Assembly: GCA_019634795.1 (NCBI GenBank)
Contig: JAHCAR010000002.1
Location: 186,001 to 250,000 of the forward strand
Direction: 5' to 3'
Origin: Dokdonella sp.
GTDB taxonomy: Bacteria > Pseudomonadota > Gammaproteobacteria > Xanthomonadales > Rhodanobacteraceae
DNA: 64,000 nucleotides
The position numbers and the translations under genes are program-made. Below the pieces are notes generated by a model. The model made no database searches. It was given only the letters and a program-made list of their open reading frames with translations, and had not been told where the DNA came from. This document shows, one piece after another, positions 1 through 64,000 of this stretch. Position 1 is the first letter of the stretch, and each line of letters begins with the position of its first letter.

Positions 1-3000
1 GACATCGGCGGGCGGGATCCTGCCGAATGGGCACGGATCGCCCAGTACATGTTCGAGTACTTGCGCCAGCGCACGCCGCATACGGCGAAGATCCGGGTCT
101 TCAATCCGCAGGCCGCCGAGGAAGGCTTCGACAGCAGTCACACCATGATTGCGATCGCCACCGATGACATGCCGTTCCTGGTCGACTCGGTCTCGATGGC
201 AATCAACCAGGCGAGTCTCGCCACGCACGCGGTCATCCATCCGATCTTCTGTGTCGAGCGTGATCCGGGCGGCCATATCCTGGCCTTCGGCGACGAACAG
301 AGCGGCCGCGGCGCGGCCGAGTCGGTCATGCTGTTCGAGATCGAGCGGGTCAGCGACGCCAATGAGATAGAGGCATTGCGCAAGAACATTGCAGCGGCGG
401 TCGAGGACGTGCGCGCGGCGGTCTCTGACTGGCCGAAGATGAAGGCGAAAATGCTCGAGATCGCCGACCAGCTGCCGACCCTCAATCTTCCGTTCGACCA
501 GGCCAGCCTCGACGAGGCCCAGGAGTTCCTCAAGTGGATCGCCGACGATCACTTCACCTTCGTCGGCTATCGCGAATACCGCGTGGTCGAGGAAGGTGGC
601 GATGAATTGCTCAAGCCGATCGAGAACACGGGTCTCGGCATCATGCGCGGATCCGAAAAGGGCTTTCCGGCGCGCTCACTGAAAACCCTGGCAGCCAGCG
701 ATCTCGAGAAGTCCGGCTCGGTCGGCGCCCTGATCCTGACCAAGACCAACTCGCGTTCGCGCGTGCACCGGCCCGGTCACATGGACTACCTCTCGGTGCT
801 CGGCTTCGACGCGAGCGGCAAGCCGGTCCTCGAACAGCGTTTCCTCGGACTGCTGACCTCTTCGGCGTACATGACGCCGCCGCGCCAGGTGCCGCTGCTG
901 CGCAAGAACTACGACACCATCCTGACCCGCTCGGGGCTCAAGCGCGACTCGCATTCGGGCAAGGCGCTGCGGCACATCCTCGATACCCTTCCGCGCGACG
1001 AAGTCTTCCAGTGCTCGACCGACGAACTCTACGAGATCGCCATGGCCGTGCTCGACCTGCGCGAGCGCGCACGCACGCGCCTGTTCGTGCGACGGGACCG
1101 CTACGGCCGGTTTTTCTCGATGCTCGCCTATGTGCCGCGCGACCGCTTCAATACCGAAGTGCGCGAGCGTATCGAGGCCATGCTCAGGGACTATTTCCGC
1201 GCCGAACGCATCGACTCGACCGTACTCCTCGACGAGTCGCCGCTGGCCCGCGTGCACATGATCGTGCGTCCGAATCCGGGTGAGCGCCCGGCCTGGAACG
1301 TCGCCGAGCTCGAAGCCAATATCGCCGAGATCGTGCGCAACTGGCACGACGACCTGCGCGAGATCCTCGTCGCCAGCCACGGCGAGGAGCGCGGCAGCAA
1401 GCTTGCCAACCGCTACGGCAAGGCCTTGCCGGCCGGCTACATCGAGAAGGTCACGCCGCAGAACGCGGCTGCGGACGTCGAACTGGCCGCCGCCCTGGCC
1501 GATGCCGATGACATCCAGCTCAACCTGTACCCTTCGCAGAAACAGGATGGCGTGCTGCACTTCAAGGTGTTCCGGCTCGGCGCCGACATCACCTTGTCCG
1601 AAGTCATCCCGCTGCTCGAGAACCTCGGTCTCAGCGTGCTCACGGAGAACCTCTACGAGATCCGCAACAGCGGCAACGCGATCACCATCCAGGACATCCT
1701 GGTCCGGCCCGGTCGCCTCGCCTTCGACCTGAAGAACGTGCGCGACCTGTTCCAGGTGGCCTTCGAGCGCATCTGGCGCGGCGATGCCGAGAACGACGGT
1801 TTCAACAAGCTCGTGCTCGCCGCCCAGCTGGACTGGCGCCAGGTCAGCATCCTGCGCGGCTACTGCAAATACCTGCTGCAGACCGGCGTGCCATTCTCGC
1901 AGGCCTACATGGAGCAGACCCTGGCCAACTATCCCGACATGGCTGGCCTGCTCGTCGAGTTGTTCGAAGCCAAGTTCGATCCGCATCGCCTCGACGCCGG
2001 CGAAGAATTCATCGAGGAAGCTCGCAGCCGCCTGCGCGCCGAGATGGAGACCCTGATCCCGGCCCAGTCGCTGACCGACAATCCCGGATTGATCGACGAG
2101 CTGATCGCCTGCCGGGACCAGCCGCGCGACACCCAGTGCCGGGTCATCGCTTCGACGATCAACACCCTGCTCGGCCGCGTCGCCAGCCTCGACGAGGACC
2201 GCATCCTGCGCAGCTTCAGCGCGGTGATCCGGGCCACCTTGCGGACCAACTATTACCAGCGCGTCGATGGCAAGGCGCACGAGTACACGAGCTTCAAGTT
2301 CGATCCGTCGCAACTGAGCGAACTGCCGAAACCGCGCCCCTACCGCGAGATCTTCGTCTACTCGCCGCGCGTCGAAGGCGTGCACTTGCGCTTCGGCCCG
2401 GTCGCGCGCGGTGGCCTGCGCTGGTCGGACCGGCGCGAGGATTTCCGCACCGAGGTGCTCGGCCTGGTCAAGGCACAGATGGTCAAGAACACGGTCATCG
2501 TACCGGTCGGTTCGAAGGGCGGATTCTTCGTCAAGCGACCACCGGCCAGTGGCGAGCGCGACGCCGTGCTGGCCGAAGGTGTGGCCTGCTACCGCATGTT
2601 CATCAACGGCCTGCTCGATGTCACCGACAATCTCGTCGAGGGTGATCTCGTCCATCCGCAGGACGTGATCCGCCACGATGATGCCGACCCCTATCTGGTC
2701 GTCGCCGCCGACAAGGGCACGGCGACGTTCTCGGACATCGCCAATGCGGTCAGCGCCGAGCACGATTTCTGGCTCGGCGACGCCTTCGCCTCGGGCGGCT
2801 CGGTCGGTTACGACCACAAGGGCATGGGCATCACGGCGAAAGGCGCCTGGGAATCGGTCAAACGGCATTTCCGCGCCATGGGTCGCGACAGCCAGAGCGA
2901 GGACTTCACCTGCGTCGGCGTCGGCGACATGTCCGGCGACGTGTTCGGCAATGGCATGCTGTTGTCGCGCCACATCCGCCTGGTCGCCGCGTTCGACCAC

Positions 3001-4800
3001 CGGCATATCTTCATCGACCCGAATCCGGATGCAGCCAGTTCGTTCGCCGAGCGTGAACGCATGTTCAAGCTGCCGCGTTCGTCCTGGGCCGACTACGACG
3101 CGAAGCTGATTTCGGCAGGGGGTGGCATCTATCCGCGCTCGGCCAAGACCATCGACCTCTCCGCCGAAGCCGCGGCGGCACTCGGCATCGATGGCGGCGC
3201 CCAGAAGCTGACTCCGAACGAACTGCTCACGGCGATCCTCAAGGCGCCGGTCGATCTGCTCTGGAATGGCGGCATCGGCACCTACGTGAAGGCCGCCAGC
3301 GAAACCCATGCCGATGCCGGCGACCGCGCCAACAATGCGATCCGCATCAACGGCGACGAACTTCGCTGCAAGGTCATCGGTGAGGGCGGCAACCTCGGCA
3401 TGACCCAGCGCGGACGCATCGAGGCAGCCCAGAATGGCGTGCTGCTCAATACCGACTTCATCGACAACTCGGCCGGTGTGGATACGTCCGATCACGAGGT
3501 CAACATCAAGATCCTGCTCAATGATGCGGTTCGTCGCGGCGAGATGAGCGTCGAACAGCGCAATGAATTGCTGCGCGAGATGACCGACGAGGTCGAGCGC
3601 CTGGTCCTGTTCGACAACTACCGGCAGAACGAGGCGATCAGCATCATGGAGCGCATGTCGGTGTCACGGCTCGGCTCCAAGCAGCACCTCGTGCGCACAC
3701 TCGAGGCGCAGGGTCTGCTCGACCGCCAGATCGAGTTCCTGCCGAGTGAAAAGGAGTTTGCCGAGCGCAAGGCACGGGGTGTCGGCCTGACCCGACCGGA
3801 ACTCGCGATCCTGCTGTCCTATTCGAAAATCGTGATCTTCCAGCAGCTGCTCGATTCCGACGTGCCGGAGGATCCCTATCTTTCCAAGGAACTGCGTCGC
3901 TACTTCCCGGAACCGCTGCGCGAGCGCTTCGCCGAGCACATGGAGCGGCACCGCCTGAAGCGCGAAATCATCGCCACGGCAGTGACCAACTCGATGGTCA
4001 ACCGCATGGGCGCGACCTTCATGCTGCGCATGCAGGAGGACACCGGACAATCGCCCGCGGCCGTCGCCAAGGCCTTCAACATCGCCCGCGAAGTGCTCGA
4101 TGCGCGCACCCTGTGGGCCGAGATCGAGGCGCTCGACGGCAAGGTCAACGGCAACGCCCAGATCGATGCGAACCTGGCCATCTGGAGCCTGCTGCGCACG
4201 ATGACGCGCTGGTTGCTCAACCATCCCGGCGAAGTCCACGACATCGCCGCGGCGGTCGAGCGCTACGAGCCGCCGATGCGCGAACTGCGGGCCCGCATCG
4301 ACGCAGTGACCAGCGCCGCCGAGAATGCCGTCTTCGAGGCCGGCCGCGCCCAGTGGATCGAGCAGGGCTTCCCGGAGCAGCTGGCCGATCAGCTGGCCCA
4401 CCTGCCTTCGCTCGCTTCGGCCATGGACATCGCCCTCGTCGCCCAGCAGAGCGGCCACAGCGTCGTCGACGTGGCTTCGGTCTTCTTTGCCGTCGGCGAG
4501 GCCCTGAACCTGAAGTGGCTGATGGAAAAGGTCGAGGACCTGCCGGTCGAAACGCGTTGGCATGCGCATGCGCGCGGTTCGCTGCGCGACGAACTGCTCT
4601 CGCACCAGCGCGCGCTGGTCTCGCAGATGCTGGCCTTCGAATGCGCAGGCGAGGGCGCCCATCGCGTCGCTGCCTGGATCGGTCGCGACGATCCGACCCT
4701 CAAGGCGCTGCTCAGCACGCTCGCCGACATGCGCAGCCAGGTCGTCATCGACTATCCGATCGTCTCGGTTGCGGTGCGCCGGCTGGCGCAGCTGGTCTAG
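1..4800 (+). CDS. gdhB: NAD-specific glutamate dehydrogenase, large (GDH-180) type, 5' truncated
   Basis: Catabolic NAD-dependent glutamate dehydrogenase, converting glutamate to 2-oxoglutarate and ammonia. The reading frame is open from base 1, so the start lies outside the window; about 1599 residues are visible and the full family is about 1600-1650. The N-terminal regulatory half (ACT-like modules) is followed by the catalytic core: VARGGLRWSDRREDF near residue 800, the K-rich substrate segment GSKGGFFVKR just after, and the nucleotide-binding stretch VGVGDMSGDVFGNGM near residue 975. A helical C-terminal domain ends at the TAG at 4798. The first ATG in frame (49) is internal. Identification is firm from the long conserved core. 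It stands alone here, followed by NAD kinase after 89 bp with a hairpin between. A regulatory region cannot be seen. Confidence 0.95.
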   Translation, partial: DIGGRDPAEWARIAQYMFEYLRQRTPHTAKIRVFNPQAAEEGFDSSHTMIAIATDDMPFLVDSVSMAINQASLATHAVIHPIFCVERDPGGHILAFGDEQSGRGAAESVMLFEIERVSDANEIEALRKNIAAAVEDVRAAVSDWPKMKAKMLEIADQLPTLNLPFDQASLDEAQEFLKWIADDHFTFVGYREYRVVEEGGDELLKPIENTGLGIMRGSEKGFPARSLKTLAASDLEKSGSVGALILTKTNSRSRVHRPGHMDYLSVLGFDASGKPVLEQRFLGLLTSSAYMTPPRQVPLLRKNYDTILTRSGLKRDSHSGKALRHILDTLPRDEVFQCSTDELYEIAMAVLDLRERARTRLFVRRDRYGRFFSMLAYVPRDRFNTEVRERIEAMLRDYFRAERIDSTVLLDESPLARVHMIVRPNPGERPAWNVAELEANIAEIVRNWHDDLREILVASHGEERGSKLANRYGKALPAGYIEKVTPQNAAADVELAAALADADDIQLNLYPSQKQDGVLHFKVFRLGADITLSEVIPLLENLGLSVLTENLYEIRNSGNAITIQDILVRPGRLAFDLKNVRDLFQVAFERIWRGDAENDGFNKLVLAAQLDWRQVSILRGYCKYLLQTGVPFSQAYMEQTLANYPDMAGLLVELFEAKFDPHRLDAGEEFIEEARSRLRAEMETLIPAQSLTDNPGLIDELIACRDQPRDTQCRVIASTINTLLGRVASLDEDRILRSFSAVIRATLRTNYYQRVDGKAHEYTSFKFDPSQLSELPKPRPYREIFVYSPRVEGVHLRFGPVARGGLRWSDRREDFRTEVLGLVKAQMVKNTVIVPVGSKGGFFVKRPPASGERDAVLAEGVACYRMFINGLLDVTDNLVEGDLVHPQDVIRHDDADPYLVVAADKGTATFSDIANAVSAEHDFWLGDAFASGGSVGYDHKGMGITAKGAWESVKRHFRAMGRDSQSEDFTCVGVGDMSGDVFGNGMLLSRHIRLVAAFDHRHIFIDPNPDAASSFAERERMFKLPRSSWADYDAKLISAGGGIYPRSAKTIDLSAEAAAALGIDGGAQKLTPNELLTAILKAPVDLLWNGGIGTYVKAASETHADAGDRANNAIRINGDELRCKVIGEGGNLGMTQRGRIEAAQNGVLLNTDFIDNSAGVDTSDHEVNIKILLNDAVRRGEMSVEQRNELLREMTDEVERLVLFDNYRQNEAISIMERMSVSRLGSKQHLVRTLEAQGLLDRQIEFLPSEKEFAERKARGVGLTRPELAILLSYSKIVIFQQLLDSDVPEDPYLSKELRRYFPEPLRERFAEHMERHRLKREIIATAVTNSMVNRMGATFMLRMQEDTGQSPAAVAKAFNIAREVLDARTLWAEIEALDGKVNGNAQIDANLAIWSLLRTMTRWLLNHPGEVHDIAAAVERYEPPMRELRARIDAVTSAAENAVFEAGRAQWIEQGFPEQLADQLAHLPSLASAMDIALVAQQSGHSVVDVASVFFAVGEALNLKWLMEKVEDLPVETRWHAHARGSLRDELLSHQRALVSQMLAFECAGEGAHRVAAWIGRDDPTLKALLSTLADMRSQVVIDYPIVSVAVRRLAQLV

Positions 4801-4805
4801 GCTGT

Positions 4806-4834
4806 ACGGGCGGGATCCATCGGGTTCCGCCCGT
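4806..4834 (+). terminator. Possible rho-independent terminator after glutamate dehydrogenase
   Basis: A 10-bp hairpin: ACGGGCGGGA pairs with TTCCGCCCGT (one G-T wobble) around a 9-base loop, six bases past the GDH stop. The following CTGTTAG is only weakly U-rich, so termination is uncertain. Confidence 0.45.
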
Positions 4835-4889
4835 CTGTTAGAGTCGGGGCCTGCTGCGGGGCGCAGCGCCAACCACGCGGGGTGACAAG

Positions 4890-5654
4890 GTGACTCAGCG
4901 CATCGCACTGGTGGCGAGCCATGGCCCGGAGGCCCAGGCCGAGCTGGCCAAGCTCAAGGAACGCTATGGCGACGTCGCGCCGGAAGAGGCCGACGTCATC
5001 GTGGCCCTCGGTGGCGACGGCTTCATGCTGCGTACCCTGCATCGCCACCTGAGCCTCGGCAAGCCGGTCTACGGCATGAAGCTCGGTACGGTCGGATTCC
5101 TGCTCAATCCGTTTCATGCCGATGACCTGCCCGCGCGGATCGCGCGCGCACAGCCGACGGTCATGCGCCCGCTGGCCATGCACGCCCATTCGGAGTCCGG
5201 CACCAGTGTCGAGGCGCTCGCTTTCAACGAAGTCTCGCTGCTGCGCCAGACCAAGCAGGCGGCGCACATCCGCGTCTCGCTGAATGGCGTCGTGCGCATC
5301 GAGGAACTGATGTGCGATGGCGTCCTCGTTGCAACACCGGCCGGGTCCACGGCCTACAACCTGTCCGCGCACGGCCCGATCCTGCCGATCGGCTCGAAGC
5401 TGCTGGCGATGACGCCGATCAGCCCGTTTCGCCCACGACGGTGGCGCGGCGCCGTGCTGCCGGAGACCACCGAAATCAAGTTCGAGATCCTCGATCCCTA
5501 CAAGCGTCCGGTCAGCGCCACGGCCGACTCTAGCGAGGTGCGCGATGTCGTCGAGGTGGTGATCCGCGAGTCGACCGAGCAGACTGTGACCCTGCTGTTC
5601 GACCCTGAACTCAACCTCGAGGAACGCATCCTCAAGGAACAGTTCACGGTCTAG
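4890..5654 (+). CDS. nadK: NAD kinase
   Basis: ATP-dependent phosphorylation of NAD to NADP in the cytoplasm. The 254-residue length is slightly short for the family but complete. The GGDGFML signature lies at about residues 41-47, the FNEVSLL segment follows mid-protein, and the [11 protein letters not shown] nucleotide-binding loop is near residue 150. The start is GTG at 4890, with a GGGGTGA stretch just upstream as a plausible ribosome site; no ATG fits the conserved N-terminus (TQRIALVAS). It follows GDH in the same direction, but the intervening hairpin suggests its own promoter. The family is certain; the GTG start is the likely choice. Confidence 0.93.
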
Positions 5655-5759
5655 GGGGCGGTCCTAGTCAGGAGCCACAACTTCCCTTAGAGTCCGGGGT
5701 TGGCCCGCATCGCGGGACGTCTGCCCATGGAACGGGCCAACTCTTGGGGGAGTTTGCCG

Positions 5760-7277
5760 ATGACCGTTCCATTCCTGCGCATTGCACCCTTGGCCCTCGC
5801 TTGCGCGGCCGCCATGGCTCCGGTTGGCGCCGCCGAGATCGAGGCCGGACTGCGTGCCGAGGCACAGCGGTCCGGCACTGTCGACAGCCTGATCGTGCTC
5901 GCTGCGAAGGCGCCGAAAAACCTGTTGCGCAGTGAAGGAAACTACCTCGAACGTCGGCGCAACCTGGTCGATACGCTGAGGGCGACGGCCGATGTGAGCC
6001 AGGCGGATCTTCGCGCATGGCTCGACGCGCAAGGCATCGCCTATCGTCCGTTCTGGATCGTCAACATGATCGAGGCGTCGCTGACCGCGGGGCAACTCGA
6101 TGCGTTGGCTGGCCGGGAAGATATCGCCAAGATCGAGTCGAATCGGGCTTACAAGCTCAAACAACCGGTCGAGAGCGGCCCGTTTCCCAAGTCTCAGTCC
6201 GAAGGTTCAGCGGAAGGGCCGGAATCGGCCGCACCTCAGGCTATCGAGTGGGGCGTCAACAAGGTCCGTGCTCCAATGGTCTGGGCTGCCGGATATACGG
6301 GCCAGGGCGTCGTGATTGCCGGACAGGACACCGGCATCCGCTGGACGCACAACGCGATCAAGTCCAAGTACCGCGGCTGGAACGGAGTGATGGCGGATCA
6401 CAACTACAACTGGCACGACTCCATCCATGTCACCGGAAGCTCCTGCGGTGCCGATTCGCCGTTTCCCTGCGACGATCACGGCCATGGCAGCCATACGATC
6501 GGCACAATGGTCGGCGATGACGGCAACGGCAATCAGGTCGGCGTGGCGCCTGGCGCGAAATGGATCGGCTGCCGCAACATGAATTCCGGCGACGGTACCC
6601 CGGCAAGGTACAACGAGTGCGCGCAGTGGTTTCTGGCACCGACCGACCTGAGCGGAGCCAACCCGAACCCCGATCTGGCGCCCGACGTGATCAGCAATTC
6701 CTGGGGATGTCCGGCCAGTGAAGGCTGTACCGCGGGTGATGAAATCCGGCAGGCGATCGAAAACCTGGTCGCAGGCGGTATCGTTTTCGTCGTCGCGGCG
6801 GGCAACGGTGGCTCATCCTGTGGCGGCATCATCGACCCGCCGGCGATTTACGATGCATCGTTCACGATCGGATCGATGACCTCGAGCGATACGATGTCGA
6901 GCTTCTCGCTGCGTGGACCGGGCCTGGGTTCATCAAGCACCAAGCCTGACGTCATCGCACCCGGTTCGAACGTGCGTTCGATCAACAATTCCAGCGATTC
7001 GGGCTACATGACCATCAGCGGCACCAGCATGGCAACGCCCCATGTGGCCGGCGTGGTCGCGTTGCTCATGTCGGCCAATCCTGCTCTGAAGGGCGATCCA
7101 GCGCGGGTCGCGCAGATCCTCAGGGATACCGCGGTACCGATCAGCGATTCGCAGGTCTGCGGAGGTGTCCCTGCGACTACGTATCCCAATCCGGTTCAGG
7201 GCATGGGCCGCGTCGACGCCTGGAATGCCTATCAGCTCGCTACCGAAATGATCTTCGTCGACAGTTTCGAGGATTGA
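5760..7277 (+). CDS. Secreted S8 (subtilisin-like) serine protease with C-terminal F-x-D-x-F tail
   Basis: Extracellular subtilase of 505 residues. The ATG at 5760 has a GGGGAG ribosome site and gives a Sec signal peptide (basic-poor, FLRIAPLALACAAAMA, cleavage near AAEIEAG); an upstream in-frame start would bury this signal. A propeptide-like region spans about residues 30-135. The catalytic domain shows Asp in IAGQDTGIRW, His in DDHGHGSHTIG, oxyanion Asn in VVAAGNGG, and Ser in SGTSMATPHVAG. The protein ends in EMIFVDSFED, a short tail shared with three other exported proteins of this window (see findings). It is monocistronic between nadK and a nucleotidase gene. Substrate unknown. Confidence 0.93.
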   Translation: MTVPFLRIAPLALACAAAMAPVGAAEIEAGLRAEAQRSGTVDSLIVLAAKAPKNLLRSEGNYLERRRNLVDTLRATADVSQADLRAWLDAQGIAYRPFWIVNMIEASLTAGQLDALAGREDIAKIESNRAYKLKQPVESGPFPKSQSEGSAEGPESAAPQAIEWGVNKVRAPMVWAAGYTGQGVVIAGQDTGIRWTHNAIKSKYRGWNGVMADHNYNWHDSIHVTGSSCGADSPFPCDDHGHGSHTIGTMVGDDGNGNQVGVAPGAKWIGCRNMNSGDGTPARYNECAQWFLAPTDLSGANPNPDLAPDVISNSWGCPASEGCTAGDEIRQAIENLVAGGIVFVVAAGNGGSSCGGIIDPPAIYDASFTIGSMTSSDTMSSFSLRGPGLGSSSTKPDVIAPGSNVRSINNSSDSGYMTISGTSMATPHVAGVVALLMSANPALKGDPARVAQILRDTAVPISDSQVCGGVPATTYPNPVQGMGRVDAWNAYQLATEMIFVDSFED

Positions 7278-7304
7278 TCCCGGGCACCCTGTAAGATCCG
7301 CTCC

Positions 7305-8243
7305 ATGGGTGCCCGATCCGAAACGCCTGATGCTGCTGCGTCGACGACCAGCGACAAGCTGGTCGTCGCCATTTCCTCGCGCGCGCTTTTCGACCTCGGC
7401 GACAGCCATGAGTTGTTCGAGCGCGAGGGGCTCGACGCCTACGCGCGCTACCAGATCGCCCACGAGGACGAGCTGCTGCAGCCGGGAATCGCGTTTCCGC
7501 TGGTACAGAAGCTGCTGCGCCTGAATGCGCTGGTACCCGAGGCACCACGGGTCGAGGTGATCCTGCTTTCGCGCAACTCGGCCGACACCGGCCTGCGCAT
7601 CTTCAATGCGATCGAGCACTACGGACTCGACATCGTGCGCGCGGCGTTCACCAATGGCGCACCGACGGCTTCATATGCGCACCCGTTCGGGGCCAACCTG
7701 TTTCTCTCGGCCAATGTCGAGGATGTTCGTCGCGCTCTGACGGCGGGCGTTGCCGCGGCGACGATCCTGCCCTCAAAGGCGCCCGAGCTGCCGTCCGAGC
7801 AGTTGCGCATCGCCTTCGACGGCGATGCGGTCATCTTCGGCGACGATTCCGAGCGCGTTTCCCATCACGAGGGCCTCGATGCCTTCCATCGCAACGAGAG
7901 GGCGCGGGTCAACGAGCCGCTGGCAGTCGGTCCTTTCCGCACCTTTCTCGAGGCCCTGCATCGTATCCAGGCGGCCTTCCCGATCGAAACCTCGCCGATA
8001 CGCACCGCCCTCGTCACCGCACGCTCGGCGCCGGCGCACAAGCGCGTGATCCTGACCTTGCGCAGCTGGGGTATCCGCCTCGACGAGGCCCTGTTCCTTG
8101 GCGGTCGTTCGAAGGGTCCCTTCCTCGAGGCCTTCGGCGCCGACATCTTCTTCGATGATTCGATGCTCAACGTCGAATCAGCGCGCCAGCACGTCGCCAC
8201 CGGGCACGTGCCGCATGGCGTCCACAACCCGTCTTCCGATTGA
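7305..8243 (+). CDS. Cytosolic 5'-nucleotidase (cN-I-like, PF06189 family)
   Basis: Dephosphorylates nucleoside 5'-monophosphates. The 312-residue protein has the family N-terminus LVVAISSRALFDLGDSHELFE, in which the nucleophile-region aspartates sit in DLGD, then VEVILLSRNSADTGLRIF and later LVTARSAPAHKRVILTLRSWG with FLGGRSKGPFLEAFGADIFFDDS, a HAD-like C-terminal acidic motif. The ATG at 7305 is the only sensible start. It lies 27 bp after the protease gene and 67 bp before an unknown gene. No signal peptide, consistent with a cytosolic enzyme. Nucleotide preference cannot be read from sequence. Confidence 0.85.
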   Translation: MGARSETPDAAASTTSDKLVVAISSRALFDLGDSHELFEREGLDAYARYQIAHEDELLQPGIAFPLVQKLLRLNALVPEAPRVEVILLSRNSADTGLRIFNAIEHYGLDIVRAAFTNGAPTASYAHPFGANLFLSANVEDVRRALTAGVAAATILPSKAPELPSEQLRIAFDGDAVIFGDDSERVSHHEGLDAFHRNERARVNEPLAVGPFRTFLEALHRIQAAFPIETSPIRTALVTARSAPAHKRVILTLRSWGIRLDEALFLGGRSKGPFLEAFGADIFFDDSMLNVESARQHVATGHVPHGVHNPSSD

Positions 8244-8310
8244 TGGTTCCGCAGCGGCGAGCCGGGCTGCTATCGTGCGGCCATCCGGGACCACCCATTG
8301 GCGGCAATTC

Positions 8311-8802
8311 ATGCTTGATGATTTCATAGTCGTTACCGAAGTGGCCGAGGGACCGGCCGTTGCGGAACAGGTATTCCAGCGCAAGTTCAGGCTTTCGGTC
8401 CCGGATTTCCCGCATCACATCGTCACCTTCTTCCGCAAGGACTGGCACTGCCTCGTGCCGTTTTCCTATGTGCATATTCGCCCACGCGGCGACATCTATC
8501 TGGTCGGCGGCGCTGCCACCGACGGTCGCGTGTTCGCGATGATGAGCGAGCAGCAACGCGAGCAGGTCACGGCCTCCGGCGGCGTGTATCTGAATGCCCT
8601 GCGCTACGCCTTCGACCGCTTTGCCGACCGCTGCGAAGCCTATTTCGGCTATTGCGGGGACGCACGGGCCTGGGAGGTCGACATGCAGGCCGGATTTGAA
8701 CCGACCGCCCATGAGAAACTGATCGCACGCTGGCACAAGCCAGTCGAACCGGGGCGCAAGCTCGAGCTGGTCGAGCAGGCGCGGACCTGGATTCCATTCT
8801 GA
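8311..8802 (+). CDS. Conserved hypothetical protein, first of a tandem paralogue pair
   Basis: Protein of 163 residues that I do not recognise. The ATG at 8311 is chosen because homology to the next gene begins just after it; the frame remains open upstream, but that stretch is inside the nucleotidase gene. It aligns over nearly its whole length with the product of 8880-9416: shared VFQRKF/LFQRKF, GDIYLVGG/GDVYLSGG, ALRYAF/LLKYAF, FGYCGDARAWEV/FGHCGDPRALEV, and AGFEPTAHEKLIARWHK/AGFVQTEHEHVIVHWHK. The last block resembles the final strands of GNAT acetyltransferases (asymmetric Asn/Asp, then AGF), but the acetyl-CoA loop is not visible. No membrane segment or signal peptide. Confidence 0.75.
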   Translation: MLDDFIVVTEVAEGPAVAEQVFQRKFRLSVPDFPHHIVTFFRKDWHCLVPFSYVHIRPRGDIYLVGGAATDGRVFAMMSEQQREQVTASGGVYLNALRYAFDRFADRCEAYFGYCGDARAWEVDMQAGFEPTAHEKLIARWHKPVEPGRKLELVEQARTWIPF

Positions 8803-8879
8803 GGCCATGGTCCAGGCCGGATACATGTGTCCTCACCGCACAAGCATTGCGCCAGCGCAGGCGCCATCGGGGGGTCAAG

Positions 8880-9416
8880 ATGCAGACGGGTGAACTGTTC
8901 GATTCACGTGAAGTCCTGCCCGAGTCGTTGCGGGAATTCATCGCCATCAGTGAAATCGATCACGCGGAACTGCTTGTGTCCAGGCTGTTCCAGCGCAAGT
9001 TCGGCCATTCGCCGCCGACCTATCCGCGGCATCTCGTTGCTTTCTACCGTGACCCAGCGGGAGCACTGCATGTGGGCGGCTACTCGCACATGATGCCGTT
9101 CGGCGATGTGTATCTGTCGGGAGGATCCTGCACCAATGGTGAAACCGCGCGCCTGATGTCGCCAGGCGAGCGCGATGCGCTGCGCGACGCCGGTGGCATC
9201 TGGTTCCATCTGCTCAAGTATGCCTTTCGCAAGTACGCGGACTGTTGCGATGCATTTTTCGGTCATTGCGGCGATCCGCGGGCGCTTGAGGTGGCCCTTG
9301 CAGCGGGCTTCGTTCAGACTGAACACGAGCACGTGATCGTGCATTGGCACAAGGCGCTGCACCCGAACATCCGGCGCGCCCTGCTGGCCAAGGTCCACGC
9401 CCTCGGCACATTCTGA
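8880..9416 (+). CDS. Conserved hypothetical protein, second of a tandem paralogue pair
   Basis: Protein of 178 residues, paralogous to the preceding gene product and probably a local duplication. The ATG at 8880 (MQTGELFDSREV) is preferred over an upstream in-frame start at 8847. It carries an N-terminal extension of about 18 residues relative to the paralogue. Conserved blocks are LFQRKFGHSPPTYPRHLV, GDVYLSGGSC, KYAFRKYADCCDAFFGHCGD, and a terminal AGF-x-QTEHEH-x4-HWHK segment. Several cysteines and histidines are shared with the paralogue, so a metal or redox role is conceivable, but this is inference. It converges on the deacetylase gene with 17 bp between stops. Confidence 0.75.
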   Translation: MQTGELFDSREVLPESLREFIAISEIDHAELLVSRLFQRKFGHSPPTYPRHLVAFYRDPAGALHVGGYSHMMPFGDVYLSGGSCTNGETARLMSPGERDALRDAGGIWFHLLKYAFRKYADCCDAFFGHCGDPRALEVALAAGFVQTEHEHVIVHWHKALHPNIRRALLAKVHALGTF

Positions 9417-9433
9417 GCGGGACAACGGCAAGG

Positions 9434-10255
9434 TCAGCCGAGCAGGATTCCGCGCAGCGCTTCCGGCGATTTCCAGTGCCAGCCGCAGATGTAGCGGGGC
9501 AGGTTCCAGCGGTCGCTGTGTTTGCCGACCGGTTCCGCGCCGTCGCCCATGGCCGCGAGCATGCCGTGTTCGCTGCCGAAATTCGGCAGGTATTCGTCGT
9601 GGACGTAGTCGGGGACGTGGCTGAACGGATAGCAGAACAGGGTGGTCCGGTGCGGGGCGATCCTGGCGTTGATGTAGTCGCTGGCCGCAGCGATCTCGGC
9701 CCTGGCCCGGGTTGGGTTGTCGACGCTGAGGAACGAACCGCGCGGCATGCCATCGATGCCGGGGGCCGGAATCGCGGCGTGATTGTGGTCCCAACTGTGG
9801 TTTTCGATGGCGATCAGGCCCGAGGCCTGGGCACTGGGCCACCAGGCGTCGTCCATCCAGCCGCGCCCGACCAGGCAGACCCGATCGATGTGCGCGCGCG
9901 CCTGCGGCGAAGCGATCACGAACGAGGTCAGGTGCAGGTCCGGCTGCGCCTGCGTGCCGCGCTCGTCGATGAAGTCGCGCAGGCAGTGGTAGAGGCTGCG
10001 CTGCGGGCCATGGGCCGGATGCTCGAGGTCGTCGAAATCGAAGCGCGAGCCATCGTCGCAGGTCAGGGCGACGCAGCGATCGAGGTCGCGATCGGCGCGA
10101 CCGAGGAGCTGATCGACGACCCAGTGCAGCGGCACGATGCGCAGGCCGAGGTCGTCGATCAGGCGCAAGTCGGCGGCGAACGCCCTCGGGTCGTTGCTGG
10201 CGTAGTCGTTGCCGGAGATATTGACGGCATGGTAGGCGAGGACGGGAACGCGCAT
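9434..10255 (-). CDS. Polysaccharide deacetylase family protein
   Basis: NodB-type carbohydrate esterase, predicted to remove acyl groups from a glycan. The 273-residue protein begins VPVLAYHAVNISGNDYAS, typical of this family (YHxV), with the first catalytic/metal Asp pair in LTCDDGSRFDF and the metal-binding histidines in NHSWDHNHAAI; a further conserved segment is LFCYPFSHVPDYV. The start at 10255 (ATG, MRVPVLAYH) is preferred to an upstream in-frame start that adds 22 unrelated residues. No signal peptide is visible, so the substrate may be a lipid-linked or cytoplasmic-side glycan. The gene is divergent from glutaryl-CoA dehydrogenase. Confidence 0.82.
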   Translation of the reverse strand: MRVPVLAYHAVNISGNDYASNDPRAFAADLRLIDDLGLRIVPLHWVVDQLLGRADRDLDRCVALTCDDGSRFDFDDLEHPAHGPQRSLYHCLRDFIDERGTQAQPDLHLTSFVIASPQARAHIDRVCLVGRGWMDDAWWPSAQASGLIAIENHSWDHNHAAIPAPGIDGMPRGSFLSVDNPTRARAEIAAASDYINARIAPHRTTLFCYPFSHVPDYVHDEYLPNFGSEHGMLAAMGDGAEPVGKHSDRWNLPRYICGWHWKSPEALRGILLG

Positions 10256-10425
10256 GGGCAGGTGGCAGATTCGGGCCGACAGCATAGGGTCCGGGCGCGA
10301 ATCCGCCAAGCGTAGGACCACGGGGCATGCGCGTGCGCCGCGGCAGGCGCGACAAAGTAGCGGTGTTCCGGCTTGCGCAGGCCGTTTACAATAGCCTGCT
10401 TTGCCACCCTTTCCGGAACATAGCC

Positions 10426-11598
10426 ATGGCCGCCACCCCGCTCAACCCCGTTGATCTGTACGACGTCCGCTCCCTGCTCAGCGAAGAGGAGCAGGCCGTT
10501 CAGGATACGGTGGCGCGGTTCACCGACGAGCGCGTGATCCCGATCATCGGCGACTGTTTCGACAAGGGCGTGTTCCCGAAGGAGTTGGTTCCCGAAATGG
10601 CCGAACTCGGCCTGCTCGGCTCGAGCCTGCCGACCGAATACGGCTGTGCCGGCCTGAACGGCGTCAGCTATGGCCTGATCTGCCAGGAACTCGAGCGCGG
10701 CGACTCCGGCATCCGCAGCTTTGCCTCGGTGCAGTCCTCGCTGTGCATGTATCCGATCTATGCCTACGGCACCGAGGAACAGCGTCGGCGCTGGCTGCCT
10801 GACATGGCCGCGGGCAAGGTGATCGGCTGCTTCGGCCTGACCGAACCGCAAGGCGGTTCGGATCCGGGCAGCATGAAGACGCATGCGAAGAAGGACGGCG
10901 CCGACTGGATCATCAATGGCTCGAAGATGTGGATCACCAACGGCAACCTGGCCGACATCGCGATTGTCTGGGCGATGACCGACGAGGGCATCCAGGGCTT
11001 CGTGATCGAGAAGGACTTCGCCGGCTTCAAGGCCCAGGAAATCCACAAGAAGATGAGCCTGCGCGCCTCGGTCACCTCGGCCCTGTTCTTCGACAACGTG
11101 CGCGTGCCGGAGGCCAATCGCCTGCCCAACGTCAAGGGCCTGAAGGGACCGCTCGGCTGCCTGACCCAGGCCCGCTACGGCATCACCTGGGGCCCGATCG
11201 GCGCGGCCATCGCCTGCTTCACCGAAGTCCTCGAATATTCGAAGAACCGGATCCTGTTCAAGCAGCCGATCGCCTCGCGCCAGGCCGTCCAGCTCAAGCT
11301 GGCCGACATGGCCCGGCGCATCACGATGGCCCAGCTGCTCTCGCTGCAGCTCGGTCGCCTCAAGGACGCCGGCACGATGCAGCCGACCCAGGTATCGCTG
11401 GCCAAGTGGAACAACTGCCGCATGGCCATCGACATCGCCCGCGAGGCCCGCGACATCCTCGGCGGCGCCGGCATCACCACCGAGCACTGCCCGATCCGTC
11501 ATGCCCTCAATCTCGAATCCGTGATTACCTACGAGGGCACCGAGACGGTCCATCAGCTCGTGGTTGGTCGTGAGGTCACCGGTATCAACGCGTTCTGA
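10426..11598 (+). CDS. gcdH: Glutaryl-CoA dehydrogenase
   Basis: FAD-dependent oxidation and decarboxylation of glutaryl-CoA to crotonyl-CoA, the shared late step of lysine and tryptophan catabolism. The 390-residue protein is full length. It matches the GCDH subfamily rather than generic acyl-CoA dehydrogenases: YGCAGLNGVSYGLICQELERGDSG, SVQSSLCMYPIYAYG, GCFGLTEPQGGSDPGSM, KMWITNG, KWNNCRMAIDIAREARDILGG and the catalytic Glu in TYEGTETVHQLVVGREVTGINAF. The ATG at 10426 is chosen to fit the family N-terminus; an in-frame extension to 10327 is unsupported. It is monocistronic. Functionally it may connect to the kynurenine operon at the right edge and the ALDH7 gene at 24.7 kb. Confidence 0.94.
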   Translation: MAATPLNPVDLYDVRSLLSEEEQAVQDTVARFTDERVIPIIGDCFDKGVFPKELVPEMAELGLLGSSLPTEYGCAGLNGVSYGLICQELERGDSGIRSFASVQSSLCMYPIYAYGTEEQRRRWLPDMAAGKVIGCFGLTEPQGGSDPGSMKTHAKKDGADWIINGSKMWITNGNLADIAIVWAMTDEGIQGFVIEKDFAGFKAQEIHKKMSLRASVTSALFFDNVRVPEANRLPNVKGLKGPLGCLTQARYGITWGPIGAAIACFTEVLEYSKNRILFKQPIASRQAVQLKLADMARRITMAQLLSLQLGRLKDAGTMQPTQVSLAKWNNCRMAIDIAREARDILGGAGITTEHCPIRHALNLESVITYEGTETVHQLVVGREVTGINAF

Positions 11599-11660
11599 GC
11601 CGCGCCGTGTCCGGCAACGCGAAAGCCGAACGCCTTCGCTGCGAAGCAGGGCCGGTCTGA

Positions 11661-12239
11661 ATGGAAACCACGGTCAGGAAAAACGGAATGCGTCATGCGC
11701 TCGTGACATTGCTGGCATCGTTCTTCGGCGTCCTGGTCGCCCTGTTTGCATTTCATGTCTACACGAAATACGAAGCCGACCGCGAACGGGCGGCGGCCGA
11801 GGCGGAACTGCAGGCCCGGGTCGAGCAGGGCCGGCAACTGGCCGAACGGACCCTGGCCGAGGACCGCGCGATTCTCGCCATTCGCAACGACACCGTTGCC
11901 AGCACCTCGGCGCGCCTGGCCGTCACCGAGTTCTACATGAACAGCGGCCGCATGCCGGCCTCGAATGCCGAAGCCGGCCTGCCTGAGCCCGGTTCGTACA
12001 AGGGCCAGAGCCTGCGCTCGCTCGAAGTCTCCGAGGGCGGCGATCTGACCCTGACCTTCGACGCCGAATCGGGGGTCGACGGCGGCACGATCGAATGGCT
12101 GCCCGACCTGACCGGGATCGAGTCGATGGGCGTGCAGTGGCGCTGCCAGACCCGGGACTTTCCGCAGATCGTGCGGGCCCTGCCGAATTGCGACTATCTG
12201 CCAGCCTCTGCCACCGACATCGATTCGAAGCGACCCTGA
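11661..12239 (+). CDS. Membrane-anchored protein with a pilin-type C-terminal domain
   Basis: Protein of 192 residues. One transmembrane helix spans about residues 11-31 (ALVTLLASFFGVLVALFAF), followed by a charged, probably coiled-coil segment at about 36-65 (EADRERAAAEAELQARVEQG), then a globular region resembling the C-terminal domain of type IV pilins: ARLAVTEFYMNSGRMPASNAEAGL, a strand pair LTLTFDAESGVDGGTIEWLPDL, and the paired cysteines in QWRCQTRDF and LPNCDYL that would form the D-region disulphide. It lacks a prepilin peptidase site (G-F-T-L-x-E), so it should not assemble as a normal pilin. Function unknown. The resemblance is by eye and needs a profile search. Confidence 0.65.
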   Translation: METTVRKNGMRHALVTLLASFFGVLVALFAFHVYTKYEADRERAAAEAELQARVEQGRQLAERTLAEDRAILAIRNDTVASTSARLAVTEFYMNSGRMPASNAEAGLPEPGSYKGQSLRSLEVSEGGDLTLTFDAESGVDGGTIEWLPDLTGIESMGVQWRCQTRDFPQIVRALPNCDYLPASATDIDSKRP

Positions 12240-12245
12240 GCCGCC

Positions 12246-12794
12246 ATGGATGCGTCCGTGCGCCACCTCGAAACCGATCGCCTGATCCTGCGTCCGACCG
12301 CGCCCGAGGATTTCGATGCCTGGGCGCGCTTTTCCGCGGATCCCGAGGTCATGCGCCACCTCGGCGGCGTGCAACCCCGGTCCACGGCCTGGCGCGGTTT
12401 CATCGCCATGGCCGGCGCCTGGCATATCCAGGGCTTCGCCATGTTCTCGGCCATCGAAAAGTCCTCCGGGGACTGGCTCGGGCGCATCGGCCCGTGGATG
12501 CCGGAAGGCTGGCCAGGCACCGAAGTGGGCTGGGGTCTGGTGCGCGAGGCATGGGGCAGGGGCTACGCGGTCGAGGCGGCTACGGCCGCGATCGACTGGT
12601 CGTTCCGCGAGCTCGGCTGGAGCGAGGTCATCCACACGATTTCCCCCGACAACGAAGGCTCCAAGGCCGTCGCAAGGCGGCTCGGCTCGCGCTACTTGCG
12701 CATGGGGCGGTTGCCTGCGCCGATCGAGTTGGAGGTCGAGATCTGGGGCCAATCGCGCGAACAGTGGCAATCGAAACGGAGTATCGGGAAATGA
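12246..12794 (+). CDS. GNAT family N-acetyltransferase (RimJ/RimL-like)
   Basis: Acetyl-CoA-dependent N-acetyltransferase of 182 residues. The N-terminus has the RimJ/RimL signature ETDRLILRPTAPEDFDAWARF, the acetyl-CoA-binding motif is GWGLVREAWGRGYAVEAATAAI, and the final strand region is HTISPDNEGSKAVARRLGSRY. Its start lies 6 bp after the preceding stop, and its stop overlaps the start of the glutathione transferase gene (ATGA), suggesting a co-transcribed pair. The acceptor could be a protein N-terminus or a small amine; the sequence does not decide. Confidence 0.88.
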   Translation: MDASVRHLETDRLILRPTAPEDFDAWARFSADPEVMRHLGGVQPRSTAWRGFIAMAGAWHIQGFAMFSAIEKSSGDWLGRIGPWMPEGWPGTEVGWGLVREAWGRGYAVEAATAAIDWSFRELGWSEVIHTISPDNEGSKAVARRLGSRYLRMGRLPAPIELEVEIWGQSREQWQSKRSIGK

Positions 12795-13399
12795 CCCTGC
12801 CGACGGTCTACGGGATGGCGATCTCCGGCAACTGCTACAAGGTCCAGTTGCTGCTGGCCCTCATCGATCGGCCCTACCGCTGGGTCGAGGTCGACAGCGC
12901 CCATGGCGAGACCCGCACGCCCGAGTTCCTCGCCCGCAATCCGGTCGGCAAGGTGCCGGTCCTCGAACTTGCGGACGGCCGCATCCTGACCGAGTCGAAT
13001 GCGATCCTGTGCTATCTCGCCGAGGGCAGCCGCTACCTCCCCGATGACCATTGGCAGCGCGCCCTGGTCCTGCAGTGGCTGTTCTTCGAGCAGTACAGCC
13101 ATGAACCCTATATCGCGGTGGCGCGCTTCATCTGCCTGATGCTGGACCCCGATCATCCGCGCCGCGGCGAGCTGCCGCGGCTGCTCGAGAGGGGCCACCA
13201 GGCCCTGGCCTTACTCGAACAGCATCTGTCGACCCACTCGTACCTGGTCGGCGAAGCGCCGAGCGTGGCCGACATCGCCCTGTTCGCCTACACCCACGTG
13301 GCCGCTGATGGCGGCTTCGACCTCGCGCCCTACGCGGCGATCCGGGACTGGCTGGCGCGCGTGCGCGGCGAGCCCGGTTTCGTGCCACTCGGCGGCTGA
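12791..13399 (+). CDS. Glutathione S-transferase family protein
   Basis: Glutathione-dependent transferase or reductase of 202 residues. The N-terminal thioredoxin-like domain begins YGMAISGNCYKVQLLLALI (the Ser/Cys region that contacts glutathione) and includes NPVGKVPVLEL with the cis-proline and ESNAILCYLAEGS, the glutathione gamma-glutamyl contact. The all-helical C-terminal domain includes YLVGEAPSVADIALFAYTH, the N-capping box motif. The ATG at 12791 overlaps the previous stop by 4 bp, implying translational coupling; the frame is open far upstream but only as a shadow of the acetyltransferase gene. Substrate unknown. Confidence 0.9.
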   Translation: MTLPTVYGMAISGNCYKVQLLLALIDRPYRWVEVDSAHGETRTPEFLARNPVGKVPVLELADGRILTESNAILCYLAEGSRYLPDDHWQRALVLQWLFFEQYSHEPYIAVARFICLMLDPDHPRRGELPRLLERGHQALALLEQHLSTHSYLVGEAPSVADIALFAYTHVAADGGFDLAPYAAIRDWLARVRGEPGFVPLGG

Positions 13400-13516
13400 G
13401 CCCGGCGCGGCAGTAGCGATTCCCGGTCCGGCATTCGCCCGGCCATCGCAGGATTCGATCGGCAGCACGCGCGGGCCCGGATACAATATCGGTTTACCCG
13501 GATTCCGATCAGCCCC

Positions 13517-15805
13517 ATGTCCGTTGCCGCACCCGCCAAAACCCCCGTCATTGCCGCGCGCCACCGCGGGCTCAATCGCGCCGATATCTGCGATCAGAAT
13601 TTCATCGAGTACGTGCGCGACTGGGACGGACCGGTGCGCCAGGCGCCGGCCCCGGACGAAGCGGTCCTGCCTGGCAGCGCCTGCACGGCGGCTGACTTCC
13701 TCGATCTGTTCGAGTCGCAACTGGTGTCGCGCCACCTCGATCTGATGGCGCGCGTGCTGCGCGTGCGCAATCGCGTGTTCTACACGATCGGCTCGAGCGG
13801 CCACGAGGGCAACGCGATGGTCGCGCGACTGACTCGGCATACCGATCCGGCCTTCCTGCATTACCGCTCGGGCGCGTTCATGGCCGAGCGCTTCCGCAAG
13901 CTGCCCGGCATGGATCCGATCATGGATTCGGCGCTCTCGTTTGCCGCGAGCAAGGATGATCCCGCCTCGGGCGGACGCCACAAGGTCTGGGGTTCCAAGC
14001 CACTCTGGGTCCTGCCGCAGACCTCGACCATCGCCTCGCACCTGCCCAAGGCGCTCGGCACTGCGCTGGCCATCGAGCAGGCCCGGCGCATCGGCCATGC
14101 CTTGCCGGTGCCGGAGGATTCGATCGCGATCTGCTCGTTCGGCGACGCCTCGTCGAACCATGCGACCGCGCAGACCGCCTTCAATGCGGCGGGCTGGACC
14201 GCCTACCAGAAGCTGCCGGCGCCGGTCCTGTTCGTCTGCGAGGACAACGGCATCGGCATATCGGTGAAGACGCCGGGCGGCTGGATCGAGCGCAACTTCA
14301 GCGAGCGTCGCGATCTCGATTACTTCTACGCCGACGGCCTCGACCTGGCGAGCGGCTATGCCGATGTCGAGCGTGCCGTGGCGCATTGCCGACGCACGCG
14401 CCGGCCGACCTTCCTGCACCTGCGAACGACCCGCATCATGGGCCACGCCGGCACCGACTTCGAGATCGAGTGGCGCAGCGTCGAGGAACTGGTCCGGGTC
14501 GAGGCCGGCGACCCGTTGCTGCGCTCGGCGGCGATTGCGCTCGAATCGGGCCTGCTCGGCAAGGACGAAGTGCTGGCCCGCTATGAAACGATCCGCGCCC
14601 GCTGCTTCGCCGCCGCCGACGAAGCGGACCGTCGGCCGAAGCTCAGCGAGCTGGCCGAAATCGTCGCGCCGCTGGCGCCCTACACCCCGGGCGCGGTCAA
14701 GGCCGAGGCCGAACGCTGCGACTATTCCGAAAAGCGTCTCGACATCTTCGGTGGCGAGAGCAAGCTGCCGGAAAACCTGCCGCCGCGCCACCTCGCGATC
14801 CAGATCAACCAGGCCCTGCACGACCTGTTCTGCAAATACCCGCAGGCCCTGCTGTTCGGCGAGGACGTGGCCCAGAAGGGCGGTGTCTATACGGTCACCA
14901 AGGGCCTGCACAAGGCCTTCCGCAATGCGCGCGTATTCAACACGCTGCTCGACGAGACCATCATCCTCGGCCTGGCCCAGGGCTATGCCAACATGGGCCT
15001 GCTGCCGATTCCCGAGATCCAGTACCTGGCCTACTTCCACAACGCCTGCGACCAGATCCGCGGCGAAGCGGCCTCGCTGCAGTTCTTCTCGAACGACCAG
15101 TACCGCAATCCGATGGTCGTGCGCATCGCCGGGCTCGGCTACCAGAAGGGCTTCGGCGGGCATTTCCACAACGACAACTCCCTGACCGCCCTGCGCGACA
15201 TTCCGGGGCTGGTCGTCGGCTGCCCGAGCCGCGGCGACGATGCCGCGACGATGCTGCGCACCCTGGCCGCGCTGGCCCGGGTCGATGGCCGGGTCAGCGT
15301 ATTCCTCGAGCCGATCGCCTTGTACATGACCAAGGACCTGTACGAAGCCGGCGATGGCCAGTGGCTGTTCCCGTACCCGGCGCCCGACCAGGCCATGCCG
15401 CTCGGCGAGGGCCGGGTCTATGCACCGGAAGCCTCCGATCTGGTCATCTTCACCTACGGCAATGGCGTGCCGATGAGCCTGCGCGCCGCACGTGAAATCG
15501 AATCACGGCGGAAATGGAAGGTGCGCGTGGTCGACCTGCGCTGGCTGGTGCCGCTCAACGAGGCCTACATCGCCGGGCAGGCGCGCACTGCGCGGCGCAT
15601 CCTCGTGGTCGACGAAGGCCGTCACTCGGCCGGCGTCGGCGAAGGCGTGATTACCGCTATCGTCGAGGCCGGGTTCGGGGCGACGCCGCTGCAGCGTGTG
15701 GTTGGCGCAGATACCTATACGCCACTGGCCGGAGCCGCGCTGGCTGTGCTCCCGGCCGATTCAGATATCGTCGCCGCCGCGGATAATCTGGAGCCGTCTC
15801 GCTGA
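13517..15805 (+). CDS. Fused 2-oxoacid dehydrogenase E1 (alpha plus beta), thiamine pyrophosphate dependent
   Basis: A single 762-residue chain carries both E1 halves. The alpha half (about 1-380) has GSSGHEGNAMVARL, HYRSGAFM and the TPP-binding motif starting GDASSNHATAQTAFN and ending EDNGIGIS. The beta half (about 420-755) begins AIQINQALHDLFCKYPQALLFGEDVAQKGGVYTVTKGL, with VVGCPSRGDDAATML, VFLEPIALY and VDLRWLVPLNE near the end. The resemblance is to the branched-chain/pyruvate E1 group. No E2 or E3 gene adjoins, so its partner complex must be encoded elsewhere. The ATG at 13517 follows an AT-containing stretch (ACAATATCGG) in an otherwise GC-rich gap. Substrate is not determinable by eye. 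Confidence 0.88.
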   Translation: MSVAAPAKTPVIAARHRGLNRADICDQNFIEYVRDWDGPVRQAPAPDEAVLPGSACTAADFLDLFESQLVSRHLDLMARVLRVRNRVFYTIGSSGHEGNAMVARLTRHTDPAFLHYRSGAFMAERFRKLPGMDPIMDSALSFAASKDDPASGGRHKVWGSKPLWVLPQTSTIASHLPKALGTALAIEQARRIGHALPVPEDSIAICSFGDASSNHATAQTAFNAAGWTAYQKLPAPVLFVCEDNGIGISVKTPGGWIERNFSERRDLDYFYADGLDLASGYADVERAVAHCRRTRRPTFLHLRTTRIMGHAGTDFEIEWRSVEELVRVEAGDPLLRSAAIALESGLLGKDEVLARYETIRARCFAAADEADRRPKLSELAEIVAPLAPYTPGAVKAEAERCDYSEKRLDIFGGESKLPENLPPRHLAIQINQALHDLFCKYPQALLFGEDVAQKGGVYTVTKGLHKAFRNARVFNTLLDETIILGLAQGYANMGLLPIPEIQYLAYFHNACDQIRGEAASLQFFSNDQYRNPMVVRIAGLGYQKGFGGHFHNDNSLTALRDIPGLVVGCPSRGDDAATMLRTLAALARVDGRVSVFLEPIALYMTKDLYEAGDGQWLFPYPAPDQAMPLGEGRVYAPEASDLVIFTYGNGVPMSLRAAREIESRRKWKVRVVDLRWLVPLNEAYIAGQARTARRILVVDEGRHSAGVGEGVITAIVEAGFGATPLQRVVGADTYTPLAGAALAVLPADSDIVAAADNLEPSR

Positions 15806-15825
15806 ATGTCCTATCATCCGACGCA

Positions 15826-16719
15826 ATGGGCGCGACTTCCACGCTGACAATCCTGTTTGCCGACGTTTCGGGCAGCACCAAGCTGTTCGAGACGCGTGGC
15901 AACGTCGCCGCGCGAGACATCATCGCGGCCGTGCTCGACGCCCTGATCGAAGTCGCGAACCGGCACGGCGGCAAGCTGATCAAGACGATCGGCGACGAGA
16001 TCATGTGTACCTTTCCGGGTGCCGTCCAGGGACTGCTCGCCTCGACCGACATGCAGCGTCGCATGAAGAGCGACGCTGCGTTCGTGCAGGACAACATAGG
16101 CATCCGCATCGGCCTGCATCACGGTGAGGCCCTGGTCGAGGAAAGCGACGTTTTCGGCGACGCGGTCAATGTCGCCGCGCGCATGGCGGCGATCGCCAAG
16201 CGCGACCAGATCGTGGCCACCGCCAGCACGGCGATGAACATCACCAATGCCGCCGGCGTGCGCGTACGCTCGGTCGGCACGGCGCGTGTCGCCGGCAAGC
16301 TGCTGCCGATCGAAATCGTCGACGTGATGTGGCAGGAGGACGTGTCCCACGTCACCACCGTGCAGCGCATCGTGCAGTTCACCAAGAACAAGCGCGTCGT
16401 CCTCAACCTGCGCTACATGGACCGCGAGTTCCAGATCGATGAGCTCGCCGATCCGTTTACCCTCGGTCGCGAGGACGGCCACAGCCTGACTATCGAGTCG
16501 GACTGGGTTTCGCGCGACCACGCGATGATTGAATGGAAGAAGGGCCACTTCATCCTTTCCGATCGCTCGACCAACGGTACCTGGGTCAAGATCGGCAACG
16601 AGGAACTGCTGGTCCACCGCGACGTCTTCCACCTGCGCCGCAGCGGCACGATCAGCCTCGGCCAGTCACACGCCGCCGAAGACGGCAATCTCGTGCACTT
16701 CGAGTGTAGTGAGGCTTGA
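15826..16719 (+). CDS. Class III adenylate/guanylate cyclase with C-terminal FHA domain
   Basis: Cytoplasmic nucleotide cyclase of 297 residues joined to a phosphothreonine-binding module. The cyclase domain (about 5-175) has a metal-binding Asp in LFADVSGSTKLF and second metal Asp with substrate Lys in LIKTIGDEIMCTF. It also has the second substrate-specifying position in FGDAVNVAARM, whose Asn and Arg stabilise the transition state, so all catalytic positions look intact. The FHA domain (about 200-290) shows FTLGRE, SDWVSRDHAMIEW and SDRSTNGTWVKI. It is 20 bp after the E1 stop, possibly co-transcribed. ATP rather than GTP specificity is likely from K/D but not certain. Confidence 0.92.
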   Translation: MGATSTLTILFADVSGSTKLFETRGNVAARDIIAAVLDALIEVANRHGGKLIKTIGDEIMCTFPGAVQGLLASTDMQRRMKSDAAFVQDNIGIRIGLHHGEALVEESDVFGDAVNVAARMAAIAKRDQIVATASTAMNITNAAGVRVRSVGTARVAGKLLPIEIVDVMWQEDVSHVTTVQRIVQFTKNKRVVLNLRYMDREFQIDELADPFTLGREDGHSLTIESDWVSRDHAMIEWKKGHFILSDRSTNGTWVKIGNEELLVHRDVFHLRRSGTISLGQSHAAEDGNLVHFECSEA

Positions 16720-16724
16720 GAGCC

Positions 16725-16906
16725 GGGAATGGGGAATGGGGAATGGGAAGAGCGGGATGAGTTTCCCGAATCGCTCAACGCCTCGACTCATTCCAGCACT
16801 ACGGTGGGTTCATCAGCGAGCTGTTCTTGAATGCATCGCACCTGCAGAGGCGCTGCCAGCTGCGTTTGACGTTTCCATTCCCCATTCTCCATTCCCAATT
16901 CCCGGC
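16725..16906. repeat. Inverted repeat pair built of GGGAATG heptamers
   Basis: The left arm, beginning at about 16725, reads GCCGGGAATGGGGAATGGGG and continues for one more heptamer. The right arm, ending at about 16906, is its near reverse complement and would read GCCGGGAATTGGGAATGGAG on the minus strand. About 115 bp of unrecognised sequence lies between. The right arm stops three bases from the stop codon of the DUF1501 gene, so it sits in the convergent terminator position of both flanking genes. Such heptamer tracts are familiar in xanthomonad intergenic regions (knowledge, not searched). No target-site duplication is evident. Confidence 0.7.
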
Positions 16907-16908
16907 CC

Positions 16909-18321
16909 TTAGTCGAACCCATCCGCAAACACCGCGTCGAAGTTGTCCGGCGGCAGGTCGGGGCCCTGGAAGATGCCCAATGGGGTATAGCCCGAGTATC
17001 CAGGGAAGACGTAGTAGATGTTCGGGTTGCCCATGCGCCGGATCAGGGCTTCGGAGATGATGCGCCGGTAGTCGGTGGTCACGGCGACGTCGGTGCCCTG
17101 GTAGAGCTGGGCCGTGGCGAGACCGGGAATTGAGCCGTAGACCTGGCCACCGTTGACCGAGCCGCCGAGCGCCATCATCACGTTGCCGTAGCCGTGGTCG
17201 GTGCCGCCATCGGCGTTTTCCTGCACGCGCCGGCCGAACTCGCTGACCACGATCACGCTGGTCCGCTGCATGAGGTTGCCCGAGGCGCTGCTGGCGAGAT
17301 CGGTGTAGAACGCGCTGAGCCCGCCGGACAGGCTCGAGACCTGGTTGCCGAACCAGTCGTAGGACTGGGTCGGGTTGCCCTGACCGACATGGGTATCCCA
17401 GTTGCCAAGGTCGATCGTGGCTACGCGCAGGCCGAGGTTGCTCTTGATCAACTGGGCGACGTTGCGCAGCTGGTCGCCGAAACCCTGGTTGTAGTCGAGC
17501 GTGTAGTTGGCGCCACCGGTCGGCTGATAACCGCCCGGGTTGCTGGTCGCGTTGTAGAGGCCGAAGTTGATCGGCCGCAGCAGGTCGAGCGAGGCCAGGG
17601 TCTCGACGCCGGCCGCTTCGAGCTGGGTTGCATTGCCGGTCCACAGCGAATGCATGCGCGAGACCGCGCCGACCAGGCCGTGCGCGCTGTCGTCGTCCTG
17701 CCATGACCAGTGGAAGCCGTCGAGGCGAAAATCCGAAGCGCTGTTCATGGTGATTGCATCGGAGCTGCCGAGCAGGCTGCTGGCCGTGATGTTGCCCATC
17801 GAGGTCGCCGGCAGCGCGACCGTGCCGGGCAGGCCGCCACTGGCCAGGTGCCGGGTCAGCCAGCCGATGTTGGTGCCGGTGCCGCCGCCGAAACCGAATT
17901 CGAGGTTGGCCTGGGCGTCGAAGTGGCTGCGGATGACCGGATTCGGCTGGGTCTGGCCCGCGCCGACGATGAAGGCGAGCCGGTTCTGGTTGAACAGGGT
18001 ACGCAGGCCGGTTGCGCGCGGATGCAGGGCCCAGTTTGTGCCATTCAGCGAGAGCGCGGCACCCGTGCCCGAAGTCGGAATTCGGGTATCGGTCCGCGCG
18101 GCCTCGTAGTCGGCCCGATACGGACTGGCCGCGCCGGGCGGCAGCAGGCTCAGGCCATCCATGGCGCCGCGCAGGAACACGATCACCAGGGTGTCATTGG
18201 TCGCCGTTGCCGGCATCACGCCAGGCGCCGAGAAATAGGCAAAGGCACGGCCGCTGGCGCCGCTGGCCAGGGCTGCCACGCTGCAGCCCTTCAGGAAGTC
18301 GCGTCGATTGATATGGGTCAT
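16909..18321 (-). CDS. DUF1501 family protein with Tat signal and C-terminal F-x-D-G-F-D tail
   Basis: Exported protein of 470 residues. The N-terminus MTHINRRDFLKG followed by AAL-rich sequence is a twin-arginine signal peptide. The DUF1501 (sulfatase/phosphatase-fold) body includes DTLVIVFLRGAMDGLSLLPP, NWALHPRATGLRTLFNQ, ATIDLGNWDTHVGQG, TSVIVVSEFGRRVQENADGGTDHGYGNVMMALGG, which carry the alkaline-phosphatase-like metal-ligand pattern. It ends DAVFADGFD. The ATG at 18321 lies 11 bp after the stop of the DUF1800 gene, and its GAGGAG ribosome site overlaps that stop, so the two are translated from one message. The pair is widespread, but its biochemical role is unknown. Confidence 0.9.
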   Translation of the reverse strand: MTHINRRDFLKGCSVAALASGASGRAFAYFSAPGVMPATATNDTLVIVFLRGAMDGLSLLPPGAASPYRADYEAARTDTRIPTSGTGAALSLNGTNWALHPRATGLRTLFNQNRLAFIVGAGQTQPNPVIRSHFDAQANLEFGFGGGTGTNIGWLTRHLASGGLPGTVALPATSMGNITASSLLGSSDAITMNSASDFRLDGFHWSWQDDDSAHGLVGAVSRMHSLWTGNATQLEAAGVETLASLDLLRPINFGLYNATSNPGGYQPTGGANYTLDYNQGFGDQLRNVAQLIKSNLGLRVATIDLGNWDTHVGQGNPTQSYDWFGNQVSSLSGGLSAFYTDLASSASGNLMQRTSVIVVSEFGRRVQENADGGTDHGYGNVMMALGGSVNGGQVYGSIPGLATAQLYQGTDVAVTTDYRRIISEALIRRMGNPNIYYVFPGYSGYTPLGIFQGPDLPPDNFDAVFADGFD

Positions 18322-18332
18322 GACAGCGCTCC

Positions 18333-20198
18333 TCAGCGACGCAGGAATTCGGGACTGCACAGGATCAGGCCGACTGCCGTGCGCAGTCGGGCAATCGTGT
18401 AGTGCTTGGAAAGATCGTTGAGATTCCAGGTGCCGATATGCGCCGGATGGCCGTTGTCGGTGCCGTCGGTGATCAGGTCGAGCACGGCACCGGCAGCGAC
18501 GTTCTGGCGCAGGAAATCGACGGCCACACTGTAGGTCGGCTCGGGACGGTAGCCGAGGATGCGATCGCACCAGTAGCCGATGACGTTGGCGGCGGTGCGC
18601 TGGTTGGCGGCCAATGCGGCCAGGGTCTGGGCCTGGATGTCGATCAGGAACGGATAGGCATTGTTGTAGCTTTCGGTCTGGTGCATTTCGAGCAGGCGCG
18701 GCAGCATGCGCAGGGTCATGCCGAGCGTGCCCGTGCTCGACCAGGCGATCGCATCGTCCGGGTAGCCATTCGGCGCCGGCCAGTAGAACAGCCGCTGGCC
18801 GGCGGCCTGCAGGCGTCCCATGAACTCCTCGGTCGGCGTATAGGTCGTCGTGTTGTCGGGCTTCGGCGTAAAGTCGGCGCCGGTGGCGCGCAAGGTACTG
18901 ACCGCGCTGAGGGCCGGGCGCTTCATCGCGGTACCCCAGCTGCTCTTGAATTCGGCCGATTGCAGGATGACCTGCAGGACCTGGGCGATCTGGTTGCTGG
19001 CCTGCCATTGCTGCTGGAACACGCTGGCGGCGCTGTCGATCAGCGCCGCAGACGGCGTCGAGCCGACGAAGCGTCGGCAGATTTTGGTCGCGACATGGCG
19101 TGCCGTGGATGGATGACGCGCCAGCATGTCGAACAGGGTGGTGCCATCGACTTGCCCCTGCGAGGCGGCGAAGTAGCGCGCGAGGATGCGTTTGACGCCC
19201 TGGTCATGGGTGTTCGAGTCGTAGGCGAACTGGCCGAGCGGTACGTTGTTGATTTCGGTGTAGGGCCAGTTCGATCCCGAGATGGTCCAGCCGGTCAGCG
19301 CGCGCGCGGCTTCGTAGATGTCGTCATCCACGTACTTGAGCCGTTCCTCCTCGCCATCGGGTGCGGTGTAATGGCCGAGCAAGGTCATGTTGGCGAAGCT
19401 GTCCGGATTCTGCACGATGCCGCCGTAATGCTCGGCGCCCATCGTGTGCAGTTCGAACAGTTCGCGTGCGTAGTTCTCGTTCGGGTGCGAGGCCTCGTTC
19501 GAATAGAGGTCGAGCATGTACATCATCGAGGCAGACTCGCCGACCGCCTGCAGCATGGTGCGGAAGTTGCCGAAGACGTGCGGCCGGATCGCGAGGCGGT
19601 CGAAGGCCGGGAACATCGGTCCACCGTCGTAGTCCCAGCCGAACACGCTGAAGTGGTCATGCCAGAAATCGACCATGACCTCCTGGAGCTGGCGTCGGCT
19701 GTAGGTCTGCCGAATGACCGTCGCGCACTCGGTCTCGGAGACCGGTAGCATGCGCAGGTAGTAGTTGGTGGTGACCGAGTGGTGGTCATTCCACAACTGG
19801 TTGGCGCTCTTGTTGAGGGTCGTGAACGCGGCGCTGGCGATGCGCGCATCACAGGCGCTGTCGCTGATCGTCGCGGGCGCTAGCTGCTGGTTGACCCAGG
19901 CGGTCCAGCGCGCATCGTCGTTGGCACCCAGGGCATTGAAATCCGCCTGCTCCTGGACCGTGTAGCCGAACGTGCAGCGGCTCAGCCAGCGCACCGCGGC
20001 TGGCGGAAAGCTCAGCACGGCCGGGCTCTGCGGCAGGTCATCCTCGCGGAAGCCATCGCGTCCGGGGCGGCGCATCGCCAGCGACGGATCGATGTCCTCG
20101 ATACCGGCACTGGTGAACAACGCAGCGAACAGGCGTCGGCGCGACTGGACAAAGGAGGCACTGCTGGGGGCTGCGGCCATGGAACGCGCTCCATTCAT
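18333..20198 (-). CDS. DUF1800 family protein
   Basis: Protein of 621 residues, first gene of the DUF1800-DUF1501 pair. Family segments include AAVRWLSRCTFGYTVQEQADF, VMVDFWHDHFSVFGWDYDG, DLYSNEASHPNENYARELFELHTMG, YEAARALTGWTISG, LFDMLARHPSTARHVATKICRRFV and LRTAVGLILCSPEFLRR at the very end. The start could be ATG at 20198 (used) or the ATG 18 bases downstream. No classical signal peptide is seen, though a weak hydrophobic stretch (RRLFAALFTSAG) lies near the N-terminus. Known co-occurrence with DUF1501 suggests a joint envelope function; the substrate is unknown. Confidence 0.88.
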   Translation of the reverse strand: MNGARSMAAAPSSASFVQSRRRLFAALFTSAGIEDIDPSLAMRRPGRDGFREDDLPQSPAVLSFPPAAVRWLSRCTFGYTVQEQADFNALGANDDARWTAWVNQQLAPATISDSACDARIASAAFTTLNKSANQLWNDHHSVTTNYYLRMLPVSETECATVIRQTYSRRQLQEVMVDFWHDHFSVFGWDYDGGPMFPAFDRLAIRPHVFGNFRTMLQAVGESASMMYMLDLYSNEASHPNENYARELFELHTMGAEHYGGIVQNPDSFANMTLLGHYTAPDGEEERLKYVDDDIYEAARALTGWTISGSNWPYTEINNVPLGQFAYDSNTHDQGVKRILARYFAASQGQVDGTTLFDMLARHPSTARHVATKICRRFVGSTPSAALIDSAASVFQQQWQASNQIAQVLQVILQSAEFKSSWGTAMKRPALSAVSTLRATGADFTPKPDNTTTYTPTEEFMGRLQAAGQRLFYWPAPNGYPDDAIAWSSTGTLGMTLRMLPRLLEMHQTESYNNAYPFLIDIQAQTLAALAANQRTAANVIGYWCDRILGYRPEPTYSVAVDFLRQNVAAGAVLDLITDGTDNGHPAHIGTWNLNDLSKHYTIARLRTAVGLILCSPEFLRR

Positions 20199-20436
20199 GG
20201 TTTTCCGGCATCGCCCGCCAGGCAGTTGCGAGCGGCTCTGGCAGGCGACATGGGCAGATCGTCGGTCAGTGGACCAGAATTCGCCGATTCAGGTTGTGAC
20301 CAAACTCGCGCGACGGATCATCGGTTGAGTCGGAAAATCTTGTGCCGCTGCCCGATCGGACTTTTCCGGCGCAGGATGGTGGCAGGTGCGGCGATGCGCC
20401 TGCCCTCTGCGGGTTGTTGGAGAGTGCGCGTCGCGA
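20199..20436. other. Intergenic stretch, no gene seen
   Basis: It holds the upstream region of the DUF1800 gene and the downstream end of the small membrane protein gene. I see no convincing reading frame, hairpin or repeat. Confidence 0.6.
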
Positions 20437-20724
20437 TCAGGTCAGCATCCAGGCGGCAATCATCGCCGCAAGCGCCAGGGCGGCCTGCACGCCGGCCACG
20501 CCGAGCGCCCTGCCTCGATCGATGGGCAGGAACCGGATCAGGTGCCAGATCGCGAACGGCGCCTGCGCGAGCATCAGCAACTGGAATACATGGGCGGGTG
20601 TACCCTCGTCGACCTCGTGCGCCACGCCGAACATCAGGGCGTGAACGACAACCATGATCAACCCGGCCAGCGACAGGGCCACGGGAGTCCACGCCCCCGG
20701 GTGTTCCCATGACTTGAACGACAT
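20437..20724 (-). CDS. Small integral membrane protein, unknown function
   Basis: Protein of 95 residues with three apparent hydrophobic helices: about 14-33 (VALSLAGLIMVVVHALMFG), about 45-65 (HVFQLLMLAQAPFAIWHLI) and about 74-94 (ALGVAGVQAALALAAMIAAWM). I do not recognise the family. The start is ATG at 20724. It lies downstream of murB in the same direction, 92 bp after the murB stop, and could share its transcript. Supported by hydrophobic periodicity and lack of competing frames, but moderately uncertain. Confidence 0.6.
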   Translation of the reverse strand: MSFKSWEHPGAWTPVALSLAGLIMVVVHALMFGVAHEVDEGTPAHVFQLLMLAQAPFAIWHLIRFLPIDRGRALGVAGVQAALALAAMIAAWMLT

Positions 20725-20816
20725 CTGCCCTTCTCAAGTGGTCAATCGTGGCGCAGGAGGCCATCCGGGAGATTCGGCGCGCATCGGGGGACCGTTTGCT
20801 TCCGACCGCAACCACG

Positions 20817-21881
20817 CTACAACACCAGTGGTTCGGCTTCCAGATCGACGCCGAAACGAGTCGCCACGGTTTCGCGTATGCGTTCCGCCAGGGCCCAGAT
20901 TTCGCTGCCGCTCGCCTGGCCACGATTGACGAGGACCAGAGCGTGCTGTTCAGAGACTGCTGCATGACCCTGCTGCAAACCTTTGAATCCACAAGATTCG
21001 ATCAGCCAGGCTGCCGACAGTTTCACCTGACCCTCGGCACCATTCCAGGCCGGCATGCCGGGGTTCGCCTCGCGCAGGGCGGTCGCTTGCGATTGCGCCA
21101 CGACCGGGTTCTTGAAGAAGCTGCCGGCATTGCCGATCAGGGCCGGATTCGGCAGCTTGCGCGTGCGGATGCGGGCGATCGCCTCGGCGAGCGCCGGCGC
21201 AGTCGGCGTTTCGATGCCGAGCGCGGCCAGTTCCTCGGCGACACCGGCATAGTCCATGCGCAAGGGCCGCGAACGGGGCAGGGCGAAGGTGACCGAGGTG
21301 ACGATGTAGCGGTCACGCTGTTGTTTGAATACCGAATCGCGATAGCCGAAGCGGCACTCCGCGTTCGACAGTTGCACGAGTTCACCGCCAATCCGGTCCC
21401 ATGCTTCGACATGGTCGATGAACTCGCCGACCTCGACCCCGTAGGCGCCGATGTTCTGGATAGGCGCAGCGCCGGCCGTGCCCGGAATCAGGACCAGGTT
21501 CTCGAGCCCGCAGAAACCGCGCCCCAGCGACCAGCGCACGAAATCGTTCCAGTTTTCGCCGGCCTCGACGCGGACCAGGGCGCGCGCGCCGTCGTCTTCG
21601 CGCACCTCGATGCCGAGCGCCGCGATCGACAGCACGATGCCGGGCCAGTCGCGCGTGAACAGGATGTTGCTGCCCTCGCCGAGGACCAGCAGCGGATCGG
21701 ACTTGAGCATGGCGAAGCCGAACAGTTCGCCCAGGGCCTCGCGCCGGCGCACATCGATCAGCAGCCTCGCTCGTGCCGGCACGCGGAACGTGTTGCGACC
21801 CTCGAGCGAGGCATTTTCGACGATGGTGTAGCCGACGCCCTCGGCGATCGCCGCGTCGACGTGATAGCGCCTCTCATTCAC
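20817..21881 (-). CDS. murB: UDP-N-acetylenolpyruvoylglucosamine reductase
   Basis: Flavoenzyme reducing the enolpyruvyl group of UDP-GlcNAc-enolpyruvate to form UDP-MurNAc, an early step of peptidoglycan synthesis in the cytoplasm. The 354-residue length and arrangement fit type I MurB. FAD-binding segments are [31 protein letters not shown] and [21 protein letters not shown]; the catalytic serine region is [13 protein letters not shown]; the C-terminal substrate domain has [15 protein letters not shown] and [17 protein letters not shown]. The start ATG overlaps the pyrD stop by 4 bp (ATGA), so murB is translationally coupled to pyrD. Confidence 0.96.
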
Positions 21882-22912
21882 GCGGAAGAACCCGCAGGCA
21901 GCGCGCGAATGGCCTCGACGCTCTCGCTGATCAGGCCCGGGCCGCGGTAGACCATGCCGGTATAGAATTGCACGAGGCTCGCGCCGGCTTCGATCTTGGC
22001 CGCCGCATCGACGCCGCTGACGATGCCGCCGACGCCGACCAGCGGCATGCGCCCGTCGAGTCGTCCGGCCATGCCGCGCAGCACGGCCGTCGATTTCGCG
22101 AACACCGGTTTTCCGGACAGACCACCGGCTTCGCCGGCATGACGGTGGCCGGCGACAGCGTCGCGGTCGATCGTCGTGTTCGTGCAGATCAGGCCGTCGA
22201 TTGCGCTGTTGCGCAGGACTTCTGCAATCGCGTCGAGTTCGCTGTCGCTGAGATCCGGCGCGATCTTGAGCAGGATCGGTTTGCGCCGGCCGTGCCGCGC
22301 TGCATGACGCTCGCCGGCCTCGCAGATGCCGCCGATGAAGCGGCGCAGGGTTTCCTCTTCCTGCAGGTCGCGCAGGCCCTGGGTGTTCGGCGAGGAGATA
22401 TTGACCGTGACGTAGCTGGCCCGTGCATAGACGCGTTCGAGGCAGAAGAGATAGTCGTCGAGGGCGCGCTCGTTGGGGGTATCCTTGTTCTTGCCGATGT
22501 TGATGCCGAGCACGCCGTCGTAGCGTGCACGCTCGGCATTGGCCACCAGCGCGTCGACGCCGCCGTTGTTGAAGCCGAGGCGGTTGATCACGGCCTCGTA
22601 TTCGGGCAGCCGGAACATGCGCGGTTTCGGATTGCCGGGCTGGGCACGTGGCGTGGTCGTGCCGACCTCGATGAAGCCGAAGCCGAGCGAGGCCAGTGCA
22701 TCGACGTGCGCGGCGTTCTTGTCGAGGCCGGCGGCGAGTCCGACCGGATTGGCGAAGTCGATGCCGAACGCCCGGGTCGGCAGGGGCCGGGGCTTCGACG
22801 CCACGAGCGGGTTGAGCCCAGTCCGGTAGGCGGTTTCGATGGCCTTCAGCGAGAGGTCGTGGGCGCGTTCCGCATCAAGGCAGAACAGCAGCGAGCGGGC
22901 GAGGGCGTACAT
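21878..22912 (-). CDS. pyrD: Dihydroorotate dehydrogenase (quinone), class 2
   Basis: FMN enzyme oxidising dihydroorotate to orotate with quinone at the inner face of the membrane, in pyrimidine synthesis. The 344-residue protein starts [22 protein letters not shown], the amphipathic class 2 N-terminal helices. Other signatures are [43 protein letters not shown], the catalytic Ser in [27 protein letters not shown] and [33 protein letters not shown]-like FMN phosphate region. It follows the DUF4190 gene by 3 bp and overlaps murB by 4 bp, forming a compact three-gene unit. Confidence 0.96.
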
Positions 22913-22915
22913 CGA

Positions 22916-23197
22916 TCAGTGCATGCCCGAAAGACTGATGCCGAAGATCAGGATCGCGATGAAAAACAGCAGGCCGAGCAGACAGAGCGCGAGCTGGGCG
23001 TAGCCGAGGATCATTCCGGCAATGGCCAGGCCATCGCCCTCGACTTCGCCGGGAGGCATGCGGCGGATCTCGCCGCGGGCCACGTGGCCGCAGATCACGG
23101 CGACGAGGGCGCCGATGAAGAACAGGCCGACCCAGGTGAGGATGCCGAAAACGAGGCTGGCGATGGCGGTACCGCTGGTGCGAACGGGTGGATTCAT
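22916..23197 (-). CDS. DUF4190-type small membrane protein
   Basis: Protein of 93 residues with two membrane helices: about 9-37 (AIASLVFGILTWVGLFFIGALVAVICGH) and about 56-85 (GLAIAGMILGYAQLALCLLGLLFFIAILIFG). The pattern S-L-V-F-G-I-L then GH-x-A-R-G-E-I-R then G-x-A-x-A-G-x-I-L-G-Y is that of DUF4190 proteins. It is the first gene of a run with pyrD and murB (3-bp spacing). Role unknown. Confidence 0.8.
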   Translation of the reverse strand: MNPPVRTSGTAIASLVFGILTWVGLFFIGALVAVICGHVARGEIRRMPPGEVEGDGLAIAGMILGYAQLALCLLGLLFFIAILIFGISLSGMH

Positions 23198-23322
23198 GGG
23201 TTCCTCCAGTCCGCTAGTTTAACCGCAGCCCGGATAGCTCGCGTCGCGCCCATCGGGCATGTGTCATGCAAACCGGGCCAGCAATGCGCGCAGGACCGGC
23301 TTCGCCGGTGTCGCCGACGGCG

Positions 23323-23814
23323 CTACCTGGCCGGGCTGGGCGGGGCTGGCGGCAGATGCAGGGTGAATGCAGGCAACGGCGCTTCGACGCCGGGTGGCAG
23401 GGCCGCCGGTGCCGGCACACCGGCCTTGCCGAGCGAACGCGTGAACGCCCAGATCGCCTCGAGGTCGCCGTCGCTCATCTGATTGAGGGCCCAGTAGGGC
23501 ATCGGTGGCCGCAGCACGGCCGTGCGCGCGAAGTTCTTCCAGGTGGCGAGATCCATGTCGGCCAGGCGCAGGCGCAGGTTGGCCGCATAGGTCGTTCCCC
23601 ATGGACCCGACCACGACATCGAGTCGCCGGTCAGCCAATCTTTTTCGGGCACCTTGCCTGCTCGGGCGATGTAGCCGGACGTGTGGCAGTCGTTGCAACC
23701 ACTGGTGGCGACCAGGTAGCGGCCTCGCTCGACCGCGTTCGGTGTGGTTGGCTCCTTCGCAGCGGCCAATGGCGCGGCGATGATCAGGGACAGGAACAGG
23801 GCGGCAGTGCGCAT
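23323..23814 (-). CDS. Secreted mono-haem cytochrome c
   Basis: Periplasmic c-type cytochrome of 163 residues. A Sec signal peptide MRTAALFLSLIIAAPLAAA is followed by the haem-attachment motif CNDCH at about residue 40 in the context ERGRYLVATSGCNDCHTSGY. The likely axial methionine is in PPMPYWALNQMSDGDLEAIWAF. The C-terminal 30 residues are proline-rich. The electron donor and acceptor are not evident. It is separated from neighbours by more than 100 bp on each side and is probably monocistronic. Such proteins often serve as small subunits of alcohol or sugar dehydrogenases, but no such partner is nearby. Confidence 0.88.
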   Translation of the reverse strand: MRTAALFLSLIIAAPLAAAKEPTTPNAVERGRYLVATSGCNDCHTSGYIARAGKVPEKDWLTGDSMSWSGPWGTTYAANLRLRLADMDLATWKNFARTAVLRPPMPYWALNQMSDGDLEAIWAFTRSLGKAGVPAPAALPPGVEAPLPAFTLHLPPAPPSPAR

Positions 23815-23968
23815 GAGGTTCTCCGGCTTGGGGTTCCCGGATGCGGGAACGTCTGCCGGCTACTGACGAAAGACGGTCCCCTTTCCTATCACGCACCTGC
23901 GGCCACCGGCCGGAAGGACGCGATCGCCTGCCGCGTGCCCGGGCCGTAGCCGCCCATCGACGCGCCGA

Positions 23969-24166
23969 TCAGACCGTCGCCGCATCATCCTTCAGCGACA
24001 GCACGATCACGTAGATCAGTGCAAGCGGCGGCAGGAATGAAAGCAGGAAGCCGATCCAGCCGGCGAGGCGGGCGTTCTCGGTCTTGGTCCGGCCGAGCCG
24101 GTAGCTGATGGCAGCCATGGATGCCGCGAAAACCAGGAAGACAAGGGTCAACAGGGCGACCGGCAT
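23969..24166 (-). CDS. Small two-helix membrane protein, divergent from an Xre regulator
   Basis: Protein of 65 residues with two hydrophobic helices: about 2-22 (PVALLTLVFLVFAASMAAISY) and about 36-58 (AGWIGFLLSFLPPLALIYVIVLS). The ATG at 24166 is chosen because GGAG lies 9 bases upstream; the frame opens 30 bases earlier with another ATG but that would put the ribosome site inside the protein. I do not recognise the family. It faces the Xre gene across 125 bp that contain a strong dyad, so it is probably the regulator's target. Confidence 0.7.
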   Translation of the reverse strand: MPVALLTLVFLVFAASMAAISYRLGRTKTENARLAGWIGFLLSFLPPLALIYVIVLSLKDDAATV

Positions 24167-24211
24167 GGTGGATTCTCCGATGGAAAGTGGAAGCAAGCCT
24201 AGCGACGAATT

Positions 24212-24247
24212 TATCGAATGTCAATAAACACGCATTGATATACGATA
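24212..24247. promoter_or_regulatory. Dyad-symmetric operator between divergent genes
   Basis: The left arm TATCGAATGTCAAT (24212-24225) and the right arm ATTGATATACGATA (24234-24247) are inverted repeats matching at 12 of 14 positions (ATTGA-4-CGATA in both), separated by 8 bp. The region is AT-rich in a GC-rich genome. It lies centrally between the small membrane protein gene and the Xre-type gene, the position expected for autoregulation. Confidence 0.7.
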
Positions 24248-24291
24248 TAGTCCTGCGTATGCTCCGCGCAGCCAGCCCGCACCGGAAATCC

Positions 24292-24537
24292 ATGAAACCA
24301 GCGCTCAGGATCAACCTCGATCTCCTGCTCTTGCAGCGAAGAATGACCTTGACCGATCTGTCCGAGCGGGTCGGCATTTCGCTGGCGAATCTGTCGATCC
24401 TCAAGTGCGGCAAGGCCAGGGCGATTCGCTTCTCGACCCTGCTGGCCATCTGCGATGCGCTGGATTGCCAGCCCGGCGATTTGATGCAGATCGAGCGTCC
24501 GCTGAGGAGCGACGGCGCAAACGCGCCCGCCCCTTAG
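24292..24537 (+). CDS. Xre/Cro-type helix-turn-helix transcriptional regulator
   Basis: Protein of 81 residues, essentially one DNA-binding domain: INLDLLLLQRRMTLTDLSERVGISLANLSILKCGKARAIRFSTLLAICDALDCQPGDLMQIE. This fits the compact HTH_26 (YozG-like) group, with the recognition helix in ISLANLSILKCGK. The ATG at 24292 is taken because homology starts there; the longer in-frame opening covers the operator dyad and would be non-coding. The gene is divergent from a small membrane protein gene and probably controls it and itself through the dyad at 24212-24247. Confidence 0.88.
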   Translation: MKPALRINLDLLLLQRRMTLTDLSERVGISLANLSILKCGKARAIRFSTLLAICDALDCQPGDLMQIERPLRSDGANAPAP

Positions 24538-24683
24538 TCTCGGGCGAACGTCAACGCGCGCGGGACGATTTCTCGCAGATCCGGGAAGGCGAAAGATTGC
24601 ACGGGCCGGCTTTTGACCCAGGCCATGACGATGGCGAGGTCAACCGATTTCAGCACTGACTCGCAGGCACCGCCGGCGAGGGC

Positions 24684-24713
24684 AAAAAAAAACCGGCCGC
24701 CTGGGCGACCGGT
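24684..24713 (-). terminator. Rho-independent terminator of the ALDH7 gene
   Basis: Read on the minus strand, ACCGGTCGCC pairs with GGCGGCCGGT (one wobble) around a 2-base loop region, followed by eight or nine U residues. It begins about 30 bases past the aldehyde dehydrogenase stop. This is the strongest terminator in the window. Confidence 0.88.
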
Positions 24714-24742
24714 CCCATTTTCCCGCGCGGGCTTCGCTTTGA

Positions 24743-26275
24743 TCAGAACTCGAACTTGATGCCCTGGGCCAGCGGCAGTTCGTCGGAGTAGTTGATCGTG
24801 TTGGTCTGGCGGCGCATGTAGACCTTCCAGGCGTCCGAACCGGACTCGCGGCCACCGCCGGTTTCCTTCTCGCCGCCGAAGGCGCCGCCGATCTCGGCAC
24901 CCGAGGTGCCGATGTTGACGTTGGCGATGCCGCAGTCGGATCCGACCGCCGACAGATAGCGTTCGGCAGCCTTGACGTTCTGCGTGAAGATTGCCGAGGA
25001 AAGACCCTGCGGCACGGCGTTCTGCATGGCGATCGCCTCGTCGAGAGTCTTGAATTTCATGACGTAGAGGATCGGCGCAAAGGTCTCGGTCTGCACCACT
25101 TCATCGCTGTTCTTTAGTCCCGTCACGACGGTCGGTAGGACGAAATTGCCCTTGCCTTCCTTCGCCGTTCCGCCGGTCGCGATCGTGCCGCCGGCGGCCT
25201 TGGCCTTGTCGATTGCTTCCAGGAAATGCTTGACCGCTTCCGGGCTGTTGAGCGGGCCCATCAGGGTCTTGGCATCGGTCGGGTCGCCGATCTTGCCTTC
25301 GACCTGCTTGTAGGCCTTGACCACCGAGGCGACCACGTCATCGTGGATCGACTCGTGCACGAACAGTCGGCGCGTCGTCGTGCAGCGCTGGCCGGCCGTG
25401 CCGACCGCGCCGAACACGATCGCCGGCAGGGCCAGCTTTAGGTCGGCCGTCTCGTCGACGATCATGGCGTTGTTGCCGCCAAGCTCGAGCAGGCTACGGC
25501 CCATGCGCTGGGCGACGCGCTCGCCGACCGCGCGACCGACCCTGGTCGAACCGGTGAAGCTGATCAGCGGGATGCGGCGGTCGTCGACGAAGGCCTTGGC
25601 CAGGTCGGTGCCGGCGTCGTTGAACAGGAAGAACAGATCCGGGAAGCCGGCGCCCTTGAGCGCCTCGTTGCAGATCTTCATCGTCGCGATAGCGGTCAGC
25701 GGTGTGCGCGGTGACGGTTTCCAGATGCAGATGTCGCCGCAGACCGTGGCCAGGAACGCGTTCCAGGCCCAGACCGCGACCGGGAAATTGAAGGCGCTGA
25801 TGATGCCGACCAGGCCGAGCGGGTGCCACTGGTCGTACATGCGGTGACCCGGGCGCTCGGAGTGCATCGTGTAGCCGTAGAGCATGCGCGACTGGCCGAC
25901 GGCGAAATCGGCGATGTCGATCATCTCCTGCACTTCGCCGTCGCCCTCGGGCTTGATCTTGCCCATCTCGAGTGCGACCAGCGAGCCGAGCGCGTCCTTG
26001 TGCTTGCGCAGCGCTTCGCCGCACAGGCGCACCGCTTCGCCACGACGCGGCGCCGGCGTCGTGCGCCAGATTTCGAAGGCTTCCTGGGCGCGCTTGACGA
26101 TCGTGTCGTAGTCGGCCTGGCTCGAGGCGTGGACCTCGGCAATCACTTCGTTGGTGGCAGGATTGACCGACTGCACGACACCAGCACTCGTGGTCTTCGA
26201 CCATTCGCCCTTGCCGAGGTAGGAGCCGGAATTGGTCTTGTCGAGGCCGAGGGCCTTGAGAATGTCAGCGGACAT
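24743..26275 (-). CDS. amaB: Aldehyde dehydrogenase family 7, probable alpha-aminoadipic semialdehyde dehydrogenase
   Basis: NAD-dependent oxidation of L-2-aminoadipate 6-semialdehyde (piperideine-6-carboxylate) in lysine breakdown. The 510-residue protein matches ALDH7 (antiquitin) over its length: [23 protein letters not shown], general-base Glu in [10 protein letters not shown], catalytic Cys in [58 protein letters not shown] and the C-terminus [15 protein letters not shown]. The ATG at 26275 has a GGAG ribosome site; longer in-frame starts add unrelated sequence. It is monocistronic with its own terminator. Substrate assignment is by subfamily and not proven; betaine-aldehyde-like activities are also known in ALDH7. 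Confidence 0.9.
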
Positions 26276-26685
26276 GGAGTCTCCAGAGTTGGTTTGAATG
26301 TGGGGCGCCGGCCTGCCGCGCGAAGATTGGGCTGAATCGGGCATTCGCAAGCGACGGGGCCTGGCCCGGACCTGCAGGCCATGCACGGTCGCGGGCGTTT
26401 CGATGCAATAGGCGGCGCAGCAAGCGGGTCCAAAGCCCTGAATGCAGCCGGACAGGATAGAGCAAAATGGTTCCGGCTGAAACCATTGCGCCCGGAACTG
26501 CGGCCGACGCAAGGTCCGAAACCCTGCGCATGGCCTGGGCAAGGGAGCGCTTCTGCCAGCGAACCAGGGTAGGCCGGCCAGGCTCATGGACAATGCAAAC
26601 CAGGCCGCTGACGGGCGGGCAAGGTTGATTGGAGCGCAGGCGCGAATCGAGGCGCTGCGGGCAGAATGAGTGTATCCGGACAGGC
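26276..26685. other. Divergent intergenic region, 410 bp, no gene seen
   Basis: Separates the ALDH7 gene from the uracil-DNA glycosylase gene. Frames open through it on both strands, but their translations are proline/arginine-rich with no family resemblance, as expected of non-coding GC-rich DNA. No strong hairpin was noticed. Confidence 0.6.
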
Positions 26686-27333
26686 ATGGCGAACACGACA
26701 GGCGTGCAAGGTACTGAACGGAAGCGAATCGACGAACCGCTCGACAGGCTGCTTGCCGAAGTGCGGGCCTGCCGCCACTGCGCGAGCCAGCTTCCACACG
26801 GGCCGCGCCCGATCGTCCAGGCCGGCGCTGGCGCACGCCTGCTGATCATCGGCCAGGCTCCCGGTGCGCGCGTCCATGCCAGTGGCATTCCCTGGGACGA
26901 CGCCAGCGGCAATCGCCTGCGCGACTGGCTGCAAATCGACCGTGAAACGTTCTACGATCCGCAGCGCGTCGCCATCATTCCGATGGGCTACTGCTATCCC
27001 GGCAAGGGCAGCAGCGGAGATCTTCCGCCGAGGCGCGAATGCGCCGAACTCTGGCTCGACCGGCTGCTGGCGAGCCTGCCCGATGTCGAACTGACCTTGC
27101 TGATCGGCCAGTACGCACAGCGACACTTCCTCGGAGCGCGCGCCGATGCCGGCGTCGGTGCCACGGTCGCCGGGTATGCGCGTTTCGTGCCGCGCTATCT
27201 GCCCTTGCCGCACCCCTCGCCACGCAACATCGCATGGTTCAAGCGCAACCCGTGGTTCGAGGACGCCTTGCTGCCCACGTTGCGAAGCCGCGTACGTTGC
27301 CTGTTCGGGGAGCCCACAGGAGTATTTCGATGA
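26686..27333 (+). CDS. Uracil-DNA glycosylase superfamily protein
   Basis: Probable base-excision DNA glycosylase of the PF03167 superfamily, 215 residues. Motif 1 is [29 protein letters not shown] (the G-Q-A-P-G catalytic loop) and motif 2 is [19 protein letters not shown] near the C-terminus. An N-terminal CRHC pair occurs, but not the four cysteines of an iron-sulphur family 4 enzyme. Active-site Asp/Asn of classic families are replaced, so it may be one of the YqiC-like relatives of unproven specificity. The ATG at 26686 (MANTTG) is the likely start. Its stop overlaps the next start (ATGA). Confidence 0.85.
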
Positions 27334-27722
27334 CCCGCCCAGCCCATCGAGCCGTGCCTGACATCCGCCTGCGACGCGCCTACGACGATCCCGGCGCGAA
27401 TGACGGCTACCGCGTCCTTGTCGACCGCTACTGGCCGCGTGGTCGGAGCAGGGTTGCATTGAAACTGGACGAATGGGCCCGCGAGCTCGCTCCCGAAGCG
27501 GCTCTGATCCAGTGGTTCGGCCACAAGCCGGAGCGTTGGGACGAATTCCGGCAGCGCTATGGCGCCTGGCTTGACGAGCCAGCGCAACGTCAGCAGCTTG
27601 CGGGCCTGCTTCGCGCGGCCGACGGTGGCGTGCTGACCCTGGTCTATGGGGCGCGAAATGAAACGCGGAACCAGGCGGTCGTCATTCGCGAGGCGCTGAT
27701 CCGCGCCGCGGAACGACAATGA
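27330..27722 (+). CDS. DUF488 family protein
   Basis: Protein of 130 residues with the YeaO-type DUF488 signature: IRLRRAYDDPGANDGYRVLVDRYWPRGRS, ELAPEAALIQWFGHKPERWDEFRQRY and LTLVYGARNETRNQAVVIREAL. The function of the family is not established. The ATG at 27330 overlaps the glycosylase stop by 4 bp, so the two are probably translated together. This suggests, but does not show, a link to nucleic-acid metabolism. Confidence 0.87.
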   Translation: MTRPAHRAVPDIRLRRAYDDPGANDGYRVLVDRYWPRGRSRVALKLDEWARELAPEAALIQWFGHKPERWDEFRQRYGAWLDEPAQRQQLAGLLRAADGGVLTLVYGARNETRNQAVVIREALIRAAERQ

Positions 27723-27795
27723 CGATGATGTGCAGTCACCGGAACAGGGCGAGGATCGGTCCCGCGCCCTTTATCGCGGACGATTCGCCGGGGCG

Positions 27796-28974
27796 CTAAT
27801 CGAAGCTGCCGTTGAACAGGACATCATTGATCAGAACGGAAAGGCTGCCCGATTCATAGTCGAGGACGGCAAGATCCGGGCTGCCATCGGCGTTGAAGTC
27901 TGCGGCGGCGATCGTCGAAGGGGACGTTCCGAGCGGAATGATCTGCGGCAGCCCGAAGATTCCGTTCGCGCTGCCGCGGAAGATCTCGACCGTGCCCATG
28001 CGAAAGTCGGCGACCGCGAGATCTAGGTTGCCGTCGGCGTCCAGGTCCGCGGCTACGATCGAATTGGGTTCCGAGTCGACCCATCCCGCACTCGAAAGCG
28101 GGTACTCGATGGCGGGCGCAAATGATCCGTCCCCATAACCCTTGACGACCGAGATCGAGGCGCCCTCGCCATTGGCCACGGCGATGTCCACAATTCCGTC
28201 GTGATCGAAATCGGCGGCGACGAGTGAGCGGGGATTGGCTCCCACCGTATAGTGCGTCGGAGCGCCGAACTGGCCGTTCCCCGCGCCGAGAAGAATGGTC
28301 AGGCGTCCTACGCCCCAACTGACCTGCGCGATGTCCGCGTGGCCATCGCCGTTGAAGTCGGCCGAAACATTGGAAATCGGCGAGTCGCCGGAGTCGAACT
28401 CGGTTCGTGCCTGAAAGGTCCCGTTGCCGTTTCCGAGCAGCACCGAAATGCTGCTGCCTTCCGAATTGGTCGTGATGAGGTCCAGCTTGCCGTCGTGGTT
28501 GGTGTCGACCGCGACAACGGAGGTCGGACAGGTGCCGGCCTGCTGGAGGGTCTGGGCCAGGAATGTTCCATTGCCGACGCCAAGCGCGACGGACACATAG
28601 AACGGGCCGCCATACTGGCTCGTGACGGCATAGTCGGGTTTGCCATCGCCATTGAAATCGCCGGTCGCCAGTGGCTGTGGGTGGTGGAAAATGCGCCCAT
28701 CGGGAGCCGAGGCATAGCTGACGGGTGGTGCGAACTGCGCTGTACCGCTGCCGAGAAGAACCGACACGGAGGAAGTGTAATCGCGTGCGGCAATCACGTC
28801 GGGACGACCATCATGATTGAAGTCCGCGACCACCATGCCGGCGGGCTTGTCGCCGGCGGGCGATGAACCTGAGTCGAGGAATGCGAATTCGGCCGAGGCC
28901 GGGCACGGCACGGTCAGCGCGGCAATCGCCGAGCTGCAAGTCGCCGCGACGAGAAGGATTCCTGGGCGGTTCAC
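27796..28974 (-). CDS. Secreted FG-GAP/VCBS repeat beta-propeller protein with C-terminal F-x-G-S-F-D tail
   Basis: Exported protein of 392 residues. A signal peptide (GILLVAATCSSAIAALTVPCPASA) precedes a chain of FG-GAP/VCBS repeats, each with the calcium-binding core DFNGDGxxD: DFNHDGRPDVI, DFNGDGKPDYA, DTNHDGKLDLI, DFNGDGHADIA, DFDHDGIVDIA, DLDADGNLDLA and DFNADGSPDLA, seven in all, enough for one integrin-like propeller. The last residues, DVLFNGSFD, match the tails of three other exported proteins here. The role may be surface adhesion or ligand binding, but the repeats alone do not specify it. Monocistronic. Confidence 0.9.
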   Translation of the reverse strand: MNRPGILLVAATCSSAIAALTVPCPASAEFAFLDSGSSPAGDKPAGMVVADFNHDGRPDVIAARDYTSSVSVLLGSGTAQFAPPVSYASAPDGRIFHHPQPLATGDFNGDGKPDYAVTSQYGGPFYVSVALGVGNGTFLAQTLQQAGTCPTSVVAVDTNHDGKLDLITTNSEGSSISVLLGNGNGTFQARTEFDSGDSPISNVSADFNGDGHADIAQVSWGVGRLTILLGAGNGQFGAPTHYTVGANPRSLVAADFDHDGIVDIAVANGEGASISVVKGYGDGSFAPAIEYPLSSAGWVDSEPNSIVAADLDADGNLDLAVADFRMGTVEIFRGSANGIFGLPQIIPLGTSPSTIAAADFNADGSPDLAVLDYESGSLSVLINDVLFNGSFD

Positions 28975-29347
28975 GTGGCCTGCCTCCGAGCTTGGATCGT
29001 CCCCATGCTAACCCAATCTGGATAGATATAGTTAACCCACCACGGCGATTTCAGCGCGGGGTCACGCTCGTGGATTCTGACGATGCGGGCAAGCGGATCG
29101 TGGCCTGCGATTGAATTGACCTGGACACCACTGGAGCAAGGGGAAGAGAGTGCCCGAAGCTGCGGCTGCATCTGTGGACCGGATACCAACCGAATCCCAT
29201 TGTTGTTCGTGTTGGCGAGCGCGCGGATCGGGAGAAGGCGGCTATTCCGGGCGATCAACCTCGGGACCGATGGATCACCCGGGATGAAGAAACGGAAGCC
29301 CCGCATCCGCGGGGCTTCCATCGCTCACATTCGGACAACACTGCTGA
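28975..29347. other. Intergenic region of 373 bp with one hairpin
   Basis: Upstream region of the FG-GAP gene and downstream region of csbD. It is less GC-rich near 29010-29040 (GATAGATATAG), where the FG-GAP promoter could lie. It contains the hairpin at 29294-29319. No gene is supported. Confidence 0.55.
29294..29319 (-). terminator. Terminator hairpin after the CsbD gene
   Basis: Perfect 11-bp stem GGAAGCCCCGC/GCGGGGCTTCC with a 4-base loop, 29 bases past the csbD-like stop. On the minus strand it is followed by GTTTCTTC, a modest U tract. Confidence 0.75.
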
Positions 29348-29545
29348 CTACAGCGAGTCCTCGAATTCCCGGACTGCCTTCTTGGCTTCGTCGCGGGCCA
29401 TGCCATAGCGCTCCTGGATCTTGCCTGCCAGGTATTCGGTATTGCCTTCGGCGACATCGAGGTCGTCGTTCGTCAGCTTGCCCCACTTCTCCTGGATGCT
29501 GCCCTTCAACTGCTTCCATTTTCCCTGAATGCGATCTTCGTTCAT
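29348..29545 (-). CDS. CsbD family stress-response protein
   Basis: Small hydrophilic protein of 65 residues with the CsbD signature [34 protein letters not shown] and the trailing [18 protein letters not shown]. Family members are induced by general stress, though their mechanism is unknown. The ATG at 29545 has an excellent AAAGGAG ribosome site 8 bases upstream. It ends near a strong hairpin, so it is a single-gene unit. Confidence 0.95.
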
Positions 29546-29873
29546 GCGAATTCTCCTTTGTGATGGGACGGATCCTGCACTGGTATGCGCCAGCAACCAA
29601 CGGCCGGTGCACCCAATCGGTTCCGCTGCAAACCAGACTGCCGAAGTGAACATGCATGCAAAATAAACATCGACGATGCCGTCAAGCGGGCATTCATCGT
29701 TCCGGTCGAGCTGGGCTTGATGGATAGCCCGCACCGCGAGGCGTCGGCCACGTCAGGAAAGCGCCTGGCAGCTCGAGGCGGTGAACCTGCTGTCTGCCGG
29801 TCATGATGTCGGGACGCGCGCGCGACATGTGCCGGCGACGTTGCCTGCGAAGACTCCCGATCCGTCGACTGCG
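29546..29873. other. Intergenic region of 328 bp, csbD upstream region
   Basis: It contains an AT-richer patch near 29651-29672. On the minus strand a TTGACG hexamer occurs at 29685-29680, a possible -35 box for csbD, but the matching -10 is not at ideal spacing. No gene seen. Confidence 0.4.
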
Positions 29874-30785
29874 CTAGGCGGTTCGGAGTCGCGAACGCAA
29901 AATGCCGTCGCTCGCGAACAGCGCCAGTGCAACCCAGATCAAGGCGAAGCCGATCATGCGGTCGCGGCCGAACGGTTCGCCGAAGACCAGCACGCCGCAG
30001 AGCAGTTGCAGGGTAGGGGCCATGTATTGCATCAGGCCGACAACCGAGAACGGAATCCGTCGCACCGCCTCGGCAAACGCAATCAGCGGGATGGCGGTCA
30101 GGGCGCCGCCGAAGACGAGCAGGATCCCGGCCTGCAGGCCCCAGCCGCCTGCTGCCGGGGATGCGATGAACCCGCCCTGGCCGTTGCTTTCGGACCAAAG
30201 CAGGAATCCGAGCGCCGGCAGGAACAGGTACACGCTTTCGACGCCGAGGCCGCGCACGGGCGGTACGGCAGCGATCTTGCGTATCAGCCCGTACAGGCCG
30301 AACGAACAGGCCAGGGCCAGGGCTATCCACGGAAAGCTGCCGTAGTTGAAGGTCAGCCAGAGCACGCCCGCTGCAGCGATTGCGACCGATGTCCATTGCG
30401 CGCGATTAAGGCGCTCGCCGAGCAGGAACACACCGAGCACCACGTTGAACAGCGGGTTGATGAAATAGCCGAGGCTGGTTTCGACCACGTGACCCGCGTT
30501 CACCGCCCAGATATACAGCCCCCAGTTGACGGCGATCAGTGCGCCCGACAGCGCGAGCATCCAGCTCGCCCGCGGTTGCTGCAGGGTTTCGCGCAACCAG
30601 CCGCGACCGTATCGCCATAGCAGCCAGCCACCGACCATCAGCGCGCTCCAGATGATGCGGTGGGTGATGATCTGCAGCGAAGGCACCATCTTGAGCAGAT
30701 GCCAGTACAGTGGCATCAGCCCCCAGATGGCGAATGCAACAGTGGCGGCGACAAGGCCACGCGGGTCGAGTGATTGGCTGCTCAG
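29874..30785 (-). CDS. rarD: RarD/EamA-type transporter, apparently non-ATG start
   Basis: Integral membrane permease of the EamA (DMT) superfamily with about ten helices: LQIITHRIIWSALMVGGWLLW, the RarD-typical NWGLYIWAVNAGHVVETSLGYFINPLFNVVLGV and ERLNRAQWTSVAIAAAGVLW. The first ATG in frame (30716) would start inside helix 1. The frame continues upstream as LSSQSLDPRGLVAATVAFAIWG, matching the RarD N-terminus, back to an in-frame TGA. No ATG, GTG or TTG codon lies in that stretch. A CTG at 30785 has GGAG 7-8 bases upstream and is my proposed start. The substrate is unknown. Confidence 0.82.
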   Translation of the reverse strand: MSSQSLDPRGLVAATVAFAIWGLMPLYWHLLKMVPSLQIITHRIIWSALMVGGWLLWRYGRGWLRETLQQPRASWMLALSGALIAVNWGLYIWAVNAGHVVETSLGYFINPLFNVVLGVFLLGERLNRAQWTSVAIAAAGVLWLTFNYGSFPWIALALACSFGLYGLIRKIAAVPPVRGLGVESVYLFLPALGFLLWSESNGQGGFIASPAAGGWGLQAGILLVFGGALTAIPLIAFAEAVRRIPFSVVGLMQYMAPTLQLLCGVLVFGEPFGRDRMIGFALIWVALALFASDGILRSRLRTA

Positions 30786-31047
30786 GGGTGGATCTCCGTG
30801 GCCGGGCTGCCGGCGTCGTGGTCGCCATTGTCCCTGTTCCTGGGCCGGCGGTCAGGTTTTCATCGAGGCGGGGCGCGGCTGGCGATGCGACCGCACCGCG
30901 CATGGCCATCCGCCTTCATGTGGCATTGCCGACGTGGCGTGATGCCCGTGCGTGCGCTCTCGGTGCATTCAGGCAGCTTCAGCTATACCTCGTCCACGTT
31001 TGAAATGCGCTAAGACCGCGCCGTCTTTCCCATCGGAGAACCCAGGC
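30786..31047. other. Intergenic region of 262 bp, no feature seen
   Basis: Divergent region between rarD and the DUF3096 gene. No convincing reading frame, hairpin or repeat was found. Confidence 0.5.
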
Positions 31048-31191
31048 ATGAATATTCACATCGCGGCCCAGCCCCTGCTAGCCCTGATCGCCGGCATCCT
31101 TATCCTGATCGTCCCGCGGCTGCTCAACTATGTCGTGGCGATTTACCTGATCATCGTCGGCCTGATCGGCCTGCTGCCGCTGCTGCGCTAA
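31048..31191 (+). CDS. DUF3096 family small membrane protein
   Basis: Protein of 47 residues, nearly all hydrophobic: MNIHIAAQPLLALIAGILIL then IVPRLLNYVVAIYLIIVGLIGLLPL. This is the full-length pattern of DUF3096 proteins: I-x-P-L-x-A-L-I-A-G-I-L-I-L-I-x-P-R-L-L-N, then V-A-I-Y-L-I-x-x-G. It has two helices with a short PRLLN turn between. The function is unknown. The start ATG at 31048 is the only one that fits; a weak GGAG lies 12 bases upstream. Confidence 0.92.
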   Translation: MNIHIAAQPLLALIAGILILIVPRLLNYVVAIYLIIVGLIGLLPLLR

Positions 31192-31295
31192 GGTGCACCG
31201 CGTGCCGCGGATCGGCGAACCTCGCTGCGTGACCTGGCATGCCATACCCAACATGGGCTGGCTGGTCTGATGGCGTCCATGAATCGAAGTCGCAC

Positions 31296-31790
31296 ATGCG
31301 CCGGATGATGCAGTTCGCGGGAGATCCGACCGAGCCGGCCTGGGTCGCCGTCAATGACGGCGTCATGGGTGGGCTCTCGATCGGGAGTGCCGCTGTCGTC
31401 GATGGCCAGTTGCACTTTTCCGGAATGCTGTCGCTTGCCAACAACGGTGGATTTTCTTCTGTGCGTGCGCGCGGCGCTTGTTACGACCTTGGCCAGGCCA
31501 TAGAGATGGTGCTCAGGGTGTGCGGAGACGGTCGCGACTATCAACTGAGGCTGGCCACGGATGCCAGCGTCGATGGCAAGCCGGTTTCCTACGGGGCCAC
31601 ATTCAGCACGCAGGCAGGACAATGGCAAATTGTCCATGTCGGCCTCGACACCCTGACCCCAAGCCTGCGCGGGACGCCACTGGGCGGCCCGCCCTTCGAG
31701 CCATCGAGCGTTCGCGAGATCGGACTGCTGATCGCCGATCGGCGTGAAGGGCCCTTTCGTCTCGCTGTCGACTGGATCGGCGTCGAGTAG
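31296..31790 (+). CDS. CIA30 family protein
   Basis: Protein of 164 residues of the CIA30 family, named for a mitochondrial complex I assembly factor; bacterial members have no proven role in complex I. Signatures are WVAVNDGVMGGLSIG near the start, FSGMLSLANNGGFSSVRA, the beta-sandwich strands through DYQLRLATD, FSTQAGQWQIVHV and the end IGLLIADRREGPFRLAVDWI. The ATG at 31296 is likely; 31305 and an upstream 31239 are alternatives. No signal peptide. Confidence 0.85.
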   Translation: MRRMMQFAGDPTEPAWVAVNDGVMGGLSIGSAAVVDGQLHFSGMLSLANNGGFSSVRARGACYDLGQAIEMVLRVCGDGRDYQLRLATDASVDGKPVSYGATFSTQAGQWQIVHVGLDTLTPSLRGTPLGGPPFEPSSVREIGLLIADRREGPFRLAVDWIGVE

Positions 31791-31943
31791 AACAGCGCGC
31801 CGTGGGCGGCAGGCTGTTGCCATCTGCCGGATTACGCACGACTGCGCAGACTCTTTCTCAGGATGCAATGCCGGAATCCTCGTCGAGTGGCGTCAGCCTC
31901 GATATGCTTTGATACCGACACACAACGGCATGCCCTGCATCAC

Positions 31944-32504
31944 ATGACCTCGATCGTCCTCACCGAATTCGCCCGGACCCGGCTGTTTCCTCGCGTCCCG
32001 CGCGCCAACACCATCCAGGATTGCAGCCCGAAAGCCTTCGAGCGCCGTCTCAACGACGAGTCGCCGCTCAGGGTCCTCGATGGCTATGCCCCTTTCTGCA
32101 AGCTGCATGTCCATCGCAACTGGACGTCGACGCGCTGCATCGCGCTGCCGATCAGCGACGGGAATCGCCACTGCCTGCGCTCGGCCTACGAAGCGCGCAG
32201 CACGGAGGAACTGCCGGTGCTGGTGCGCTGGTTCGAGGGGGTCGAGCCGCCCGTCGCCGATTTCCTGATCCCGATACTGTACAGCCGCGAACAACTGGCC
32301 AAAGAGGGCACGCCGATCGCGGCCGAGTGGGGCATCGTCGGCTGCCTGTACACCGCCGAGCCCGAGGAAATCCCGATGGCCCCGATCACAATGATGCGCA
32401 ATGCCCTCGGCGTCGAACAGGGCGGCTCGGGCGTGGCGCTCGATCGCGAGGCCTACCGGCGCAGCGTCGCCTTCTGGAACGCCCATGCGAACTGGCGAGG
32501 ATAG
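31944..32504 (+). CDS. DUF3228 family protein
   Basis: Protein of 186 residues resembling DUF3228: VLTEFARTRLFPRVPRANTIQDCSPKAFERRLN, FCKLHVHRNWTSTRCIALPI, RSAYEARSTEELPVLVRWFEG, and AEWGIVGCLYTAEPEEIPMAPITMMRNALGVEQGGSG. The family has no known function and is soluble, with no signal peptide. The ATG at 31944 is taken because the family N-terminus begins there; an upstream ATG in frame adds 27 unrelated residues. Confidence 0.82.
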   Translation: MTSIVLTEFARTRLFPRVPRANTIQDCSPKAFERRLNDESPLRVLDGYAPFCKLHVHRNWTSTRCIALPISDGNRHCLRSAYEARSTEELPVLVRWFEGVEPPVADFLIPILYSREQLAKEGTPIAAEWGIVGCLYTAEPEEIPMAPITMMRNALGVEQGGSGVALDREAYRRSVAFWNAHANWRG

Positions 32505-32789
32505 CGCGGGCACTGCCGGCTTTGGCCGCATGGCAATGACGGCGTCAAGGCGGAGGTCTCCGGTGATCGAGCCTGGCTTGTAGCAAGCGTCCGCCTGGTT
32601 CGACCAACTGCGCGCACGGCCGCCGGGAACACGGCCGGGTCCTCGCCAGCGCGACTGAGCCGGGTCGCAATGCCAGCAGGAGTGAAAACGCGTGGCCCGC
32701 TTGCCGGCTGACGGTGCCCTGTTGGTCGGCATGCCTGCGCTGCACACTTGCCGAGGCGCCTGCGCTGCGTTGCACGCGACGCAAGGAAA
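32505..32789. other. Intergenic region of 285 bp, no gene seen
   Basis: Lies between the DUF3228 stop and the tRNA 3' end. Proline/alanine-rich short frames only; no repeat or strong hairpin noticed. Confidence 0.5.
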
Positions 32790-32866
32790 TGGCGGCCCCG
32801 ATACGATTCGAACGTACGACCTTCCCCTTAGGAGGGGGACGCTCTATCCAGCTGAGCTACGGGGCC
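32790..32866 (-). tRNA. tRNA-Arg (anticodon CCU)
   Basis: On the minus strand the acceptor 5' arm GGCCCCG pairs with CGGGGCC. The D arm is GCTC/GAGC, the anticodon arm TCCCC-CTCCTAA-GGGGA has CCT at the anticodon, and the T arm has GTACG-TTCGAAT-CGTAT. The discriminator is G and the CCA end is encoded (32792-32790). It reads the AGG arginine codon. It is complete with no intron. Confidence 0.97.
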
Positions 32867-32920
32867 GCGGTGGAAACCGGCAGCGCGGCGATTCTCCCAT
32901 ATCGATCCGGGAAATCCGAG

Positions 32921-33376
32921 TCACTCGGCGGTCTGGACCAGCTTGAGCGTGCCTCTCATGACCGACCAGTGGCCGGGGAAGGAGCAAAAAAACGTGTAGT
33001 CGCCGTCCGCGTCGAGCTGGCTCACGGCGAAGGTGACCGAGGTCTTCTCGCCTCCGCCGATGACGCTGGTGTGGGCGATGACCCGGTCGTCGTCGGGTTT
33101 GAGGTAGTTGTGCTCGAGGCCGGCAGCCATGCCGTCGTTGGCGATGTTGCGCACGTCGCGCGTTCTCGCCAGCACCCAGTTGTGGCCCATCACGCTTCTG
33201 CCGAGCTTGCCGGAATGGCTCAGGTTGATCGTGAAGGTTTCGCAGGACTTCGGCACCTCGATGGATTTCGTGTCGAACTGCATGGCGTCGTTGCCGTCGA
33301 TGTCGATCGAGCAGGCGGCGAGGGCCGGCGAGGTCGCGAACAGCAGGCAGCCGGCGACGAGCAGGTTGCGGATCAT
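32921..33376 (-). CDS. azu: Azurin, periplasmic blue copper protein
   Basis: Type 1 copper electron carrier of 151 residues. A Sec signal peptide ([20 protein letters not shown]) precedes [24 protein letters not shown], with the N-terminal azurin disulphide. Copper ligands are visible: His in GHNWVLA and Cys, His and Met in [18 protein letters not shown]. The ATG at 33376 is chosen because GGAG lies 7 bases upstream; ATG at 33382 is only 3 bases from it. Partners are probably cytochrome c proteins or a reductase elsewhere. Monocistronic, 54 bp from the tRNA 5' end. Confidence 0.95.
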
Positions 33377-33515
33377 GGGCATACTCCAGGCGAAGACCGG
33401 TCGGCGGCAGCGCGCATGCGCAAGCCGTGCGCTACCTCTCATCGACATGTGCACGGGCCCGCGAGTTCAAAGCGCCACGGGCCGCGGCGTGATGTCGCCA
33501 TATCGGCACTCGCCG

Positions 33516-34520
33516 TCAGTGTGCGAGATCGAACCTGAGGCCGAGGTTGATCGCAACGTCGCTGGTATGCAGCGCCGGCAGATCTTCCGCCAGGGTGACT
33601 TCGAACGCGCCGGTTTCGCCGACTCGTCGGGACAGGCCGAAATTGAACTGGTTGGCCGGGCTGCCAAGGAAGTCCGGCAGCTCGCGATACAGCGGGCCGT
33701 GCGCGTCGGACTGCAGCACGGCGCTCCAGTGTTCGCCGAGCCGGTAGCGGAGCAGGGCGCTGGCGAACGGCACGAGCGTGTGTGCGCTGTCACCGAGCAG
33801 TCGATTGGCGCCCTGCACGAGGACGCCGGCACGCAGGCCGATAGCAAGGCGTTCGCCAGCCGGGAACAGGACGAAAGCGCCAAGCGAGCCATCGGTGCCG
33901 CCGCTGTCGCTCAGGCGCGAACGGCTGCCGGTCGACAGTTTGGTGCCGAGGGTTACTCCCGTGCTGCCGCCGCCGGCAAGGCGCCAGCTTCGGGTCAGGT
34001 CGATCAGCAGCGGACCAAGGCCGGACTGGCCGCGATCGAGGGCATAGAGAAGTTCACCATCGCGGCGCACTTCGACCACCGGTGCCTGCGTGGCCAGTAG
34101 CCCGCGATCGCCGTTGTCGAATCCGAAAGCGCGGTGAAAGCGCTCGATCGGATGATCGAAGAAACCTGCGCCGATCCAGAACTGGCTGAGCGAGGCGCGA
34201 AGACTCCAGCGATCGCTGAAGGCGTAGGCCACGCTGAGGCGCGTTTCACGCGACTCGGCATCGAACAGCAGGTTGCTGCCGGTTCCGAACTGCTGCAGTT
34301 CGGTGTTGGAGATGCCCACTGTGGCGTCGATCTGCCAGTGGCCGGCCATGGGTGCGACAGGGGCCAGCGGCAGGCCGGTGGCCAGCGCGAACGGGTTGCT
34401 GTCGCGGGTCTGCAACCAGGCTGGCACCGACTCGGCGGCGTCGGCACTGCGAGCCAATGCGGGCAACAGTATGAGCGCAAAAAGGATCTGCAACCGGGTT
34501 GAAGAAAATCTTCCAGACAA
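33516..34520 (-). CDS. DUF3187 family probable outer-membrane protein
   Basis: Exported protein of 334 residues, rich in alternating beta-strand patterns ending in an aromatic-poor LGLRFDLAH. The signal peptide is LQILFALILLPALARSADA. Family segments are RDSNPFALATGLPLAPVAPMAGHW, RLSVAYAFSDRWSLRASLSQFWIGAGFFDHPIERFHRAFGFDNGDRGLL, LLIDLTRSWRLAGGG and GVTLGTKLSTGSRSRLSDSGGTD. The start is TTG at 34520, 6 bases after an AAGGA ribosome site; no ATG fits before the signal peptide. Function unknown, likely a barrel. Confidence 0.82.
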   Translation of the reverse strand: MSGRFSSTRLQILFALILLPALARSADAAESVPAWLQTRDSNPFALATGLPLAPVAPMAGHWQIDATVGISNTELQQFGTGSNLLFDAESRETRLSVAYAFSDRWSLRASLSQFWIGAGFFDHPIERFHRAFGFDNGDRGLLATQAPVVEVRRDGELLYALDRGQSGLGPLLIDLTRSWRLAGGGSTGVTLGTKLSTGSRSRLSDSGGTDGSLGAFVLFPAGERLAIGLRAGVLVQGANRLLGDSAHTLVPFASALLRYRLGEHWSAVLQSDAHGPLYRELPDFLGSPANQFNFGLSRRVGETGAFEVTLAEDLPALHTSDVAINLGLRFDLAH

Positions 34521-34659
34521 TTGATTTTCCTTAAGATATTCGTTCGATTCCGCGCGCCGTACTGACCCAGGGCGGATGTCGGTGCCGTGGCAGCCCGGGC
34601 CGAAGCGTGATTCGGTGCCGACTTCGTCGGGCTCCGGCCTGCGCAGTGACGCCGCAAGG

Positions 34660-36267
34660 CTACATGCGGAAGACGCCGAACCGGCCCGGTTCGATCGGCG
34701 CGTTGAGCGACGCCGAGATGGCCAGGCCGAGCACGCGGCGCGTATCGATCGGATCGATGACGCCATCATCCCAGAGCCGGGCACTGGCGTAGTAGGGGTG
34801 GCCCTGGTGTTCGTACTGTTCGCGGATGGGCGCCTTGAACGCCGCTTCCTCTTCGGCTGTCCAGGTCTTGCCGGCGCCTTCGATGCCGTCGCGCTTGACC
34901 GTGGCCAGCACGCTGGCGGCCTGCTCACCACCCATGACGCTGATCCGCGAGTTCGGCCACATCCAGAGGAAGCGCGCGCCATAGGCACGCCCGCACATCG
35001 CATAGTTGCCGGCGCCGAAACTGCCGCCGATGACGACTGTGAACTTGGGCACGTGCGAGCAGGCCACGGCGGTGACCATCTTGGCCCCGTCCTTGGCGAT
35101 GCCGGCATTCTCGTATTTGCGTCCGACCATGAAGCCGGTGATGTTCTGCAGGAACACCAGCGGAATGTTGCGCTGGTTGCAGAGTTCGATGAAGTGCGCA
35201 CCCTTCAGCGCCGATTCGGCGAACAGGATGCCGTTGTTGGCGACGATGCCGACCGGGTAACCGTGGATGTGGGCGAAACCGGTGACCAGGGTCTTCGCGT
35301 AGCGGGCCTTGAACTCGGTGAATTCGGAACCGTCGACGATGCGTGCGATCAATTCGCGGATGTCGAACGGGATGCGCGATTCGCGCGGCACGATGCCGTA
35401 GATCTCCTCGGCGGCATAGGCCGGTTCGCGCGGTTCGAGCACGGCGAGCGGGATGCGCTTGCTGCGATTGAGGTTGGCGACGAGGTCGCGCGCGATACCC
35501 AGTGCATGGGTGTCGCTTTCGGCGAAATGGTCGGCCACGCCCGATACTGAGGTGTGCACGTCGGCGCCGCCGAGCGATTCGGCATCGACCACTTCGCCGG
35601 TCGCCGCCTTCACCAAGGGCGGGCCGCCAAGGAAGATCGTGCCCTGTTCCTTGACGATGATGGTCTCGTCGCTCATGGCCGGCACATAGGCGCCACCGGC
35701 CGTGCAGGAGCCCATGACCACGGCGATCTGAGCGATGCCGAGCGCGCTCATGCGTGCCTGGTTGTAGAAGATACGCCCGAAGTGTTCGCGGTCCGGGAAG
35801 ACCTCATCCTGCAGGGGCAGGAACGCGCCGCCCGAATCGACCAGGTAGACGCAGGGCAGGCGATTCTCGAGCGCGACTTCCTGGGCGCGCAGATGCTTTT
35901 TCACGGTCATCGGGAAATAGGTGCCGCCCTTGACCGTTGCATCGTTGGCGACAACGACGACTTCCTGGCCACGCACCCGGCCGATGCCGGTAATCAGGCC
36001 GGCGCAGGGCGCCGCGCCGTCGTACATGCCATGGGCAGCCAGCGGCGACAGTTCGAGGAACGGCGAACCGGGATCGAGCAGGGCGCGGATGCGCTCGCGT
36101 GGCAGCAGCTTGCCGCGCTCGGTGTGCTTGTTGCGCGCCTTCTCGCCGCCACCGAGCGAGGTTTTCAGCAGCTCTTGGCGAAGATCCTCGACAAGGCTGC
36201 GCAGATGCGCGTCATTGGCCGCAAAGTCGGGAGAGCGCGGATCGATCAGCGAGTGGATACGGGGCAT
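34660..36267 (-). CDS. liuB: Methylcrotonyl-CoA carboxylase, carboxyltransferase (beta) subunit
   Basis: Transfers carboxyl from biotin to 3-methylcrotonyl-CoA in leucine degradation. The 535-residue length matches the family. Characteristic segments are [117 protein letters not shown] and [19 protein letters not shown]. The ATG at 36267 ([12 protein letters not shown]) fits the family start. The biotin-carrying alpha subunit, the dehydrogenase and the hydratase are not adjacent, which is unusual for liu operons. Propionyl- or geranyl-CoA specificity is less likely by length and sequence. Confidence 0.9.
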
Positions 36268-36348
36268 GGGCGAGCGGTGCAGGCAACGGCGTAGGGGGTG
36301 ATCAGAGCACAGCCGGCCGCGCCCTGCCAACCTCAGGTTGCAGAAACG

Positions 36349-36375
36349 AAACCGGCCGCACTGGGCGGCCGGTTT
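36349..36375 (-). terminator. Terminator hairpin after the alanine-rich lipoprotein gene
   Basis: Perfect 11-bp stem AAACCGGCCGC/GCGGCCGGTTT with a 5-base loop, 23 bases downstream of the stop. On the minus strand the hairpin ends in UUU and is followed by CGUUUCUG. Confidence 0.75.
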
Positions 36376-36397
36376 GGCACAGCGTGGAAAGCCGGAA

Positions 36398-36772
36398 TCA
36401 ATGCTTCTCGGCGTCGTCCTTCTTTTCCTCGGCCGCATCCTTTTTCTCTTCGGCGGCGTCCTTCATCTTGTCGGCGGCGTTGTCCATCGCTTCGCCGGCA
36501 TCCTTGGCCGTATCGGCGGCGGCCTGGGTGGCATCGGCTGCAGCATCCATGGTCGTGGCGGCGGCGGAGTCGACCGCTGCACTGGTCGCGTCGGCGGCCT
36601 GCTTGGCTGCTGCGGCTGCGTCGTCAGCGGCCTTCTGCGTTGCGGCGGCGGCTTCCATCGCGGCCTTGTTGGCGGCATCGGTGGCTTCCTGAGCACTCTT
36701 CTGCGCGTCATTGCCGCAGGCGCCCAGGGCCAGTGTCAGTGCCGAAGCCAGAAGAATCCGGTTGAGTTTCAT
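36398..36772 (-). CDS. Alanine/lysine-rich lipoprotein, coiled-coil
   Basis: Lipoprotein of 124 residues. The signal [19 protein letters not shown] ends in an L-G-A-C lipobox, with Cys at residue 19 as the lipidation site. The mature part is low-complexity and almost wholly helical: repeats of A-A-x-x-A with K, D, E and T ([20 protein letters not shown]), ending in a [15 protein letters not shown] run. It resembles small alanine-rich, Lpp-like or LEA-like envelope proteins, but composition bias prevents a family call. It has its own terminator. Confidence 0.85.
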
Positions 36773-36880
36773 GATGTCCCCTCGAATTGATAGCGGCGTT
36801 TCAGGGTGGTCGGAGCATTGCCCGCCGCGTTGGCAACTTCCGTGACCGGGCACGTGGAGGCCTGGCTTTTCCGGTCGGGT

Positions 36881-36907
36881 CATGGACATGATCGGGATAT
36901 GTCCATG
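36881..36907. repeat. Perfect 9-bp palindrome downstream of the thiolase gene
   Basis: CATGGACAT (36881-36889) and ATGTCCATG (36899-36907) form a perfect inverted repeat with a 9-base loop, 17 bp past the thiolase stop and upstream of the lipoprotein gene. There is no U tract on the minus strand, so it could be a regulatory site of the lipoprotein gene or a weak terminator. Confidence 0.5.
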
Positions 36908-36924
36908 AACCGCAAGCTACTAGA

Positions 36925-38103
36925 TTACGCCAGTTCGATGGCGATCGCAGTGGCTTCGCCGCCGCCGATACACAGCGAGGCCACGCCGCGCTTGCCGCCG
37001 TGCTTGCGCAGGGCGTTGATCAGGGTGACCACGAGGCGCGCACCCGATGCGCCGATCGGATGGCCGAGCGCGCAGGCGCCGCCGTGCACATTGACCTTGG
37101 CGTGCGCGATGCCGAGTTCGCGGATCGGCGCCATGGCCACGACCGCGAAGGCCTCGTTGATTTCGTAGAGATCGACCTCGTCGGCCTTCCAGCCGACCTG
37201 CTCGAGCAGCTTCCGGATCGCACCCACCGGCGCGGTGGTGAACCATTCCGGCTCCTGCGAAAGTGTCGCATGGCCGACGATGCGGGCCAGCGGCTTGAGC
37301 CCGCGCTTGCTCGCCTCGTCGGCGGACATGACGATGGCGGCCGCCGCGCCGTCGGAGATGCTCGACGAGCTGGCTGCCGTAACCGTGCCGTTTTCCTTGC
37401 GGAAGGCGGGCTTCAGGGTCGGAATCTTGGCGATGTCGGACTTGCCCGGCTGTTCATCGGTGGCGAACTCGGCGTCGCCCTTGCGGGTCTTGACCGTGAC
37501 CGGGACGATTTCATCGGCGAAGGCGCCGGATGCAATGGCGGCCTGGGCACGCTTGACCGATTCGGTGGCGAAGGCGTCCTGTTCCTCGCGGCTGAACCCG
37601 TACTTGTCGGCCGTGGCTTCGGCGAACACGCCCATTGACCGGCCGTCGTAGGGGTTGGTCAGGCCGTCCCAGGCCATGTGGTCGACCGCCTCGAAGCTGC
37701 CGTAGCGGTTGCCGGTGCGCGAATTGGGCAGCATGTGCGGGGCATTGGTCATCGATTCCATGCCGCCGGCGACGACGATGCTGGCCGATCCGGCCTTGAT
37801 CAGGTCGTGGGCGAGCATGATCGCCTTCATGCCCGAGCCGCAGACCTTGTTGATCGTGGTACAGCCGGTCGACTTGGGCAGGCCGGCGGCGAGCGAGGCC
37901 TGGCGGGCCGGCGCCTGGCCGAGATTGGCTGGCAGCACGCAGCCCATGATCACCTCGGAAACGTCGGCGGCCGGTATGCCGGACTGCTCGAGGGCGGCCT
38001 TGATCGCCGTGGCCCCGAGCGTGGGTGTGGGGACGCCGGTGAACTGGCCGAGGAATGAACCGATGGCGGTGCGCTTGGCGCCGACGATGACGATGCCGGA
38101 CAT
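36925..38103 (-). CDS. atoB: Acetyl-CoA C-acetyltransferase (thiolase)
   Basis: Thiolase of 392 residues, condensing or cleaving acetoacetyl-CoA. The catalytic nucleophile is Cys in INKVCGSGMKA at about residue 88; the His is in NVHGGACALGHPIGASGAR and the second Cys in SLCIGGGEATAIAIE. The start MSGIVIVGAKRTAIGSFLG at 38103 has a GGAG ribosome site 7 bases upstream. Biosynthetic type is suggested by length and by the GGMESMTNAPHML segment. It could take acetoacetyl-CoA from leucine or lysine catabolism, in keeping with other genes here, but this is inference. Confidence 0.93.
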   Translation of the reverse strand: MSGIVIVGAKRTAIGSFLGQFTGVPTPTLGATAIKAALEQSGIPAADVSEVIMGCVLPANLGQAPARQASLAAGLPKSTGCTTINKVCGSGMKAIMLAHDLIKAGSASIVVAGGMESMTNAPHMLPNSRTGNRYGSFEAVDHMAWDGLTNPYDGRSMGVFAEATADKYGFSREEQDAFATESVKRAQAAIASGAFADEIVPVTVKTRKGDAEFATDEQPGKSDIAKIPTLKPAFRKENGTVTAASSSSISDGAAAAIVMSADEASKRGLKPLARIVGHATLSQEPEWFTTAPVGAIRKLLEQVGWKADEVDLYEINEAFAVVAMAPIRELGIAHAKVNVHGGACALGHPIGASGARLVVTLINALRKHGGKRGVASLCIGGGEATAIAIELA

Positions 38104-38283
38104 GGACGTTCTCCGTTGAGGGTTTGGCGGCCGAAACTGGCGCCTCGGCACAGGATATCGCCCAATTATTGCACGATGTACCGATGCGGGCGGAACGACC
38201 CCGCTCGGACCTGAACAAGATCGGGCTTGATTCTGCTTGCCGAAAGCATGATCGTGGCTCGTCACGAAATCTGGGGCTCGATC

Positions 38284-39486
38284 ATGCGTTTTCCCATGGT
38301 TATGTTCAGTCTCGGCCTCGTCGGAGACGCCTGCGCCGCCACCATCAACGTCACCACGACCGACGACACCATTGCGGCCGATGGCCAGTGCAGCCTGCGC
38401 GAAGCGATCACGGCGGCCAATCTCGATTCCGCCTTCAACGGCTGCACGGCCGGCAATGGCGTCGACTCGATCATTCTCGCCGCGGCCGAATACCGGTTCG
38501 ATATCGCCGGCGCCAACGAGGACGCCAATGCCAGTGGCGATCTGGATGTGCGCAGCAGCCTGAGCATTGTCGGTCCCGGCGCCGACGTGGCCCGGATCCG
38601 CGGCGATCGCGAGGACCGCGTGTTCGATCTCGGCCCGCCAGGGGCTGGTCAGACGATCGTGGTCGGCATTTCCGGAGTAACCATCCGCAATGGCGGCGGC
38701 GCGCTGGGCGGCGCGATACTCAATCGCGAGGACGTCGACCTGAGCGTTTCGTCGGTGTCATTCACCGGCAATGCGGCGAGCCAGGGTGCCGGAATCGCCT
38801 CGTTCGGCCTGCTTGATGTCGATCGCTCGGTATTCCACGCCAACGATGCCGATGAGGGCGGGGCCATATGGACCTCGGCCTCGGGAGTCGCCAGCATTCG
38901 CAACGTCACCTTCGACTCGAACACCAGTACCGGGTCCGGTTCGGCCGCCGTGTTCGGCGCGGCGGCAACCCTGAACAATGTCACTGCGAGCCAGAACATC
39001 GCGGACAGCGATTTCGACGACAGCGGTGACGGCGCCATCGATATCCGCGCCAGCGTGACGATCGCGAACAGCATCATTGCGCGCAATGTCGACCTGAGCC
39101 TCGGTGGCAGCGCGCTGCTCAATCCGGACTGCGTGAGCGGTGGCGGCGCCTTCGATTCCGCCGGCCACAACCTGATTGGCAACCTCGGCAATGTCTGCGT
39201 TCTCGGCAATGCCCAGGCCAGCGACCAGACCGGCAATCCGGCCCAGCCGATCAATCCCTTGTTGCAGCCCTTCGCCCTGTATGGCGGGACCGTCGAGGTT
39301 TTCCTGCCGACCGCCGCCAGCCCCGCCGTGGAACGCGGCAGTCCTGCGCCAACCGGCAGCGCCGGTGCCTGCGAAGAGACCGATGCGCGTGGCGTGCCGC
39401 GGCCGCAGGCGGCGCGCTGCGACATCGGCGCGGCCGAACTCGACGACCTGATCTTCATAGACGGTTTCGATCCGGCATTGCCCTGA
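38284..39486 (+). CDS. Secreted CSLREA-domain beta-helix protein with C-terminal F-x-D-G-F-D tail
   Basis: Exported protein of 400 residues. The ATG at 38284 gives a short signal (RFPMVMFSLGLVGDACA). The CSLREA domain follows at once: TINVTTTDDTIAADGQCSLREAITAAN. The body is a right-handed beta-helix of the pectate-lyase type with stacked asparagines and repeats such as SVSFTGNAASQGAGIASFG and NVTFDSNTSTGSGSAAVFG. A DxGAAE region near the end (RCDIGAAELDD) is followed by LIFIDGFDPALP, matching the shared tail with four extra residues. Similar proteins act as adhesins or polysaccharide lyases; no catalytic residues are clear. Confidence 0.87.
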   Translation: MRFPMVMFSLGLVGDACAATINVTTTDDTIAADGQCSLREAITAANLDSAFNGCTAGNGVDSIILAAAEYRFDIAGANEDANASGDLDVRSSLSIVGPGADVARIRGDREDRVFDLGPPGAGQTIVVGISGVTIRNGGGALGGAILNREDVDLSVSSVSFTGNAASQGAGIASFGLLDVDRSVFHANDADEGGAIWTSASGVASIRNVTFDSNTSTGSGSAAVFGAAATLNNVTASQNIADSDFDDSGDGAIDIRASVTIANSIIARNVDLSLGGSALLNPDCVSGGGAFDSAGHNLIGNLGNVCVLGNAQASDQTGNPAQPINPLLQPFALYGGTVEVFLPTAASPAVERGSPAPTGSAGACEETDARGVPRPQAARCDIGAAELDDLIFIDGFDPALP

Positions 39487-39530
39487 ACCGAAGTGCGTCC
39501 GCATCATCGGCACCTGACACTGCCGAAAGA

Positions 39531-40787
39531 ATGCCCATGAACCTCAGCCTGCAGCAGGCGCGCAATCTGCACCTCGAAGCCCAGGGCCTGCTCGGCAAGC
39601 CGGCACCGGGAGCCAGTCGCAAGCGCCTGCTGGCGACCATCGAACGCATGCAGTTGCTGCAGATCGACACCATCCACGTGGTCGCACGCAGTCCCTATCT
39701 CGTGCTTTTTTCGCGCCTCGGCGCCTATCCGTCCGACTGGCTCGGCGAGGCCCTCGAACGCGGCGAGATCTTCGAATGCTGGTCGCACGAGGCGTGCTTC
39801 GTGCCGAGCTCGGCCTATGCCCTGCATCGCGCGCACCGCGAGCAGGGCGGCCGAGCCGGGCATTGGGCGGACAAGCACGCCGTGCGCGCACACGATGCGC
39901 AGCGCGCCGGCATGGACGCAGTGCTCGAGCACATCCGCCAGCATGGGCCGGCGAGGACCTCGGATTTCGAGGGCACGCAGCGCCCGCAGACCGGTTGGTG
40001 GGGCTGGAAGGACGAAAAGCGCTGGCTCGAGGCGCTGTTCGCTCGCGGCGAGCTGATGGTGGCGCGGCGCGAGCGTTTCCAGCGCGTCTACGACCTCAGC
40101 GAGCGCGTGCTGGCGCGCATGGCACGGATCGCGGAATTCGGATCGGTGGCGCCGGCCGATGTCGCCCGCCGCCTGATCCTCGAATCGGTCAAAGCGCTCG
40201 GGATCAGCCAGGCACGCTGGATCGCCGACTACTACCGCACTGGGCGCAGGCACAAGGACAGCGAGCTCGAGCCGCTGGTCGAATCGGGCGCGTTGATTCG
40301 GGTTGAAGTCGAAGGCTGGGAGCAGCCAGCATATGTCCATCCCGATCATGCGCAGGCCTTGTCAAAGGCGGCCGCGGGCCGCTTGCGGGCGACCTATAGC
40401 ACCCTGCTGTCGCCGTTTGATCCCGTGGTCTGGGACCGTGCGCGGGCCAGCGTGATGTTCGGCTTCGACTATACGATCGAGTGCTATGTGCCCGAGGCCA
40501 AACGCCGCTTCGGCTATTTCGTGCTGCCTATCCTCGATCGCGGGCAACTGGTCGGTCGGCTCGACGCCAAGGCGCATCGCGCGGAAGGCCGTTTCGAGGT
40601 CAAGTGCATCCATCTGGAGCCCGGGGTCAGGGCCGACGAGGCCCGGATTGCCGCGGTGGCCCGCGCCATCCAGGCCTGTGCGGACTGGCACGGGACCCCC
40701 GAGGTCCAGGTCCGGCGCAGCGATCCGCGCGAGCTTGCCGCCGGCCTGCGTGCAGCCCTGCGCTCGGCAAGTCAGGCCGCACGCTGA
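39531..40787 (+). CDS. AlkX/YcaQ-type DNA glycosylase (winged-helix, crosslink repair)
   Basis: Predicted to unhook DNA interstrand crosslinks and remove bulky alkylated bases. The 418-residue protein fits the HTH_42 family: LSLQQARNLHLEAQGLLG at the start; the catalytic Q-hydrophobic-D triad in LLQIDTIHVVARSPYLVLFSRLG; ECWSHEACFVP, GWWGWKDEKRWLEALFARGELMVARR, and SPFDPVVWDRARASVMFGFDYTIECYVPEAKRRFGYFVLPILDRG. The Q-x-D form is that of YcaQ/AlkX rather than the Q-x-Q of AlkZ. Either ATG, 39531 or 39537, could be the start. It is followed after 83 bp by an MBL hydrolase gene. Confidence 0.88.
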   Translation: MPMNLSLQQARNLHLEAQGLLGKPAPGASRKRLLATIERMQLLQIDTIHVVARSPYLVLFSRLGAYPSDWLGEALERGEIFECWSHEACFVPSSAYALHRAHREQGGRAGHWADKHAVRAHDAQRAGMDAVLEHIRQHGPARTSDFEGTQRPQTGWWGWKDEKRWLEALFARGELMVARRERFQRVYDLSERVLARMARIAEFGSVAPADVARRLILESVKALGISQARWIADYYRTGRRHKDSELEPLVESGALIRVEVEGWEQPAYVHPDHAQALSKAAAGRLRATYSTLLSPFDPVVWDRARASVMFGFDYTIECYVPEAKRRFGYFVLPILDRGQLVGRLDAKAHRAEGRFEVKCIHLEPGVRADEARIAAVARAIQACADWHGTPEVQVRRSDPRELAAGLRAALRSASQAAR

Positions 40788-40870
40788 GGGCTGGCACCGG
40801 TGTCCGCGTTTCGCTTCGTGGCCCGCTCTGCGATCATGGGCGACCTCCCGGCCACGTCATCGCCACCCGC

Positions 40871-41803
40871 ATGGATTTCGAACACGGCATCACCGCCATC
40901 GACACGGGTTTCCATCGCCCCTGCTTCGATGCCAGCCACCTGATCGTCGAGGACGGCCGCGCCGCGTTCATCGACGTCGGCACCAATTATTCGATACCGG
41001 GGCTGCTCGCCGAGCTCGACAACAAGGGCGTGCGGCGCGAGGACGTCGACTACGTGATCGTCACCCACGTCCATCTCGATCATGCCGGCGGCGCCGGCGA
41101 GATCATGCGCCAGTTGCCGAATGCGCGGCTGGCCGTGCACCCGCGTGGCGCCCCGCACATGATCAATCCGGCCCGCCTGGTCGCCAGCGCGTCCTCGGTG
41201 TATGGCGCCGAGGAGGTGCAGCGGACTTATGGCGAACTCGTGCCGGTGCCGGCCGAGCGCGTGCTCGAGATCCGCGACGAGGCGGTGATCCATCTTGGCG
41301 GTCGCGCCTTGCGCTGCCTCGATACGCCGGGTCATGCACGCCACCATTTCAGCGTCTGGGATGCGCGCAGCCAGGCCTTCTTCCCGGGCGACACCTTCGG
41401 ACTCTCATATCGCGAGTTCGACACCGACAAGGGCGCCTTCATCCTGCCGACGACGACGCCGGTGCAGTTCGATCCGGTTGCACTCAAGGGATCGATCGCG
41501 CGCATGCTGCTGTTCCGCCCGCAGGCCATGTTCCTGACCCACTACAGCCGGGTCGTCGATGTCGAGCGACTCGGTCGCGACCTGTTCGAACAGATCGACG
41601 CGATGGTCGCCATCGCCGAATCGATGCACGGCCAGCCCGAACGCCACGAGCGCATCAAGGAGCGCCTGGCCGCGCTCTATGTCGAGCGCGCCCTGGCCCA
41701 CGGTTGCGCGATTAGCGAAGCGCGCATCTGCGAACTGCTGGCGTCGGATATCGAACTGAATGCGCAGGGCCTCGAGATCTGGCTCGAGCACGGGCGCCGT
41801 TGA
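40871..41803 (+). CDS. MBL-fold metallo-hydrolase
   Basis: Metallo-beta-lactamase-fold hydrolase of 310 residues. The metal-binding motif is THVHLDHAGGAGEIM at about residue 62; a further His is in GHARHHFSVWD and Asp in FFPGDTFGLSYREF. The last third (about 200-310) is helical and lacks catalytic motifs. Substrate cannot be inferred; glyoxalase-II-like and lactonase-like relatives share this fold. The start ATG at 40871 (MDFEHGITAIDTGFHRP) is chosen from the beta-strand start of the fold. Confidence 0.87.
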   Translation: MDFEHGITAIDTGFHRPCFDASHLIVEDGRAAFIDVGTNYSIPGLLAELDNKGVRREDVDYVIVTHVHLDHAGGAGEIMRQLPNARLAVHPRGAPHMINPARLVASASSVYGAEEVQRTYGELVPVPAERVLEIRDEAVIHLGGRALRCLDTPGHARHHFSVWDARSQAFFPGDTFGLSYREFDTDKGAFILPTTTPVQFDPVALKGSIARMLLFRPQAMFLTHYSRVVDVERLGRDLFEQIDAMVAIAESMHGQPERHERIKERLAALYVERALAHGCAISEARICELLASDIELNAQGLEIWLEHGRR

Positions 41804-42061
41804 GCGCAGGCGATCCGTTGCCGGCGGGCCTGGCGGCGCAGGCCGGGTACCAAAAGGCATCGCGGCTGAACCCGCTCCTACAACGAAGCGCATACCAGGG
41901 ACACGCCAGCGAAATCCGTGCCTGGGATTCGCTGCGCCTCGTAGGCGCCTTCGGGAGCGATGCTGGCTCTTCGGTATCGATGCTTCTCGCTCCCGTTGGC
42001 GGGAGTCGCGTTGGATTGATTCGTATTCCTGACCAGTCCTGACGTTCGGCCACCGACAACC
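41804..42061. repeat. REP-like intergenic sequence following the MBL gene
   Basis: Contains inverted relatives of a known xanthomonad/pseudomonad repeat family: ATCGCGGCTGAACCCGCTCC at about 41858 (minus-strand form GGAGCGGGTTCAGCCGCGAT), and GTAGGCGCCTTCGGGAGCGA at about 41941. The stretch has no coding frame with family resemblance. It is the left part of a 612-bp gene-free region. Confidence 0.6.
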
Positions 42062-42280
42062 GTTCGAGCTGAGCGTAGCTCGCGCCAGCAGGCGAAGTCG
42101 AAGCATCGACCCGAGCGACCCTTCGACTCCGGCCCTGCGGGCCTACGCTCAGGGCGAACGGAGATCGACTCCGGCGCTGCGGGCCTACGCTCAAGGCGAA
42201 CGGAGATCGACTCCGGCCGTGCAGGCCTACGCTCAGGGCGAACGGAGATCGACTCCGGCCCTGCGGGGCTGCGCCCATGG
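42062..42280. repeat. Tandem 42-bp repeats with one inverted copy
   Basis: Three full 42-bp units start at 42125, 42167 and 42209, with a partial fourth at 42251. Each begins GACTCCGGC and ends CGAACGGAGATC; they differ at a few bases. An inverted, diverged copy precedes them at about 42062-42102 (CGTTCGAGCTGAGCGTAG then GCGAAGTCGAAG). The unit length is a multiple of three, so all strands show repeated peptides, but no gene is implied. The unit contains the CTTCGACTCC-x-CTCAGGGCGAACGG motif common in xanthomonad genomes. Confidence 0.8.
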
Positions 42281-42415
42281 CAAACCGTTGTCGATTGGCT
42301 GAGCCTTGAGGCTCCACAGTTAAATCTTATGGTCCGAATCAACAGGAGTCCGGGCGGCAGAACCATTGCGGGCTGCAGATCCATCGCCGCCGCCCATATA
42401 TCCGCCACTTCTTGG

Positions 42416-43300
42416 CTAGCGCTTGGGCCAGTCGACCTCGCCCTCGATGACGGTCTGGGTCTGGCCACCGACCCAGACCGTCGCATCGGCGTCGATGCGG
42501 ATGTCGAGTTGCGCATCGTGGCCGATTTCACGACCCTGGCTGACCGTGTAGCCGCGTGCGAGCGGGCCGTCCGGCTCGGCGGCGGCGATATAGGCCGCGA
42601 CCAGGCCGTTGGCCGCACCCGAGGCCGGGTCTTCGACGATACCGACCCCGGCCGGAAATGCTCGCAAGGCGACGTCGTAGTCCGAATCCTTGCTGCGTGC
42701 GAACACGCACAGGCCCAGGCTGTCGCTGTCGAGCGCGATCTTCTTGATCGCCGCATGATCGGGATGCCAGGCGCGCAATGCCCATTCCTCGGCGAACTCG
42801 GCCAGCCACCAGCGACGTCCGCCTTCTACGAAGGCCGGCGGCAGCGCGCCGAGCCGGATCTTGCTCAGGGTCGATCCGAGCAGGCTCTTGCTGTCGACGC
42901 CGGTCTTGAGGATCGAGGCCTTGGGCGCCTGGATCGAGAGACGACGCTCGCCGGCCTGGCCTTCGACGCGGATCGGCAGCAGCCCGGCCTGGCACTCCTG
43001 GATCAGCACCCCCTCGTGCGCGCTGGCGAATCCGGATTGCAGGGCGACGTGCGCGCTGCCGATCGACGGATGACCGGCGAACGCGATCTCGCGCGTCGGC
43101 GTGAAGATGCGCAGGCGGTAGCTCGCTGCCGGCGTGGACGGACGCAGCATGAAGGTGGTCTCGACGATCTCGGTCCAGGCGGCGAACGCCTGCATGGCCG
43201 CATCGCTCCAGTCATCGGCACCGACCACGACACCGAGCGGATTGCCGCCGCCGGGGCGGTGGGTGAAGACATCGAGCTGGAAGTAGCGATTGGCGGGCAT
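42416..43300 (-). CDS. PhzF family isomerase/epimerase
   Basis: Diaminopimelate-epimerase-fold isomerase of 294 residues. PhzF signatures are FQLDVFTHRPGGGNPLGVVV near the start, the acidic catalytic residue in WTEIVETTFMLRPS, LRIFTPTREIAFAGHPSIGSAHVAL, and GIVEDPASGAANGLVAAYIA in the C-terminal half. The start ATG at 43300 (MPANRYFQLDVF) matches the family; an upstream opening adds unrelated residues. The substrate of most members is unknown; phenazine synthesis is unlikely here as no phz genes occur. Confidence 0.93.
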   Translation of the reverse strand: MPANRYFQLDVFTHRPGGGNPLGVVVGADDWSDAAMQAFAAWTEIVETTFMLRPSTPAASYRLRIFTPTREIAFAGHPSIGSAHVALQSGFASAHEGVLIQECQAGLLPIRVEGQAGERRLSIQAPKASILKTGVDSKSLLGSTLSKIRLGALPPAFVEGGRRWWLAEFAEEWALRAWHPDHAAIKKIALDSDSLGLCVFARSKDSDYDVALRAFPAGVGIVEDPASGAANGLVAAYIAAAEPDGPLARGYTVSQGREIGHDAQLDIRIDADATVWVGGQTQTVIEGEVDWPKR

Positions 43301-43511
43301 CGGCAAGGTCGACCTGGAAGCCGGAGGTGGAGAGTCGTCTGTCGGCGGATTGCATTCAATGCAGTCAAGCAGCGCACACCGCCACGCGCATCCGGCGTTC
43401 CGGTGTAGGCTTCGCTCCTGAAGCAACAGGGCACAAGCTTGCCACGTCTGCTCGCGTGTAGACATGACTTGGGTCCGAACCCTGCAGACTTCCGGTTATA
43501 AGGCGAACCCG
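43301..43511. other. Divergent intergenic region of 211 bp
   Basis: Separates the PhzF gene from a glutathione transferase gene. It presumably holds both promoters, but no consensus elements could be assigned with confidence. Confidence 0.4.
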
Positions 43512-44183
43512 ATGATCACGGTCCATCATCTGAACAATTCGCGCTCGCAGCGCGTGCTCTGGCTGCTCGAAGAACTCAAGCTCGACTACGAGGTGATCCG
43601 CTACGAGCGCGACGAAAAAACCATGCTGGCGCCGCCGGCCTTGCGCAAGATCCATCCGCTCGGCAAGTCGCCGGTGATCAGCGACGGCGACATCACCGTG
43701 GCCGAATCGGGTGCGATCATCGAGTACCTCGTCGACGGCCCCGGCCAGGGTCGACTCAAGCCCGAACAGGGTACCGCCGAGCAGCGGCGCTACACCTACT
43801 GGCTGCACTACGCCGAAGGTTCGGCGATGCCGCCCTTGCTGATGGGCCTCGTGTTCGCGCGGATTCCGAAGCAGCCGATGCCATTCTTCGTGCGCCCGAT
43901 CGCGCGCGGCATTGCCGACAAGGTGTTGGCCAACTTCGTCAACCCGCAGCTGAAGGTCCACCAGGATTTTCTCGAGAGCGAACTGAGGGACCGTGACTGG
44001 TTTGCCGGCAGGCACTTCACCGCGGCGGATATCCAGATGAGCTTCCCGGTCGAGGCCCTGGCCGCGCGCGGCGGGCTCAAGAAGGGCAAGGGCAGGCTCG
44101 GCGCCTGGCTCGAGCGCATCCACGACCGGCCGGCCTACCAGCGTGCCTTGCTGAGAGGCGGTCCGTACGCGCTGATGAGCTAG
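43512..44183 (+). CDS. Glutathione S-transferase
   Basis: Glutathione transferase of 223 residues. The N-terminal domain is ITVHHLNNSRSQRVLWLLEELKLDYEVIRYERD, with the active-site Ser/Asn region in LNNSRSQR, then HPLGKSPVISDGD and AESGAIIEYLV (glutathione contacts). The C-terminal domain contains DWFAGRHFTAADIQMSFPVEAL. It resembles the GstB/beta-like bacterial group of E. coli YncG type. The ATG at 43512 fits; an in-frame opening at 43464 is unsupported. It is unrelated in close detail to the other GST of this window at 12.8 kb. Confidence 0.92.
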   Translation: MITVHHLNNSRSQRVLWLLEELKLDYEVIRYERDEKTMLAPPALRKIHPLGKSPVISDGDITVAESGAIIEYLVDGPGQGRLKPEQGTAEQRRYTYWLHYAEGSAMPPLLMGLVFARIPKQPMPFFVRPIARGIADKVLANFVNPQLKVHQDFLESELRDRDWFAGRHFTAADIQMSFPVEALAARGGLKKGKGRLGAWLERIHDRPAYQRALLRGGPYALMS

Positions 44184-44217
44184 CCCGGCACGAGGAGTTT
44201 TGCAGGGGAGTGGACGC

Positions 44218-45312
44218 TTGCTGACGACGGGGGAATTCTGGCCGGGCCTGGCGGCGCCTGTGCTGAACGGACTGGCCTTGTTGCTTGCGCTCGGCTTTCG
44301 CCGTAACCGGGCGGTCATGCTGCTGCTCATCATGAGCTGCGCCGCGCTGGCCCTGGCCGGCCTGGCTTCGGGGGCTGGCGGCGACCGCGGCATCGAGGCG
44401 ATGCGCATGTTCGCGCCATGGCTGCTGCTGGCGATCGCGGCCATGCCCGAACGCCGGCTGCTGGCGCGCCGCAACCTTGCCGTGATCGGCCTATTGGCGA
44501 TCGCGACCTGGCTGACCCTGGCCGCGCCGGCACATGTCTGGCCCGGACTTCGTGATGCGTTTCCGCTCGGCTGGGTGCCTCTGGAGCGCGGACTGGTCGC
44601 CGCCGGCATCGTGCTGCTTGCCGCAGCGGTGTGCCTCTCGCGCTGGTTGTTCCAGCGCACGGCCATGGAATTCGCCATGGGCCTCGTGCTGATCGTGGTC
44701 GGCATCGCCCAGTTGCCGGTGATGCGTGCAGACGGTGCCAGCAGCCTGTTCTGCGTTGCCGGGCTGATCGCCCTGGTCGCGATCCTGCACGCGTCCTATC
44801 GCATGGCCTTCGTCGACGGACTCGCCGGGTTGCCGAACCGGCGCGCGCTCGATGAGTCGCTGGCACGCATTTCCGGCGACTATGCCGTGGCCATGGTCGA
44901 TGTCGACCATTTCAAGACCTTCAACGACCGCCATGGCCACGCCGCGGGCGACCGTGCGCTGAAGGCGGTGGCCGAACAATTGAAGACGACCCGTGGTGCG
45001 AGCGCGTTCCGCTACGGTGGCGAGGAATTCTGCCTACTGTTTACCGGCGCGCGCAGCCGCACGGCGAGACAGGCCTGCGAGGAACTGCGCAAGCGCATTG
45101 CGGCCACGCCGATTCGCGTGCGCGCCGCTTCGGGACGCAGCGGGCGCAAGAACAGTACCCGCGCGGGTGCCGGCGAGGTCAGGCTCACGGTCAGCATCGG
45201 CCTGGCCGAGCGCGATGCCAGGACGCGCGAGTCCGACGAGGTACTCAAGGCGGCCGACAAGGCCCTGTACAAGGCCAAGGGCGCCGGACGCAATTGCGTC
45301 CGAATCGGTTGA
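44218..45312 (+). CDS. Membrane GGDEF diguanylate cyclase
   Basis: Makes cyclic di-GMP from two GTP. The 364-residue protein has about six membrane helices (about 10-200), then a GGDEF domain (about 205-362): FVDGLAGLPNRRALDESL, VDVDHFKTFNDRHGHAAGDRALKAV and active site YGGEEFCLL. An RxxD-type inhibitory site is not obvious. It has a low-complexity insertion (RVRAASGRSGRKNSTRAGAGE) before VRLTVSIGLAER. The start is TTG at 44218, 7 bases after a GGGGAG ribosome site; the earlier TTG at 44200 has poor spacing. It follows the GST gene by 34 bp. Confidence 0.9.
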   Translation: MLTTGEFWPGLAAPVLNGLALLLALGFRRNRAVMLLLIMSCAALALAGLASGAGGDRGIEAMRMFAPWLLLAIAAMPERRLLARRNLAVIGLLAIATWLTLAAPAHVWPGLRDAFPLGWVPLERGLVAAGIVLLAAAVCLSRWLFQRTAMEFAMGLVLIVVGIAQLPVMRADGASSLFCVAGLIALVAILHASYRMAFVDGLAGLPNRRALDESLARISGDYAVAMVDVDHFKTFNDRHGHAAGDRALKAVAEQLKTTRGASAFRYGGEEFCLLFTGARSRTARQACEELRKRIAATPIRVRAASGRSGRKNSTRAGAGEVRLTVSIGLAERDARTRESDEVLKAADKALYKAKGAGRNCVRIG

Positions 45313-45454
45313 TGCTGAGCACCTGATCGCGCGGACCGTCGGTTTGCCTTGTTCTGCACCACCCGATCAAACCTGCCCTTGTCGAGCCGGTTGGTGACGA
45401 CCGCGGCACCTGCGGCGATTTCGCCCATGCGCCGCGTACGCCTCCCACAATGGT

Positions 45455-45991
45455 TCAGCGGCGAACGACAGGCAGGAAGCGGCGATTGCAGAGCAGGGCG
45501 GCCGAAACCAGCGAGACGAGGACACCGACCGGGAAGATCTCGGCGAAGGTCATCGGCATCCGGAACAGCGGATTGGCATAGTTGACGGCCAGCGTCTCCA
45601 TCTCGGCGCTGAGAGCGGCGATGGCCTCGGCGCTGGCGCCCTTGGCCTTCTGCTCGGCGATCATGGCCTGGCTGTAGGCAGCGATGAAATCGATGTCGGT
45701 CATGGCCATGGCGGCTTCCCAGGCCAGCATGTAGATCAGGCTGGCAATCAGACTGATGCCGAGGCCGATTCCGAGGGCCGGCCAGAAGCGGATCACGCCG
45801 CCGCGCTCGATATCACGCTGGCGCTTGATCGCGATGAAGATCGTGCTGAATGCGACGAGCATGGTCAGGTAGCCGACGAGCATGCCCCAGCTCGGTGGCA
45901 GCTCGTCCTTGCTCGCGATGCACATGTAGGACATCGGCAGGCCGGCGATGATGCCTGCAATCAGCCCGTACTTCAGAATCGTCTTGCCCAT
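45455..45991 (-). CDS. DUF4199 family membrane protein
   Basis: Protein of 178 residues with four membrane helices: LKYGLIAGIIAGLPMSYMCI, GMLVGYLTMLVAFSTIFIAI, ALGIGLGISLIASLIYMLAWEA and IFPVGVLVSLVSAALLC. The K-R-Q-R-D loop after helix 2 followed by G-G-V-I-R-F-W is typical of DUF4199. It lies downstream of a membrane LuxR-type regulator in the same direction (103 bp), a pairing I regard as functional. Role unknown. Confidence 0.85.
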   Translation of the reverse strand: MGKTILKYGLIAGIIAGLPMSYMCIASKDELPPSWGMLVGYLTMLVAFSTIFIAIKRQRDIERGGVIRFWPALGIGLGISLIASLIYMLAWEAAMAMTDIDFIAAYSQAMIAEQKAKGASAEAIAALSAEMETLAVNYANPLFRMPMTFAEIFPVGVLVSLVSAALLCNRRFLPVVRR

Positions 45992-46094
45992 CGGGTCTCT
46001 CCGGTTGCTGCGCTGGCGCCATTGGCGGCCGGTTCGGGTGCGGGATCAATCGCCCGAAAGGGTGAGCGGGTACAAATCACCCGAAAATCACCGA

Positions 46095-46508
46095 TCAGGA
46101 AACAATGCCGAGCTCGCGGGCGCGGTGGATCGCCTCGGTTCGGCGCCTTGCGCCCAATTTCTCGAACAGCCGGGTGACGTGGGTCTTGACTGTGTTCGGC
46201 GAGACCTCGAGGCGCCGGGCGATTTCCTTGTTCGAAAGGCCGGCGGCCAGTTCCCTGAGCACCTCCAGCTCGCGCGGACTGATGCCGAGGGCAGCGAGGG
46301 CCTGCGGATTGCCGTCGTCCGGCAGGCTGCGATGCCGCCCGAACAAGCGTGCGCCGACGAACACGCCGAGCCCCAGGAAGGCCGCGGCGACGAGCAGTAT
46401 GTAGATGTCTTCCCAGTGCGAGCGCGCCAGGCGCTGGTAGTCCAGCCACTGCAGCACGGCGGTCCCGGCCGCGAGCATGGCGCCGTAGAGAACGAGTCGC
46501 CCGCGCAT
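46095..46508 (-). CDS. Membrane-anchored LuxR-type transcriptional regulator
   Basis: Protein of 137 residues. Two membrane helices at about 4-20 (RLVLYGAMLAAGTAVLQWL) and about 34-54 (EDIYILLVAAAFLGLGVFVGA) precede a LuxR DNA-binding domain at about 70-135: GISPRELEVLRELAAGLSNKEIARRLEVSPNTVKTHVTRLFEKLGARRRTEAIHRARELG. There is no receiver or autoinducer domain, so the signal must be sensed by the membrane part or by the DUF4199 partner. The start ATG at 46508 is used; the frame continues upstream only as overlap of unrelated sequence. Confidence 0.88.
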   Translation of the reverse strand: MRGRLVLYGAMLAAGTAVLQWLDYQRLARSHWEDIYILLVAAAFLGLGVFVGARLFGRHRSLPDDGNPQALAALGISPRELEVLRELAAGLSNKEIARRLEVSPNTVKTHVTRLFEKLGARRRTEAIHRARELGIVS

Positions 46509-46639
46509 GATTCGCCATTCCCTCCCCGTGCTGCACTCAGCCGCCGATGGCCGGCCATGCTTGCCAGGCACAAGAATACCGTCGAAAGCGGGCGCTGGCA
46601 GTCCCTGCCGATTCGAGAACGTGCGCGAACCGGGGCCGT

Positions 46640-46960
46640 TCAGAGCACCGCCAGGGCCAGCCGGCGGTCGTTGTCGCGCACGCTGCGGCAATCGCCGCCG
46701 CCCATGGCGAAGTCCCGGCAGACCTGCGGACGCAGGCGGTAGATCGTGCAGCGCATCGTCTCGCGGTCGAGCGCGGTGCACCAGCCGTCGTCGCGGCGGC
46801 GCATCACGTCCATGCCATGTTCGTCCTGGTCTACGAGATAGGCGGGGGTGGGGTCGTCGGCCATGACGTAGACGGTCAGGCGGCAGCAGACCGCCTCGCA
46901 ATGGCTGCAGAGGATGGTCGGATCGATGCGGTCATCGTCGCTGGCGGATTCGGCGTCCAT
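46640..46960 (-). CDS. YkgJ-type cysteine cluster protein
   Basis: Protein of 106 residues with the zinc/iron-chelating CxxCxxxCC pattern of the UPF0153 family: LCSHCEAVCCRLTVYV, then WCTALDRETMRCTIYRLRPQVCRDFAMGGGDC. Eight cysteines total, arranged for metal binding. Its start ATG at 46960 is one base before the stop of the epimerase gene, suggesting co-transcription. The family's role is unclear. Confidence 0.88.
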   Translation of the reverse strand: MDAESASDDDRIDPTILCSHCEAVCCRLTVYVMADDPTPAYLVDQDEHGMDVMRRRDDGWCTALDRETMRCTIYRLRPQVCRDFAMGGGDCRSVRDNDRRLALAVL

Positions 46961-46961
46961 T

Positions 46962-48113
46962 TCATCCCGGGCTCTTGGTCGCCTTGCTTTTCCAGGCGGC
47001 CAGCACTTCGGCTTCGCGCTCGGCGCTGACGCCGGCGCCGAGCTTGGCCTGGCGCTCGGCGGGAAGCGTGCGGAACCAGGCCAGTGTATCGCTGGCGGTG
47101 GTCGCCAGGGAGCGGAAGCTCAATCCGGCCTTGAGCGCACGCACGATGCTGCGCGAGGCAAAGCCGGCCGAATCGCCCTGGGCCGGGATCCAGACCGGCA
47201 TGTCCGACCATGGCGCGACCTTCTGTTCCTCGAGAAACGCGGTCGGCACCCAGTTCAGGTGCGCACCGGCGGCGTTCGTCGCGCGGATGCCGTAGAGCAT
47301 CGCCGCGGTGCTCATCGGATAGTCCGGCCCGGTTGCATTGAAGGTGCCGAAGCGGCGTGACTCGACCAGGCGGATCATCCACTCGGCCAGGTCGCGAGCG
47401 TCGATGAACTGTACCGGATCGCTGCCGTCGCCCGGCGCCAGCACCTCGCCACCACGAGCCAGGCGCACCGGCCAGTAGCTGAATCGATCGGTCGGATCGC
47501 CGGGCCCGACGATCAGGCCGGGGCGCACGATCGTGGTGATGTCCGGAAACCATTTCGCGGCTTCGCGCTCGCAGGCGGCCTTGAGCGGCCCGTACAGGCG
47601 CAGGTCGGCCAGCATCGATTCGCGGGTTTCCTTCATGACGTCCTTGCCGGCGTATTTCTCGAGTGCGGCATTTTCGTCGGCGTTCGGTTGGCTGTTGTCC
47701 GCATACACCGAGATGGTCGACACGAAGACATATTGGCCGACCTTGCCCTTGAGGACCTTGCCGGCATCGCGAACCCAGTACGGGGTGCTGGTCGGATTGT
47801 CGATGCAGACATCCCACTCGCGCCCCTTGAGCGCGTCGAGGCTGCCGTCCGAACGATCGCCCCTCAGGTGCTCGACTGCCGCCGGCAGATCGGCCTCGCG
47901 CTTGCCGCGATTGAATACGGTGACCTGGTGGCCGCGGGCCAGCGCATAACGGACCTGGTGCGGGCCGATGAAGCCGGTGCCGCCGAGGATGAGGATGCGC
48001 AGGGGTTTGCCGCCTTGCCCTGGCAGCGCGGCAGAGTAGGCCCGGCTCGTGGTCAGGCCGATGGCGCCGGCAAGGGCGCCCAACTTGATAAGATTGCGAC
48101 GGCTGATCGACAT
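46962..48113 (-). CDS. Tat-exported NAD-dependent epimerase/dehydratase family protein
   Basis: Protein of 383 residues. A twin-arginine signal SRRNLIKLGALAGAIGLTTSRAYSA leads the chain, followed by a Rossmann-fold dehydrogenase: LRILILGGTGFIGPHQVRYALARGHQVTVFNRG, the YVFVSTISVYADN strand with Ser, a Tyr-x3-Lys (YGPLKAACE) catalytic pair and GLIVGPGDPTDRFSYW. Cofactor-bearing folded export by Tat makes sense. The isoflavone-reductase-like or epimerase role is unknown. The ribosome site AAGCGAGCC before 48113 is weak. It is divergent from the ABC-F gene. Confidence 0.9.
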   Translation of the reverse strand: MSISRRNLIKLGALAGAIGLTTSRAYSAALPGQGGKPLRILILGGTGFIGPHQVRYALARGHQVTVFNRGKREADLPAAVEHLRGDRSDGSLDALKGREWDVCIDNPTSTPYWVRDAGKVLKGKVGQYVFVSTISVYADNSQPNADENAALEKYAGKDVMKETRESMLADLRLYGPLKAACEREAAKWFPDITTIVRPGLIVGPGDPTDRFSYWPVRLARGGEVLAPGDGSDPVQFIDARDLAEWMIRLVESRRFGTFNATGPDYPMSTAAMLYGIRATNAAGAHLNWVPTAFLEEQKVAPWSDMPVWIPAQGDSAGFASRSIVRALKAGLSFRSLATTASDTLAWFRTLPAERQAKLGAGVSAEREAEVLAAWKSKATKSPG

Positions 48114-48317
48114 GGCTCGCTTCCCGAAGTCCGACAGGTGAGGGTTGACGATTCATTCCGGCGCGGCCACGGGTGCCGGGTCGGAATGTCGGCGCAGCGT
48201 GGCCTGAAACCCGTATCGGCATACAGTGCCATCGGTCCTGCCCGGTGGCGCGGCCCGCCCGACAGGCCGCTGCCCGGCATCGTGCATCCCTCAAATCCAG
48301 TTCCCTCCCGGTATCCC

Positions 48318-50207
48318 ATGGCCCTGATAGAAATTCGCAAACTCGACTACAGCGTCGGCGGTCCGCTACTGCTCGAGGGCGTGGAGCTCAGCCTCGAAGC
48401 GCGCGAACGCGTTTGCGTGGTCGGCCGCAACGGGGCCGGCAAGTCAACCCTGCTCAAGCTGATCGATCGCGAGATCCGGCCCGACGACGGCGAGGTCCGG
48501 GTCAGCCCGGGCGTGGTCGTCGCGCGCCTGGCTCAGGAAGTTCCGCAGGGAACGCACGGCACGATCTTCGAGGTCGTCGCCGGCGCTCTCGGCGACATCG
48601 GCATGCTGCTCGCCGAATACCACCATCTGAGCCACCACCTCGTCGACGATGCCGCGATGCGGGCGCTTTCAGCGGTACAGGCGCGCATCGAGGCGGCCAA
48701 TGGCTGGGACCTCGACCGACGCGTGACCCAGGTGCTGAGCCGGCTCGAACTGCCGGAGGACGATGAGTTCGACTCGCTCTCGGGCGGCATGAAGCGCCGC
48801 GTCCTGCTCGCGCGGGCGCTGGTCCTCGATCCTGACGTGCTGCTGCTCGACGAACCGACCAATCATCTCGACATCGAGGCGATCGCCTGGCTCGAGGATT
48901 TCCTGCGCAGCTTCGCCGGCAGCGTCATCTTCATCACCCACGATCGCCGCTTCGTGCGTTCGCTGGCGACGCGCATCATCGAGATCGATCGCGGAGCCCT
49001 GACCAGTTGGCCCGGCGACTACGAGAACTACCTGCGCCGGCGCGAAGAACGCCTGCACGCCGAAGCGCAGGCGAATGCGCTGTTCGACAAGAAGCTGGCC
49101 CAGGAAGAAGTCTGGATCCGCCAGGGCATCAAGGCCCGCCGCACGCGCGACGAAGGCCGCGTGCGCCGGCTCGAAGCGATGCGCCGCGAACGCAGCGAGC
49201 GACGCAACCAGGCCGGCAACGTGCGCATGCAGGCCGGTTCGACGCAGAACTCGGGACGCAAGGTGATCGAGGCGAAGGATGTCAGCTACGGCTATCCGGG
49301 GCGCAGCCTGATTTCCGGTTTTTCGACCGTGGTCATGCGCGGCGACCGCATCGGCCTGATCGGGCCGAACGGATCGGGCAAGACGACCCTGCTGCGCCTG
49401 CTGCTCGGCCAGCTCGAACCGCAGGCCGGCGAGGTGCGCCTCGGCACCCAGCTCGAGATCGCCTACTTCGACCAGCACCGGGCCCAGCTTCGCGAGGACA
49501 TGAGTGCGCTAGACAATGTCGCCGATGGCCGCGAATTCATCGAGATCAACGGCGCGCGCAAGCACGCGATCGGTTACCTGCAGGATTTCCTGTTCACCCC
49601 GGAGCGCGCGCGCGCGCCGATTTCTGCGCTGTCCGGCGGCGAGCGCAATCGCTTGCTGCTTGCGCGCCTGTTCGCCAAGCCCTCGAACCTGCTGGTCATG
49701 GACGAGCCGACCAACGATCTCGACGTGGAAACCCTGGAGCTGCTCGAGGAATTGCTGGTCGACTATCCCGGTACCCTGCTGCTGGTCTCGCACGATCGCG
49801 AATTCCTCGACAACGTGGTTACCAGCACGCTCGCCCTCGAAGGCGAGGGGCGGGTCGGCGAGTACGTCGGCGGTTACGCGGAATGGTTGCGCCAGCGTCC
49901 GCAGGCGGTTTCGATGCGGCCGCGCAACGAGGCCGACGCGGCCAGGGCCGCGCCGCTCGCGCCGGTGCAGGCGAAGCGCAAGCTGAGCTACAAGGAAATG
50001 CGCGAGCTCGAAAATCTTCCGGCGACGATCGAAGCGCTGGAAGCGCGGATCGGCGAGCTGACCGCGGCCATGAACGATCCGGCCTTCTTCAGGCAGGATG
50101 CCCAGGCCATCGTCGCTGCCAACGAAGTGATGGCAGCGGTGCAGGCCGAGCTAGACACCGCCTACGCGCGCTGGCAGGCGCTCGAGGCCACTGCAGCCGG
50201 TAGCTGA
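48318..50207 (+). CDS. uup: ABC-F ATPase, Uup-like
   Basis: Soluble tandem ATP-binding-cassette protein of 629 residues that acts on ribosomes or DNA branch intermediates. Domain 1: GRNGAGKST (Walker A), [10 protein letters not shown] (signature) and [11 protein letters not shown] (Walker B). A linker with charged helices (about 240-310) follows, then domain 2: [20 protein letters not shown] and [12 protein letters not shown], and a C-terminal coiled coil (about 560-629: [26 protein letters not shown]). The coiled coil is that of Uup rather than EttA. The ATG at 48318 starts the Walker-fold strand; upstream in-frame codons belong to no domain. Confidence 0.93.
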
Positions 50208-50262
50208 CGGGATGGCCTCGGCGGACTCGCTGCGGGTGCGGCGCGTGCGTCAGTTCACCGAC

Positions 50263-50571
50263 TCAGGGCAGGGCGACCCAGCGCTCGTATTCGCGTCGCG
50301 AAACTTTGCCGTCGTGGTTGCTGTCGGCCATGCGGTAATCATTGGCCAGCAGGCGATAGCCGGCGGCTTCGGAAGAGTCGATGGAGCCGTCGCCATTGGT
50401 ATCGAGTTGGGCGAAGTCCGGCGCCGGACCGGATGGCGTGTAGCCGGTCCCGGCGCTGCGAATGATCAGCAGGCCGTCATCGCTGCGGTAGGTGTTGTCG
50501 TTCTGGGCCATGGCCGTCGCGCTCATCGCGAGGATTCCGAACAGCGCGAAACAACGGGGCATCAGGTTCAT
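50263..50571 (-). CDS. Secreted EF-hand calcium-binding protein
   Basis: Protein of 102 residues with a Sec signal (MNLMPRCFALFGILAMSATAMA). Two EF-hand loops follow: DTNGDGSIDSSE and DSNHDGKVSRRE, each with the D-x-[DN]-x-D-G pattern. They probably bind calcium in the periplasm. The ATG at 50571 is used; an upstream ATG would place a hydrophilic extension before the signal. It is monocistronic and next to a MITE. Confidence 0.9.
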   Translation of the reverse strand: MNLMPRCFALFGILAMSATAMAQNDNTYRSDDGLLIIRSAGTGYTPSGPAPDFAQLDTNGDGSIDSSEAAGYRLLANDYRMADSNHDGKVSRREYERWVALP

Positions 50572-50651
50572 GACGAGTTCTCCAGGTGGTTGCAGGCCGT
50601 CGATTCTCACCCTGTCGCATTAACCTCGCCGAAACGTCCGCTTGTTGTAGG

Positions 50652-50943
50652 CTAGGGAGCCTCTGAACAGGTGGCGCACATGTCACGATGCCTGCCTGCG
50701 CGCCGATCGCGGCGCGCTGACGAAGACAGACTGGCCGTCTTTCAAGTCAGTGCAACTATGAGCTGCGCGCAGGCAGGCATCGCCTGATCGATTGATTGGA
50801 TGGTGAAAAGGTGGCGTCCAGAAGGCTCTCCACATGCACTGCGTGGCTCGTCAAGGCAACCAGTCTTCACTTCGCCACGCAGCACATGTGGAAAACCTTC
50901 TTAACGCCATGACGACTTTGCTACTTGATCAGACCCTCCCTAG
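50652..50943. mobile_element. MITE-like element, CTAG-flanked, IS5-group type ends
   Basis: A 292-bp non-coding block bounded by CTAG at both ends (50652-50655 and 50940-50943), the YTAR-type duplication of IS5-group elements. Ends are inverted: left GGAGCCTCTGAACAGGT, right (reverse complement) GGAGGGTCTGATCAAGT, 13 of 17 identical. Inside are two hairpins: a perfect 18-bp pair CGATGCCTGCCTGCGCGC (50686-50703 and 50765-50782) and a 28-bp imperfect pair (50820-50847 and 50874-50901). No transposase frame exists. It ends 26 bp before the glutathione peroxidase start. Confidence 0.8.
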
Positions 50944-50969
50944 TTGCCCGATACCAAGCCGAGGTGCCC

Positions 50970-51452
50970 ATGACTACCGCCTATGATTTCTCCGCCCGCG
51001 ACATCGACGGCAACGAGCAGCCGCTTTCGAAGTACAAGGGCGAAGCCCTGTTGATCGTCAACGTGGCCTCCAAGTGCGGATTCACGCCGCAGTACACCGG
51101 TCTCGAGGCGCTGCACAAGGAATACCACGACAAGGGCTTCGAGGTGCTCGGCTTTCCTTGCGACCAGTTCGGCCATCAGGAGCCCGGCGACGAGGCCGAG
51201 ATCAAGAATTTCTGTTCGCTGACCTATGACGTCACGTTCCCGATGTTCGCCAAGGTCGAGGTCAATGGCAGCGGCGCGCATCCGCTCTACGACTGGCTGA
51301 AGAAAGAGAAATCCGGGATGCTCGGCATCGGTGCGATCAAGTGGAATTTCACCAAGTTCCTGGTCGATCGCGATGGCAACGTGGTCAAGCGCTACGCACC
51401 GACCGACAAGCCCGAGGCGATTGCGAAGGACGTGGCCAAGCTGCTCGGCTGA
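50970..51452 (+). CDS. gpx: Glutathione peroxidase (thioredoxin-type)
   Basis: Reduces hydroperoxides in the cytoplasm. The 160-residue protein has the peroxidatic Cys in NVASKCGFTPQYTGLEALH, a Gln in LGFPCDQFGHQEPG and a Trp/Asn in IKWNFTKFLVDRDG. Cysteine replaces selenocysteine, and the second Cys (CDQFG or FCSLTY) is as in thioredoxin-dependent bacterial members. The ATG at 50970 (MTTAYDFSARDIDGNE) fits the family; the frame opens upstream into the MITE. GAGGT five bases before is a weak ribosome site. The promoter must overlap or be supplied by the MITE. Confidence 0.95.
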   Translation: MTTAYDFSARDIDGNEQPLSKYKGEALLIVNVASKCGFTPQYTGLEALHKEYHDKGFEVLGFPCDQFGHQEPGDEAEIKNFCSLTYDVTFPMFAKVEVNGSGAHPLYDWLKKEKSGMLGIGAIKWNFTKFLVDRDGNVVKRYAPTDKPEAIAKDVAKLLG

Positions 51453-51589
51453 GCTTGGCCCGGGCCGCCCCTATCGCGGGAATCCCGCAGCATCACGTGG
51501 GCGGGTTGTCCGCATACAGCCGAGCGGTCGCTGATCCTGCATGGCATCGGCTCCGGAACGCCCCTGCCATTCCCGCAGCGAGACTGCCC

Positions 51590-53083
51590 CTACTTCGAGG
51601 CCGGTTCGCTCGCCGGGTCGACTTCGTGGCCGGTTGCGGTTGCCGAAAACGCAACCACCGGCGCCGGCGGCAGCGCGCGGCTCCACTTGTCGAGCTTGGC
51701 CTCGATGCTGCGCGAGCTGGCTATTTGCGGCTCGGAATGGGGGTCTTCGCGGTCGCGGGTTTCCCAGGCCTCGACCGTGCTGCGGGCCTTCTCGAAGGCT
51801 TCAGGCAGCGACCTTGTCTCGTTCAGGGCCTCGGCCAGGAAGGCCTTGCCGAAATAGGTGATCTCGGATTCGGCGCCGCAGCCGAACGAGGTGCGGTCGC
51901 TGCGCGCGGCGGTGATGACCAGGGTCGAGTCGTCGCGCAGGGAATCGATGAATCCGCCTGAATAGCAGGCATTGACGATCAACACTTTCCAGCGTATCGA
52001 AGGCGAGGTCTGCAGGGCCTCGGCGAGATCCTCCGGGCCGATCTGGTTCAGCGGCAGCGGGTCGAGCGATACGTACAAGTGGTGCTCGCGCGAACCATGC
52101 GAGGTCAGGTAGACGAGCAGGATGTCCTCGACGGGGTCCATGCGTTCGGCCAGCGCAGCGAGGGCGAGGCGCAGGTTGGTCAGGGTCGCCAGTGGCCGCG
52201 TATCGATACTGGCCGGGTTGTTGTCGAGCAGAAGGATGTGACCCTCGGCATCGAATCGGCGCGCGAACAGCCGGCCGGCGTACCCGACTTCATTGTGGAA
52301 GACGTTCTCGCTGCCGTCGCCACCGAAGGCGATCACATAGAGATTGGACCGGCCTGGCGTGCGCGGGCGCAGGCCATCGATCGCGTCGGCCAGCAGTCGC
52401 GGCTGGTCGAACATGAGCTGTTCGGGATCGAAGTCGGCGCCTTCATCGTAGGCCTCGCCATCAAAGCCCGCATCGATGATCGCGTCGTCTTCGTTGACGG
52501 AGGATTGCTGTGCGGCCTGCGCGCTGGCCGCGTCATGCGCGATCAGCGGCGCTCCCGGCAACCACCACCACGGCATCGCCGAGACCGCGTAGGCGAGCAT
52601 TGCCGTGAATACGGCCAGCGGCAGCCGGCGCGGCATCAGCCAGCCGGAGAGGCGAATCAGGACCAGGAACCACCATGCCAGCGACAGCCAGACCACCGCG
52701 GCAGCGGTAACCGGCAGCCCGCGTTCGTAGATCAGCGTGGCCACCCACTGCAGCGGCCAGTGCACGACCAGCGAGGTCGCCGCCGTGGCCGCCAGCGCGA
52801 TCGCCGCGACGCCCCAGCCGATGCCGCGGCGACCGGCCATGCGGACCAGCACCCAGGCGGCCACCAGAGTCAGTGCGGAATCGGCCAGGATCTGGTTGAC
52901 CCCCCAGCCGTAGAACATGCGCGGCGGTTCGGCGGACACCCAGTATGTGAGTGCCTCGACGAGGAAATAGACGGCCAGGGCAAGTACGAAGGCGCCGGGA
53001 CCCGGCAGAGCAGGGTTGCCGCGTGGCCGCAGCAGCACGCTGGCGCGCAGTCCGTCTCGCAGGGCTGAAAGATTCGGGTTCAT
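51590..53083 (-). CDS. Membrane-bound C13-like (legumain/caspase-fold) peptidase
   Basis: Protein of 497 residues. Five or six membrane helices (about 30-185) precede a soluble caspase-like domain (about 215-430): SNLYVIAFGGDGSENVFHNEV, LLLDNNPAS, the catalytic His in YLTSHGSREHH and catalytic Cys in LIVNACYSGGFID, spaced as in family C13. The last 60 residues are low-complexity. The orientation of the catalytic part depends on topology. The ATG is 4 bp past the mtnC stop, so it is probably co-transcribed with mtnC. Target proteins are unknown. Confidence 0.87.
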   Translation of the reverse strand: MNPNLSALRDGLRASVLLRPRGNPALPGPGAFVLALAVYFLVEALTYWVSAEPPRMFYGWGVNQILADSALTLVAAWVLVRMAGRRGIGWGVAAIALAATAATSLVVHWPLQWVATLIYERGLPVTAAAVVWLSLAWWFLVLIRLSGWLMPRRLPLAVFTAMLAYAVSAMPWWWLPGAPLIAHDAASAQAAQQSSVNEDDAIIDAGFDGEAYDEGADFDPEQLMFDQPRLLADAIDGLRPRTPGRSNLYVIAFGGDGSENVFHNEVGYAGRLFARRFDAEGHILLLDNNPASIDTRPLATLTNLRLALAALAERMDPVEDILLVYLTSHGSREHHLYVSLDPLPLNQIGPEDLAEALQTSPSIRWKVLIVNACYSGGFIDSLRDDSTLVITAARSDRTSFGCGAESEITYFGKAFLAEALNETRSLPEAFEKARSTVEAWETRDREDPHSEPQIASSRSIEAKLDKWSRALPPAPVVAFSATATGHEVDPASEPASK

Positions 53084-53087
53084 ACGG

Positions 53088-53783
53088 TCAGAGCGAATCG
53101 AGGTCGATGGCGTCGAAATCGGTCACGCAGGGATGTCCCGCGTCGGCCGGGCAGCCATCGGCGGAACGGGCCACGAGCAGGGTTCTCAGGCCGGCTGCGC
53201 GGGCGGCATCGAGTTCCTCGACGATGTCCGACAGGAACAGGATCTGGTCAGCCGGCAGGTCGATGGCGCGGGCGATGCGCGCATACGAGGCCGATTCGCG
53301 CTTGGCGCCTGTCTCGGTATCGAAGTAGCCGCTGAACACGGAGCTCAGGTCGCCTTGTTCGGTATGTGCGAACAGCAGCTTCTGCGCCGGCACCGATCCC
53401 GAGGAGTAGACGTAGAGCGTCTTTCCCATGGCCGCCCATTTCTGCAGGCAACGCGCGGCATCGGCGTAGATGTGCGCACGAAACGCACTGTCGCGATAGC
53501 CGTCCTGCCAGATCATCCCCTGTAGGGCCTTCAGCGCGGTCGACTTGCGATCGCTGTCGATCCAGCCGATCAGCAGCTCGATCATTTCCTGCTCGCTGGC
53601 CGAGACGAGGCCGGCCTCGCGGGCGGCCTCGTGCAACCAGTGCCGGACCTCGGGCTTGTCGGCGTGGGTGACGACGAACGCCGGCAGGCGTTCGCGCGCA
53701 TACGGGAACAGCACGTCCTTGACGAAGCTGATCGAACTCGTGGTGCCTTCGATGTCGGTGACGATCGCGCGAATGGCGGACAT
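53088..53783 (-). CDS. mtnC: Enolase-phosphatase E1 of methionine salvage
   Basis: HAD-fold bifunctional enzyme converting 2,3-diketo-5-methylthiopentyl-1-phosphate to acireductone, 231 residues. The nucleophile motif is [23 protein letters not shown] (D-x-E-G-T-T as in MtnC); the substrate cap has [13 protein letters not shown]; motif II is [14 protein letters not shown]; motif III Lys is GAKRESASY; motif IV is [18 protein letters not shown]. The start ATG is at 53783. It is the last of the salvage genes on this strand, 329 bp from mtnD. Confidence 0.95.
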
Positions 53784-54112
53784 GGGGCGTCCTTGCAGCA
53801 AAGGGGGTCGATCAAATCCTAGCAGGCCGGCCATGAGCCCGGGTGAACCGGAACCGCCCGGGCCTGCCGGAAATCCTGTCTTGCGGACCGGGCGGCCACG
53901 GGCCCGGCGTGGATTCATGGCGACTGTGATGGTTTTACGTGCCGTATTCCGTCAGTAACCGGGCACGCGCATCCAGGACCGGGAACTCCCCCTCCCCGAA
54001 TGGCAAACGCCGCGTGTGTTCGCCGCGAAGTCCCCCAGCTTGCGGCGAGCCGGAGCGTGCCACGCATGGCCCAAGAACGTGCCTGGCACGCTCCACCTCG
54101 GGGCGAGGCGGG
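53784..54112. other. 329-bp gap inside the mtn gene group, with one hairpin
   Basis: Between mtnD and mtnC, on the minus strand. A perfect 10-bp inverted repeat GGAGCGTGCC (54052-54061) and GGCACGCTCC (54085-54094) lies just past the mtnD stop. It may form a terminator or attenuator; no U tract follows on the minus strand. A 68-codon frame on the minus strand spans much of the gap, but its composition is like non-coding DNA, and I do not call it. Confidence 0.55.
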
Positions 54113-54679
54113 TCAGGCGGCCTCGCTAGATGCGGACGCATCCATGCGCGGAAATTTCTGCGCGATGTCGTCTCCAGTGAAACGCGCGACCCAGCCCTCG
54201 GCGTTGGTGAACAGACGGATGGCGACGAAGCTGGGCGATTCGCTCATGTCGAACCAGTGCCGCGTGCCGTCCGGCACGCCGATCAGGTCGCCCTTTTCGC
54301 AAAGGACTTCGTAGACGCGGTCGCCGATATGCAGGGTGAACAGGCCGGAGCCGGCGACGAAGAAACGCACCTCGTCTTCGGCGTGGGTGTGTTCGTTGAG
54401 AAACTTCTGGCGCAGCGCGGCGCGGTCCGGATGGTCGGGCGACAGGCTGATCACGTCCACGGCCTTGTATCCGCCTTCGCGCATCAGGCGCTCGATGTCG
54501 GCGCGGTAGGCGGCAATGACCTCTTCCTGGGAGGCGCCCGGAGCGATCGCTTGCGATGCCTGCCATTGCTCGAAGCGCACGCCGACGGCACGCAGCGCAT
54601 CGGCGATGGCGGCGTGGCTCGCATGCGTCGCAAGGACGCTCCCGGCATCGTTCTCGGCGAAGATTCGCAGTCGGCTCAT
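54113..54679 (-). CDS. mtnD: Acireductone dioxygenase
   Basis: Cupin-fold metal dioxygenase cleaving acireductone to methylthio-2-oxobutanoate and formate (Fe form) in methionine salvage. The 188-residue protein has the ligand set [16 protein letters not shown] (His, His, Glu) and His in [16 protein letters not shown]. The N-terminal ARD segment [10 protein letters not shown] is present. The ATG at 54679 overlaps the mtnB stop by 4 bp, so the two are coupled. It precedes an unusual 329-bp gap before mtnC. Confidence 0.96.
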
Positions 54680-55344
54680 GCGTTCAGTCTCCTCAGGTCC
54701 AGCTCGCAGTTCAGGAGGAACTCGAAAGCTTCGAGATGGCGCCTGGCCTCGGCCATGTCAATGCCCCAGGCATAGATGCCATGGCCATCGATCAGATAGC
54801 CGTGCAGCGGTTTCCCGGCATCCAGCCAGGCGTCGATGCGGCCGACCAGCTCGGCCATGTCCTGGGTGTTCGGGAATACCGGCAGCTCGAGCACGCTCTC
54901 GTGCGTGCTGTAACCGGAGATCGCCTTCTGCAGTTCCCAGCCCTCGAAGCGCACCTTGCCGGCCTCGGCAAACAGTCGCGAAGCGACACTTTGCGCCCGC
55001 GAGTGCGTGTGCAGAACTGCACCGGCCGAGGGAAAGCGGCGGTAGATCTGGGTATGCAGGGCGGTTTCGGCCGATGGGCGCCGCTGGGTGGCGACCGCGC
55101 GGTTGTCGAGGTCGACGACCATGATGTCTTCGGCACCGAGCTTGCCCTTGTCGCGCCCCGACACGGTCACGGCGGCATGGCGGTCGTCGAGGCGCATCGA
55201 GAAGTTGCTGCTGGTCGCCGGGGTCCATCCGAGCGCGGCGAGTTCGCGTGCATTGTCGGCGATGGTTTGCGCGTGGGCGGCGAGCAGGGCGCCATCGTAG
55301 GGAAGCGTATCGATGTCGGGACTCCGGTTCACGGTTTCGGTCAC
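54676..55344 (-). CDS. mtnB: Methylthioribulose-1-phosphate dehydratase
   Basis: Class II aldolase-fold zinc dehydratase of methionine salvage, 222 residues. Family segments: [34 protein letters not shown], the zinc-binding [15 protein letters not shown] and the second His in [15 protein letters not shown] at 55344 ([13 protein letters not shown]) is the proposed start; longer in-frame ATG starts would overlap the region opposite the lapA promoter. No strong ribosome site is seen, so the exact start is uncertain. mtnA and mtnK are not in the window. Confidence 0.92.
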
Positions 55345-55558
55345 GACAATGATACGACAGCCCTGCGAGAGGTTCCGCGGACTGGCGAGCCCGCCAGGAA
55401 AGAGAAGGGCCGGACCCTGGCTGGCTTCCGGCCCTGCAGCGTTGCCCGGGCCGGCGTCTCGGCAAGGCTGCGGCAATCCCGCGAGCAACAGGGCGGGGCT
55501 ATTTGCCCTGGGCACGATGGAGGTTCAATGTGGACCCCCGAATTATGGAGACCCCGTG
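55345..55558. other. Divergent intergenic region of 214 bp
   Basis: Lies between mtnB and the LapA-type gene. No strong consensus promoter or S-adenosylmethionine riboswitch fold was recognised by eye. Confidence 0.4.
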
Positions 55559-55786
55559 ATGTCGTCCCCATCAAAGGCCCGCCACTACCGGCTGATCGCG
55601 ATCCTCACCCTTGTCCTGCTGCTTCTGCTGATCATCTGGCAGAACAGCGAAGCGACCACGCTCAGTCTGCTGTTCTTCAGCGCCGAGCTGCCCCTGATGA
55701 TCTGGCTCGGGCTGTTCCTGTTGATCGGCCTGCTGCTCGGCATGGCGCTGATGTGGACGCTGAGGAGACGGTCGCGCAGGGACTGA
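55559..55786 (+). CDS. LapA (DUF1049) family membrane protein
   Basis: Protein of 75 residues with two membrane helices: HYRLIAILTLVLLLLLIIWQNSE then LLFFSAELPLMIWLGLFLLIGLLLGMALMWTLRRRS. This is the LapA/YciS pattern: QN at the helix 1 end, a second helix after a loop with SAELP, and a basic C-terminal tail. LapA works with LapB in regulating LpxC; no LapB gene lies here. The ATG at 55559 is preferred, as it fits the family N-terminus. Confidence 0.88.
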   Translation: MSSPSKARHYRLIAILTLVLLLLLIIWQNSEATTLSLLFFSAELPLMIWLGLFLLIGLLLGMALMWTLRRRSRRD

Positions 55787-55997
55787 ACTGACGTGGTCGG
55801 GCCGGGAAACGCGGCGGAACTTGCCGACGCCCATTAATCCGGTTCGCGCCGGGAGCTCAGGCCGGGCTTGGCCGACCGAAATGCGTCGAGAAACGCTTGA
55901 TTTCGCAATCCTTTCTGCTAGTGTCGCAGCGCCAGAGCACAATCCCCTGGGGAGGGTGTGCGATTGCATTTCTTTCAATTGAAACAGGGGACGTCGC

Positions 55998-56882
55998 ATG
56001 AGATTTGGAAATTCCTGGGTACTTGCCACGGGTCTGGTCGTATCGACCTTGGCCATGGCGCAATCGCACGAAACCTACAACCCGGCCGAGCCGCTGCGCA
56101 CCACCTTCGATGCTGGCGCACCCCTGCAGGTCCTGGGCGGCGCCCTGCTCGATACCCGTTCGGGTCTCGTCAACTTCCCGGGCGGTGGCGCGGGTGGTGC
56201 GGACGCATCGCGTCTGCAGAACTCGAGCCTGGGCATGTCGACAATCGGACTCAACGTCTCGTTGGCTGCGCCCGCGCGCCTGGCCGAGGATTTCGTCGTT
56301 CCGGCGTCAGGCTGGACGATCAACGACATCACCGTCTATGCCTATCAAACCGGCTCGCCGACGACCTCGACCCTGACCGAATTCAACTTCCAGATCTGGG
56401 ACGGTGATCCGAGTCTCGGCACCTCGAGTGTCGTCTTCGGCGATACCACGACCAATCGCCTGAGCAGCACGGCGTTCACGAACATTTTCCGCGATACGGA
56501 AACCACGGTCGGCGACACCAACCGTCCGATCATGGCGGCGACTGCCTCGGGGCTGTCGATCGACCTGCCTGCCGGCACATACTGGATCGACTGGCAGCTC
56601 AATGGTTCGCTGGCATCGGGTCCCTGGGCGCCGCCGCTGACCACCAATGGCCAGACGACGACGGGCAATGCCCAGCAATTCTTCGGTGGTGTGTGGGGTC
56701 CTGCCAATGACGGCGGCACGACCACCCAGCAAGGGTTTCCGTTGACCGTTGGTGGCGTGACGGGCGGTGTTCCATTCGTGGCGCCGCGCGAGCTGCCGGT
56801 CAATTCGCCGATGCTGCTGGCGGGCCTGCTGGCCGGGCTTGCAGTCTTCGGCCTGCTCGTACTGAAGCGCCGCAGGGCCTGA
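55998..56882 (+). CDS. Secreted protein with C-terminal membrane anchor of sorting-signal type
   Basis: Protein of 294 residues. The signal is MRFGNSWVLATGLVVSTLAMAQS. The mature part is beta-rich (FVVPASGWTINDITVYAYQTGS, PAGTYWIDWQLNGS) with no family I recognise; it resembles concanavalin/jelly-roll exported domains. It ends in PRELPVNSPMLLAGLLAGL then VFGLLVLKRRRA: a proline-containing motif, one membrane helix and a basic tail, the layout of C-terminal sorting signals such as IPTL-CTERM or PEP-CTERM. It has its own terminator. Confidence 0.75.
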   Translation: MRFGNSWVLATGLVVSTLAMAQSHETYNPAEPLRTTFDAGAPLQVLGGALLDTRSGLVNFPGGGAGGADASRLQNSSLGMSTIGLNVSLAAPARLAEDFVVPASGWTINDITVYAYQTGSPTTSTLTEFNFQIWDGDPSLGTSSVVFGDTTTNRLSSTAFTNIFRDTETTVGDTNRPIMAATASGLSIDLPAGTYWIDWQLNGSLASGPWAPPLTTNGQTTTGNAQQFFGGVWGPANDGGTTTQQGFPLTVGGVTGGVPFVAPRELPVNSPMLLAGLLAGLAVFGLLVLKRRRA

Positions 56883-56902
56883 TGCCGGCGCCGGTTGCCA
56901 CG

Positions 56903-56930
56903 GAGCCCCTCGTTCGAGGGGCTCTTTTTT
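56903..56930 (+). terminator. Rho-independent terminator of the anchored secreted protein gene
   Basis: GAGCCCCTCG pairs with CGAGGGGCTC around a 2-base loop (TT), directly followed by six T residues. It begins 20 bases after the stop. Confidence 0.92.
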
Positions 56931-57049
56931 GTCCGGCGCTGCAAACGCAAGGCCCTGCGGCGTGACACGCCGCGGTGCTTCACCGACCTGGAAACGAGCG
57001 CACGCTTGAAGTCTGCCCGGCGGCCGTGTCGATCCGCTTCGGCGCTGGC

Positions 57050-58582
57050 TCAGCTTGCCTTTTCGCCGACCCATTTGAGCTCGTAGAGGCTCGGCAGCCG
57101 ATCCTTCAGTGTCGTCACCGAGCCATGCTCGTGCAGCGTTCGCAGCAGATCGAGGTTGACCTCGGCGACCAGCAGCGCTTCGGAATTCGCCGCAGCTTCG
57201 TTGATGATCGAGTCGCCGGGAAAGGCGAAGTCCGCCGGCGTGAATACCGCCGATTGCGCGTAGTGGGTATCCGAAGCCTGCACTTTCGGCAGGTTGCCGA
57301 CGGCGCCGGCGATCGCCACGTAGCATTCGTTTTCCACGGCGCGGGCGCGCGAGCACATGCGCACGCGCATGTAGCCGTTCTTCATTTCGGTCAGGAAGGG
57401 TACGAACAGGATCTGCATGCCCTCGTTGGCCAGCAGGCGCGGCAGTTCGGGGAACTCGCAGTCGTAGCAGATCAGGATGCCGATCTTGCCGCAGTCCGTG
57501 TCGAAGGCCTTGAGCCGGGTGCCGCCTTTCATGCCCCACCAGCGTCGCTCGCCCGGCGTGATGTGGATCTTGCGCTGCTCGTCGCGGCTGCCGTCGCGGC
57601 GCAGCAGGTAGGCTACGTTGTACAGGTGCCCGTCCTCGAGGAAGGGCAGGCTGCCCGAGATGATGTTGGTGTTGTAGTTGACCGCAAGTTGGCTCAGACG
57701 GTCGCAGATGGCCGGCGTGAATTCGGCCAGGCGACGGATCGACTGGGCCGGACTGAGGTCGCCGAACTGCGCCATAAGCGGCATGTGGAACAGCTCGGGA
57801 AACAGCACGAAGTCCGCGCGCACGGCACCCATCGAGTCGACGAAAAACTCGGCCTGCTGCAGCAGTGAATCGAGCGTGTCGATCGGTCGCATCTGCCATT
57901 GGACCAGGCCGATCCGCACCAGGCTGTGCTGGCGCTTGAGCATGTCGGGTTTTTCCTGGTAGTAGATATTGTTCCACTCGATCAGGGTCGCGTAGGCCTT
58001 CGATTCGGCGTCGAAGCGCAGGTAATCGGTCAGCACCTTGCGAACATGGAAACCATTGGCGATCTGGAAGCTCAGCACCGGATCGTAGATTTCCTTGAGC
58101 GAAACGCGCTCGATGTATTCCTTCGGCGTCATTCTGTCCGCGTACTCGGCGTAGCCGGGGATGCGCCCTCCGGCGACGATCGCACGCAGCCCGTAGTTCT
58201 CGCAGAGCGCCTTGCGCGCCTCGTAGAGCCTTCGGGCCAGGCGCATGTTGCGGTAAGCCGGATCGACCATGATGTCGAGGCCGTAGAGGACATCGCCATC
58301 CGGATCGAAGGTGTTGAAGCTGTACTTGGCGGTGATGTCTTCGTAGCTGTGCGAATCGCCGAACTTCGCGTAGTCGACGATCAGGCTGAGGGCGAAGCCG
58401 ACCGGCTGCCCGCCGACCGTGACGCACAATTGGCCGTCAGGGAAAAGATCAAGAAGTTTGCCGATGTGCTGCAAGCCCCAGGGCAGGCCGCCGATGCCGG
58501 CATAGGCGGCGCGGGTCACGGCCACCATGGCGTCATAGTCTTCCATGCGCAGGTTGCGCACTTCGATGATTTCTTCAGTCAC
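57050..58582 (-). CDS. Bifunctional GNAT acetyltransferase / carbon-nitrogen hydrolase fusion
   Basis: Protein of 510 residues with two enzymes. The N-terminal GNAT domain (about 5-200) has EVRNLRMEDYDAMVAVTRAAY, PVGFALSLIVDYAK, and DIMVDPAYRNMRLARRLYEARKALC. The C-terminal nitrilase-superfamily domain (about 215-500) has the catalytic Glu in FVLFPELFHMP, Lys in QRKIHITPGERR and Cys in ILICYDCEFPE. The start GTG at 58582 (VTEEIIEV) follows a GAGGT site. The fusion is a known family, but its substrate is unknown. It is upstream-flanked by a MITE. Confidence 0.92.
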   Translation of the reverse strand: MTEEIIEVRNLRMEDYDAMVAVTRAAYAGIGGLPWGLQHIGKLLDLFPDGQLCVTVGGQPVGFALSLIVDYAKFGDSHSYEDITAKYSFNTFDPDGDVLYGLDIMVDPAYRNMRLARRLYEARKALCENYGLRAIVAGGRIPGYAEYADRMTPKEYIERVSLKEIYDPVLSFQIANGFHVRKVLTDYLRFDAESKAYATLIEWNNIYYQEKPDMLKRQHSLVRIGLVQWQMRPIDTLDSLLQQAEFFVDSMGAVRADFVLFPELFHMPLMAQFGDLSPAQSIRRLAEFTPAICDRLSQLAVNYNTNIISGSLPFLEDGHLYNVAYLLRRDGSRDEQRKIHITPGERRWWGMKGGTRLKAFDTDCGKIGILICYDCEFPELPRLLANEGMQILFVPFLTEMKNGYMRVRMCSRARAVENECYVAIAGAVGNLPKVQASDTHYAQSAVFTPADFAFPGDSIINEAAANSEALLVAEVNLDLLRTLHEHGSVTTLKDRLPSLYELKWVGEKAS

Positions 58583-58703
58583 GGGGTACCTCGAATGTCG
58601 AAAATCAGTACCGAACTGCGCAAGCGGCATGCCGGCCTCGTCGACCAGTCTAGTACCTGTGGCGACTCATCGCTCGTTGCGGCCTTGCATATTCGGACCC
58701 TAC

Positions 58704-58869
58704 CTAGTGTGGTGTCCCACAAATACCATCAAATAATTCCGGCGTCTTTCACGGCGATACTGCGTTGCTCGTCGTCGCCATAGCGCCCACTATGACTCCT
58801 CCTCGCGCCTTGTCTCGCCATGAAATCCATCCGGAATTTCTTCGCGTTATTTGCGGGACACCACACTAG
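58704..58869. mobile_element. Palindromic MITE-like element, CTAG-flanked
   Basis: A 166-bp block with CTAG at both ends (58704-58707, 58866-58869). The terminal inverted repeat is TGTGGTGTCCCACAAATA on the left and, read in reverse complement on the right, TGTGGTGTCCCGCAAATA (17 of 18 identical). The inside is also inverted: AATTCCGG near 58733 pairs with CCGGAATT near 58829, TTTCACGGCGA with TCGCCATGAAA, and CATAG/CTATG in the centre. So the whole element folds into one long imperfect hairpin. No frame for a transposase. It touches the stop codon of the DUF3293 gene. Confidence 0.85.
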
Positions 58870-59336
58870 CGTCCGGTCCACATGATGTCGGCATCGTTGG
58901 CGATGCGTGTGCGCCATTCATTGCGATAGACGCGCAACCTCGTGGAAATCGGATTGACCGCGACCACGATCGCATTCTGGCCGAATTCGATGGCAAGCCG
59001 ATCTGCCGCTTCGAGCGACAGGCCGGCAATGAGGAAGGAGGTTTCACGCCAGGCTGGATGCGTGGCGCGGCCCACGCCGACCAGGCGTCGCAGGCGCGAT
59101 CGGTCGAGGCGGCTCAGCAGGTTCCGGGTGCGATCGCGGTTGTCGACCGCGGCGAGTTCTTTCGAGTGCGGATTGCAGGCACTGATGAAGAGCAGCGGCC
59201 AGTCGCGTCGGACCCACACGCGCAAGGCTTCGGGCACCGGCTTGCCGATCCTCAGCGAGGACCGTGCGCCTCCGGGCAATCGAGCGTCATACGAAGTCGC
59301 GCGATAGATGTCGAGCAGCTGTGTGGGGGACGACAA
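58866..59336 (-). CDS. DUF3293 family protein
   Basis: Protein of 156 residues: LLDIYRATSYDARLPGGARSSLRIGKPVP and WPLLFISACNPHSKELAAVDNRDRTRNLLSRL fit DUF3293, whose function is unknown. The start TTG at 59336 is the only plausible codon before the conserved part, but no strong ribosome site is seen. It lies 13 bp after the kmo stop, so it is probably the last gene of the kynurenine transcript. The TAG stop is part of the CTAG at the MITE edge. Confidence 0.78.
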   Translation of the reverse strand: MSSPTQLLDIYRATSYDARLPGGARSSLRIGKPVPEALRVWVRRDWPLLFISACNPHSKELAAVDNRDRTRNLLSRLDRSRLRRLVGVGRATHPAWRETSFLIAGLSLEAADRLAIEFGQNAIVVAVNPISTRLRVYRNEWRTRIANDADIMWTGR

Positions 59337-59349
59337 GGAATCGGCCTGG

Positions 59350-60759
59350 TCAGCCGGATGTCGGCAACGGGTCCAGTCGCTCGCGGATCACGCGATCGGC
59401 CTGGTCGAAGTCGATGTCGGCGAGGGCCTGCTTGCCGGAGGTGAATTGACGCAACAAGGTAGACTGGACCTTGCCGCGTTCGAATGCGGTGGCATAGGGA
59501 ACACGCGAAAACGTGACCATCCAGTAGCGCGGAACCCAACGCCCCGGATGCCGCTGGGCGAGCAGCAGGTCAAGCTCGCGCATCAGCAGGTAGTCGGCAT
59601 CGTCGACGCGATCGCGCATCTCGACGTAGTTTTCGAGAGCCATCGCCGCGATCGCATCGGCGTTCGGCTTGCGCCGGCGTTCGAATTCGGCGTACACGTC
59701 GGCGCTGTCATCGGGCGTAGCCTCGAGCAGGTCGGCCAGCTCGACTGCATCCTCGAAACCCGAATTCATGCCCTGGCCATGGAACGGTACGATCGCGTGC
59801 GACGCGTCGCCTAGCAGCAGGGCGCGCCCGCCGATGTGCCAGCGATCGAGATAGAGGGTGCCGAGCAGCCCGGTCGGATTGCCGACGAAATCCTTTTCGA
59901 GATCGGGTATCAGCGGCACGGCATCGGCGAAATCGCGCTCGAAGAACGCACGCGCCTGGGCCGCGGTCGCGACGGATTCGAGGCTCGGCTCGCCGGTGTT
60001 GGGGAGGAACAGGGTGACCGTGAAGCTGCCCTCGGCATTCGGCAGGGCGATGCACATGTAGTTGCCGCGCGGCCAGATGTGCAGCGCGTGCGGTTCCATC
60101 GCGTAGCGCTCGCCGCTGGCCAGAGCATCGCCCAGGTGCGCAGGCAGTCGGCCGGGTGGAAAATTGCCGAGCGCCGGAATCTCGAGTTCCTTGTAGCCAT
60201 GTCCGAGCGGCTCGAAGCGCTCGCCAAGATCGGCTTCCTGCGCCATCGCCGAGCGCAGCGCCGAACCGGCGCCGTCGGTGCCGAGGATCGTGCCGACCTG
60301 AAAGGCCCGGGATCTGTCGTCCTCACTGCGAAAGTGCAGGGTCGAGGTCTTCCAGTCGACCGCATCGAGGCGCTGGTCGAAATGGATCGTGGCACCGGCC
60401 GCTTCGGCTGCGTCGAGCAGGGCCATGTTCAGCGCTCCCCGGCTGACCGACCAGATCACTTCCGAATCGTCACGTCCATAGCGCTGCAGATTCGTATGCC
60501 CGGCGAGGTCGTGGACCATGCGACCGCGCATCATCACCGCGATCGGCTGCATGCGTTGCTGCATGCCGGCGAGGCGCAGGCCGTGCCAGCCGCGTTCGGC
60601 CAGGGCCAGGTTGATCGAGCGCCCGCCGAGGAATCCGGCCTTGCGCGGATCGGGGCGGCGTTCGAACGCGATCACCTTGAAGCCGCGTTGGGCGAGCAGG
60701 GTGGCGAGCAGGGCGCCGACCAGGCCGGCGCCGACGATGGTGATGGGTGCGGACTTCAT
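59350..60759 (-). CDS. kmo: Kynurenine 3-monooxygenase
   Basis: FAD/NADPH hydroxylase converting L-kynurenine to 3-hydroxykynurenine, 469 residues. The FAD-binding motif is TIVGAGLVGALLATLLAQRGFKVIAFERR, with FLGGRSINLALAERGWHGL typical of KMO. DG-type motif is ILGTDGAGSALR and the GD motif is GRALLLGDASHAIVPFHGQGMNSGFEDAVEL. The C-terminus LPTSG is short of the membrane anchor of eukaryotic enzymes. The ATG at 60759 is chosen; a GTG at 60780 would overlap kynU. Part of the kynurenine operon. Confidence 0.95.
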   Translation of the reverse strand: MKSAPITIVGAGLVGALLATLLAQRGFKVIAFERRPDPRKAGFLGGRSINLALAERGWHGLRLAGMQQRMQPIAVMMRGRMVHDLAGHTNLQRYGRDDSEVIWSVSRGALNMALLDAAEAAGATIHFDQRLDAVDWKTSTLHFRSEDDRSRAFQVGTILGTDGAGSALRSAMAQEADLGERFEPLGHGYKELEIPALGNFPPGRLPAHLGDALASGERYAMEPHALHIWPRGNYMCIALPNAEGSFTVTLFLPNTGEPSLESVATAAQARAFFERDFADAVPLIPDLEKDFVGNPTGLLGTLYLDRWHIGGRALLLGDASHAIVPFHGQGMNSGFEDAVELADLLEATPDDSADVYAEFERRRKPNADAIAAMALENYVEMRDRVDDADYLLMRELDLLLAQRHPGRWVPRYWMVTFSRVPYATAFERGKVQSTLLRQFTSGKQALADIDFDQADRVIRERLDPLPTSG

Positions 60760-60766
60760 TGCAGTC

Positions 60767-62053
60767 TCAGCGCGTGTCACGCCAGCGGGCGACCGATTCG
60801 ACCAGGCGTCGGCAATCCATGTGGCGGTTGTACAGCGGGGTCGGCGCGGCGCGGATCACATCGGGTTCGCGCCAGTCGACCACGATGGCGTCGCCTTGCA
60901 GATGCTCGAACAGCTTGCGACCCGATTCGCGCGGACCCTTGACCCGCAGCGAGAGCTGGCAGCCACGCCGCGAAGGTTCAGCAGGCGTGGCGATTTCGAG
61001 GACATCGGCGACGCGTTCGTGGATCAGCCACTCGAGGTAGCCGGTCAGGGCTTGCGACTTGCGGCGCAGGTTGGCGAATCCGGCTCGCTGGAACAGCTGC
61101 AGCGAGATGCGCAGCGGCGCGAGGGCGAGGATCGGCGGATTCGACAGCTGCCAGCCATCGGCGCCGGGGGTGGGCCGGAACTCCGGGCCCATCTGGAAGC
61201 GCGTGGATTTCTCGTGGCCCCACCAGCCGGCGAAGCGTGGGCGCTCGGTGCGAGCGTGGCGCTCATGCACGAACGCGCCGGCGACCGCACCGGGACCCGA
61301 GTTGAGGTACTTGTAGCTGCACCAGACGGCGAAATCGCAATCCGAATCATGCAGGGCGAGGTCGAGGTTGCCGACTGCGTGGGCGAGATCGAAGCCGACC
61401 ATGCAGCCTTTCGCGTGCGCGCTGGCAGCGATGGTCTTGAGGTCGAGCGCCTGGCCGGTCAGGTATTGCACGCCGGGCAGCATGACCAGGGCGATGCGCG
61501 AGCCATGCTCTTCGATGGCTCGCAGGATCGCGGCGTCGGACAGGGTGCCATTGGCCTGGTCGGGTTCGAGCTCGATCAGCGCGGTGGCCGGATCATGGCC
61601 ATGGAATCGTACCTGCGCCTCGACCGCGTAGCGATCCGACGGGAACGCGCTCTTCTCGATCAGGATCGCCGGGCGCTCGGCCGTGGGCCGGTAGAAGCTG
61701 ACCATGAGCAGGTGCAGGTTGACGCTCAGCGAATTCATCGCGACGACTTCGATCGGCTTCGCGCCGACGATGGCAGCAAGATCGTCGCGAACGAATTCGT
61801 GGTAGTCGAGCCAGGGCAGGCGACCGCGAAAATGTCCCTCGACGGCGAGCTCGGCCCAGTAATCGAGTTCGTCGTTGACCGCCTGGCGCGTCGCTCGTGG
61901 CAACAGGCCCAGCGAATTGCCGCAGAAGTAGGCGATTTCGCGTCCCTCGTGCTGCGGCATGCAGAACTCGGCGCGGAAATCGGCCAGCGGATCGGCGGCA
62001 TCGGCGGCGAGGGCCCACTCCTCGCCCGCTTCGTAGGGCTGGCCCGTGGTCAT
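60767..62053 (-). CDS. kynU: Kynureninase
   Basis: PLP enzyme cleaving 3-hydroxykynurenine to 3-hydroxyanthranilate and alanine, 428 residues. Signatures: YFCGNSLGLLPRATRQAVNDELDYWAE, MNSLSVNLHLLMVSFY, GFDLAHAVGNLDLALHD, the PLP lysine in WCSYKYLNSGPGAVAGAFVHERH and PPILALAPLRISLQLFQRAGF. The ATG at 62053 overlaps the preceding stop by 4 bp. It lies between the exported unknown gene and kmo in one operon. Confidence 0.96.
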   Translation of the reverse strand: MTTGQPYEAGEEWALAADAADPLADFRAEFCMPQHEGREIAYFCGNSLGLLPRATRQAVNDELDYWAELAVEGHFRGRLPWLDYHEFVRDDLAAIVGAKPIEVVAMNSLSVNLHLLMVSFYRPTAERPAILIEKSAFPSDRYAVEAQVRFHGHDPATALIELEPDQANGTLSDAAILRAIEEHGSRIALVMLPGVQYLTGQALDLKTIAASAHAKGCMVGFDLAHAVGNLDLALHDSDCDFAVWCSYKYLNSGPGAVAGAFVHERHARTERPRFAGWWGHEKSTRFQMGPEFRPTPGADGWQLSNPPILALAPLRISLQLFQRAGFANLRRKSQALTGYLEWLIHERVADVLEIATPAEPSRRGCQLSLRVKGPRESGRKLFEHLQGDAIVVDWREPDVIRAAPTPLYNRHMDCRRLVESVARWRDTR

Positions 62054-62559
62054 TTCAGCGAGGCTGCCACGCTGTCGCAACCGCTGTTGAATTTCGCGGT
62101 CCAGTCCCTGGTCGTGGCATCGAGCAGCGGCCGCTGGCAGCGCACCTGGACGGCGATGTTACCCATCAGGGTAAAGCGATCACGGATGTCGTAGCGGGTC
62201 TTGCCGCGCATGACGAAATAGTGGTGGACGCCGGCGGTGCTGCCGTCCAGCGCGGCCTCGTAGCCGGTCTGCGCTTTCGACAGCAACATTTCGTTCTGGG
62301 TCGCATCGGCGAAGTCCGCGGGCGACTTGAGCTGGCGGGTCTTGACCGTGACGCTGGCCGTGTCATCGGTGCCGGCCGTGGCCGGGTCGGGCACCTGGAA
62401 GATGATCGCCTGCGGGTTGCCGTCGGACTTCTCCATGATCGCGCTCCAGCCGTCGGGCACGCTGAAACGGATCTTGCCGTCATTGAGGGTGAAATCACTG
62501 TTCGATTGCGCGTTGGCGCCGGCCGTGAACAGCAGCATTGCCAGGGGAAGCCATTTCAT
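62050..62559 (-). CDS. Exported protein of unknown function within the kynurenine operon
   Basis: Protein of 169 residues. A Sec signal MKWLPLAMLLFTAGANAQS is followed by NSDFTLNDGKIRFSVPDGWSAIME, a beta-rich domain, and two cysteines near the end (VRCQRPLL and SGCDSV). I do not recognise the family. The ATG at 62559 has GGAG 9 bases upstream and lies 4 bases after the ACMSD stop; its own stop overlaps the kynU start (ATGA). It is thus translated inside the pathway. An exported protein in a cytoplasmic pathway operon is odd; see findings. Confidence 0.82.
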   Translation of the reverse strand: MKWLPLAMLLFTAGANAQSNSDFTLNDGKIRFSVPDGWSAIMEKSDGNPQAIIFQVPDPATAGTDDTASVTVKTRQLKSPADFADATQNEMLLSKAQTGYEAALDGSTAGVHHYFVMRGKTRYDIRDRFTLMGNIAVQVRCQRPLLDATTRDWTAKFNSGCDSVAASLK

Positions 62560-62563
62560 CGGA

Positions 62564-63586
62564 TCACTCCGTATCGTCGTTCGCAAAGCGCGAGTAGGGA
62601 AGGTTGAGCCACTCCAGGGCAGTGCCATGGTAAAGGCGGGCCTGCTCGGGACCGGTCAGCTTGAGCGCGGCGATGCCGCTGCCCGGCTCCTGTTCGCCGA
62701 GCGGGAACGGATAGTCGGTGCCGAGCATGACCGTATCGACGCCGGCAACCTCGAGCAGGTAGCGCAGGGCGGCGTCGTCGTGGACGCAGGAATCGAAATA
62801 GATGCGACCGAAATATTCGCGTGGATTGCGCGAGTTGTCGGTGGCAACGAGGTCCGGACGCATGCGGAAGCCGTGTTCGATGCGTCCGATCGAATAAGGG
62901 AACGACCCGCCGCCGTGGGCGAAACACACGCGCAGCTTGGGCAGGCGCTCGAGCACGCCGCCGAAGATCAGGCAGCACGCCGCCCGCGCCTGCTCGGCCG
63001 GCATGCCGACCAGCCACGGCAGCCAGTACTTCGGCATGGTTTCCCTGCCCATCATGTCCCAGGGGTGGACCAGGATCGCGGCGCCGAGATCGGCGGCCGC
63101 CTCGAAGAACGGAAACAGCTCGGGCGCATCGAGATTCCAGTCCTCGATGTGCGAGCCGATCTGCACGGCGGACAGACCCAGCTGGTCGACGCAACGCTCG
63201 AGTTCCTGGATGGCCAGGGTCGGCGATTGCAGCGGAACCGTGCCGATGCCGGCGTAGTTGCGCGGATAGCGCCGGCAGATCTCGGCTGTATGATCGTTGA
63301 GGAAACGGTGCAGCTCGAGCGCCTGGCTCGGCTTGGCCCAGTAGCTGAACATGACCGGCACGGTCGAAACGACCTGCACATCGACCGCGTATTTCGCGTA
63401 GTCGGCGATGCGCACCTCGGGATCGAACGCGTTCGACCAGATCTCGCGGAAGAACTTGCCGTCCTTGTAGATGCGATGGCGGCCGTCGGCGTTGACGACG
63501 ATCGGAAAGCGGTCGTCGCGGTATTTTTCGGCAAGGTTGGGCCAGCTTTCGGGCAGGATGTGGGCGTGGGTGTCGATCTTGAGCAT
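62564..63586 (-). CDS. kynD: 2-amino-3-carboxymuconate-6-semialdehyde decarboxylase (ACMSD-type amidohydrolase)
   Basis: Zinc-dependent decarboxylase diverting aminocarboxymuconate semialdehyde from quinolinate and NAD synthesis to catabolism. The 340-residue protein has metal ligands in KIDTHAHILPESWP, the His in AAILVHPWDMMGRETMPKYWLPWLVGMP, CFAHGGGSFPYSIGRIEHGF and the Asp in TVMLGTDYPFPLGE. The match to ACMSD is strong in these segments (WPNLAEKYRDDRFP). The ATG at 63586 is the start. It is second in the operon after haaO. Confidence 0.93.
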   Translation of the reverse strand: MLKIDTHAHILPESWPNLAEKYRDDRFPIVVNADGRHRIYKDGKFFREIWSNAFDPEVRIADYAKYAVDVQVVSTVPVMFSYWAKPSQALELHRFLNDHTAEICRRYPRNYAGIGTVPLQSPTLAIQELERCVDQLGLSAVQIGSHIEDWNLDAPELFPFFEAAADLGAAILVHPWDMMGRETMPKYWLPWLVGMPAEQARAACCLIFGGVLERLPKLRVCFAHGGGSFPYSIGRIEHGFRMRPDLVATDNSRNPREYFGRIYFDSCVHDDAALRYLLEVAGVDTVMLGTDYPFPLGEQEPGSGIAALKLTGPEQARLYHGTALEWLNLPYSRFANDDTE

Positions 63587-63739
63587 TCGCGCAGTTTAAC
63601 CCGCCGCGCCGGGCCCGGGCAGGAACCCGGTCGCTTTCGCCGCCGGCTCGCGCTGGCGGATGCGTCAGGGCCGAGCCGCTGCGGCTGCCTGCGGCGCGCC
63701 CAGGCAGCCGCTGGCCCCGGGCAGACCGGGTTTCCGCCT
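63587..63739. other. Gap between haaO and ACMSD genes
   Basis: 153 bp, proline/glycine-rich if translated, with no family signal. It separates the first kynurenine gene from the rest of the operon. No hairpin terminator seen. Confidence 0.4.
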
Positions 63740-64000
63740 TCAGGCGTACCTGTCCGGCGCCGGATTGAGGTGTCCGCAGGAGGCGCAGGTGCGCGCTTCC
63801 TTTGAACGGTAGAAGCGCTCGAAGACCGCCGGAAAGTCGGTTTCGATGTTGTCGAGGGTAAAGAACTCCTCATACAACTTGTGGTTGCAACGTTCGCAGT
63901 ACCAGAGCAGGCCATCCTTCTCGTGGGCGAGGCGCTTGCGCTCGATGACCAGGCCGACCGAGCCGGCCGCCCGCTGCGGCGAATGCGGCACGCGCGGTGG
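63740..64000 (-). CDS. haaO: 3-hydroxyanthranilate 3,4-dioxygenase, C-terminal part
   Basis: Iron dioxygenase opening the ring of 3-hydroxyanthranilate; only the last 86 residues are in the window and the frame continues beyond base 64000. The end is diagnostic: [20 protein letters not shown], then a second metal site of two CxxC pairs typical of bacterial HAAO ([23 protein letters not shown] and CASCGHLNP). It is first in the kynurenine gene order on this strand. Confidence 0.95.

Follow-up and report, generated by a model that had tools for sequence, protein, structure and literature searches.

A candidate C-terminal sorting tag on unrelated exported proteins of Dokdonella and its relatives, co-distributed with a second type II secretion system

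We analysed a stretch of 64,000 nucleotides (the window) from a Dokdonella sp. genome, G000, a 3.87-Mb draft in 51 contigs that is 85% complete; the window is G000:C12:186001-250000. Four of its genes encode unrelated exported proteins that end in a similar short tail:

5727..7277, plus strand: S8 subtilase with a signal peptide, tag carrier (PF00082, E 7e-46; gene call and signal peptide call).
7248..7274, plus strand: tag MIFVDSFED of the subtilase, with D-S replacing D-G (direct reading; C-terminus ...EMIFVDSFED, stop codon 7275-7277).
16909..18321, minus strand: DUF1501 protein with a Tat signal, tag carrier (PF07394 and TAT_signal_seq, TIGR01409, above cut-offs).
16912..16938, minus strand: tag DAVFADGFD of the DUF1501 protein (direct reading; C-terminus ...DAVFADGFD, stop codon 16909-16911).
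27796..28974, minus strand: FG-GAP repeat protein with a signal peptide, tag carrier (PF13517, E 3e-66; signal peptide call).
27799..27825, minus strand: tag DVLFNGSFD of the FG-GAP protein (direct reading; C-terminus ...DVLFNGSFD, stop codon 27796-27798).
38302..39486, plus strand: CSLREA / choice-of-anchor Q protein, tag carrier (TIGR04214 and NF041518 above cut-offs).
39448..39483, plus strand: tag LIFIDGFD, then PALP, of the CSLREA protein (direct reading; C-terminus ...LIFIDGFDPALP, stop codon 39484-39486).

The original prediction held that these four proteins share a C-terminal tail and carry a Sec or Tat signal, and that the other exported proteins of the window lack the tail. All four tails were found where it had placed them, and the four carrier families were confirmed. 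Signal peptides were found in the subtilase, the FG-GAP protein and, once the called start is moved 18 codons upstream, the CSLREA protein, while TIGR01409 identified the Tat signal of the DUF1501 protein. We scanned the window in six frames, taking stop-to-stop frames from about 60 codons upwards. Only these four proteins have the motif F.[DNGS][GSA]F[DE] in their last 25 residues, and it never occurred further inside any scanned frame. The other exported proteins named in the prediction are tail-less. Individual checks covered a lipoprotein-like protein, the azurin-family protein and one whose match to cytochrome c is weak (22 of 27 bits); for the EF-hand and DUF3187 proteins the basis is the six-frame scan only. 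When the C-terminal 25 residues of the 63 genes called in the window were shuffled, 0.007 tails arose per trial and at least four tails in 0 of 20,000 trials, which rejects a chance origin of the four tails. A single-sequence AlphaFold model of the FG-GAP protein had a mean pLDDT of 45 and was uninformative about the tail.

Directly upstream of the tailed DUF1501 gene lies a gene for a DUF1800 protein with a Tat-like start (18333-20180, minus strand; PF08811). This protein has no tail, so the DUF1800/DUF1501 pair has one tagged member only. Elsewhere in the window, an exported protein with no family above its cut-off (55998-56882, plus strand) has a C-terminal hydrophobic stretch and a KRRRA end, resembling a CTERM anchor.

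Across the G000 genome, the DNA pattern TTYNNNGAYRGNTTYGAN had 52 matches, versus two for the reversed pattern. The motif lay 0-11 residues before the stop of its frame in 26 of the 30 loci returned, and not near the frame's stop in the other four (L005, L014, L019 and L024). The motifs LIFADGFE in L005 and ALFHDGFE in L019 are 88 and 56 residues from the frame end; each of the two could reflect a lost stop, a frame error or a genuine internal copy. The returned 3-kb loci, the window and some 744 kb of stretches supplied 54 different tails, whose consensus is D-x-I-F-A-[DN]-G-F-[DE]. The general form of the tag is D-x-[IL]-F-x-[DN]-G-F-[DE], usually 0-3 residues before the end: no residue follows the motif in 20 of the 54 tails, one to three follow in 23, and some residue follows in 34. 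The tails were picked by motif positions 0 and 2-5, so that conservation at these positions is partly by construction. Positions outside the selection are also conserved, with D at -3 in 46 tails and I or L at -1 in 53. In all 54, the final 40 residues lack a hydrophobic span; one tail has three K/R in its last 10 residues and one ends in an aromatic residue.

The 18-mers that encode the tail are distinct in 49 of the 54 cases, and GGC, GGA, GGG and GGT are all used for the motif G. This diversity places conservation and selection at the protein level, and it rejects a DNA repeat as the source of the tails. Codon use at the second motif F is skewed, with TTC in 53 of the 54 tails versus 87% genome-wide (p 0.005); at the first F, TTC is used in only 40. 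That the tag is real, conserved as protein and C-terminal is well supported.

The tail is associated with export. The window and stretches together have 672 called genes, 30 of them tailed. With a strict start, 22 of these 30 have a predicted signal peptide, compared with 177 of the 642 untailed proteins (p 5e-7); with nearby starts allowed, the counts rise to 26 of 30 and 264 of 642. Gene and signal-peptide calls follow home-made rules, which makes these counts approximate. The four tailed proteins missed are the window Tat protein, for which TIGR01409 confirms the signal, two proteins with visible signal sequences and one 66-residue fragment. Excluded from this count were 24 of the 54 tails that are known only from 3-kb pattern loci, many of them N-terminally cut. 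The pattern-centred stretches are unrepresentative in tail density; the 396 genes of the other stretches and the window together hold seven tails, four of them in the window. Only 10 untailed proteins among the called genes have the motif further inside. The outcomes that would have refuted the original prediction did not arise: the tails sit mostly on exported proteins rather than equally on non-exported ones, and no single fold accounts for them. Around 15 pattern matches in four further tail-positive genomes, gene calling yielded 15 tail genes in 14 regions (one region had none), and a signal peptide was called for nine of these genes. Most tailed proteins carry the Sec or Tat signal expected of type II secretion system (T2SS) cargo, and the median length of tailed proteins is 604 versus 281 for other soluble signal-peptide proteins.

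Carrier families include beta-helices, FG-GAP proteins, kelch and other propellers, the subtilase, an M12-type metallopeptidase, MauG-like proteins and DUF1501. These many unrelated folds reject a restriction of the tail to a single fold; it is not bound to one fold, as it might be if it were part of its carriers' domains. Ten of the 54 tailed proteins matched choice-of-anchor Q (E up to 0.001). At the same threshold there were matches to rhombosortase-dependent M36 (three), choice-of-anchor B, myxosortase-dependent M36 and rhombotarget A (two each); curated cut-offs were checked for window proteins only, where choice-of-anchor Q passes and rhombotarget A fails. The five families just named were absent among families with at least two members in an untailed signal-peptide control, which comprised 50 of 120 such proteins and included some plainly cytosolic false positives. 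These carrier families take their names from C-terminal anchors or sorting enzymes, so the tail, which follows choice-of-anchor and similar domains, occupies the position that other bacteria give to sorting signals and anchors like GlyGly-CTERM or MYXO-CTERM. The F510_1955 domain occurs in three of the 54 tailed proteins; in the tail-less genome G451, the C-terminus of an F510_1955 protein (L150:15174-18503) is a hydrophobic stretch with RRRRA in place of the tail, and the gene of this protein is the fourth after a gspCDEF-like run.

The original prediction allowed for similar ends in related genomes, and we found them in 45 of 197 genomes of Rhodanobacteraceae, the family to which NCBI assigns Dokdonella, with family membership assigned from record titles. 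These 45 had 3-32 matches to the stop-anchored pattern TTYNNNRAYGGNTTYGANTRR and the other 152 had 0-1, with one match each in 12 of them; the reversed pattern had eight matches in total. Tail-positive genomes made up 10 of 10 in g1, the genus of G000, 8 of 8 in g2, 2 of 2 in g286, 15 of 16 in g296 and 10 of 16 in g279. Genus g287, which first had 2-11 matches, was rejected as tail-positive: its stop-anchored counts of 0-1 indicate that those matches are mostly not stop-adjacent tails. Among 369 genomes sampled from the class, G000 had 36 matches, one family member four and other families 0-3, like the controls. In a phylum sample of 398 genomes, there were at most three stop-anchored matches outside the tail-positive genera. 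These two samples reject a wider spread. The search for homologues of the window DUF1501 protein (E up to 1e-30) covered five tail-positive genomes, all of which have one, and 23 others, none of which does; all seven homologues have a tail-like end.

A GspD model matched in all 197 family genomes, in 187 above its cut-off. A higher-scoring class A secretin (about 527-589 bits) was found only in the tail-positive genera, g295 and g288, and scored 615-635 bits in two g288 genomes. The system to which it belongs, here T2SS-A, is represented in G000 by gspC, gspD, gspE and gspG, with gspF observed in relatives. Its G000 locus (L132) contains rho, trx, rhlB, gspC, gspD and gspE, where rho and trx were assigned by look, and gspG lies away from it, with prepilin-like genes, in L293. 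The nearest named relative of its GspD is that of Dokdonella immobilis (94%). T2SS-A GspC passes TIGR01713 (104 of 101.6 bits), has PDZ matches below the Pfam gathering score (25 of 27 bits) and aligns with the HR and solved PDZ regions of OutC, PulC and EpsC. G000 also has a second cluster, Xps-like by gene order, so T2SS machinery for such cargo is present. Gene order or a look at the sequence served to assign this type of cluster (L128, L224), gspH-K in L293, and gspC and gspF in G451 (L150) and G557 (L215). The T2SS-A locus is not a focus of tail genes, which occur there in three of 18 tail-clade stretches; an additional, looser tail, FASGFQ, lies near it in L132. In another stretch, a gene with the tail variant FANDLE (L133:6592-8052) is directly upstream of gspC, and a tailed gene (L296:11914-12666) lies about 1.5 kb from gspG.

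Taking 79% identity or more as the criterion for GspE of T2SS-A (GspE-A; 43 of 197 genomes), tail and GspE-A were both present in 42 genomes, both absent in 151, tail only in three and machine only in one. Fisher's p of 4e-38 for this association is overstated, the genomes being related. The three tail-only genomes are fragmented: G404, G481 and G535 are split into about 770, 830 and 150 contigs and are only 80-87% complete. G535 has GspD-A at a contig end. Tail-positive G442 has no GspG-A in a 93% complete assembly. Conversely, the machine-only genome G557 has open gspC-F frames and GspG-A, yet is tail-less; among the seven exported proteins listed for it, one has a C-terminus resembling IPTL-CTERM, just below the models' cut-offs. 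Related T2SSs without tails are found in g295 (GspE 61-65%), in G521 (67%) and in G539 and G555 (57-58%); counted by genus, they occur in g295 and three g288 genomes. This shows that the machine alone does not demand the tag.

We used a tree of the other, non-A secretin from 38 genomes to follow gain and loss; g286 is unsampled in it, three of the six tail-less g279 genomes are included, and six of the 38 rows, a paralogous secretin on a very long branch, were excluded from inference. Tail-positive rows of g1, g2, g296 and g279 form a single clade (support 94/100). Nested inside tail-positive g279 (98/93) are the tail-less genomes G376, G428 and G478, which also lack T2SS-A; GspG-A is absent from G376, G399 and G428. 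This nesting points to a joint loss, and one g279 sublineage appears to have lost the tail and T2SS-A together. Rhombosortase (TIGR03902) was above its cut-off in 13 of the 197 genomes, all tail-less, and in none of the 45 tail-positive ones. The 13 are ten of the 13 g295 genomes and G376, G399 and G428, the latter being three of the six tail-less g279 genomes; the other three have no rhombosortase. In the ten g295 genomes, some 1.1-1.2 kb separate the gene from the secretin of the related T2SS. One of the g295 genomes, G451, has a rhombosortase gene directly upstream of the gspC-like gene of a second T2SS, whose start it overlaps (L150:7362-8803). Both tail-positive g286 genomes (G383 and G404) have a rhombosortase-like gene at 80 and 83 of 84 bits, and most tail-less genomes have neither tail nor rhombosortase. 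The distribution suggests that the tail and rhombosortase/GlyGly-CTERM are alternative labels for T2SS cargo.

Considering the export bias, the anchor-like position and the co-occurrence with a second T2SS, the proposal of a sorting tag, perhaps linked to T2SS, is supported, with the route deduced from co-occurrence. We think it probable that the tail D-x-[IL]-F-x-[DN]-G-F-[DE] serves as a short C-terminal tag that sorts proteins for export through T2SS-A. Large extracellular or surface proteins would cross the inner membrane by Sec or Tat, and the tail would mark them as exported cargo for passage through T2SS-A. The exposed tail would most likely be read in the periplasm by a T2SS-A component, with GspC or the GspD N-domains as first candidates, and one linear label could then suffice for diverse folded cargo. 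Strict free-carboxylate PDZ recognition of the tail is unlikely, because 34 of the 54 tails have residues after the motif. The tag seems to fill the role held by GlyGly-CTERM and rhombosortase in some relatives. A broader reading, in which a shared linear T2SS signal of ~9 residues is read by a lineage-specific GspC, serves dozens to >100 unrelated folded proteins and has replaced GlyGly-CTERM sorting in the clade, is one we put forward tentatively, as possible rather than probable.

The T2SS link is correlational and consists of about one gain and one co-loss, with counter-cases. T2SS was the first candidate partner tried, and other clade-specific genes could fit the tail distribution equally. 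The other T2SS, whose gene order in G000 and G376 is Xps-like, is an equally possible exporter of the tailed proteins. Alternatively, the tail could be the cognate signal of an enzyme that processes or anchors proteins before or after their secretion, in the manner of rhombosortase with GlyGly-CTERM. Such an enzyme might resemble a sortase or a protease, or a receptor on the outer surface might take its place; T2SS-A would be only the route or uninvolved. Its placement after choice-of-anchor domains, its near-exclusion with rhombosortase and the retention of T2SS-A but not the tail in G557 all agree with such a signal, for which the search for a candidate enzyme covered rhombosortase only. Nonetheless, the tripartite tags of known enzymes look different from tails in which a hydrophobic span is never found and three basic residues occur once in 54, and we regard an enzyme signal as rather unlikely.

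It is less likely still that the tail and T2SS-A came from the same ancestor by chance and have different jobs, with the tail perhaps serving the other T2SS or periplasmic retention. Shared ancestry would account for the single secretin clade of tail-positive g1, g2, g296 and g279, and T2SSs related to T2SS-A do exist without tails. However, tail and T2SS-A are jointly absent from a nested g279 sublineage that retains the other T2SS, and the distribution of the tail is partly complementary to that of rhombosortase. We find it very hard to credit that the tail is a structural end-cap or a spreading DNA element and no signal at all. The repetition itself and the mild TTC excess at the second F are consistent with this, whereas the presence of the tail on unrelated folds, its diverse coding 18-mers with all four G codons and its sharp clade restriction argue against it. 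Our best reading is that the tail is a C-terminal sorting tag, without an existing name, for T2SS-A cargo.

Among known systems, the tail most invites comparison with GlyGly-CTERM, which the literature describes as a C-terminal tag on exported proteins, linked to T2SS cargo in Vibrio cholerae. PMC3237569 identified GlyGly-CTERM by pairing a motif with a partner of matching distribution, and our deduction of a sorting partner from co-distribution follows that work. As with GlyGly-CTERM, the tail occurs on many exported proteins per genome, and families named for rhombosortase are among the tailed proteins. The two differ in that GlyGly-CTERM combines a motif with a transmembrane helix and basic residues, while the tail has ~9 residues without either, and in that no tail-positive genome has rhombosortase above its cut-off. 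MYXO-CTERM with myxosortase, PEP-CTERM with exosortase, IPTL-CTERM and LPXTG with sortase are likewise C-terminal sorting signals that address many proteins to one system, but the tail lacks their hydrophobic span and basic cluster. Choice-of-anchor domains precede several of the MYXO-CTERM, PEP-CTERM, IPTL-CTERM and LPXTG-type signals. No NCBIfam sorting-signal model matched at the tail of the four window proteins (E up to 1), nor was one found among the 25 of 42 families listed for the 54 tailed proteins. The C-terminal domain of type IX secretion, of about 80 residues and found in Bacteroidota, is also an address on folded cargo, whereas the tail has ~9 residues and belongs to one gammaproteobacterial family; this domain had no match in the four window proteins or among the same 25 of 42 families. 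Proteins with a BAM beta-signal are outer-membrane barrels with an aromatic last residue, unlike the carriers, which are helix, propeller, protease and similar folds. The tail motif strings were not found in the open-access full texts searched, and among the matches listed, titles and abstract starts in the open-access literature contain nothing on such a tail. The open-access literature listed for Dokdonella together with type II secretion concerns the S-layer protein NpdA. For T2SS itself, a 2021 and a 2025 paper state that no common linear signal is known. The determinants described for PelI/Pel3 (loop 3) and VesB (an Ig-fold with the EpsC PDZ) resemble our proposal in that folded periplasmic cargo is read by GspC or GspD. 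They are structural and substrate-specific, whereas the tail would be a shared linear signal. A nine-residue tag on dozens of proteins, in a lineage that has an extra T2SS of its own, makes the recognition of folded cargo by T2SS open to direct tests in which the tag is deleted or grafted; the tag is also a simple annotation marker for the surface and secreted proteins of Dokdonella and its relatives.
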